NCBI GenBank assembly: GCA_019634145.1
Contig: JAHQVU010000071.1
Coordinates: forward strand, 1-32,926
DNA from: Micavibrio sp.
GTDB taxonomy: Bacteria; Pseudomonadota; Alphaproteobacteria; Micavibrionales; Micavibrionaceae
Direction: 5' to 3'
Length of the DNA: 32,926 nt
The notes beneath the pieces are model-generated. The model searched no databases, had not been told where the DNA came from, and saw only the letters and a program-made list of their open reading frames with translations. Position numbers and translations under genes: made by a program. Positions 1-32,926 of this stretch are shown here, in pieces (the stretch's first letter is position 1; the number at the start of each line of letters is the position of its first letter).

Positions 1-1
1 G

Positions 2-1447
2 GGTATTTTCGATGAAAAGATTAAAGGCATCATCCCCGCCGACTCTAAAAACCTAAAGGTCGCCTTCTTTAATATGAGCCCTGCAATCAAAAGCGCCAAT
101 GATGCAATGAACTCATCTGTTATTGAAATTCAGATGCTCCCTGGCGGCGGCGGCCCTACCGACAATAACGTTAACCAGTTTGAGATGGAATATTGCGGCG
201 GCCCCTTGGATGATGAGGGAAATATCGACAGCTCCGAAGAAGCCCCTTACTTAAGTATGTGCGATACTGAGAAATTCCAAGCAAGCCTTGATGCAATAGT
301 TGAACATTTGATTACGCCTATGCAAATCATGACAGAGCAGCTTTATTTCAATGCCTATCAACAAGTCTTCGCCATAAGCACATTCTTTGATGCTAAAGAA
401 CAAATGGATGCCCAACGCACCATGCAAGTATTAGCAACCGAGGCAAACAGAGACTACCAACCCAGCGAACAAATATGTCGTTTCGGTTCTTACATTAAAG
501 GGGTCGCAAAAACAGAAGATAAAAAGCGAACAACCGCACTCGCTTTCAATAAAATCATGATGGATGCCTATACTGCACCGCAGGGAAGTGCCGGCGCGAA
601 AGATGGCGAAGCCAGCGCATTTCAAAGCCGCTTCCAACAATTCAGAACCACTTACTGTAATCCTGCAGATCATAATGCTCAATTAAGCTATCTATGCGAG
701 CATGATGTAGATTTAAATTTGGATAACAGCAATCCTGGTGCTGACGCTCCCGGTGGACTTGGCGCAGCTGATTCACAGCGCATGAACAAAGACATCGATT
801 TTTTCAGAACACTCGGCAAAGCCTACACGCTGGATATTGATTTCAATGATAATCAGCTTACCGATGACGAAGAAGACGTGATTGCCTTGGCAAAAAACCT
901 GTATTGGCCAAACTCTTTTGGTAAAGTTGAGAATGGTAGAATACTCTTAAACAAGAGATATCAATACCTAGACAGCAGAAGTTTTATAGCCTTACAAAAC
1001 ATAGCGCATAACTCCTTTGCAAATATGGTTTCCCTCAAAGCCAAATCTATTCCCGTATTGCCGCCACAAAATTCAAATAACTTCCAGACAGAAAACGTTC
1101 CTGATGGAGAAGCTGTTCCGGGGTGGGTCTATATGAAAACGATGATGCGCGATTTTGGTTTAGCCGATGAAGATATCGAAAAATTTATCGGCAGAGAACC
1201 AAGCTACTATGCTCAGATGGATTTCCTAACCAAAAAACTATATCAACAGCCTGATTTTTATACCAACCTCTATGATAAAGAAGCCAACATCGATCGCATA
1301 AACGTCGTGCTGGAAGCCATATCGCTTATGCAACAGCGCGATCATTATGAAAATATGCTTCGTGCAGAAATGTTATCATCGGCGTTATTACAAACCGATA
1401 TAATTCCTCGCGTAGAGCTTATTCAGGGCGCATTGAGCGGCCAATAA
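2..1447 (+). CDS. Unrecognised protein, 5' end outside the window
   Basis: The frame is open from base 2 of the window without a stop, so this is the C-terminal 481 codons of a longer gene; the first ATG at 74 is probably internal. I do not recognise the family. The visible part is hydrophilic, has no obvious membrane segment, and contains several spaced cysteines (for example YCGG, ICRF, TYCN, YLCEHD), which would suit an exported, disulfide-bonded protein. A Gly/Pro-rich linker (around NPGADAPGGLGAAD) separates a helical N-terminal part from a C-terminal part rich in aromatic and acidic residues. It lies upstream of flgK on the same strand but is separated from it by 110 bp carrying a separate sigma-54 promoter, so a flagellar role cannot be assumed. 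A link to the type IVB secretion genes nearby is possible but unsupported. Confidence 0.8.
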   Translation, partial: GIFDEKIKGIIPADSKNLKVAFFNMSPAIKSANDAMNSSVIEIQMLPGGGGPTDNNVNQFEMEYCGGPLDDEGNIDSSEEAPYLSMCDTEKFQASLDAIVEHLITPMQIMTEQLYFNAYQQVFAISTFFDAKEQMDAQRTMQVLATEANRDYQPSEQICRFGSYIKGVAKTEDKKRTTALAFNKIMMDAYTAPQGSAGAKDGEASAFQSRFQQFRTTYCNPADHNAQLSYLCEHDVDLNLDNSNPGADAPGGLGAADSQRMNKDIDFFRTLGKAYTLDIDFNDNQLTDDEEDVIALAKNLYWPNSFGKVENGRILLNKRYQYLDSRSFIALQNIAHNSFANMVSLKAKSIPVLPPQNSNNFQTENVPDGEAVPGWVYMKTMMRDFGLADEDIEKFIGREPSYYAQMDFLTKKLYQQPDFYTNLYDKEANIDRINVVLEAISLMQQRDHYENMLRAEMLSSALLQTDIIPRVELIQGALSGQ

Positions 1448-1450
1448 AAA

Positions 1451-1459
1451 CTTATCCAC
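1451..1459 (+). promoter_or_regulatory. DnaA-box match
   Basis: TTATCCACA is an exact match to the high-affinity DnaA box. It sits 3 bp after the stop codon of the upstream gene and 5 bp before the -24 element of the flgK promoter. One 9-mer can occur by chance, so a function is only suggested. Confidence 0.35.
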
Positions 1460-1464
1460 AAAAC

Positions 1465-1480
1465 TGGCATTGTGCTTGCA
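1465..1480 (+). promoter_or_regulatory. Sigma-54 (-24/-12) promoter for flgKL
   Basis: TGGCATTGTGCTTGCA matches the RpoN consensus TGGCAC-N5-TTGCW, with the GG and GC doublets exactly 12 bp apart. It lies about 78 bp upstream of the flgK start. Sigma-54 control of hook and filament-junction genes is established in alphaproteobacteria such as Caulobacter (FlbD/RpoN), so promoter and downstream gene agree. No enhancer-binding site was identified. Confidence 0.7.
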
Positions 1481-1557
1481 TCTATAATTTTGCAGACAAG
1501 AAATACCCCAAATAGGGGGAAAATTTGTCACAGCTAAAATGATGAGGAATTTGCAAC

Positions 1558-4005
1558 ATGGCCGGCACTCTGGCAACAGCACTATCAGGTTTACGCGTCT
1601 CGCAGCAGCAAATCAGCGTAATTTCGGGCAACGTATCGAATGTGGGTACGCCTGGCTATACACGGAAAATTTTGCCGCAATCGACACAATCTATCGAAGG
1701 CAGGACAATTGGCGTATTGCCTGATACCATCATCCGCAACGTCAACATGAACCTAACGCGCAATTTATGGACGCAAGTGAGCTCGGTTGGAAACTGGAAC
1801 GTTAAAGAAACGTATCTCAATCGCGTAGAACAATTTCATGGGCCGCCAGACAAAGAACTCTCTGTCGCGTCCTCTGTTTCGAAGTTGAAAGATACCTTCT
1901 CGGCGCTCGCTGATAGCCCGGAAGATACCTTCCTGCGTGCCAGCACAATATCACAGGCGCAAACTACAGCTAAGAAAGTCAATGACTTTGCAACATTGCT
2001 CAATGATTTGCGCAGTGATGCACAATCAGAAATGCAGGCAACTGTTAGCGAAGTTAACGCGCTACTTGAACAAATCGCCGAGCTTAACAACCAGGTTAAA
2101 ACTAATCTTAATCTTGACCGCACCACTGCTGCTCTAGAAGACCAAAGAGATATGGCCATAAAAGAATTGACCGGCCTGATCGATATTTCATTCTTTACAC
2201 GTGGTGATGGCACATTGGTTGTACAAACCAATGAGGGTGCAGAGCTGGCCGGTGATATAGCTCAATCTCTGTATTTCAGCCCCTCACCAGTTTCGCCCAG
2301 TACATATTATCCTGCATCGGCCAGCGGCCTGTATGTGAACAACCCGATCACACAACCAATACAAGCCGTAGACATTACAGCCACAGGCGTTGGCGGTAAG
2401 CTAGGGGGATTGATCGAACTTCGTGACGAGATACTCCCGAAGCAAATCGCCCAACTTGACGAGCTTGCACATAAAATGGCGCTGCGTTTCGATCAGCAGG
2501 GTTTGCGCCTTTTTACCGATTCAACAGGAACAATTCCGGGCGATGATGCCCCCGATCCTACCATTAATATAGTAACCGGCTTACCGACAGCGACCGTTCA
2601 ATATATCGGATTTGCCGGACAAATTCAGGTAAACGAGGCCATTTTAAATGATCACTCCTTGCTGCAAAAAGGGACTTTTGGTGCGACCAATCTTCAGTCC
2701 GGCTCTAACGAAGTTATCCGCCGCGTCATTGAAAACACCTTTACGGCGACCTCGCATCAGCAAGCTGAAAATCTGGATACAGCTACACAAGTTGACCTCC
2801 TCAATACAGGGGGCGCAGATTTACAAACATGGCTAGGTCTTGCTTCGACAAATACAATCAATGGCGGGCGCGATCTTACGCCCTTCCTTTCCATTACAGA
2901 CCTTATCACAAGCGCAAATGGTGACCTGGACATAAACCCTCCGGCAGATACGTTTGACATTATCCTAACCGAACCGAATACGGGACTAGGGCCAGTAACC
3001 CTGACAGTTGATATCAGCGATGCCGAAGCGATTGGCGTTGGTGCAAATGCCGCGGCGCAAATGGTCGATTATATAAATAATACACTCATCCCCGGTGCCG
3101 CACTCCCCGCTGGTTTAACAGCCTCTGCAAGTGTAGGCCCGAACGGGCAATTGCTCATCAACACCAACGGCTCTTATCAAATCGATTCAACCGCAGGCAT
3201 TGGAGAGACAGGGTTAGTCTATCTCGGCCTTGCAGATACAGATGGTGACACCGTAGATGCCACACACCCATATTTCGATATACAGGTCGGCAACAGAAAC
3301 CCTGTCCGCATCACCATAAATCCAGGCGACACAAGTGCCGAATTGGTTAGTAAGTTACAAAATGTCGAAGGCCTTGCCATTGACCTTGATGCTTTTGCCG
3401 GAGGTGGGGACGGAATATTGCGCCTGCGCCCGGGTAATGATTTTAACAATCCTGATTTCGGCGGTGAGCTACAAGTCGTAGCAGGTAATTTCAAAACCAC
3501 GAGCGCGGCCTATGGTCAGCCACCAGCCGTTACCGGCACAAGAGCGAACCTTGATAACAACGTAAATGTAGTATCCGCGCTTTTCGGAACATATACCGTA
3601 CTCGGCACTGGCGCGATCCAGAATGACCCACCCGTTGATGATTTTCTCTATGCATCCGAAACAGATGCGTCATTGGCCGCGCCCATACCCACAACACCAA
3701 TGCGCACAGACTATCTTGGCCCCGGTGCCAACATCTCGACAGGCTTGGTCGGATCAACAACTCTGGTCGATTTCGCGCAAAAAATCGTCAATGACAATGC
3801 ACAATCCATCAATGTCATTACAGCGCGTAAAGAAGATGACCAGGCTTTGCATGACCTGCTAGAAACGCAACTTAACAATGAATCAGGCGTTAACCTGGAT
3901 GAAGAGCTGGGACACCTTATTGTCGTACAAACGGCCTACAGTGCCTCGGCGCGCGTTCTCACAGTAGTGGATGAACTATTTAAAGAGCTGCTGAACGCAG
4001 TATAA
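1558..4005 (+). CDS. flgK: Flagellar hook-associated protein 1 (FlgK)
   Basis: FlgK is the first of the two junction proteins between flagellar hook and filament and is exported through the flagellar type III apparatus. The N-terminus shows the rod/hook family signature (LSGLRVSQQQISVISGNVSN, then GTPGYTRK), and the C-terminus carries the matching D0 helix (YSASARVLTVVDELFKELL). These two ends form the coiled-coil core. At 815 residues it is much longer than the roughly 550 residues of enteric FlgK; the excess lies in the central, surface-exposed D2/D3 region. The ATG at 1558 is preceded by GATGAGGAAT, a good ribosome-binding site. It follows a sigma-54 promoter and is 20 bp upstream of flgL, so the two form an operon. 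Confidence 0.95.
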   Translation: MAGTLATALSGLRVSQQQISVISGNVSNVGTPGYTRKILPQSTQSIEGRTIGVLPDTIIRNVNMNLTRNLWTQVSSVGNWNVKETYLNRVEQFHGPPDKELSVASSVSKLKDTFSALADSPEDTFLRASTISQAQTTAKKVNDFATLLNDLRSDAQSEMQATVSEVNALLEQIAELNNQVKTNLNLDRTTAALEDQRDMAIKELTGLIDISFFTRGDGTLVVQTNEGAELAGDIAQSLYFSPSPVSPSTYYPASASGLYVNNPITQPIQAVDITATGVGGKLGGLIELRDEILPKQIAQLDELAHKMALRFDQQGLRLFTDSTGTIPGDDAPDPTINIVTGLPTATVQYIGFAGQIQVNEAILNDHSLLQKGTFGATNLQSGSNEVIRRVIENTFTATSHQQAENLDTATQVDLLNTGGADLQTWLGLASTNTINGGRDLTPFLSITDLITSANGDLDINPPADTFDIILTEPNTGLGPVTLTVDISDAEAIGVGANAAAQMVDYINNTLIPGAALPAGLTASASVGPNGQLLINTNGSYQIDSTAGIGETGLVYLGLADTDGDTVDATHPYFDIQVGNRNPVRITINPGDTSAELVSKLQNVEGLAIDLDAFAGGGDGILRLRPGNDFNNPDFGGELQVVAGNFKTTSAAYGQPPAVTGTRANLDNNVNVVSALFGTYTVLGTGAIQNDPPVDDFLYASETDASLAAPIPTTPMRTDYLGPGANISTGLVGSTTLVDFAQKIVNDNAQSINVITARKEDDQALHDLLETQLNNESGVNLDEELGHLIVVQTAYSASARVLTVVDELFKELLNAV

Positions 4006-4025
4006 AAATTTAAGGAGAAAATGAC

Positions 4026-5273
4026 ATGACAGGCGTTTCAACATATGGACGGGCATTAAGCCAGATGAGTTTTATCAAAGATCAAAACACGCTATTTTCA
4101 ACACTCTCAACGCAAATGTCTACGGGGCTGAAAACACAAAAATTTTCAGGGCTGGGTACGCAGGCGCTAGCAACACAGCGCGCGCGCACGGACATAAATT
4201 CGCTGGAAACATATAAAAACAATATCACGCAATCTGAAACCCGCATTAAAATGATGCTCAATGCGATTGAAGAGTTTAAGGCACAGGCCGAGAATTTTTC
4301 GAATACACTCGTTAATACAATGCAGGAAAGCACGCACCAAAACGGCGATAAAATTCTTTATGATAACCCACTAACACCCAATATAAATGAAGCCGAGGAG
4401 GTCGGCATGACCTCGGGCGATCTGGCAACGCCCTTGGAAACAGTACGCGATCTGGCCACAAATATGTATGATTTTATGACCGATCTTTTAAACGTAAAGG
4501 AAGTTGATCGCTATCTCTTATCAGGAACAGCAACAGATCAAAAACCCCTAAAGGACAGCTCAACCCTTGATTCTGCGATCAGCACTCTGATTGGCACATG
4601 GAAGGATGAAACGGCACCGACGATCAATGCGGATAGAACGAAAACCGAGGAATTGATCTCCGCTTTGGAATCCAGAACATCGACAACAAGGACGCCTAAC
4701 GCAATTACAGACACAATCATCGGCTTTAGCTCGACTTTAAGCAGCGGATCTGCCGAAAAAGTCACCATTCGAGTCGATGACCTCTCGGATGTAAACTATA
4801 CAGCCCTTGCCAATGATCAGTCCTTCCGCGACATTCTGGTTGCCGTAGCTTATTTTAAGAACGATGACCTCTACCCGATGGCCGATGTCTATGCCGAGCC
4901 TTACACACCGGGCGATCCTGTTTTGACAGACCCTGACACAGGTAAAGTTCTACAGGGCGCACCAGGTGATGATCTTGACGAAATGAAAGATAACTTCTTC
5001 GAAGTGTATAATGCTCTAACAACAATGGTTGCCAAAGCTATCGATGATATTGATCAGGTGCGTTTCTCGCTAGAGACCGCACGTGAACGATTGAACACGA
5101 TTAAAGAAAGTCATAGAGCCGAAGAGGCTGTTCTTCTAGAGACCATAGCCGATATCGAGCAAGTTGACACGAGTGAAGTTGCCATCAAAATCCAGATGCT
5201 ACAAATTCAACTGGATGCCTCTTACCGTATAACCGCTATGATGGGTGAGTTAAGCCTGACGCGCTTTATTTAA
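4026..5273 (+). CDS. flgL: Flagellar hook-associated protein 3 (FlgL)
   Basis: FlgL is the second hook-filament junction protein, sitting between FlgK and flagellin. The 415-residue product begins with a flagellin-like D0/D1 region (Ser/Gln-rich helix, LSTQMSTGLKTQKFSGLGT) and ends with a long helical segment (DIDQVRFSLETARERLNTIKE, then IQLDASYRITAMMGELSL) typical of flagellin-family C-termini. The ATG at 4026 follows AAGGAG; a second ATG at 4021 is out of frame and stops at once. The centre is longer than in enteric FlgL (about 317 residues), paralleling the enlarged FlgK. Its stop overlaps the convergent secretion-locus gene by 4 bp. Confidence 0.9.
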   Translation: MTGVSTYGRALSQMSFIKDQNTLFSTLSTQMSTGLKTQKFSGLGTQALATQRARTDINSLETYKNNITQSETRIKMMLNAIEEFKAQAENFSNTLVNTMQESTHQNGDKILYDNPLTPNINEAEEVGMTSGDLATPLETVRDLATNMYDFMTDLLNVKEVDRYLLSGTATDQKPLKDSSTLDSAISTLIGTWKDETAPTINADRTKTEELISALESRTSTTRTPNAITDTIIGFSSTLSSGSAEKVTIRVDDLSDVNYTALANDQSFRDILVAVAYFKNDDLYPMADVYAEPYTPGDPVLTDPDTGKVLQGAPGDDLDEMKDNFFEVYNALTTMVAKAIDDIDQVRFSLETARERLNTIKESHRAEEAVLLETIADIEQVDTSEVAIKIQMLQIQLDASYRITAMMGELSLTRFI

Positions 5274-7012
5274 GACGCAGTTTGAGGCTGGCGTATATTA
5301 ACAATTGCTGACTTGCTGTCATGAGCAGGAAGAATCGAGATTGCAGGAATTTCACCTTCAAGGCCATTCACAGCTAAAGCTTTTAATGCTTCATCAAATT
5401 GGCCCGTTGCAGCAATATTGGAAGACAAAATATAATCATGCTCAGCTTCCCAGTTTACATCATAACCTGAAACTTTCGCCCATGCCGATATAGTTTCCTT
5501 AAGACTCTCGCCTTTACGTGCTTCCCATACGCCATCAGAGCCTGCCGCTGGCACGGCCACGCTGTTGATTGTGTTCTGATCGTCCTCGGATAAGGTAACC
5601 TTAAGAGCATGCTCACTCACTTGAACAACAAGTGGCTTCGGCTTACGATCCAAAGAAACTTTTTGCTGCATTTTTTTTACAGTCACGCTTGGCTGGCCTT
5701 TCGTGGCCTCACCCGGATCCTGAACAATCGCGCGACTGGGAATGCCGGTTGCTGTCTCTATAGCGTTCAATTGAGCAGCCAATGCTTGATCATCCTGCCC
5801 CATAATTGCAGAATCATGACCAGCCGCTGAATCGATCATCGCTGCCTGCTGCGCGGCCATCTCGGTATTCAGTAAAGTCTGACGCTCGCCCATGATATAA
5901 ACTTTATTTCCCTTAACATGCGCTGATAAGCTCAATGGCGCAATCATGCCCTGTAATGTCTGAATCCAGCTCGCCCCTCCTGACCATGATACTTTTGACC
6001 CGGGATTAATATTACTACCGAATGAAACAGTATAATCAGCGGGCAGGATTTGTTGTAGAGCAATCGCCAACGGCACATCACTACCAAAACCTTCAACCTT
6101 ATCAGTGGTGCCCGCAGATTCAACAGCGCCAATTGCTGGCATCTGTGCTAAATCTTGTAAGTCCATATTCGCCTGCGATAATGGAGCAGGCTTTTGAACT
6201 GGCGCAGCATCGGTCAAATTAGGCGCTGTTGAAATTTTCAAAGATGGTGAACCAGCTTTCTCTAGCATAGATGCCTGAGCGTTTTGCTTTACATCTACCT
6301 TATAATTGATGTTCTCGTCCAGTTTACCGATAGCGCTTTCCGGTGCATTCTCAGACATCACGACCTTAGTTTGAGGGTGAATAGTCTCAGCAGTAACTGT
6401 CGTTTTGACCACTGGTTTCGCAGGCTCTACTGCACCAATTGGCGGTAAAGACTTCGTCTGATTTTGCGCCGAAGTTGTTTCAATCGGCGGCAGAGGCGGC
6501 TCTATGTTTTGATGTGTTGGCTGTTCACTCGGATAGAGCGTTTTTCTATGAATAACCTGCTCTTGCGCTTGCGGCATATGGGCAGACGCATTGGATACAA
6601 CCCTTGTCTTCACAACCGGCGCTTGCTGTCGCGCTTGAGGTGGTTGATTAACGCCTTGCTGAACTTCAGCCGAATATGGTGGAGCTTGAGGTGCAGGCTG
6701 TTGAACAGCTTGCGGAGCCTGCTGAACAGAGTTTTGTGAAATTTGCGGCACATTTGAACCTGGAAGAGCAGGCATAGGTAAAACCGCCTGATCACTCTCA
6801 TTTAAAGGAGCTATTTCAACAGCAGGGGCGGGTATTGCGCCAGGTGATGTCACTGCATTTTGAGTTGGTGCTTTAACAGCTTGAGGTGAAGGCACCCATT
6901 CAAAGCCAGCTACAGCCTGCCCATGAATTAAAAAGGCCGCACATCCGAGCATGAGTGTGGAAAAAATACGTTTTGCTGGCTTAGCTTGAAAAAACTCTAC
7001 GCTTGTCGGCAT
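5270..7012 (-). CDS. Exported Pro/Gln-rich protein with two TcpQ/STN-like modules, type IVB locus
   Basis: The 580-residue product begins with a basic and hydrophobic leader ending near AVAG (residues 15-36), indicating export. Residues 40-300 are low-complexity Pro/Gln/Ala. Two compact modules follow, at about 308-375 (VPLAIALQQILPADYTVSFG to VYIMG) and 493-576 (GVWEARKGESLKETISAWAK to VNIRQ). Both resemble the TcpQ C-terminal / secretin N-terminal (STN) fold found in periplasmic parts of pilus and secretion outer-membrane complexes. The start has a strong GAAGGGGTG ribosome-binding site. It is the last gene after dotD-dotC-dotB-icmT, so I infer an outer-membrane or periplasmic component of the same type IVB apparatus. 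I cannot match it to a named Dot/Icm protein. DotD has a related fold, so several such modules may stack in one cap. Confidence 0.75.
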   Translation of the reverse strand: MPTSVEFFQAKPAKRIFSTLMLGCAAFLIHGQAVAGFEWVPSPQAVKAPTQNAVTSPGAIPAPAVEIAPLNESDQAVLPMPALPGSNVPQISQNSVQQAPQAVQQPAPQAPPYSAEVQQGVNQPPQARQQAPVVKTRVVSNASAHMPQAQEQVIHRKTLYPSEQPTHQNIEPPLPPIETTSAQNQTKSLPPIGAVEPAKPVVKTTVTAETIHPQTKVVMSENAPESAIGKLDENINYKVDVKQNAQASMLEKAGSPSLKISTAPNLTDAAPVQKPAPLSQANMDLQDLAQMPAIGAVESAGTTDKVEGFGSDVPLAIALQQILPADYTVSFGSNINPGSKVSWSGGASWIQTLQGMIAPLSLSAHVKGNKVYIMGERQTLLNTEMAAQQAAMIDSAAGHDSAIMGQDDQALAAQLNAIETATGIPSRAIVQDPGEATKGQPSVTVKKMQQKVSLDRKPKPLVVQVSEHALKVTLSEDDQNTINSVAVPAAGSDGVWEARKGESLKETISAWAKVSGYDVNWEAEHDYILSSNIAATGQFDEALKALAVNGLEGEIPAISILPAHDSKSAIVNIRQPQTAS

Positions 7013-7103
7013 AAATTCACCCCTTCAAAAGGAAATTTTATAAAACTATTTTAGTAATTAAGCGACAATAGCGAGGTGACAGGTAAAATTCAAGAAAAGA
7101 AAA

Positions 7104-7421
7104 CTAACCGAAATCTTTAAATTTACGCTTATAGACACCAATAACACCTGGACGACCCACTCCCCAGAATGTCTCCACAATTTTTTGACGGAATGTCCGC
7201 ATAGCAGCAGGAAAAGTCATGCCTTTATTCTCCAGAAAACGGAAAAACAACAGAAAGACAACCGTTAGTAAAACCGTGGAAAGACGCGCATAAACCAAAA
7301 GAAGAGGAAGCGGTAGGGCCGCACGCGCATCGAAGGAGAAAAAACGCACAGTACGCATAGAATTACGCCAATGCCAATTCAACGCATCCTGAGTATCTTG
7401 TAACTGTTTAGCCTGTGACAT
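7104..7421 (-). CDS. icmT: IcmT/TraK-like type IVB secretion membrane protein
   Basis: IcmT is a small inner-membrane protein of Dot/Icm systems (TraK in IncI plasmids). The 105-residue product has the family hallmarks: an N-terminal HWRNSMRTVRFFSFDARAA block, two adjacent hydrophobic segments (about residues 36-62), and a basic C-terminal tail ending in YKRKFKDFG. Legionella IcmT is somewhat shorter (about 86 residues). It lies 66 bp downstream of dotB, as in Legionella and IncI loci where DotD-DotC-DotB-IcmT correspond to TraH-TraI-TraJ-TraK. The ribosome-binding site (AAGGT) is weak. IcmT is needed for effector export and host-cell exit in Legionella; a role here is inferred from family. 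Confidence 0.8.
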   Translation of the reverse strand: MSQAKQLQDTQDALNWHWRNSMRTVRFFSFDARAALPLPLLLVYARLSTVLLTVVFLLFFRFLENKGMTFPAAMRTFRQKIVETFWGVGRPGVIGVYKRKFKDFG

Positions 7422-7487
7422 TTTATGACCTTGAAATATTGACTGCTATAATCAGACTAAAAGAAGAGTATTAAAATCCCTTTAATT

Positions 7488-8642
7488 CTAACCTGTTGCT
7501 GATGATAATAATAGATAGTGACGGCGATCAATTTCACCACGTTCAAAATAAATCTCTGCAGAGCGCGCCATAGTTTGGCCATAAGAGGAGACCATACGCT
7601 GAATTTCATTCGGCCATTCGGTAAAATCCATATCCATAAGCTTTTCCCGCACTTCATCAGGAAACTTCATCCATTCACGTACACCCACACGCCCACCGCC
7701 AATGCGTGGCGCCAGAGCTTGCGTAACAATTAAGCGTAACGTTTCCATCAAAGCAATCGCACGCTCTTCTCGCTCGCTCATATCATAGCTAGAAAGCATG
7801 CGTTGAACGGTATTGGCCACACCCATAGTATGCGTTGTCGTATACACAGCGTGGCCCGTTTGCGCAGCCTCAATCGCCGCAGAAATTGTCTCACGGTCAC
7901 GTGCCTCCCCAACCAAAATAATTTCCGGTTTACGGCGAAGTGCATTTCTCACACCATCTGAAAAGTTTTTTAAATGACGCGGAATTTCACTCTGCGATAC
8001 CAATGATCTGGGGGAGTGGATGGAATCATAAGTAAATTCGATCGGCGCTTCATAGGTCAGCATCTTGCCGCACCCTTCTGGCCGCTCCAAAAGCATCCGA
8101 TTACCTGCTGCAAGCAATGTCGATTTACCTGAACCTGTAGCACCTGTTACAACAACCATGCCTTGTCTAGGCGCCCATGAATCGCGAATAGACTCCTCGA
8201 TTTTCAGATCATCCATTGTCGGCGGCTCTGAAGGCAAAGCACGCATCGTAATCTGCGCGCCGTCGCGGCCTTTAGAGAGAATTGCAGTGATATTTACACG
8301 AAAACGTACCTTCGAATAACGATCAGGACGGATTTCGTAAGATACATCCAGATCCATCCCAGAAGCCAACCGCGCTGCCGCTTCTGGTCCATAAATTCGC
8401 GCAAGGAAAACGGACATATCCGCCGCATCAATATTGCGAAATGTTCCGGGATAAAGGTGGCCATGAATATCATTATAAACAGGACGATCACTTTGAATGG
8501 TAATATCGGAAGAGCCCTGCTTCACGCACCATAAAAGAAAAGGGTCAATATGATCGGTCATAAAGCGATCCGGCTCATCCGCCCATGTTTCGGCAAAATT
8601 GTCCTCAGGTTTGAGGAGGCTTATCGGTTTGCGGGCTTCCAT
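7488..8642 (-). CDS. dotB: DotB, type IVB secretion ATPase
   Basis: DotB is the cytoplasmic hexameric ATPase of Dot/Icm secretion, related to PilT-type motors and to TraJ of IncI plasmids. The 384-residue product has an N-terminal PAS-like region (about 35-140), a Walker A motif GATGSGKST at 167-175, a Walker B-like EIILVGEARD, and the His-box region AAQTGHAVYTTTHT. Length fits Legionella DotB (about 377). Its start overlaps the 3' end of dotC by 22 bp, which suggests translational coupling. All nucleotide-binding motifs are intact, so the protein should be active. Confidence 0.92.
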   Translation of the reverse strand: MEARKPISLLKPEDNFAETWADEPDRFMTDHIDPFLLWCVKQGSSDITIQSDRPVYNDIHGHLYPGTFRNIDAADMSVFLARIYGPEAAARLASGMDLDVSYEIRPDRYSKVRFRVNITAILSKGRDGAQITMRALPSEPPTMDDLKIEESIRDSWAPRQGMVVVTGATGSGKSTLLAAGNRMLLERPEGCGKMLTYEAPIEFTYDSIHSPRSLVSQSEIPRHLKNFSDGVRNALRRKPEIILVGEARDRETISAAIEAAQTGHAVYTTTHTMGVANTVQRMLSSYDMSEREERAIALMETLRLIVTQALAPRIGGGRVGVREWMKFPDEVREKLMDMDFTEWPNEIQRMVSSYGQTMARSAEIYFERGEIDRRHYLLLSSATG

Positions 8643-9493
8643 TCATCCGCTCCGGTTATAAGCTCAGGCACACCTGTGATCTGAACCGCGCGATCTCCTA
8701 CACGCATTTCGTTGCCGCCGCCGGTTACACCGCGGTCAATTTGCAAAGCCTTGGGAGGTGAAATCATACCTTGAGACAACAACATCCTATAACGCACCAT
8801 GCCTTCAAAATCAGCAGTCAGCAGCGCAAGATCATCTTGGAAAATCTCATTGGCCTGTCGAACACCTTCATCCCAACCTCTATTCACATACTTAATCCAA
8901 AGATCACGCTCTTCTCCATTTGCAGGACGTAAAACATCCGGCGGAGGTTGAACCCTACCCCACTCACGCTCAAGATAAGCCTGCCAAGTGCGCGGTGATG
9001 AAACTATGCGCGCATTTTGAATGATGTGGTAAATTCGATCCGATACAGCCGCTTCCTGCGCTCCATATTCAATGATCATCGCATTTGCTGATTCGCTGAC
9101 AATTGGCGGCTCGATCAACAAGCCTGATGGCGCGGGAATAAGCAATTGACCGAAATCATAGACCTTATCCATATAGCGCGCACGCTGCTTAAGCTCCTGA
9201 CGAATAGAAAAGGTCTGCCATGCAAGACCGCCACGAGCACCATATGATGTCGCCGCTTCAATCTGTGCATCACGGCGAATATCCATCGGCATTGTCGAGA
9301 TCGGGCCAAAAGGCTTGTCTTCCCTTTCAATCCACTGCAATTCTTTAATGGGTTGCGGACGAACAAGATCTTCTTCTGTCAAAAAACCTTTTTCCAAGGC
9401 AAATGAGCTAGTAGGCACAAGCATACAGCCGGCCACTAAAGCCAACCTTATGCCATTTTTCATTTCAAAAAATTTAAAGCCTTTGAGAGCCAT
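8621..9493 (-). CDS. dotC: DotC, outer-membrane lipoprotein of the type IVB core
   Basis: With DotD, DotC helps place the DotH ring in the outer membrane of Dot/Icm systems (TraI in IncI plasmids). The 290-residue product matches the family along its length, including ATSYGARGGLAWQ near the N-terminus, the central DLWIKYVNRGWDEGVRQANE and FEGMVRYRMLLSQGMISPP, and a C-terminal DRAVQITGVPEL. A lipobox-like LVAGC lies in the leader, so lipidation is likely, although an SSFA signal-peptidase-I site follows and both readings are possible. An alternative ATG ten codons downstream lacks a ribosome-binding site. It is 25 bp from dotD and overlaps dotB. Confidence 0.9.
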   Translation of the reverse strand: MALKGFKFFEMKNGIRLALVAGCMLVPTSSFALEKGFLTEEDLVRPQPIKELQWIEREDKPFGPISTMPMDIRRDAQIEAATSYGARGGLAWQTFSIRQELKQRARYMDKVYDFGQLLIPAPSGLLIEPPIVSESANAMIIEYGAQEAAVSDRIYHIIQNARIVSSPRTWQAYLEREWGRVQPPPDVLRPANGEERDLWIKYVNRGWDEGVRQANEIFQDDLALLTADFEGMVRYRMLLSQGMISPPKALQIDRGVTGGGNEMRVGDRAVQITGVPELITGADEWKPANR

Positions 9494-9518
9494 TAATCTT
9501 GCCCAAACCTAATTTGAT

Positions 9519-10028
9519 TTAACCACCGATACCCGTAGTCGGCGGATAGTGAATTTCTACCATACGGCGCCCTGCATCGACTTTGACATCCCCACGCACA
9601 CCCAATTGTAACCCAATATCGCGAAGGACATCTATAACAGGTCTATTCTCGACATCAACCGAAACAACAACCGGAACTGGTGGTGGCGCGCCAATTGTCA
9701 GGAACTGATATCCCGCACGCTCTGCCAAAGTTTTTGTAATCGGCTCAACAGGACCAATCCAGTTTACAGAGATCGCACGACGCAATTCCGCAGGGGCTTG
9801 CCCGACATTCCCAACTTGGGCCGTCGGCGCTCTTGCCTGCTCTACAGCTGCGAGAGTTTGCAAAGCATTAGATGCTCTGTCCGCACTCTCTGCCAGCATA
9901 ATGGAAACCTTGTCGGGGGCAGCTACAACTTGCGGCTTACCGCCGTCATGAAAAACCGGCACATTGGTGCAACCAGCCAGTATAGAAACAGCCAGAATCG
10001 ACAGTGCAAGGGATTTATTACGCGCCAT
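9519..10028 (-). CDS. dotD: DotD, outer-membrane lipoprotein with secretin-like fold
   Basis: The 169-residue product carries a clear lipoprotein signal (LAVSILAGC, Cys20). After it comes a domain running from AISVNWIGPVEPITKTLAER to the C-terminal RMVEIHYPP, which corresponds to the secretin-N0-like domain of Legionella DotD (163 residues) and IncI TraH. DotD and DotC assist DotH assembly in the outer membrane. It is the first gene of the dotDCB-icmT group. A rho-independent terminator lies between it and the upstream lytic transglycosylase gene, so a promoter is expected at about 10030-10080, although I see no convincing -35/-10 pair there. An AGGA ribosome-binding site precedes the ATG. 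Confidence 0.88.
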   Translation of the reverse strand: MARNKSLALSILAVSILAGCTNVPVFHDGGKPQVVAAPDKVSIMLAESADRASNALQTLAAVEQARAPTAQVGNVGQAPAELRRAISVNWIGPVEPITKTLAERAGYQFLTIGAPPPVPVVVSVDVENRPVIDVLRDIGLQLGVRGDVKVDAGRRMVEIHYPPTTGIGG

Positions 10029-10082
10029 TTTTGATCAAATCCTAAATTCGTGTATTTTTCCGATGGAAAAACTTTAGAAAAA

Positions 10083-10112
10083 AAAGCCTCATTTAGAGTT
10101 AACGCAGGCTTT
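10083..10112 (-). terminator. Rho-independent terminator after the lytic transglycosylase gene
   Basis: On the minus strand, AAAGCCT and AGGCTTT form a 7-bp stem with a 16-nt loop, followed directly by a run of T. It separates the transglycosylase unit from dotD. The loop is larger than usual, so termination may be partial. Confidence 0.5.
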
Positions 10113-10202
10113 CTCCAGAATCAAGATTAATAACCCTGCGACATACTTGCAAGTTAAAGCACAGCTCTTAATACAAGCCATCCACAAAGAACTTGAGAAT
10201 AT

Positions 10203-10613
10203 CTACTTTTTAACGAGTCCGTTATCATGCAAGATCTTAATAACGCGTTTTTTGTATCTGGTACCGTATTTTGGCGTACGGGAATGATAATGCGCTATTG
10301 CTTGTGATAAATTGCGCGTTTCATCCAGATGTGATCGCAGTATCCAGGCCGCCACGCCCACATTTGTACACGCATCATCGCGCACCCATTTGCGCGCAAC
10401 GCTCTCGCTCACACCCCAGCGTTTGGCCAAATCAGGCATCCAGATTGTATTAATTTGCATAGGGCCAAGATCAAAGGAGCCGTTCGTGTTGGAAACTTCT
10501 TGCCCAACCTTACCCCCTTCGGCCTTATAAATCCCCACAAGCACCGCTGGCGGCACAGAATAAGTCTGTGACGCTAACATCAAACACGCAGCTAAAACTG
10601 TACTTGCGGACAT
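10203..10613 (-). CDS. VirB1/TrbN-like lytic transglycosylase
   Basis: The 136-residue product has a hydrophobic leader (residues 1-18) followed directly by an SLT-type lysozyme-like domain: the predicted catalytic Glu32 in YKAEGGK, the SFDLGPMQINTIW block (residues 46-58), and a C-terminal AIAHYHSR motif. Such enzymes cut peptidoglycan glycan strands to open a path for an envelope-spanning machine. They are standard accessories of type IV secretion and conjugation loci. Its start lies 8 bp after the stop of the upstream Pro/Gln-rich gene, so the two are co-transcribed. Confidence 0.85.
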   Translation of the reverse strand: MSASTVLAACLMLASQTYSVPPAVLVGIYKAEGGKVGQEVSNTNGSFDLGPMQINTIWMPDLAKRWGVSESVARKWVRDDACTNVGVAAWILRSHLDETRNLSQAIAHYHSRTPKYGTRYKKRVIKILHDNGLVKK

Positions 10614-10621
10614 TTCCCTAA

Positions 10622-11893
10622 TTACTCCCCTTTCTTGAAGAATGACATAGGATCGCCGCCCGTGTCACCACCTTCTTCGCTTTCATCACCAGTATTTTGT
10701 GCTTGCGGTGGTGGTGTGAACACTTGTGGTTGCTCTTGTGCAGGAGGAGGATGGGCTTGAGGCTGCGGAGCTGCAGCTGGTAGAGCCGGGTCCTGCGGCT
10801 TGGAGGCAAACATCGACATAGGGTTTCCACCCGCTGCCTGTCCTTGAGCGGGAGGAGCCTGTTGCTGCTGCATTGGTGGCGCTTCAGGCGTGTCAGCCGG
10901 TTTGTTAGCAAACATCGACATCGGATTTCCACCCGCTGCCTGTCCCGAAGCTTGCTGCTGCTCAGGCTGTGAAGGTGGCGCTTGCTGTGGCGCTGTTTGT
11001 TGTGGCTGGGCTTGGAATATTGGCGGTGGCGCTGTTTGTTGTGGTTGCGCAGACGAAGCCTCCTGCTGTATCGGTGCTTGGGACAAGTCTTGAACCGGCG
11101 CAGTTTCTTGCGGCGCGGGCACAGACGCGCCGCCTGCCGGCATAACTGAATCTGAAAGCGCCTCTACAAATGCGACCTGCATATCAAAGGCTGCCCAAAC
11201 CGCGTCCAAAGACGGCGCTTCGCCCCCTTTAATGATTTCACGTTCATGTGCATCAGCATAAATTTGCGCAATGGCAGGTAATAATCCGAGCTCAATACGC
11301 TTAGCCTCATCACCCGATAAGCCAGGCGCTAATGTCTCGCGCATGGTTTGGGCGCGCTCGGTCAAGCGCTTCGTAATCTCGATCACCAGCTTTTGTTCAT
11401 TTTGACCGAATGAAAACTTTGACAATGCCTGCGCAACCGGCACAAAAGCACGCACATACTGAATATGCGATTGATTAATATCGACCACACCGCCATCAGC
11501 ACTCGCCTTTTCCATCCGCTCAATATTAGAATCTGTCGGTGTAAAATTATCGGAAAAAGTCAGAACAGGCTGCAGCGAAGCCACAATCCTTTTGATATCC
11601 GCATCATCAGGAATATTTTTCTTCTTTTCGAGCTGCCCCGCCATTAAAGGCGCAGCCAACGCGGCCAGCGCTACACGCAAGGAATCATCACCTTCCTCTG
11701 CAGGATTGACCTCCATCACATTGCCAAGCTCGATACTGGCCTGCACAGTTTTACCCAGCATCGCCGCCATCATCTGGGCATCACGCTTCATATCAGCTTC
11801 ACCGCTTTGCGCCGATACCTCTTTAACCGCCCTAAGGAGAGGACTCCCAATTTTGTCGATCATCTGCAATAAATACGCAGCGCGCTTATTCAT
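10622..11893 (-). CDS. Unrecognised protein with Pro/Gln-rich tail and three GGxPMSxF motifs
   Basis: I do not recognise this 423-residue protein. Residues 1-250 are predicted helical and soluble, with no signal peptide or membrane segment, so it is probably cytoplasmic. Residues 255-400 are disordered Pro/Gln/Ala. Three copies of a short motif sit in or after this tail: GGNPMSMF at 321-328, GGNPMSMF at 355-362 and GGDPMSFF at 412-419, the last almost at the C-terminus and after an acidic stretch (DESEEGGD). Repeated linear motifs on a flexible arm suggest docking to a partner, possibly several copies of a ring protein. Its place just upstream of the transglycosylase and dotDCB-icmT suggests a role in secretion, but that is inference. 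Confidence 0.75.
   Translation of the reverse strand: MNKRAAYLLQMIDKIGSPLLRAVKEVSAQSGEADMKRDAQMMAAMLGKTVQASIELGNVMEVNPAEEGDDSLRVALAALAAPLMAGQLEKKKNIPDDADIKRIVASLQPVLTFSDNFTPTDSNIERMEKASADGGVVDINQSHIQYVRAFVPVAQALSKFSFGQNEQKLVIEITKRLTERAQTMRETLAPGLSGDEAKRIELGLLPAIAQIYADAHEREIIKGGEAPSLDAVWAAFDMQVAFVEALSDSVMPAGGASVPAPQETAPVQDLSQAPIQQEASSAQPQQTAPPPIFQAQPQQTAPQQAPPSQPEQQQASGQAAGGNPMSMFANKPADTPEAPPMQQQQAPPAQGQAAGGNPMSMFASKPQDPALPAAAPQPQAHPPPAQEQPQVFTPPPQAQNTGDESEEGGDTGGDPMSFFKKGE
10806..10945 (-). repeat. Two-copy 38-bp repeat encoding the GGNPMSMF motif
   Basis: Positions 10806-10843 and 10908-10945 are identical at 36 of 38 bases. They encode the two internal GGNPMSMF motifs of the surrounding gene. 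The similarity at DNA level points to a recent internal duplication of the motif unit. Confidence 0.75.
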
Positions 11894-11962
11894 GACAGCC
11901 CTTAAACCGTTTTAATTTCATATACATATTAGAAGTCTAAACAATTCCACAAATATGGGCAA

Positions 11963-11981
11963 GTACGGGCTTAACCCGCAC
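11963..11981 (-). other. Intergenic hairpin between the DsbC-like and Pro/Gln-rich genes
   Basis: GTACGGG and CCCGCAC form a 7-bp stem (one G-T pair) with a 5-nt loop. No T-run follows on the minus strand, so it is not a clear terminator; it could stabilise or process the mRNA. Confidence 0.3.
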
Positions 11982-12005
11982 ACTAAATACCCAGTGATAG
12001 AAAAA

Positions 12006-12839
12006 TTATTTGGATGGCGCGATGTCGGCTAAGAACTGAGATAGGTTGTTCGGCGTTCCGCGCACGATCTTCACCTTACCGTTTTGAGCGCGATAAACAA
12101 TCATCGGCGTTGCATCGAATTTCCATGATTGCATGATAGACAAATTACGCTCTACACCTTGTTGATTAATATCACTACGCGCTGGTAAAGCTTCTTCCTT
12201 ATTCATATGCTTCATCCAGCGCTCTTCTGGATTCGGCGTTGCAATCAAAAATGCGGCCTGCGCTTTTGTTTCTTCTTTAAAGCCTATCGGAACAAGACGA
12301 ATTTGCACCCGGCCGTTTTCCAGAGCCTTGGCATCAACAACCTGTTTCACAAATTCATGACAGTGCGGACATTGCGGATCGATAAAGGCATATACAACAG
12401 GCGCACCCGCTTTACCCAGCGCCACCCAGTTACTCTGGCTTACATCTGAAAACATTTGCTCGGCCGGAGATTTAAGAGCGCTCGCACTGTTAAGCTCTTT
12501 CATATTCGGGCTAACACCCACCAACTCGTCCAACATTGTATCCCCGCCAGCGCGAAGACGCTCAACCTGTTTGGTTGTCTGAATCTTGCCGTTTTTATCA
12601 AACAAAATCCCCATGATCATGCCTTCGCCATCAGGCTGTACATAGAAATATTGCTCGACCCCACCTTTGATCAAAAGCCAACCATCAAGGCCAAAATCAT
12701 TCCCGAGATAACGAACCTGTGCACCTTGGCTTACTTCCGTTTTCAACGGTGCGGGCAAAGCGGGGATAGCATCTTGCGCATGAGCCAATGGGATCATCGC
12801 AGTAAAAGACAAAAGGGTCAGGGCTAAAAATCTAGGCAT
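12006..12839 (-). CDS. DsbC/DsbG-like periplasmic thiol:disulfide oxidoreductase
   Basis: The 277-residue product has a signal peptide (residues 1-21, ending AHAQ). An N-terminal region of about 110 residues resembles a DsbC dimerisation part, and a thioredoxin-fold domain carries the CPHC active site at residues 157-160 and the cis-Pro loop (DATPMIVY). These enzymes oxidise or shuffle disulfides in exported proteins. It is the most upstream gene before the type IVB genes, 112 bp from the next one, and similar thioredoxin-fold proteins occur in IncI conjugation loci. I infer that it folds Cys-containing components of the secretion apparatus. A GGAAAG ribosome-binding site precedes the ATG. 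Confidence 0.85.
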   Translation of the reverse strand: MPRFLALTLLSFTAMIPLAHAQDAIPALPAPLKTEVSQGAQVRYLGNDFGLDGWLLIKGGVEQYFYVQPDGEGMIMGILFDKNGKIQTTKQVERLRAGGDTMLDELVGVSPNMKELNSASALKSPAEQMFSDVSQSNWVALGKAGAPVVYAFIDPQCPHCHEFVKQVVDAKALENGRVQIRLVPIGFKEETKAQAAFLIATPNPEERWMKHMNKEEALPARSDINQQGVERNLSIMQSWKFDATPMIVYRAQNGKVKIVRGTPNNLSQFLADIAPSK

Positions 12840-12923
12840 TTAAAAACTTTCCGAATAAAAAATCACCACATCAATTATTATAGGGGAGATTGCGCAAAAA
12901 CCAACTCCCACTCAAGCATACTA

Positions 12924-14141
12924 TCATAAAAATAGAACGATAAGAGCACTATATCCATGCATCCGCCCGTTATAAATCTCACCACCCGCATAATATCCGG
13001 TTAAGGGAATATCGCCCAAAACCTCGCGTACAATCGAAATTTCTTCTTGTAATAATGCGTGGTCTGCACCGCGTGAGCGCCCAAGACACGAGATGTAAAG
13101 TGCGCCCTTAGGATAATATCCGCCCTCTTCTTTCAATACACGCTCACGCAAAGCAACAAGTCGCGCCGTCACATCCTCAATCAAAATCTTTGAATCCCGC
13201 CGGACAAACCCAATACGGTCTCCCGTGCTGAAAGAAGAGGCAACCTTCAAACATCCCTCATCCGCATCCGCGCCAATAATATGACGCACAATGTAATCAC
13301 CGCGATCACTGGTGGAAATATATTGCCCGACGTGAACCTCACCTGAAAATAAGGCTTTATATTCATCGGGAATATCGTGCTCGTCTACCATAATTTCATC
13401 GGGGTCAAAATCCAGCATCTTGATTGTCATTTGACGCAAATCAGCTTCAAAAACCTCTATAGCATTTTGATCATCCAGCTCGTAAATATGCCCGCTATCG
13501 CATTTAGTAACCACATGAACATCACCGATTTCGCGGCATCCTTGCGACATTTCGCTCGCAACCTTTACATTCGCAGAAAAGCACACACCACTTAAGGATT
13601 TAGTTTTTAGGTCAGGCGCAAATTGAACATGTGCCTTTCGGGACGAACTCATACCTCCAACCACAAACCCTTGCGTAATTGAGCCAACCTCTTGCGCCGC
13701 ATCGATTAAATCAAAATCAGCCTCGGGATCGCCATGCGCTAAAACCAGCATCGACATATTATCTTTTAGCCACAATTGCAACGCATCCATATTCTCGCTC
13801 TCATCATCGCTGCCCAGAGAGAAAGGGCAGTAATCCCCCTCTTCAAAACGCGCCAACATAATGCTGATCCCGCCCTGATCCAAAATTGCCTCACCGCATC
13901 CCGCGACCCCCATTCCAACAGTTCCACACCACTGCCCAATACCGGTTAGGGATTTAAGGAGATTTAAAATACTCGCTGCATCTTTAGATAAATGATCGGT
14001 AATATAGAGAAATCCCAAGTTATAGCCATTATCTTTCACCTCAGCCGCTTCGAGTTTTTCCCATACATTTTTGACGGCCTCACGCCAATCCTTACCGCCA
14101 GCCAGAGTCGATATAAATTGTGAAGAAGAAAATGAGGACAT
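12924..14141 (-). CDS. FIST sensory domain protein
   Basis: The 405-residue product consists of a FIST N-terminal domain (about 30-220, with the Gly-rich GGMSSSRKAHVQ stretch) and a FIST C-terminal domain (about 240-385, ending ALYISCLGRSRG ... GDIPLTGYYAGGEI). FIST domains are predicted small-ligand sensors, often found near amino-acid metabolism genes or attached to signalling domains. This one stands alone, with no kinase, cyclase or chemotaxis output domain, and no signal peptide. It is read divergently from the Bax-inhibitor-1 gene and lies 84 bp upstream of the DsbC-like gene. The start has no clear ribosome-binding site. No ligand can be assigned. Confidence 0.85.
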   Translation of the reverse strand: MSSFSSSQFISTLAGGKDWREAVKNVWEKLEAAEVKDNGYNLGFLYITDHLSKDAASILNLLKSLTGIGQWCGTVGMGVAGCGEAILDQGGISIMLARFEEGDYCPFSLGSDDESENMDALQLWLKDNMSMLVLAHGDPEADFDLIDAAQEVGSITQGFVVGGMSSSRKAHVQFAPDLKTKSLSGVCFSANVKVASEMSQGCREIGDVHVVTKCDSGHIYELDDQNAIEVFEADLRQMTIKMLDFDPDEIMVDEHDIPDEYKALFSGEVHVGQYISTSDRGDYIVRHIIGADADEGCLKVASSFSTGDRIGFVRRDSKILIEDVTARLVALRERVLKEEGGYYPKGALYISCLGRSRGADHALLQEEISIVREVLGDIPLTGYYAGGEIYNGRMHGYSALIVLFL

Positions 14142-14184
14142 AGGGCTTGATTGACGTGTTAAATGAATAAAAGAACGAATAGCT

Positions 14185-14213
14185 TTGAACTATGCTATAA
14201 TTGATACTATATA
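14185..14213 (+). promoter_or_regulatory. Sigma-70-type promoter for the Bax-inhibitor-1 family gene
   Basis: TTGAAC and TATATA are separated by 17 bp and end 43 bp before the start codon. The spacing is ideal and both hexamers are near consensus. Confidence 0.5.
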
Positions 14214-14256
14214 GATACTAAAGTGTCTCTTGAATCAAGTTAAGGAGTTAAAAACC

Positions 14257-14970
14257 ATGAACACCGAGCATTTACAAAACGCTCAAACCCGTACCCGTGA
14301 AATTGATCAGGGTTTGCGGGCGCATATGAATGGCATCTATGCGAAGATGACCGCTGGCGTACTGATCACCGCTTTAACAGCATGGCTGGTCGGAAGCTCC
14401 GCGTTTCTAATGAATCTATTCCTTGGTGGCCCGCAAGCCTATATCGTCATGTTTGCCCCACTGGCAATCATCTGGTTCGGATTTCGTCCTGACCGTATGG
14501 CTGCGAGCAAGCTAAGGCTGGTATTCTTCGGATTGGCTGTTCTTTACGGAATCAGCTTTTCATCAATAGCGGTCGTGGCCTCTAATGACCCGACATTCGG
14601 TATTGCTGTCGCCAAAGCATTCTTCATTACAACCGGTATGTTCGCTGGGATCAGCATTTTCGGCTATACAACAAAAAAAGACCTAACGCCTATTCGCACT
14701 TTCGCGACTATGGGTATTATCGGTCTGATTATCGCACAAGTGGCCAATATGTTCTTCCAAAGCCAAGGCATGGGTACATTGATTTCATATGCAGCTATTT
14801 TGCTGTTCTCAGGCATTACCGCTTGGGAAACACAAAATATGAAGGAAAGCTATAACCCGTCATATAGTAAGGAAATCACCGAGCGTATGGGCTGGTCAAG
14901 CGCATTGAACCTGTATATCAGCTTCATTGCCATCTTTATGCATGTACTGAATTTAATGCAGCAGCGTTAA
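14257..14970 (+). CDS. Bax inhibitor-1/YccA family membrane protein
   Basis: I place the start at the ATG at 14257, which follows AAGGAG; a TTG nine codons upstream also keeps the frame open but lacks a ribosome-binding site. The 237-residue product has a short polar N-terminus and about seven hydrophobic segments, with family features such as the early MNGIYAKMTAG block, VFFGLAVLYGISFSSIAV, GYTTKKDLT and a C-terminal SALNLYISFIAIFMHVL. Bacterial members form pH-sensitive calcium leak channels or act with FtsH on membrane-protein quality control. The role here is unknown. It ends at a shared bidirectional terminator facing amtB. Confidence 0.9.
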   Translation: MNTEHLQNAQTRTREIDQGLRAHMNGIYAKMTAGVLITALTAWLVGSSAFLMNLFLGGPQAYIVMFAPLAIIWFGFRPDRMAASKLRLVFFGLAVLYGISFSSIAVVASNDPTFGIAVAKAFFITTGMFAGISIFGYTTKKDLTPIRTFATMGIIGLIIAQVANMFFQSQGMGTLISYAAILLFSGITAWETQNMKESYNPSYSKEITERMGWSSALNLYISFIAIFMHVLNLMQQR

Positions 14971-14997
14971 TAAAGCCCACTATCGAAATACAAAAAA

Positions 14998-15021
14998 CCC
15001 CGCTGATATGGCGGGGTTTTT
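14998..15021. terminator. Bidirectional terminator between the Bax-inhibitor-1 gene and amtB
   Basis: CCCCGC and GCGGGG form a stem with a 7-nt loop, flanked by a run of A on the left and T on the right. It works in both directions for the two convergent genes. Confidence 0.9.
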
Positions 15022-15030
15022 CTTTTAAGC

Positions 15031-16362
15031 TTAGACTCTCTGCTGCTGACCGTGTAGCTCCAGATCAAGCCCTTCATACTCGGCCTTTGGTCTAACGCGC
15101 AAGCCCATTGTATAACGTAGCACCACCAGCAAAAATCCTGTGACGATTGCAGAATAAGCCGCCACAGCGACAATCGAGATGACCTGTGCCCATAGCTGGT
15201 TTTCACCGCCATAAAGCAAGCCAGCTGCGCCGCCGATATCAGGGTTGGCAAATACCCCGACCAAAAGAGCGCCGACAATCCCGCCAACACCATGAAGGCC
15301 AAAAACATCCAGCGCGTCATCGTATTTCAGCCATTCTTTTAGGTATGCTACGGCAACATAACAAATCACACCAGATGCAATACCCATTACTAAAGAGCCG
15401 CTGAAATCAACGAAACCTGCCGCCGGGGTAATCGCAACCAAACCGGCCACAACACCGGAAACCGCGCCATGAACACTGGCTTTACCGCCCTTATGCAGCA
15501 TCTCTACCAAGATCCATGTCACACATGCAGAGCCAGCAGCCGCATTCGTCACGAGCATTGCGTAACCTGCGCCAGCACCAGCGGACAAAGCAGAACCGGC
15601 ATTAAAGCCGAACCAGCCAACCCAAAGCAAAGCCGCACCAATCACACACATCACAAGGTTGGATGAATCCGATGGTCCTTGAGATGGATTGAGCGAACGC
15701 CCCATAATCAGCGCTGCAACAAGTCCGGCAACCCCCGAGTTAATATGAACAACGGTGCCGCCCGCAAAATCGAGCGCCTCGCCCATACCAAAAACACCTT
15801 CATAATCTTCTAAGCCGATACCGCCCAGGAAACCACCTGGCCCCCACACCCAATGTGTGATCGGTGCATAAACCAAAATCACCCAAAGTGGTGTGAATAC
15901 AAGCAATGTAGAAAACTTGATACGGTCGGCGACTGCACCAACCAAAAGCGCGACAGTAATAATCGCAAAAGTCATCTGGAACACAATAAAGACGGTTTCA
16001 GGGATGGTCCCTTCAGCAGAGTCGGGCATCACACCCGCCAACATAAATTTGTCCAGACCACCCGTGAGCATATTAAACTCTGTAAAAGCCAGAGAATAAC
16101 CAAGCACCGGCCAAACAATACTGACGATCGCTGCCACAGCCAAAGACTGCATAAGCGTAGCCAAAATATTGTCCTTTTTAACCAGACCGCCGTAAAACAA
16201 CGCTAGCCCCGGAACGGTCATCATTAGAACAAGCAACGCGGACACCAGCATCCACGCCGTATCACCGCTATCAAAAGCGGCTCCGTCCTGCGCAAGGGCA
16301 GGAACATGCATGGCTGCTAACATCACAGGCACACATAGAAAGTATTTTGAAAGATTTTTCAT
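15031..16362 (-). CDS. amtB: Ammonium transporter AmtB
   Basis: AmtB conducts ammonium across the inner membrane as a trimer. The sequence has a cleavable signal peptide (ending ALAQ), about eleven membrane spans and the conserved elements of the family: GLALFYGGLV, the FQMTF gate segment, the twin-His pore residues in ITHWVWGPGG and FGLHGVGGIVG, and GGTVVHINSG. I prefer the ATG at 16362 (443 codons) over the GTG three codons upstream; neither has a strong ribosome-binding site. Most AmtB genes sit beside glnK, but no PII gene is visible on either side, so its PII partner must lie elsewhere. No sigma-54 promoter is visible upstream, although nitrogen-regulated amtB genes often have one. Confidence 0.95.
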   Translation of the reverse strand: MKNLSKYFLCVPVMLAAMHVPALAQDGAAFDSGDTAWMLVSALLVLMMTVPGLALFYGGLVKKDNILATLMQSLAVAAIVSIVWPVLGYSLAFTEFNMLTGGLDKFMLAGVMPDSAEGTIPETVFIVFQMTFAIITVALLVGAVADRIKFSTLLVFTPLWVILVYAPITHWVWGPGGFLGGIGLEDYEGVFGMGEALDFAGGTVVHINSGVAGLVAALIMGRSLNPSQGPSDSSNLVMCVIGAALLWVGWFGFNAGSALSAGAGAGYAMLVTNAAAGSACVTWILVEMLHKGGKASVHGAVSGVVAGLVAITPAAGFVDFSGSLVMGIASGVICYVAVAYLKEWLKYDDALDVFGLHGVGGIVGALLVGVFANPDIGGAAGLLYGGENQLWAQVISIVAVAAYSAIVTGFLLVVLRYTMGLRVRPKAEYEGLDLELHGQQQRV

Positions 16363-16474
16363 GACATACACTTAAGGTTGAAGGGTTGAAAATAAAAAAA
16401 GGCTAAAGCGCTTTTTACAACGCGTCAAGATTATAGGAAAAGTAAGAGAAGCTTAGCTGTTGAAATAAAAAAAA

Positions 16475-16499
16475 GCCGCCGAAAGCAGAAAATTCGGCG
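16475..16499 (-). terminator. Terminator of nrdB
   Basis: CGCCGAA and TTCGGCG form a 7-bp GC-rich stem with a 9-nt loop, and the minus strand runs into eight T after it. It lies 48 bp downstream of the nrdB stop. Confidence 0.85.
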
Positions 16500-16546
16500 A
16501 CTTTTCTTATATAGTTCAAAGCACTGTTAGAGCGCTCAAACAAACT

Positions 16547-17629
16547 TTATTCGGCTGCTTCATGACCTTCATCATCCGGGTTGGCCGGTTTAGCGTAATT
16601 TCCTTCGAAAATATCATCGCTGAACACGTCTTCCCATGTACCTTCTGTTGAGGCTTTCGCATATTCTGTTGCACGGTTTTCGAAGAAATTCGTGTGCTCC
16701 GCACCGTTCAGCATCTCATCCATCCAAGGGAGTGGATTTTTTGTAACACCATAAATCGGCTCAAGCTGAAGCTGTTGCAAGCGACGATCACCAATATAAC
16801 GGATATATTGCTTCACATCTTCCGGCTTCATGCCTTCGATCGGCCCTTGCTCGAAACAAAGATCAATAAACGCATCTTCATGCTCAATCGTAATTTCGCA
16901 ACACTCCACGATTTCTGCCTTAAGCTCGTCATCCCAGATATCGCGGTTTTCATCGATAAATGCATTGAACAATTTGATCATCGATAGACAATGCAAGGTC
17001 TCATCGCGCACAGACCATGTCACGATTTGCCCCATACCCTTCATCTTGTTAAAGCGTGGGAAGTTCATGAGAATTGCAAAGGAAGCAAAAAGCGCCAAAC
17101 CTTCCGTAAACGCGCCGAACATCGCCATTGTCTTGGCAATATCACGGCGGGAATTCATGGACACGTCCTGCATATAATCAAACTTATCCTTCATCTCCTT
17201 ATATTTAAGGAACGCGGAATATTCTATTTCAGGCATGCCGATTGTATCAAGAAGATGAGAATAGGCCGCAATATGTACGGTTTCGATGTTTGAAAAAGCA
17301 GAAAGCATCATCTGCACCTCTACCGGCCCAAATACTTGGGAATAATGCTTCATATAGCAGTTATTCACCTCAACATCAGCTTGCGTGAAGAAGCGGAAAA
17401 TCTGCGTCATCAGGTTTTTCTCGGACGGGCTTAAATTCTTTTTCCAATCGCGTACATCTTCGGCCAAAGGCACTTCCTCAGGCAACCAGTGAATACGCTG
17501 CTGCGTAAGCCACGCCTCATAACACCACGGGTATAAGAAGGGCTTATATACATGACGTTCCTGTAAAAGGCGGCTGTCTGAATTGGTTACATCGTCAATG
17601 ACGGCGGGTGCGTTAGCAGGTTGGCCCAT
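16547..17629 (-). CDS. nrdB: Ribonucleotide reductase class I, beta subunit (NrdB)
   Basis: NrdB holds the diiron-tyrosyl radical cofactor that starts dNTP synthesis in NrdA. The ATG at 17629 follows GAGGAG; an open frame twelve codons upstream lacks this. The 360-residue product has the expected metal ligands in TQADVE, SNIETVHIAAYSHLL, FTEGLALFAS and VRDETLHC. The radical tyrosine is present four residues after the ligand His (HIAAY), so this is a standard tyrosyl-radical enzyme. It is separated from nrdA by 3.3 kb of metal and redox genes but carries the same kind of paired operator upstream. The acidic C-terminus ends DDEGHEAAE. Confidence 0.95.
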   Translation of the reverse strand: MGQPANAPAVIDDVTNSDSRLLQERHVYKPFLYPWCYEAWLTQQRIHWLPEEVPLAEDVRDWKKNLSPSEKNLMTQIFRFFTQADVEVNNCYMKHYSQVFGPVEVQMMLSAFSNIETVHIAAYSHLLDTIGMPEIEYSAFLKYKEMKDKFDYMQDVSMNSRRDIAKTMAMFGAFTEGLALFASFAILMNFPRFNKMKGMGQIVTWSVRDETLHCLSMIKLFNAFIDENRDIWDDELKAEIVECCEITIEHEDAFIDLCFEQGPIEGMKPEDVKQYIRYIGDRRLQQLQLEPIYGVTKNPLPWMDEMLNGAEHTNFFENRATEYAKASTEGTWEDVFSDDIFEGNYAKPANPDDEGHEAAE

Positions 17630-17711
17630 TATTATTCTCCTCGTATTTTTCTGATATGCCGCCACCCTATAGAGATTCCGCGCACTTTGCAGTCTTTTTA
17701 TGGAATCAGCC

Positions 17712-17720
17712 TGTGGATAA
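17712..17720 (-). promoter_or_regulatory. DnaA box upstream of nrdB
   Basis: TGTGGATAA is the reverse of TTATCCACA, a perfect DnaA box, 83 bp upstream of the nrdB start and 38 bp from the nearest NrdR-like box. DnaA control of nrd genes is established in E. coli, so this copy is plausibly functional. Confidence 0.5.
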
Positions 17721-17758
17721 CGGGTATAAATTGATATTTCATCGCCAGAACAGCGATA

Positions 17759-17806
17759 TGACTACATATAGCATGCATTTAAGACATAAACCACAATATA
17801 TAGTAT
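17759..17806 (-). promoter_or_regulatory. Paired NrdR-like boxes upstream of nrdB
   Basis: CCACAATATATAGTAT (17791-17806) matches the NrdR box consensus ACACWATATATWGTGT at 14 of 16 positions. A weaker copy, TGACTACATATAGCAT (17759-17774), lies exactly 32 bp away, the three-helical-turn spacing typical of NrdR operators. NrdR represses ribonucleotide reductase genes when dATP/ATP is high. The nrdR gene is not in the window. Confidence 0.75.
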
Positions 17807-17810
17807 TTAC

Positions 17811-18134
17811 TCACAAGGGAGTGCAGGCCATGGCGTTTCCATGCTCATGGATCTGGCCGCCATTATTAAAACATTCGGCAAAACCATCCGGATTTTTACT
17901 CGACAGAATTTCACCGATATGGTTCTGCGCATCATTTTTAATTAAAGAAAAATCAACCGGCGTACCATGAATGCCCCCTTCAAACCCAAGAAACTCAGCC
18001 CCGGCATCTAATACACTAGTGCCCCAATCTGTATAGGCCCAAACAAGCTCGGCCGCGTATTCCATAGCAAAAGGTACCACTGCGACTGTGAAAGCCGTGG
18101 CAAGAAGACCTTTTTTTACTGTTTCTTTTTCCAA
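17811..18134 (-). CDS. Unrecognised small exported or membrane-anchored protein under a Zur box
   Basis: I do not recognise this 107-residue protein. It begins with a basic patch and a hydrophobic stretch (about residues 9-34, GLLATAFTVAVVPF then EYAAELVWAY) that could be a signal peptide or anchor. The remainder has two cysteines (AECF, MACTPL) and a histidine cluster (GGIHG, QIHEHGN) that could bind metal. The start is a TTG preceded by AGAGG; an in-frame TAG just upstream rules out a longer form. A near-perfect Zur operator lies 17 bp upstream, so expression is expected under zinc starvation. It is divergent from another small exported protein with its own Zur box. A zinc-related role is inferred from regulation only. 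Confidence 0.6.
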   Translation of the reverse strand: MEKETVKKGLLATAFTVAVVPFAMEYAAELVWAYTDWGTSVLDAGAEFLGFEGGIHGTPVDFSLIKNDAQNHIGEILSSKNPDGFAECFNNGGQIHEHGNAMACTPL

Positions 18135-18150
18135 AACGACCTCTTTCTAG

Positions 18151-18165
18151 TGTTATAAAATAACA
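18151..18165 (-). promoter_or_regulatory. Zur box for the leftward small gene
   Basis: TGTTATAAAATAACA is a perfect inverted repeat (6+3+6) and differs from the Zur core TGTTATANTATAACA at a single base. It is centred about 24 bp upstream of the TTG start, where bound Zur would block the promoter or the first transcribed bases. Confidence 0.75.
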
Positions 18166-18185
18166 TACAAGGGCTAGATAATAGA

Positions 18186-18214
18186 TTGACAAGAAAAATG
18201 TTATATTATAACAA
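18186..18214 (+). promoter_or_regulatory. Promoter with a perfect Zur box for the rightward small gene
   Basis: A consensus -35 TTGACA (18186-18191) is followed by the 15-bp perfect palindrome TGTTATATTATAACA (18199-18213), identical to the core of the E. coli Zur box. The palindrome overlaps the -10 region, the classical arrangement for zinc-dependent repression. Flanking bases (AAA before, ATTT after) also fit the longer consensus. Confidence 0.85.
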
Positions 18215-18240
18215 TTTGTCGATATTCAAAAGGAGCGTTT

Positions 18241-18648
18241 ATGCCGACCAGCAATTATATAAAAATCTTAACGCTTTTCACCGCTATGGCTGCCAATAAT
18301 GCAGGTGCAGGTGAAGATCAGCAGCCCCACTCGGATGAATTTTGTAAACAAGTGAGTATGCATGGGGAGCGCAGTTGGCAGGCCCTATCCTCGTACGACG
18401 CGAATGAACATGACGGCGTAAACCTGTATCTAATGAATGAGCAACAGCGCAAAGACGCTATCTCCAGAATGATTGTGGGTTTATCAACAACAATGAAAGA
18501 GAACATAGTAAATACGAGAATAAGGCTCTATTCCGTTTTTGACCAAAAGTCCGACATAGACAAGAGCGTGCATATCGTTAAAGAGCTATCGAGGCATGGC
18601 ATCTCAGTGACGACTGTAGATAGAGCAGCACAAAACTGCCAACCTTAA
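18241..18648 (+). CDS. Unrecognised small exported protein under a perfect Zur box
   Basis: I do not recognise this 135-residue protein. It has a probable signal peptide (MPTSNYIKILTLFTAMAANN, cleavage near NAGAG) and a mature part of about 110 residues with two cysteines (DEFCKQ near the start, QNCQP at the end), well placed to form one disulfide joining the termini. Five histidines are scattered through it. A strong AAAAGGAG site precedes the ATG. Its stop overlaps the convergent zur gene by 4 bp. The Zur operator predicts induction when zinc is scarce, so a zinc-binding, scavenging or zinc-sparing envelope role is the working idea. It does not look like ZnuA, ZinT or a zinc-free ribosomal protein paralogue. 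Confidence 0.75.
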   Translation: MPTSNYIKILTLFTAMAANNAGAGEDQQPHSDEFCKQVSMHGERSWQALSSYDANEHDGVNLYLMNEQQRKDAISRMIVGLSTTMKENIVNTRIRLYSVFDQKSDIDKSVHIVKELSRHGISVTTVDRAAQNCQP

Positions 18649-19073
18649 CCACACGTCGCGCAAAGACCCGAAATTTCTACATTCCATGCCGATGCACTGA
18701 ATCCTTTAGCTTTAGCGGCTTTTTGCAGCGCATCCGGCATATGGCACAGATGAATTTCATCCACCCGCCCGCAACTCTTGCAAATCATAAACTGCGATCC
18801 ATGATGCTTATGATTTTCAGAACACGAAACATAGGCATTCAAAGATTCAATGCGATGGATAAATCCATGCTGAGACAAAAACTCCAGCGCGCGGTACGCG
18901 GTCGGTGGCTTGGGTTTATCAAACTTCTCCCCAAGAGCCTCCAAAATATCATAAGCGCTCATCGGCTTTGTAGCTGCGGCCACGATCTCTAATACAGCTT
19001 TGCGCGGCGGAGTCACCCGTTCACCGTACTCGGCGCAATAATTTTCTAACTTTTCAATCATAGCGTAACTCAT
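18645..19073 (-). CDS. zur: Zinc uptake regulator Zur (Fur family)
   Basis: The 142-residue product is a Fur-family repressor: an N-terminal winged helix (RVTPPRKAVLEIVAAATKPM, then the PTAYRALEFLSQHGFIHR recognition region) and a C-terminal dimerisation/metal domain with ENHKHHGSQF and two CxxC pairs (CKSC, and CATC at the C-terminus). Short length, the KPKPPTAYRAL motif and the terminal CATCG are typical of Zur rather than Fur. Zur with zinc represses uptake genes. The two Zur boxes 430-490 bp away, in front of the adjacent small genes, support the assignment. It is read divergently from the DUF1826-like gene. Confidence 0.88.
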   Translation of the reverse strand: MSYAMIEKLENYCAEYGERVTPPRKAVLEIVAAATKPMSAYDILEALGEKFDKPKPPTAYRALEFLSQHGFIHRIESLNAYVSCSENHKHHGSQFMICKSCGRVDEIHLCHMPDALQKAAKAKGFSASAWNVEISGLCATCG

Positions 19074-19150
19074 AACCGTATTTTATATCCCAAAAGTGCA
19101 GCGGTAAAGAATTCCTTGCAAAAGAATGGGGCTTTGCGCTATGTAAACTA

Positions 19151-19972
19151 ATGACTTTTAAGCCGGATAGTCAAGCTCTAGAGGCACTCAAGCTATGCCG
19201 CCCTCATCCCCGCGATAAACGGCTGCTTTTTACATTTGAAAAAGCAGGATGCCATGCGATCCGTTTACCCAAAATAAACGGATTAATTTGGCGCAACCCA
19301 ATTAACGCAACAATTCGTAAGCTTTTTAACTCTTTATCCATTGAAGGGTGCCAAAATATGAGAAGAAAGCTAAATCACGCTAATCTAACTTATTTAAACC
19401 CTCGATCAGACTATTTTGCGCGAACATCAAACGACAATGATCGCAACTGGCCGATAATGAATTTTGATCAAATTGATGTCGTCCCGAAAGCATTTACGGA
19501 TGAGTTAAACGACCTATCTGCCCATATTGCATGTGTCGTAAAATCAGATGAAGTCAATATAAGTACGCAAGGGTATGAATTTGTTATTAGACCCCATATT
19601 GATACTGGCGAAGTGGCTTATAGAATGTTTAAGGCATATTCAGGCAAGGGACTCGTTGCATTTCCGGGTAAATTTACGTGGGAAGAATATAATAATATTA
19701 TTAAAGGCCTGAAGACGCTTGATGAAATCGCTCATTTCAAATTAATGCATGAACATATCATTTGTGAAAAAGGCGACGTGGCAATTATTAAAGGCCTAGA
19801 GTATTTAACCCCTCAATATAAGGGCATTGTCCCCGGACTTCTTCACTGTAGCCCCGATCTTGGGGATGGGTATGACAGACATTGGGATTGCGATAAAAAT
19901 AAATTTGAAGAGCGCTTCCAAGTAGAATTTCATGCGCGCCCTTCAAAAGATCCTAATATTACTCTTTGTTAA
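19151..19972 (+). CDS. DUF1826-like protein beside zur
   Basis: The 273-residue product resembles DUF1826 proteins in layout: an early [11 protein letters not shown] block followed by an helix (IRKLFNSL), a central [25 protein letters not shown] region where the family has a conserved His-x-Asp and a Tyr-Arg-Gly turn, then KGDVAIIKG and [11 protein letters not shown] near the C-terminus. The family function is not established; an H-x-D plus a distal His would suit a cupin or 2-oxoglutarate-type metal site, which is my inference. DUF1826 genes are often near Zur-regulated genes, and this one is divergent from zur. No ribosome-binding site precedes the ATG, and no Zur box is visible in the 77-bp gap. 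Alternative: an unrelated metal-binding protein. Confidence 0.55.
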
Positions 19973-20483
19973 ACAAATATAAATAGTCGCTATACCCCTC
20001 TTCGGCCATCTCTTCTATTGGCACAAATTTTAAGCTTGCTGAATTAATACAATAACGAAAGCCGCCTGCCTCCTTAGGGCCATCATCAAACACATGACCC
20101 AAATGGGCGTCTGCCTTACTTGAGCGCACTTCGGTACGTGGTAAGCCAAGCTTGAAATCCAGCTTCTCGGTCACGCCTTCCTTAGCGATCGGCTTGGTAA
20201 AGCTTGGCCAGCCTGTGCCGCTGTCAAATTTATCGGTCGAGGAAAATAATGCTTCACCTGAAATAACATCAACATAAATACCGGCCTCTTTATGATCCCA
20301 ATATTCATTTTCAAAGGGCTTTTCCGTGCCATCATGAAGCGTCACATATTTCTGCTTTTCTGTCAGATGCGATGTATCCATAGGATGTTCCTTCTTATCT
20401 TTTCCGTGTGCCATATGGTTTCCCCCACTACCGATTGCAAAAACGATTAAGGGTAGTAGAAATACTGCGTGCGTGAGCTTCAT
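19959..20483 (-). CDS. msrB: Peptide-methionine (R)-S-oxide reductase MsrB, exported
   Basis: MsrB reduces the R form of methionine sulfoxide in proteins. I choose the ATG at 20483 (174 codons) because AAGGGATTC precedes it and a signal peptide follows ([20 protein letters not shown]), which places the enzyme in the periplasm. The domain shows [33 protein letters not shown] and [14 protein letters not shown], with the catalytic Cys in RYCIN. The four zinc-binding cysteines of many MsrB proteins are absent, so this is a zinc-independent form. It ends overlapping the convergent DUF1826-like gene by 14 bp. Confidence 0.93.
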
Positions 20484-20563
20484 AATGAATCCCTTTCTTA
20501 TATGTTGCACTTTATACGAGTTAATTCGAAACAACCCTTCGACAAGTTTCAAAGAAAATTAAA

Positions 20564-20587
20564 AAAAGGCCTCCGAAGAGACCTTTT
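20564..20587 (-). terminator. Strong UUCG-capped terminator upstream of msrB
   Basis: On the minus strand a ten-pair stem (one mismatch) is capped by a C(UUCG)G tetraloop and followed by a run of seven T. It ends the unidentified RNA region about 80 bp before msrB, so it is either the 3' end of a free RNA or an attenuator. Confidence 0.9.
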
Positions 20588-20843
20588 AAAAGGGCGCAAA
20601 TACTGCTTGGATAAATAGCGGCTCTACACCTTGCGGCTCTCCCGAGCAGGGGTAGTAAACTTTTCGCTACAAACAGCTAGCTAGCATTTTCAACTCTCGA
20701 TCCGGTATCCTGTTAAGGACGAATACTTTTCGATTCTAGTACAACCAAAAAGCCAGTTCCCTTAGCGGTGTTAACCTTATTAAGGGTGGACTACTTCAAG
20801 TTTTACCCAAATTTTCCCCTTTTAGCCGTTAATTCGCAAAGTA

Positions 20844-20885
20844 CTAGTTCGCGTATCCATTGGGGATTACCAAAAAGTTTGTCAT
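20844..20885 (-). CDS. 13-codon reading frame at the 5' end of the RNA region
   Basis: An AGAAGGAG ribosome-binding site (20893-20900) lies 7 nt before an ATG that encodes MTNFLVIPNGYAN and then stops. The site is one of the strongest in the window. The stop overlaps the GTACTAG arm of the longest-range helix, so translation would alter folding. It may be a leader peptide, a tiny protein or chance. Confidence 0.4.
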   Translation of the reverse strand: MTNFLVIPNGYAN

Positions 20886-20907
20886 TTTGATTCTCCTTCT
20901 GGTTAAC

Positions 20908-20935
20908 AAAATATCCCTTCAATAAGGGATATTTT
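20908..20935 (-). terminator. Terminator of nrdA
   Basis: A perfect 12-bp stem (AAAATATCCCTT with AAGGGATATTTT) and a 4-nt loop lie 8 bp after the nrdA stop. The T-rich end on the minus strand (TTTTGTT) is short, so some readthrough into the RNA region is possible. Confidence 0.7.
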
Positions 20936-20942
20936 GAAACTT

Positions 20943-22769
20943 TTACTGGCAAGCCAAGCATTCTTCATACTGGTTATCACCCAGCTCCGGCTCTCGGTTC
21001 GAGGGCGGCTCACCGGCCTGCGCACGTTTCCAAGAGGCATCAGATTCCGCACGCTGGATCGATTTCGAGCGGCAGTAATAAAGCGATTTAACGCCCTTCT
21101 TCCACGCTTCAAAATGAATGCCGTGCAAATCTTTCTTATGGACATTCGCCGGAACGAACACATTTAAAGACTGCGCCTGACAAACATACTGCGTACGGTC
21201 GCCTGCATGTTCAATCAACCAACGCTGATCAATTTCAAATGCGGTCTTGAACACATCTTTTTCCTCTTGTGAAAGGAAATCCAGATGTTGAACAGAGCCT
21301 TCATTCGTGAAGATTGAAGACCACACATCTTCTGTGTTATGACCTTTTTCTTCCAACAACGCCGTAAGAAATTTGTTCTTCACAGGGAAAGAGCCTGACA
21401 AGGTCTTGTGCGTATAAGCATTGGCCGCATTAGGCTCAATACCTGGGGACGCACCACCGCAAATGATAGAAATAGAAGCTGTTGGGGCAATCGCCATCTT
21501 GTTCGAGAAACGCTCCATCACACCGTAATCTGCCGCATCAGGACACGCACCGCGCTCTTCCGCCAACTTAACAGAAGCATCATCAGCTTGACGCTTGATA
21601 TGTTGAAAAATACGGCGGTTCCAAACCTTAGCCATAACCCCTTCCATAGGAATCATTTTTGACTGCAAGAAGGAGTGATACCCCATCACACCCAAACCAA
21701 CCGAACGCTCACGCATCGCTGCATATTTCGCGCGCTTCATGGAATCAGGGGCTTTTGCGATAAAATCTGACAAAACATTATCAAGGAAGCGCATGATATC
21801 TTCGATGAAAGTCGGGTGATCCTGCCATTCATCCCATTTCTCAAGATTGAGCGAGGACAAACAGCACACAGCCGTTCGATCATTACCCAAGTGATCTTTA
21901 CCTGTCGGCAAAGTAATTTCTGAGCAAAGATTGGACATCTTCACATTCAAACCCGCCATTTTGTGGTGCGCCGGAATTTGATCATTCACATGATCAATAA
22001 AGATGATATAGGGCTCGCCTGTTTCAATACGCGCTGTCAGCAAACGGACCCAAAGATCACGCGCTTTCACACGATCAACAACATGATTATCCTTAGGAGA
22101 TTTAAGCGCATATTCTTCATCACGCTCCACCGCCTGCATAAAGCGGTTATCTACGAGAACACCGTGGTGCAGGTTGAGCGCCTTACGGTTCGGGTCACCA
22201 CCTGTCGGGCGGCGAATCTCGATAAATTCTTCAATTTCAGGGTGCCAGATCGGCAGATAGATCGCAGCCGATCCACGACGCAAAGAGCCTTGGGAAATGG
22301 CCAATGTAAGAGAGTCCATCACGCGGATAAACGGCACGATACCGCTTGTTTTACCATTACGACCAACCTTTTCACCGATGGAACGAACATTGCCCCAGTA
22401 AGAACCAATACCGCCACCTAAAGATGCCAGCCAAACATTTTCATTCCAAAGCTCGACAATATCACCCAAAGAGTCGTTGGTCTCGTTCAAGAAACAAGAA
22501 ATCGGCAAACCACGATTGGTGCCGCCATTTGATAGAATAGGCGTTGAAGGCATAAACCAGAGCTTAGAGATATAATCATAAATACGCTGGGCATGTTCTG
22601 AGTTATCACCGTAATACATGGACACACGCGCAAATAAGTCCTGATATTCCTCTTCGGGCATCAAATACCGATCGGTCAGGGTAGCCTTACCAAAAGTGGT
22701 GAGATTTTCATCACGGGATCGATCAATGCGAACACGATTTCCCCGCTCCATTTGCGCGACGTCAAACAT
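20943..22769 (-). CDS. nrdA: Ribonucleotide reductase class I, alpha subunit (NrdA), short form
   Basis: NrdA reduces ribonucleoside diphosphates using the radical from NrdB. The 608-residue product contains the catalytic loop NLCSEI, the N-terminal site cysteine in ISCFLNETNDS, GGGIGSYWG, the radical-path region SISIICGGASPGIEP and the C-terminal redox pair ECLACQ. Enteric NrdA has about 760 residues; here the N-terminal ATP-cone that senses dATP is missing, because the protein starts directly at the region before LTDRYLMPEEEYQDLF. Activity control by dATP must therefore be absent or reside elsewhere, which makes transcriptional control by NrdR more important. The ATG follows AAGGAG. nrdB lies 3.3 kb downstream on the same strand. 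Confidence 0.95.
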   Translation of the reverse strand: MFDVAQMERGNRVRIDRSRDENLTTFGKATLTDRYLMPEEEYQDLFARVSMYYGDNSEHAQRIYDYISKLWFMPSTPILSNGGTNRGLPISCFLNETNDSLGDIVELWNENVWLASLGGGIGSYWGNVRSIGEKVGRNGKTSGIVPFIRVMDSLTLAISQGSLRRGSAAIYLPIWHPEIEEFIEIRRPTGGDPNRKALNLHHGVLVDNRFMQAVERDEEYALKSPKDNHVVDRVKARDLWVRLLTARIETGEPYIIFIDHVNDQIPAHHKMAGLNVKMSNLCSEITLPTGKDHLGNDRTAVCCLSSLNLEKWDEWQDHPTFIEDIMRFLDNVLSDFIAKAPDSMKRAKYAAMRERSVGLGVMGYHSFLQSKMIPMEGVMAKVWNRRIFQHIKRQADDASVKLAEERGACPDAADYGVMERFSNKMAIAPTASISIICGGASPGIEPNAANAYTHKTLSGSFPVKNKFLTALLEEKGHNTEDVWSSIFTNEGSVQHLDFLSQEEKDVFKTAFEIDQRWLIEHAGDRTQYVCQAQSLNVFVPANVHKKDLHGIHFEAWKKGVKSLYYCRSKSIQRAESDASWKRAQAGEPPSNREPELGDNQYEECLACQ

Positions 22770-22843
22770 GAGCCTGTATACTCCTTATATTTTTTCTTAT
22801 CCAAAAAGGATTTTAATTTTGTGAGGGCGGGAAAGGTCGGAAA

Positions 22844-22891
22844 ACACAATCCCTAGCGTTTAACTAATTATTAACCTACTACATCTCGTGG
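22844..22891 (-). promoter_or_regulatory. Paired NrdR-like boxes upstream of nrdA
   Basis: ACACAATCCCTAGCGT (22844-22859) matches the NrdR consensus at 12 of 16 positions. A weaker match, CTACTACATCTCGTGG (22876-22891), starts exactly 32 bp further upstream. The same spacing and a related weak-box core (CTACATCTCG here, CTACATATAG at nrdB) recur at the two loci. Confidence 0.6.
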
Positions 22892-22892
22892 C

Positions 22893-23012
22893 ATGCAACA
22901 AGATGAAAATAATCCTTTCAGAAGGGGTAGAATGGATTTTCATTATATAAAACAGCAAATTAACAGGTCTATCCCTATGGTTATCCCCGTGGAAAAAATT
23001 CAAAAAAGCTAA
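22893..23012 (+). CDS. Possible 39-residue reading frame between nrdA and pyk
   Basis: An ATG opens 39 codons (starting MQQDENNPFRRGRMDF, rich in basic residues and Gln, ending EKIQKS). There is no ribosome-binding site and it overlaps no known family, so it may be chance. It points toward pyk. Confidence 0.2.
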   Translation: MQQDENNPFRRGRMDFHYIKQQINRSIPMVIPVEKIQKS

Positions 23013-23160
23013 TTTACCCCCTAAAAAAAATATTTTTTACCCTTTATCCCCGACTTATCTCATACAAAATGCAGTTTAGGAAAAGCGTTTTGCATGGGAA
23101 GCGCAGGCTTGTTATGATGGGACACGAAACAATTCACCCCGAAAAGCCGTTCCCATATAT
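23013..23160 (+). other. pyk leader region, AT-rich with one hairpin
   Basis: With the preceding sequence this completes the 391-bp gap between nrdA and pyk. CAAAATGC (23065-23072) and GCGTTTTG (23085-23092) can form an 8-bp RNA stem with one G-U pair. Two TTATCCCCG sequences (22981 and 23044) resemble DnaA boxes with two mismatches each. I see no clear promoter hexamers, and pyk has no ribosome-binding site. Confidence 0.3.
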
Positions 23161-24603
23161 ATGACACATAAAATTTTACGCTCTCGCCAAACGAAAATCC
23201 TTGCAACCTTAGGCCCAGCGAGTAATACGCCGGAAATGATCGAAGAGCTGTTTTTAACAGGCGTCGATATTTTCCGCCTGAATTTCTCTCATGGCGAGCC
23301 CGAAACCCACCGCAAGACAGCGGCAATGATTCGCGCCTTAGAAGCTAAATATAGTAGGCCGGTTGGAATTCTGGCCGATATGCAAGGCCCCAAACTCAGG
23401 ATCGGTAAATTTAAAGACGGCAGCGTTATGATGGAGCACGGCGATATAATTCGTTTTGATTCGAACCCTGAACCCGGCGATAAAACCCGCGTTCAGCTTC
23501 CTCACCCCGAAGTGATGAAAGCCTTTGAGATGGACGGCTTGTTCTTTCTCGACGATGGGAAGGTGCGCTGCCGCATCCGTGAAAAAGGCGAGGACAAGCA
23601 CGGCTCCTATGTAATCGCAGAGATCCGCGCAGGCGGAAAACTCTCCGATAAGAAAGGCTTTAATGTGCCGGGCGCATATCTTGAAATTCCGGCGCTTACC
23701 GAAAAAGATAAAGCCGATATTAAAACAGCGCTCGATATCGGCGTGGATTGGATCGCACAGAGCTTTGTGCAAACAGGCGATGACGTGAGAGAAGCCCGCG
23801 CCCTAATCGGCAAGAATGCCGCATTAATGGTCAAAATCGAAAAACCCGCCGCCCTTGAAAATCTGGAAGAAATCGTAAGCCTCGCCGATGGCGTGATGCT
23901 GGCGCGCGGTGATCTGGGCGTAGAAATCCCGCCCGAAGATGTGCCGTCCGTACAAAAACACGTTGTGCGCTATGTCCGCTCTACAGGTAAGCCGATCGTG
24001 GTCGCCACACAGATGCTGGAAAGCATGATTACCTCCTCTAGGCCAACACGCGCGGAAGCCTCAGATGTGGCAAACGCGGTTTATGACGGGGCAGATGCCG
24101 TGATGCTATCGGCGGAAACAGCGGCTGGGGAGCACCCGATCCGCTCGGTCGAAATGATGACCAAAATCTGCGCCCGCACAGAAGAAGACGGCATCTATAT
24201 AAATTTCATGGAAGAATCGAACATGGAAAGCATCGGCAATCCATCCGATGCCATTGCCACCGCCGCGCATTATGTAGCGCAGGACATTGATGCGAAGGCT
24301 ATCGTGACCTATACGGTGAGTGGTTCGACCGCGCTGCGTATGTCACGCCAACGCCCCGGTGTTAAAATTCTATGCCTCAGCCCTAATATTGACGTGGTAC
24401 GCCGTTTGAGCCTTGCCTATGGTGTACACGCAGTGCACGCCCCCGAAGTTCAAGGCGAATTCTCCGGCCCTGTCCCGCACGCCTGTACAATTATCAGCGA
24501 GCAAGGGCTAGCCGAAAAAGGCGAGCGCTTCGTTATGACCGCGGGCGTACCGTTCGGCGTCGCAGGAACGACCAATATCTTACGCATCGCAGAAGTAGAG
24601 TAG
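23161..24603 (+). CDS. pyk: Pyruvate kinase
   Basis: Pyruvate kinase makes pyruvate and ATP from phosphoenolpyruvate at the end of glycolysis. The 480-residue product begins with the TKILATLGPAS block and shows FRLNFSHG, DMQGPKLRIG, the catalytic-Lys region LMVKIEKPAALENLEEI, GVMLARGDLGVEIP and ATQMLESMI. The B domain (about 70-170) and the C-terminal regulatory domain are both present, so the enzyme looks complete. The ATG at 23161 fits the family N-terminus although no clear ribosome-binding site precedes it. The next gene starts 10 bp after its stop, so the two form an operon. Confidence 0.96.
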   Translation: MTHKILRSRQTKILATLGPASNTPEMIEELFLTGVDIFRLNFSHGEPETHRKTAAMIRALEAKYSRPVGILADMQGPKLRIGKFKDGSVMMEHGDIIRFDSNPEPGDKTRVQLPHPEVMKAFEMDGLFFLDDGKVRCRIREKGEDKHGSYVIAEIRAGGKLSDKKGFNVPGAYLEIPALTEKDKADIKTALDIGVDWIAQSFVQTGDDVREARALIGKNAALMVKIEKPAALENLEEIVSLADGVMLARGDLGVEIPPEDVPSVQKHVVRYVRSTGKPIVVATQMLESMITSSRPTRAEASDVANAVYDGADAVMLSAETAAGEHPIRSVEMMTKICARTEEDGIYINFMEESNMESIGNPSDAIATAAHYVAQDIDAKAIVTYTVSGSTALRMSRQRPGVKILCLSPNIDVVRRLSLAYGVHAVHAPEVQGEFSGPVPHACTIISEQGLAEKGERFVMTAGVPFGVAGTTNILRIAEVE

Positions 24604-24613
24604 GGCAACTCCC

Positions 24614-25111
24614 ATGACCCACATCCATTTTATTCTAACCGGCGGGACGATCGACAAGGCCTACAATCCCGCAGATGAGCGCCCGATGCCGAACGCGGAA
24701 TCAGTTATTCCGGCCTATATGCGCGATACGATCAAGCCACATGGCGAGATCACCTTCGAAACCATTTGCATGGTTGATTCGCTGGATATGACACAAGATA
24801 TGGAACAGCAAATCGCGGCTGCCGCCGATAAGGCAAAGGCAGATAAAATCGTGATCGTATGCGGTACATCGCGCATGGCCGATATAGCCGCCAAATGCGA
24901 CGCAGCCAATGACAAGACCATCGTATTTACAGGTGCGATGATTCCGCTTAAGGAATTCCCGATGAGCGATGGCGGCTTCAACCTCGGCTACGCACTGTCG
25001 CAGGCACAAACATTACCCGCAGGAACCTATATCTGCATGAATGCTCACACCTTTAAGACTGGCGAAGTCATCAAGGATGTCGCTGCATCGCGCTTCGAAG
25101 CGCTCACATAG
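24614..25111 (+). CDS. Half-length asparaginase-like protein
   Basis: The 165-residue product corresponds only to the N-terminal domain of type I/II L-asparaginases (usually about 330 residues). It keeps the first catalytic threonine in LTGGTID (Thr12), a DSLDMT segment and TGAMIPL. The second signature, normally HGTDT, reads CGTSR (residues 83-87): the threonine is kept but the catalytic aspartate is replaced by serine. A lysine in GEVIKD may match the catalytic lysine. With no C-terminal domain and a changed triad, asparaginase activity is doubtful; the fold may bind an amino acid or serve another amidohydrolase function. It is 10 bp downstream of pyk and probably co-transcribed. Confidence 0.8.
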   Translation: MTHIHFILTGGTIDKAYNPADERPMPNAESVIPAYMRDTIKPHGEITFETICMVDSLDMTQDMEQQIAAAADKAKADKIVIVCGTSRMADIAAKCDAANDKTIVFTGAMIPLKEFPMSDGGFNLGYALSQAQTLPAGTYICMNAHTFKTGEVIKDVAASRFEALT

Positions 25112-25112
25112 A

Positions 25113-25147
25113 ACAAGGGCTCTGGCAGAACCAAAACCCTTGTCTAT
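25113..25147 (+). terminator. Probable terminator of the pyk operon
   Basis: ACAAGGG and CCCTTGT form a 7-bp stem with a 17-nt loop, followed by CTATTTT. The long loop makes it a modest terminator, but it is well placed directly after the last stop codon. Confidence 0.5.
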
Positions 25148-25177
25148 TTTCCGTGACTTTTAAAAAAATATAAAACC

Positions 25178-26113
25178 TTAATTCACGCTGGCAACCTGTG
25201 TACCCAAAGATGGCTTGTCATGCAGCCACCATGCCTGGCGATTAATCGAGAAGATCGGCTGATAGCGGTTACCGCTGCTGGTCGGCACCAAAGTCTTTGT
25301 CTGGTTATCGAGAATATATGCACCGCTTTCGGTATAAACTACCAACACCGCGTGCGGGATGTTCTTATATGTGTCTTGAACGATCATCACCCGCAGACGC
25401 TCTTCAGGAACGCCCATCGCCCGCAACGCCGTATATTTGGCAATTGCAAAATCCTCACAATCACCACCACGCTGAATAAACTCAGCAGGCGTGGCCCAAT
25501 AATCGGACTTACCCCAATTCCTATCATCAGTGATATAACGGACCTTATTCACCATGACATTGACCTTATCAGCCAAATCCTTGATCGAGTTATATTGTAT
25601 AGTTTGAAGCTCGCGCTGCCACTGACGAATAACGCCCGCATTGCGCGTGTCTTGCAAGTCACGCTCGAAACGCTCGAACATACCTGTCCATTTGGTAAAA
25701 GCGCTCAAATTCGCCGATCTCTTTTCAGATGTACCATAGAGAGCCGGATATACGCTCACGCGTGAAAATTCGGATGTAATGCCACTTAAAGCCAGCTTTG
25801 CCGGCACATCAGCAATCGCCTCTGCATGGGCTTTCTTGCCGCTACCGCCTGAAAAGCTAACGCCCAATAAAAGAAGCGCAGCGCATGTACGCAAAGCATA
25901 TTGTTTGGTTAAAATAATTGAAAGTTGTCTTGGAGTAATCACGGCGCGGTCAATCAAAAGCTGACCCAGCGGTTTTTTGGAAATTTTTTGCTCGTTCAAA
26001 ATATTGCGGAGATCATTCGGCGAAATCATGCCTTTTGTAACAAGAACTTCTCCCAGTTTCTGGCGTCTCAACGATCTTTTTAAAGTATTAAATATTCCTT
26101 GCCCTTGACGCAT
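25178..26113 (-). CDS. MshEN-like domain, membrane segment and LapG-type periplasmic cysteine protease
   Basis: The 311-residue product has three parts. Residues 19-71 contain two tandem repeats of the MshEN pattern (KLGEVLVTKGMISPNDL, then PLGQLLIDRAVITPRQL), which in type II secretion and MshE ATPases binds cyclic di-GMP. Residues 72-90 form a hydrophobic segment followed by an AHAEA signal-like site. Residues 120-300 are a bacterial transglutaminase-like cysteine protease (BTLCP, LapG family) with the triad Cys219 in GGDCED, His254 in IPHAV and Asp269 in ILDNQ. LapG releases surface adhesins and is normally held off by the separate c-di-GMP receptor LapD. Here sensor and protease appear joined. 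Sensing is inferred: the first repeat has Lys for the usual Arg and the second has Ala for Gly. A GGGGAAG site precedes the ATG. Confidence 0.8.
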   Translation of the reverse strand: MRQGQGIFNTLKRSLRRQKLGEVLVTKGMISPNDLRNILNEQKISKKPLGQLLIDRAVITPRQLSIILTKQYALRTCAALLLLGVSFSGGSGKKAHAEAIADVPAKLALSGITSEFSRVSVYPALYGTSEKRSANLSAFTKWTGMFERFERDLQDTRNAGVIRQWQRELQTIQYNSIKDLADKVNVMVNKVRYITDDRNWGKSDYWATPAEFIQRGGDCEDFAIAKYTALRAMGVPEERLRVMIVQDTYKNIPHAVLVVYTESGAYILDNQTKTLVPTSSGNRYQPIFSINRQAWWLHDKPSLGTQVASVN

Positions 26114-26220
26114 ATGTAACTTCCCCTTTTTGCCGCTTCATTCTCGACTTATTTTCTTAATATTTCGTTAAACCCTAATAAGAAAGCGTAGCTCCTTACT
26201 TCTATTAAACAGGACAAAGA

Positions 26221-26249
26221 TTGACGAATTACTAACGAAGGGGCATAAA
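26221..26249 (+). promoter_or_regulatory. Possible promoter of hldE
   Basis: TTGACG and CATAAA are 17 bp apart, 61 bp before the annotated hldE start. The -35 is close to consensus and the -10 is weak. Confidence 0.35.
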
Positions 26250-26309
26250 TACGAAAAAAATTAATTATTATGAGAATTTTTTACTAAAAGAAAAATTGGA
26301 ATTACCGCT

Positions 26310-27860
26310 ATGCTGACAGAAGATACAGACATGATAAACACCCTTAATGCCCTCACGGAGCGTCTGAGCGATGCGCGCATTCTGGTGATCGGCGATATCA
26401 TGCTCGACAGCTTTGTCTATGGTAAAGTTGACCGCATTTCGCCTGAAAGCCCTGTGCCGATCCTGACCGTAAAGCGCGAAGAATCCATGCTGGGCGGCAG
26501 TGGCAATGCCCTCTCCAACCTAGCCGGGCTTAACATTAAAGCAAACATTCTGGCCATGGTCGGCAGCGATAATGAAGCCACACAAATCAAAGATAAAATC
26601 AAGGCGATCAAATGCGAGCCTCATCTAATAGAAGATACCGCCCGCCCGACAATCCTTAAAATCCGCTACCTCGCAGGACACCAGCAGCTCCTACGCAGTG
26701 ATTACGAGCACAGTGCCCCCATATCCGATGCGTTGGCCAATGAAATTATAAAATCCGCTAAAGACATTATCCCAAACGTTGGCGCCCTCATTATATCCGA
26801 CTACGGCAAAGGGATGCTTAGCGATGATGTATTAAGCGAAATCATATCAGCAGCTAAAGATAAAGGCGTGCCGGTTATTGTCGACCCCAAAGGGCGTAGT
26901 TTCAAAAAATATGAAGGGGCAAGCATTGTCACCCCAAATAAAAAAGAGCTTAGCGATGCAACCACTGGCGAGCCACTGGATAGCGATGAAGAGGTAGTCG
27001 AAGCCGCCAACATGATCATTAATGAATGCGGCATCGAAACCGTAATCGCCACCCGCTCGGGCGAGGGTATGAGCGTTATTTCCAAAGGCAAAGACCCTGT
27101 TCACATTAAAGGCGCCGATATTGAGGTGTTCGATGTATCAGGCGCGGGCGATACCGTCATTGCAACCATCGGCGCATCTCTGGCCGCAGGCGCAGATGCT
27201 GTAGAAGCAGCAAACCTAGCCAATATCGCTGGCAGCATCGTGGTAACCAAAGTCGGCACAGCGCCTATTCGCTTTGATGAGCTCAAAGATGCCTTGCACA
27301 GCGATCTGGCCGAGCATTTAAACAACGCAGGTAAGGAGCGTATTAAAGCCGACCGCGCGCGTGAAGCCGATCTCCTGAACTGGCAAGAAGCTGCCGAACA
27401 GGTCAGGCGCTGGAAAGCGCGCGGCCTTAAGGTCGGCTTTACGAATGGCTGTTTTGATATTCTACATTTCGGCCACGTAACATATTTAAATAATGCTGCA
27501 GCCCATTGTGACCGCCTGATCATGGGCTTAAATAAAGACAGCTCTATCCAGATTCTCAAAGGCCCTGAGCGCCCCGTGCATAATGAGCAGTCCCGCGCAG
27601 CCGTTATCGGAGCACTGGGCTCTATCGATATGGTGGTGCTCTTCGGCGGTGAAGAAAAGGGCGATAATAATACGGCCTGCCCACTGCTCGATATGATCAA
27701 GCCCGATATCTATTTTAAAGGCGGTGACTATACCGTTGACCAAATTCCCGAAGCACCGACCATAATTAAGAACGGCGGCGAGGTTAAGGTTATGCCCGTA
27801 TATGAAGGGCACTCCACAACCAGCTCGATTAAAAAAATTAAACAAGACCAAGCAGCGTGA
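26310..27860 (+). CDS. hldE: Bifunctional heptose kinase/adenylyltransferase HldE
   Basis: HldE phosphorylates heptose 7-phosphate at C1 and then adenylylates it, giving ADP-heptose for lipopolysaccharide inner core. The N-terminal ribokinase-type domain (about 1-330) shows GDIMLDSFVYGKVDRISPE, GGSGNAL and the DVSGAGDTV catalytic motif. The C-terminal nucleotidyltransferase (about 360-510) shows FTNGCFDILHFGH and the C-terminal EGHSTTSSIKKI. Length (516) is slightly above the usual 477. The ATG at 26310 or another at 26331 could be the start; neither has a good ribosome-binding site. Its presence indicates a heptose-containing LPS core. Confidence 0.95.
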   Translation: MLTEDTDMINTLNALTERLSDARILVIGDIMLDSFVYGKVDRISPESPVPILTVKREESMLGGSGNALSNLAGLNIKANILAMVGSDNEATQIKDKIKAIKCEPHLIEDTARPTILKIRYLAGHQQLLRSDYEHSAPISDALANEIIKSAKDIIPNVGALIISDYGKGMLSDDVLSEIISAAKDKGVPVIVDPKGRSFKKYEGASIVTPNKKELSDATTGEPLDSDEEVVEAANMIINECGIETVIATRSGEGMSVISKGKDPVHIKGADIEVFDVSGAGDTVIATIGASLAAGADAVEAANLANIAGSIVVTKVGTAPIRFDELKDALHSDLAEHLNNAGKERIKADRAREADLLNWQEAAEQVRRWKARGLKVGFTNGCFDILHFGHVTYLNNAAAHCDRLIMGLNKDSSIQILKGPERPVHNEQSRAAVIGALGSIDMVVLFGGEEKGDNNTACPLLDMIKPDIYFKGGDYTVDQIPEAPTIIKNGGEVKVMPVYEGHSTTSSIKKIKQDQAA

Positions 27861-27914
27861 TATACTGCCCGCACCTAATGCGCTGAAGCGCTCCCCTCAT
27901 AGCAGAGTTTTTCC

Positions 27915-29363
27915 ATGCTCCACACGCAAACCATAGGATATACAATCGGCTTGCTGCTCTTTATTTTGGGGCTATGCGAGCTTTTGCCTGCCGGATTGGA
28001 TTACTTGGCAGGCTCATCTAATTTCTATGCCTTCTTAGGCTGCTCGCTTTTTTCGCTCTTTTTCGGCGGGATATTGCTTTTATGTAATTACGGCTATGAA
28101 AAAAAACTCAATGTGCGCTGGGTCTATCTACTAACAACTCTTTGCTGGCTTATGGTCAGTATTTTCGGAGCACTACCCTTTTACTTCTCGGACATCGGTG
28201 TAGGCTATGTAGATGCGTTTTTCGAAACGATCTCGGGGATTACCACAACAGGATCAACCGTATTATCTGGATTGGATAATATGTCTCCCGGTATCATTTT
28301 TTGGCGCTCGCTCCTGCAATGGATTGGGGGTATCGGTGTTGTGGCTTTTGCTATGATCTTTTTACCTTTCTTACGGATTGGGGGTATGCAGCTATTCCAA
28401 GCCGAATCCTCTGATCGCTCAGAAAAGATTATGGCCAAGAGCGGGCAACTTATCAGATCACTTCTAACCATTTATTGCCTTCTGACAATCATAGCTGTAG
28501 CAACCTATTGGGTGCTCGGCATGACCTTTTGGGATGCGATTAACCATGCCATGACCTCCATTCCTTCAGGCGGCTTCTCACCCCATGATGCCTCCTTCGG
28601 GTTTTACAAGTCGCACGCCCTCATGGTGGCAGCGATATTTTTTATGTTTTTATCAGCCGTACCTTTCGTTCTCTTAATCAAGGCTTTATACCGCGGGCGC
28701 TGGGATTTTATGAAAGATGATCAGTTCAAAGCCCTTATACTCATGCTTATCGTCTTTATCGCAGTGCTCAGCTCTTGGCGTTGGCAAACATCAACAGATT
28801 CTCTATGGGAATCCTTCATACATAGTGCATTTAGCATAATCTCGATTATTTCTTCTACCGGCTACGCGACTACTGATTATAGCGCCTGGGGCTCATTTGC
28901 CGCAGTGTTCTTTTTGTTCATAACCTTCTTAGGCGCATGTGCGGGCTCAACAACAGGCGGGATCAAAATTATGCGCCTTGTAATCATGATGAAGATCCTC
29001 GTGCGCCAGATTAAATATCTGATCCACCCCAATGGTGTATTTGCTATCCATTATCAAGGCAAACCGCTGGACAATTTTGTGCCTACAACTGTGCTTGTTT
29101 TTGTAGGACTATTCGTACTTTCGAATGTAGTCTTAACCATCGCATTAACACTTACAGGACTGGACTTTGAAACAGCCTTATCTGCCGCCTCAACGTCTGT
29201 CGCAAATGTTGGGCCGGGAATAGGCCCAATCATCGGCCCGTCCGGTAACTTCTCCAGCCTAACCGATACCGCTAAACTGCTTATGTGCATTGGCATGATA
29301 TTGGGACGCTTGGAAATTCTGACTGTCATTGTTCTGTTCCGTCCTGAGTATTGGAAAGCATAA
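27915..29363 (+). CDS. trkH: Trk potassium uptake channel subunit TrkH
   Basis: TrkH is the inner-membrane potassium translocation subunit, gated by TrkA. The 482-residue product has about ten membrane spans and four selectivity-filter loops: ISGITTTGSTV, TSIPSGGFS, IISSTGYATT and TSVANVGPG. The CAGSTTGGIKIMR stretch and the C-terminal LGRLEILTVIVLF motif are family signatures. trkA is not in the window; hldE lies 54 bp upstream on the same strand, so readthrough is possible. No clear ribosome-binding site precedes the ATG. Confidence 0.95.
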   Translation: MLHTQTIGYTIGLLLFILGLCELLPAGLDYLAGSSNFYAFLGCSLFSLFFGGILLLCNYGYEKKLNVRWVYLLTTLCWLMVSIFGALPFYFSDIGVGYVDAFFETISGITTTGSTVLSGLDNMSPGIIFWRSLLQWIGGIGVVAFAMIFLPFLRIGGMQLFQAESSDRSEKIMAKSGQLIRSLLTIYCLLTIIAVATYWVLGMTFWDAINHAMTSIPSGGFSPHDASFGFYKSHALMVAAIFFMFLSAVPFVLLIKALYRGRWDFMKDDQFKALILMLIVFIAVLSSWRWQTSTDSLWESFIHSAFSIISIISSTGYATTDYSAWGSFAAVFFLFITFLGACAGSTTGGIKIMRLVIMMKILVRQIKYLIHPNGVFAIHYQGKPLDNFVPTTVLVFVGLFVLSNVVLTIALTLTGLDFETALSAASTSVANVGPGIGPIIGPSGNFSSLTDTAKLLMCIGMILGRLEILTVIVLFRPEYWKA

Positions 29364-29423
29364 AACTTATTCCCCATAAATTTTATAGAGAACAATTTAT
29401 TTTCTTGACTTGAAGCCTATAAT

Positions 29424-29438
29424 TGAGAATGATTATCA
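29424..29438 (+). promoter_or_regulatory. Fur box upstream of the mini winged-helix gene
   Basis: TGAGAATGATTATCA differs at one position from the 7-1-7 Fur motif TGATAATNATTATCA, and flanking bases extend the match to 16 of 19 in the classical consensus. It lies 22 bp upstream of the start codon and downstream of a TTGACT hexamer, so bound Fur would block transcription. Confidence 0.7.
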
Positions 29439-29460
29439 ATATCAACAAAGGAGATTTTCC

Positions 29461-29688
29461 ATGCTTTCCGATTTTCTCACCCTCGAACTTTATTTCGGCT
29501 ATGATCAAGCTGCACTATTTTTTGAAGATTTAAGCAAACATTTTACCCATAGACAAATCACCCAAGCCCTTGAAAACGGCTATATAGAGGCACGTCAAAT
29601 TCATTTAGGCCCCGATGCGGGCCGCACACTCTATGCCCTGACGCCTAAAGGACGAATGAAACACGCCTCGACTATGAGCATTGTTTAA
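29461..29688 (+). CDS. Small winged-helix-like protein under Fur control
   Basis: I do not recognise this 76-residue protein. It starts at an ATG with a strong AAAGGAG site; an open frame upstream would run through the operator and is unlikely. The sequence reads as helix-helix-wing: EDLSKHFTHRQITQALENG could be a helix-turn-helix and ARQIHLG...GRTLYALTPKGR resembles the beta-wing of PadR or MarR proteins (Y-x-LTPKGR). It could therefore be a minimal DNA-binding or protein-binding winged helix. The Fur box predicts expression under iron limitation. It stands alone between trkH and a lipoprotein pair. Confidence 0.7.
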   Translation: MLSDFLTLELYFGYDQAALFFEDLSKHFTHRQITQALENGYIEARQIHLGPDAGRTLYALTPKGRMKHASTMSIV

Positions 29689-29773
29689 AGCACTATACGT
29701 AAGGCTAAAGACTTGGTAGAATGTGGGTTGAATTAATATCAATCGCCCCACCATTTCGGATTTTTCTTAGGCC

Positions 29774-30433
29774 ATGAAAAAACTTTATCTTACTGCGCTT
29801 ATCCCCCTTATACTCGGCGGCTGCTGGAACCCTAGCTTCATGCCTTCTGGCTATACATATCACGCCAAAACCTACAAAGCGCCTCCAGGGCCAAAGCCTG
29901 CAGATATCGGCTACGAATATTCGGAGATCGAAAATGAGCGCCATCTGGATAGCTGGCACCATGCCGTACGTGATCTACTCATGCAGACAAAAGCCCAAGG
30001 CGTCATTCTGCCGCAAGATATTAATCTTATAACAGACATGTCAGACACTGTTTTTAAAAATACATATGATTATTCTTTGCGCGAAGGATTGCGCGCTTTT
30101 GGCCACACTTTAAGCGAAAACGGTACAGATGTGTTCTATACCGCCTATGACCCTGCCAGCGATATCGCTGGGCGCCCGACCACTGGTCCTCAATATAATG
30201 GGGATGCAGCTGACACCGATCAAATATACAAAGATTTCACAGATAACGAAAAACCTATGAAATTGGTCATTGGCGTCATGGAAGGCTTTGAACTGAGCAC
30301 GCAGGCCTCTGGCACATATGACCTGCCAATGGATGGCTATGTCCCAGGCGCCTATGTGGAAGGATATAAAAATCCACTTCATCAAGCACCGACAGAAGCT
30401 TGCCCAGTGTGGAACTGCAACGTCAATAACTAA
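29774..30433 (+). CDS. Unrecognised lipoprotein upstream of the FlgO-like gene
   Basis: The 219-residue product has a lipoprotein signal (IPLILGGC, Cys17). The mature part includes DSWHHAVRDLLMQTKAQG and LREGLRAFGHTLSENGTDVFYTAYDP, a helix-then-strand pattern like that of the FlgO-like neighbour, but I cannot assign a family. Two cysteines close together at the C-terminus (ACPVWNCNVNN) may form a disulfide. The next gene starts 14 bp after its stop, so the two lipoproteins are an operon and probably work together in the outer membrane. Confidence 0.75.
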   Translation: MKKLYLTALIPLILGGCWNPSFMPSGYTYHAKTYKAPPGPKPADIGYEYSEIENERHLDSWHHAVRDLLMQTKAQGVILPQDINLITDMSDTVFKNTYDYSLREGLRAFGHTLSENGTDVFYTAYDPASDIAGRPTTGPQYNGDAADTDQIYKDFTDNEKPMKLVIGVMEGFELSTQASGTYDLPMDGYVPGAYVEGYKNPLHQAPTEACPVWNCNVNN

Positions 30434-30447
30434 ATAGGGAAGCTATT

Positions 30448-31116
30448 GTGAAAAAGCCTTTTAAATTTGCTCTTCTAAGCGCGGCTATAATTTCTCTGGC
30501 AGGCTGCACAGCAGCTTTTCTCGATACAGCAGCTCACGGTATTTTCCTTCAAGAAGAGACTAAGCTTTTAGAAAAAAACTATGCCGCCGCAGATTATCTG
30601 GTACAGCAAGCCCGCCACTTTGCAAAAGATGATGACTTGGTTGTCGCCCTTACCCTGACAGATATAGATCAACCCGACATGACGTCCGAATTTGGTCGCC
30701 TCGTGCCCGAGCAGGTCGGAACACGTCTGGCGCAACTCGGCTATAATATGAACATGAAGAATGTCGCAGCCGTCGAAACGAATTATGTAGGCTATAAGCC
30801 GGTTAAAGGCGAGCGTACTGATTTTTATCTCGGCGGAAATTATAAACGCAATCGAGCGGACATGGATATAAGCCTGAAAATGACAGATGCTAATAATGGG
30901 CAGATCGTTGCTGTTTTCAACTACAGCCTCCCTATGACGCGAGATATTGCCGACATGACACAGCCTAAGCCGATTATTATGAGGTTGGAGCCATCGCAAG
31001 GCGCAGCCTATGGCCAGATGCCCAGCGCCCCTGTAACAATTGTTGAAAGCACCATCACAAACAAAAACACGGCCACGACCGCAACGCCCCCTACCCCTGC
31101 AGAGCCTTTTCGATAG
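30448..31116 (+). CDS. FlgO-like outer-membrane lipoprotein
   Basis: The 222-residue product has a lipoprotein signal (IISLAGC, Cys20) and a FlgO-type domain: a helix (NYAAADYLVQQARHF), a strand (DLVVALTLTDID) and the characteristic SEFGRLVPEQVGTRLAQLGY segment. In Vibrio, FlgO works with FlgP and FlgT at the flagellar outer-membrane base; related domains also occur in non-flagellar lipoproteins. The flagellar genes at the left end of the window make a motility role possible but not proven. The C-terminus is Thr/Pro-rich. The start is GTG after AGGGAAG. The 3' end overlaps convergent alaS by 26 bp. Confidence 0.75.
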   Translation: MKKPFKFALLSAAIISLAGCTAAFLDTAAHGIFLQEETKLLEKNYAAADYLVQQARHFAKDDDLVVALTLTDIDQPDMTSEFGRLVPEQVGTRLAQLGYNMNMKNVAAVETNYVGYKPVKGERTDFYLGGNYKRNRADMDISLKMTDANNGQIVAVFNYSLPMTRDIADMTQPKPIIMRLEPSQGAAYGQMPSAPVTIVESTITNKNTATTATPPTPAEPFR

Positions 31117-32926
31117 CCAAAACGCCATCATTGGCTGCGCCCGCATCGGGGCCACCGGCTTGCGCCATATCAGGCCGCCCACCGCCGCCTTTACCTCCCA
31201 AAGCCTCTGATCCCACGCGCACCAGATCAACCGCGCTGAAGCGTGAAGTCAGATCATCCGTCACACCAACCACGATTGAAGCTTTGCCGTCATTCGTCGC
31301 GACCAACACAATCACACCCGATCCCAGCTTAGCTTTCAAATCATCAGCCATAGGTTTAAGATCCTTAGGCGGGAAGCCATCCAAAACCTTGCCGATAAAC
31401 TTAACGCCGCCAATCTCTTTGGCCTCATCGGCGCCCGCGCTTTCGGCAGCTTGGCTGCGGCGAAGATCACCAATCAATTTTGAAAGACGCTTGTTGGCCT
31501 GAATATATTCATCAGCGCTGCTTGGCGTTGAATCATAGCTGCCATCCAGAGATTTTAACTCATCCATCAAGCGGGCATATTCACCCGATAAACGCTCGAT
31601 CTCGGCCTTGGCTTCGTTGTCCTTATTTTGCAAATAGGCATCAACGCGTTCGCCCGTAATCGCCTCTAGACGGCGCACACCGGAAGACAGCGCGCCTTCA
31701 GACACAATCTTAAAACACTCGATCTCGTTTATGTCCTTCACATGAGTCCCGCCGCACAGCTCGATTGAAAAGACGCGGTTGCCCTCTGTTCTACCCATCG
31801 ACACCACCCGCACCTCATCATCATATTTTTCCCCAAACAGCGCCATCGCGCCTGCATCCCGGGCATCCTCCAGCGCCATGAGGCGGGTTTCAACCACGCC
31901 GCCAGCTTTAACTTGCGCATTGACAAGCTCTTCAACCTTGTCCAGCTCTTCTCGGGAAATGCCTTTAGGATGCGAGATATCAAAACGCGTACGCTGGGCG
32001 TCCTGCAAAGAGCCTTTTTGCGCGACATGATCACCGAGAACACGGCGCAGCGCCTCATGCATCAAATGCGTGACCGAGTGATTGGCCTTGATCGCCGCAC
32101 GGCGATCTGCATCAACGCTCAGCTGTACGCCTTGCCCCACACGTACACCGCCGGTATCGCATTTAACCGCATGAGCAATGAGTTTACCGACTAACTTTTT
32201 CGTATCTTGTACAATCACCTTAATCGGCGCTTCGCCAAGCGTATGAATTACGCCATTATCACCAACCTGACCACCACTTTCACCGTAAAATGGGGTTTGA
32301 TTTGTGATAATATAACCTTCTTCTCCGGCCTTAAGTTCCTGTACGCGTACACCGTCTTTTACCAAGGCTAGAATTTTGCCTTCAGCACTATCTTTCTTAT
32401 AGCCTAGAAATTCAGATGCGCCGAACTCATCGACAATATCGAACCAAACCTTCTCATTTGCCGCATCACCGCTGCCCGACCACGCAGCTCTAGCGCGCGC
32501 TTTCTGCTCGGCCATGCAGGCATCAAAATTTGTCGTATCAACCTCTATATTCTTCGCACGCAGCGCATCTTGCGTCAAATCAAGTGGGAAACCAAACGTA
32601 TCATACAGCTTAAAAGCCACATCGCCGGGAAACTTCTCGCCTGAACCCAGCCTGTCTGTTTCCTCATCCAGCATCTTCAAACCACGATCCAGCGTCATCT
32701 TAAAGCGCTTCTCCTCGGATTCCAAAATCTGCACGATCAACGCCCCTGCGCGTTTCAATTCAGGATAGGCCTCGCCCATTTTACCCAATAAAGTCGGGAA
32801 CAATTTATACATCAGCGGATCTTGCGCGCCCATAATATGTGCATGACGCATACCACGACGCATCACACGGCGCAGCACGTAACCACGCCCTTCATTCGAG
32901 GGCAGCACGCCATCGAGCACGAGAAA
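31091..32926 (-). CDS. alaS: Alanyl-tRNA synthetase, N-terminal third outside the window
   Basis: AlaRS charges tRNA-Ala and edits mischarged Ser and Gly. The frame is open to the last base of the window, and the first visible residues (FLVLDGVLPSNEGRGYVLRR) belong to the middle of the catalytic part, so the N-terminal catalytic region lies outside. Visible are the tRNA-recognition region, the editing domain with its zinc motif (HSVTHLMH and ELCGGTHVKD), a coiled-coil linker (around EIERLSGEYARLMDELKSLD) and the C-Ala domain ending in ALGGKGGGRPDMAQAGG. About 612 of the usual 880 residues are present. Confidence 0.96.
   Translation of the reverse strand, partial: FLVLDGVLPSNEGRGYVLRRVMRRGMRHAHIMGAQDPLMYKLFPTLLGKMGEAYPELKRAGALIVQILESEEKRFKMTLDRGLKMLDEETDRLGSGEKFPGDVAFKLYDTFGFPLDLTQDALRAKNIEVDTTNFDACMAEQKARARAAWSGSGDAANEKVWFDIVDEFGASEFLGYKKDSAEGKILALVKDGVRVQELKAGEEGYIITNQTPFYGESGGQVGDNGVIHTLGEAPIKVIVQDTKKLVGKLIAHAVKCDTGGVRVGQGVQLSVDADRRAAIKANHSVTHLMHEALRRVLGDHVAQKGSLQDAQRTRFDISHPKGISREELDKVEELVNAQVKAGGVVETRLMALEDARDAGAMALFGEKYDDEVRVVSMGRTEGNRVFSIELCGGTHVKDINEIECFKIVSEGALSSGVRRLEAITGERVDAYLQNKDNEAKAEIERLSGEYARLMDELKSLDGSYDSTPSSADEYIQANKRLSKLIGDLRRSQAAESAGADEAKEIGGVKFIGKVLDGFPPKDLKPMADDLKAKLGSGVIVLVATNDGKASIVVGVTDDLTSRFSAVDLVRVGSEALGGKGGGGRPDMAQAGGPDAGAANDGVLAIEKALQG

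Follow-up and report, generated by a model that had tools for sequence, protein, structure and literature searches.

The closest described counterpart of the locus analysed here is the LapD-LapG-LapA system of Pseudomonas fluorescens, with structures of Legionella LapG (4fgo, 4fgq) and of a complex (4u65). It combines a c-di-GMP receptor, LapD, with a protease of the BTLCP fold, LapG, which has a catalytic triad and acidic residues adjacent to the cysteine, and with a large type I-secreted adhesin that carries [TAP]AAG and uses an LssB/LapB-type exporter. The DvhG-DvhD system of Desulfovibrio vulgaris likewise pairs a BTLCP with a c-di-GMP receptor. This receptor is unrelated to LapD and is a separate dCache-PAS-HD-GYP membrane protein, while DvhG has an anchor and a long linker and, in the accessible part of the source, no sensor domain; LapG and DvhG both cleave [T/A/P]AAG between its two alanines (PMC13090378).

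Domains of the MshEN/GSPII type (MshE, 5htl; PilF, 8pdk; PilB; NfrB) are built from two motifs of 24 residues separated by five residues, which form a four-helix fold with defined contact residues. As their partners, the accessible text of PMC5013675 names ATPases, glycosyltransferases and cytoplasmic signalling domains, and no protease. LIC_20173 of Leptospira interrogans is another single protein that unites a domain of c-di-GMP type with a predicted protease, but its domain is PilZ rather than MshEN, its protease, PrsW, spans the membrane several times, and the case is a prediction only (PMC12943098). HvyA, which restricts capsulation in Caulobacter, is a BTLCP with a signal sequence and a Cys-His-Asp triad; the cell cycle limits it to G1, and the accessible part of the report mentions no sensor domain (PMC4241560). 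A PF06035 match was present in the Caulobacter vibrioides control genome. In the accessible portions of the open-access literature no description was found of an MshEN-LapG-type fusion or of a c-di-GMP-gated signal peptide, and texts naming both MshEN and LapG treat each separately.

The window, i.e., the whole stretch of 32,926 nucleotides that was analysed, is a contig of Micavibrio sp. (GCA_019634145.1, JAHQVU010000071.1), the genome being a draft of 87 contigs that is 92% complete. A preliminary description had proposed that one gene of the window fuses a sensor, a hydrophobic segment and a protease, and this fusion was confirmed as a 311-aa ORF at 25178-26113. In contrast to the LapD-LapG-LapA system, a LapD is missing, the MshEN receptor is part of the protease polypeptide and precedes the putative signal peptide, the protease scores below the LapG equivalog cut-off, and its gene is located away from the exporter locus.

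Architecture of the fused protein

The following features were assigned to the ORF and its parts:
25178..26113, minus strand: whole ORF, MshEN, signal peptide-like segment and BTLCP (LapG-like) protease, 311 aa, ATG start
26066..26095, minus strand: N-terminal helix preceding the sensor, residues 7-16 (AlphaFold2)
25901..26059, minus strand: MshEN c-di-GMP motif pair (24+5+24), residues 19-71 (NF053729 match)
25850..25933, minus strand: single predicted helix spanning MshEN helix 4 and the hydrophobic segment, residues 61-88 (AlphaFold2)
25844..25888, minus strand: h-region of a probable Sec signal peptide, residues 76-90 (hydropathy)
25823..25831, minus strand: AxA signal peptidase I-like site, residues 95-97, Ala97 at -1 (conservation)
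25247..25603, minus strand: BTLCP / Peptidase_C93 domain, residues 171-289 (Pfam and LapG fold)
25457..25459, minus strand: catalytic Cys219 (GGDCED), invariant
25352..25354, minus strand: catalytic His254, invariant
25307..25309, minus strand: catalytic Asp269, invariant

Conservation was determined with a set of 81 sequences, comprising the window protein and the best 80 of 556 named relatives, and with a separate set of 50 sequences that overlaps it. The full-length AlphaFold2 model, based on a 64-sequence alignment, had a mean pLDDT of 86.6. The closest solved structures by sequence were PilF, MshE and PilB for the N-terminus and, for the protease part, the LapG of Legionella and another chain of LapG type (4u65).

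The tandem MshEN-like repeat that had been proposed was borne out by NCBIfam NF053729 (c-di-GMP_motif, MshE-related), which matched residues 19-71 over its whole length (model 1-53 of 53) with 51.9 bits at a cut-off of 38. A comparison of the predicted structure with MshE had been suggested, and it revealed that the region has the fold. With VIA-align, residues 17-75 were superimposed on MshE with c-di-GMP (5htl) with a Z score of 8.1, an rmsd of 2.0 over 59 residues and 36% identity, and on PilF with c-di-GMP (8pdk) with a Z score of 8.0, an rmsd of 1.3 over 57 residues and 35% identity. A Z score of about 8 is by itself no strong result for a helical domain, but sequence, residue register and motif concur. 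In the Foldseek ranking MshEN-type chains stood low because LapG fills the list, and they were revealed by VIA. A single-sequence model of residues 2-84 yielded similar helices at low confidence (pLDDT 63.5).

The residue register, in which residues 7-65 of 5htl are aligned to residues 17-75 of the window protein, allowed the contact positions to be compared. MshE Arg9, Leu10, Gly11, Leu25, Leu29 and Gln32 correspond to K19, L20, G21, L35, L39 and Q42, and MshE Leu39, Gly40, Leu54, Leu58 and Gln61 to L49, G50, L64, L68 and Q71. Thus, 11 of 11 contact positions are present in the window protein if Lys is allowed at position 19. This lysine is no defect, because the GSPII-B domain of PilF has Lys at the first contact position and binds c-di-GMP with an affinity of 6 nM; the consensus has been broadened to (R/K/L)LG (PMC11731258). 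At least 10 of the 11 positions were found in 80 of the 81 sequences, the exception (L185) lacking its start, and Gly21, Leu35, Gly50, Leu68 and Gln71 each occurred in 80 or 81. The published relaxed pattern was present in both halves in just 15 of the best 80 homologues; Gln42 was substituted in 20 of the 81 sequences, and motif II varied at residues 48 and 57. The isolated MshEN_N domain of Vibrio (residues 1-62) has an affinity of 0.35 uM, and thus binding does not require another subdomain (PMC5013675). Sequence and model together suggest that the MshEN region would bind c-di-GMP in the cytoplasm.

In the helix that precedes the sensor, residue 7 was I, F, V or L in 49 of 49 sequences and Gly6 was conserved in 41 of 49. 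Ligand-induced shifts of PilF were reported for the start of helix 1 and the orientation of the subdomains, and none for helix 4, in the accessible part of PMC11731258.

The sensor is followed by what had been called a membrane segment. Instead, this segment has features typical of a signal peptide that is cleaved off. Its best 19-residue Kyte-Doolittle mean was 1.52 (sd 0.24) across the 81 sequences, close to the value of 1.61 (sd 0.14) for ten TolC-like N-termini and well under that of 2.48 (sd 0.23) for 13 HlyD-type anchors, both control groups having been hand-picked from loci of the same order. Ala97 was present in 81 of 81 sequences and is the sole invariant residue within 76-120, a stretch with a median entropy of 2.61 bits. 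The residue at position 95 (-3) was small in 80 of 81, and residues 96 and 98 were variable. Both a signal-type h-region and small-x-Ala at -3/-1 thus appear to be present; two of the ten TolC-like control starts show no AxA by the pattern used. Judged from hydropathy, AxA conservation and these hand-picked controls, the segment is more like a cleavable Sec signal peptide than an anchor, so that the mature protease, with the invariant alanine at -1, is probably severed from the sensor. Many of the BTLCP-only relatives listed have an ordinary N-terminal signal peptide by eye, while some with long 5' frames could not be judged, and in the paralogue L234, which lacks MshEN, start and signal peptide are still similar.

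The spacing between Gln71, the last sensor residue, and Arg/Lys75 was fixed in 81 of 81 sequences, the length of residues 62-86 was unchanged in 80 of 81, and the distance from Gln71 to Ala97 ranged from 22 to 28. In the AlphaFold2 model a low-confidence stretch (residues 92-97, pLDDT below 50) lies between the continuous helix and the protease. Because the spacing is constant, the helix is continuous and the Gln71-Ala97 distance is variable, sensor and signal seem to be rigidly coupled, while the part beyond the signal is loose.

The protease half was also found as described, with an intact Cys-His-Asp triad. Pfam Peptidase_C93/BTLCP (PF06035) matched residues 171-289 with 80.9 bits (cut-off 27), and VIA-align to LapG 4fgq gave a Z score of 17.3 with 33% identity over 155 residues. 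The triad Cys219-His254-Asp269 was complete in 81 of 81 sequences and in 50 of 50 of the overlapping set, in which Asp218 (50/50) and Glu220 (49/50) match the acids that flank the cysteine in DvhG and LapG. The LapG equivalog NF045674 reached 105.3 bits, which is under its cut-off of 320, and therefore the protease is named LapG-like and not LapG.

Distribution, phylogeny and gene neighbourhood

A homologue at an E-value of 1e-6 or better was detected in at least 135 of 142 genomes of the Micavibrionales, including at least 97 of the 98 good-quality ones; the fused gene is near-core in this order, and because of this frequency the fusion is not a chance product. Six of the seven genomes without a listed protease match are 62-86% complete. 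The seventh, G065 (98% complete), had neither a protease nor an adhesin match among the matches listed, and its best exporter E-value was merely 2.5e-88; it is consistent with a pairing of protease and adhesin, as one genome only.

The best 80 of 556 named relatives were labelled Micavibrio or were metagenome-assembled genomes of Alphaproteobacteria and Rhodospirillales/Rhodospirillaceae, with one Proteobacteria. The order and class names used here follow these titles, whereas NCBI taxonomy files Micavibrio under Bdellovibrionota. In a class sample at least 149 of 385 genomes had a match; among the matches listed, four were full-length, namely those of the four genomes of this order, and the others covered the protease part or fragments of it, with the exception of G476. 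This genome, which matched the sensor half, was rejected as a further case of the fusion, since its protein has multiple MshEN domains and the stretch that was read contains no protease. In a phylum sample at least 281 of 398 genomes had a match, and the window's own genome was the only full-length one among the matches listed. No relative on a viral contig was confirmed.

A phylogeny of the protease domain united the fused family in one clade (99/87), with the MshEN-less paralogues of the order (L061, L231-L234) nested within it, which suggests that the sensor was gained once and lost in later events. The clade adjoined BTLCPs of the same class and was separate from LapG-like proteins of other classes; the tree has long branches among the distant tandem copies and among the LapG-like sequences from other classes, and six rows labelled as BTLCP only (e.g., L201_p0, L189_p0) are fused copies. 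The homologue of genome G103 (L061:3050-3850) lacks MshEN and begins at the hydrophobic segment. A second, distant BTLCP without MshEN was observed downstream of the fused gene in six of the best 80 loci (L169, L178, L184, L188, L189, L201).

The neighbourhood of the protease gene was compared in the best 80 loci. A divergent gene of about 507 aa, hldE-like according to the window's own neighbour, occurred in 65 of them, and a gene of about 476 aa, pyruvate kinase-like by position and length only, in 42. Among the 16 commonest neighbour families, no adhesin or exporter was recognised by eye, and in the loci read the protease gene was not near the exporter.

Several other features of the window were observed. 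The region 5270-12839 contains a type IVB block (Dot/Icm or conjugation-like) with a T2SSE-family ATPase, T4SS_TraI, DotD, a lytic transglycosylase, a thioredoxin-fold protein and a TcpQ-domain protein; for the genome of M. aeruginosavorus ARL-13, a type IV system was reported as being without evidence in the accessible part of PMC3189940. A 165-aa protein at 24614-25111 matched the asparaginase N-terminal domain (PF00710) only, the C-terminal domain not being matched, and a FlgO-domain protein (47.2 bits) is encoded at 30448-31116.

Candidate substrate, exporter and c-di-GMP proteins

The preliminary description had proposed to look for a LapA-like adhesin with a TAAG/PAAG-type site, and such a protein was found in the window's own genome. 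This adhesin contains SPAAG and EPAAG and appears to be split across two contigs (C45, with the sites, and C41). In six stretches (L074, L077, L080, L081, L083, L089) the genes for the giant adhesin and for TolC-like, LssB-type and HlyD-type proteins are clustered. Five adhesins were scanned: T1SS-143 repeats exceeded the cut-off in all five, the type I C-terminal target domain was found in three, the BapA/Bap/LapF adhesin model was exceeded in two, and all matches to the BapA prefix were under the cut-off.

At least one [TP]AAG site was present in 58 of the 58 genomes with an N-terminal region that was read, i.e., 15 of 15 from the main set, the own genome, 3 of 3 further genomes and 39 of 39 held-out ones. 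The main set was derived from 20 stretches, of which L092, L096, L097 and L104 gave no adhesin N-terminus; thirteen stretches together with L085 and L089 make up the 15. All 15 had at least two sites within the first 320 residues. The sites amounted to 34 in 4,800 N-terminal residues versus 2 in the remaining 27,861 residues read, and for each of the 15 N-termini the count was reached by at most 0.0015 of shuffles. The three further genomes (L105, L107, L108) had one or two sites each. An alignment of 16 N-termini with 623 columns contained only two invariant columns, which are the di-alanine of the last site. A profile of the N-terminal region matched at least 117 of 135 genomes; 18 were without a match among the matches listed, including two of the window's own genus (G060, G062), in which the exporter is close to a contig end. 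The 39 held-out genomes were chosen from the 117 matched ones with a profile that contains the site and hence favours sequences having it, and 39 of 39 had at least one site and 28 of 39 at least two. Based on these sequence features, the giant type I-secreted adhesin is the likely candidate substrate of the protease.

Two further ideas about adhesins were rejected. A joint loss of MshEN and adhesin had been considered for G103, which has no adhesin at the exporter locus, but an adhesin with a PAAG site is encoded elsewhere in this genome. As G103 retains both a protease without MshEN and this adhesin, the sensor is not required for the pairing. A second adhesin family was discarded as a substrate, as no [TP]AAG occurred within the first 250 residues of the three proteins read. 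Proteins of this family have a weak match, below the cut-off, to a LapA-like retention module and are encoded beside a second type I exporter. Such loci (L076:2700-8522, L079:1257-8292, L091:13415-18456) include a CHASE2-cyclase (by Pfam for L076), and that of L079 also has an EAL protein with cyclic-nucleotide binding; a link from cAMP to c-di-GMP is possible there. In the own genome (L063) an EAL protein of similar look was seen by eye beside a cyclase-like ORF.

An LssB/LapB-type ABC exporter (TIGR03375) exceeded the cut-off in 123 of the 135 genomes and in 0 of 14 controls; that of the own genome is on contig C41 (903 bits). The periplasmic domain of LapD (LapD_MoxY_N, PF16448) was found in none of the 135 genomes of the order. 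Because none of the controls gave a match in this search, it was repeated in ten LapG-bearing genomes of the phylum sample, and the domain was found in 10 of 10, in several cases within 1 kb of a LapG-like gene. Thus, the search for a lapD gene elsewhere in the genome, which the preliminary description had named as a check, yielded no LapD-type periplasmic domain. Its remark that no LapD, GGDEF or EAL gene is nearby holds for the window, but not genome-wide for GGDEF and EAL. The own genome has eight GGDEF matches, of which seven are above the cut-off and two are parts of one ORF, and four EAL matches. Inspected by eye, one of the EAL proteins is a GGDEF-EAL protein, one has a cyclic-nucleotide-binding-like N-terminus, and the other two are divergent, one of them with an N-terminal hydrophobic hairpin; a LapD-like layout was absent from all four.

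Possible mechanism and competing explanations

It is tempting to speculate that the order has a Lap-type circuit without LapD, in which c-di-GMP acts on the export or release of the protease that sheds the giant adhesin; we give this reading an even chance. LapD would not be needed because the protease carries its own cytoplasmic c-di-GMP receptor. The MshEN domain would bind c-di-GMP on the cytoplasmic side, and its last helix is predicted to continue straight into the Sec signal peptide, so that ligand binding could be relayed to this helix. At high c-di-GMP, membrane insertion or signal-peptidase cleavage would be held back and the protease kept from its substrate. When c-di-GMP drops, the mature protease would be freed into the periplasm and would cut the di-alanine of [TP]AAG near the adhesin N-terminus; the cut adhesin would leave the surface and the cell would detach. 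The sign of control should, by analogy, be that the adhesin is kept at high and shed at low c-di-GMP. We infer that the giant adhesin is cleaved by this protease, while insertion or release as the controlled step is the most speculative part. A signal peptide gated by a second messenger is put forward tentatively, with a somewhat lower than even chance: the n-region of the Sec signal peptide would contain a folded domain, and c-di-GMP bound there would determine whether, or when, a periplasmic protease is inserted or freed.

The earlier view that sensor and protease stay joined by a membrane segment and that the nucleotide controls the protease directly was not supported as stated, the segment being signal peptide-like with an invariant Ala97. 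As the protease is probably cut from the sensor in the periplasm, the sensor could act only before or at the cut, which favours control of insertion or release. The main rival, which appears rather unlikely, is that residues 76-90 remain as an uncleaved anchor and that c-di-GMP on MshEN alters how active the tethered protease is in the periplasm or how far it reaches, in the way that LapD acts on LapG. It would provide a fast switch, whereas gating of export would be a slow one, because protease that has been exported remains active, a point that counts against the favoured mechanism. Also against the latter are the ligand-induced shifts of PilF, which lie outside helix 4, the looseness of the sensor motif, the pairing of protease and adhesin without MshEN in G103, the 18 genomes that had no adhesin match among those listed, and the distance of the protease gene from the exporter in the loci read. 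A tether would also agree with the single predicted helix from the sensor into the segment (residues 61-88) and with DvhG of D. vulgaris being a membrane-anchored BTLCP, but most DvhG orthologues are said to have signal peptides (PMC13090378). It is further opposed by a hydropathy well under that of the HlyD-type anchors, by the invariant Ala97 with a small residue at -3, and by the low-confidence stretch 92-97 that parts the helix from the protease.

It is improbable that MshEN is no c-di-GMP sensor but a degenerate or structural N-terminal extension of a constitutively secreted protease. MshEN-less forms exist in the order (G103, L234), the relaxed motif pair occurs in only 15 of the best 80 homologues, Gln42 is often replaced, and binding has been lost in degenerate MshEN domains, for example that of XpsE (PMC5013675); yet five contact residues are nearly invariant and all but one of the 81 sequences have at least 10 of 11 contact positions. 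A target other than the giant adhesin, comparable to Caulobacter HvyA, an alphaproteobacterial BTLCP that restricts capsule formation, is likewise improbable. The nearest BTLCP relatives beyond the order are mostly of the same class and not the LapG-like proteins of other classes, the score is under the LapG equivalog cut-off, and the gene is away from the exporter in the loci read. In contrast, no feature of the adhesin N-terminus is better conserved than the LapG-type di-alanine sites, and the LssB-type exporter is above the cut-off in 123 of 135 genomes.

If control of export or release by c-di-GMP is true, it would be the third and most compact route, besides LapD and DvhD, from cytoplasmic c-di-GMP to the proteolysis of a surface adhesin: one polypeptide would perform the inside-out signalling that otherwise needs LapD plus LapG, and would time the shedding of the adhesin. 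The position of the sensor directly ahead of the signal peptide raises the question of whether a second messenger can gate a signal peptide. The named records of the order include Micavibrio aeruginosavorus, an epibiotic predator that attaches to its prey, and the circuit suggests, in a form that can be tested, how a predator of this kind might release its prey. In this species GMV0107 (2892 aa), the largest hemolysin-related protein, is encoded just upstream of TolC, HlyB and HlyD (PMC3189940), and it is read as the same adhesin from gene order and size, not from sequence comparison. Its reported expression index was 16.9 in the attachment phase and only 0.3 in the attack phase (PMC3189940).
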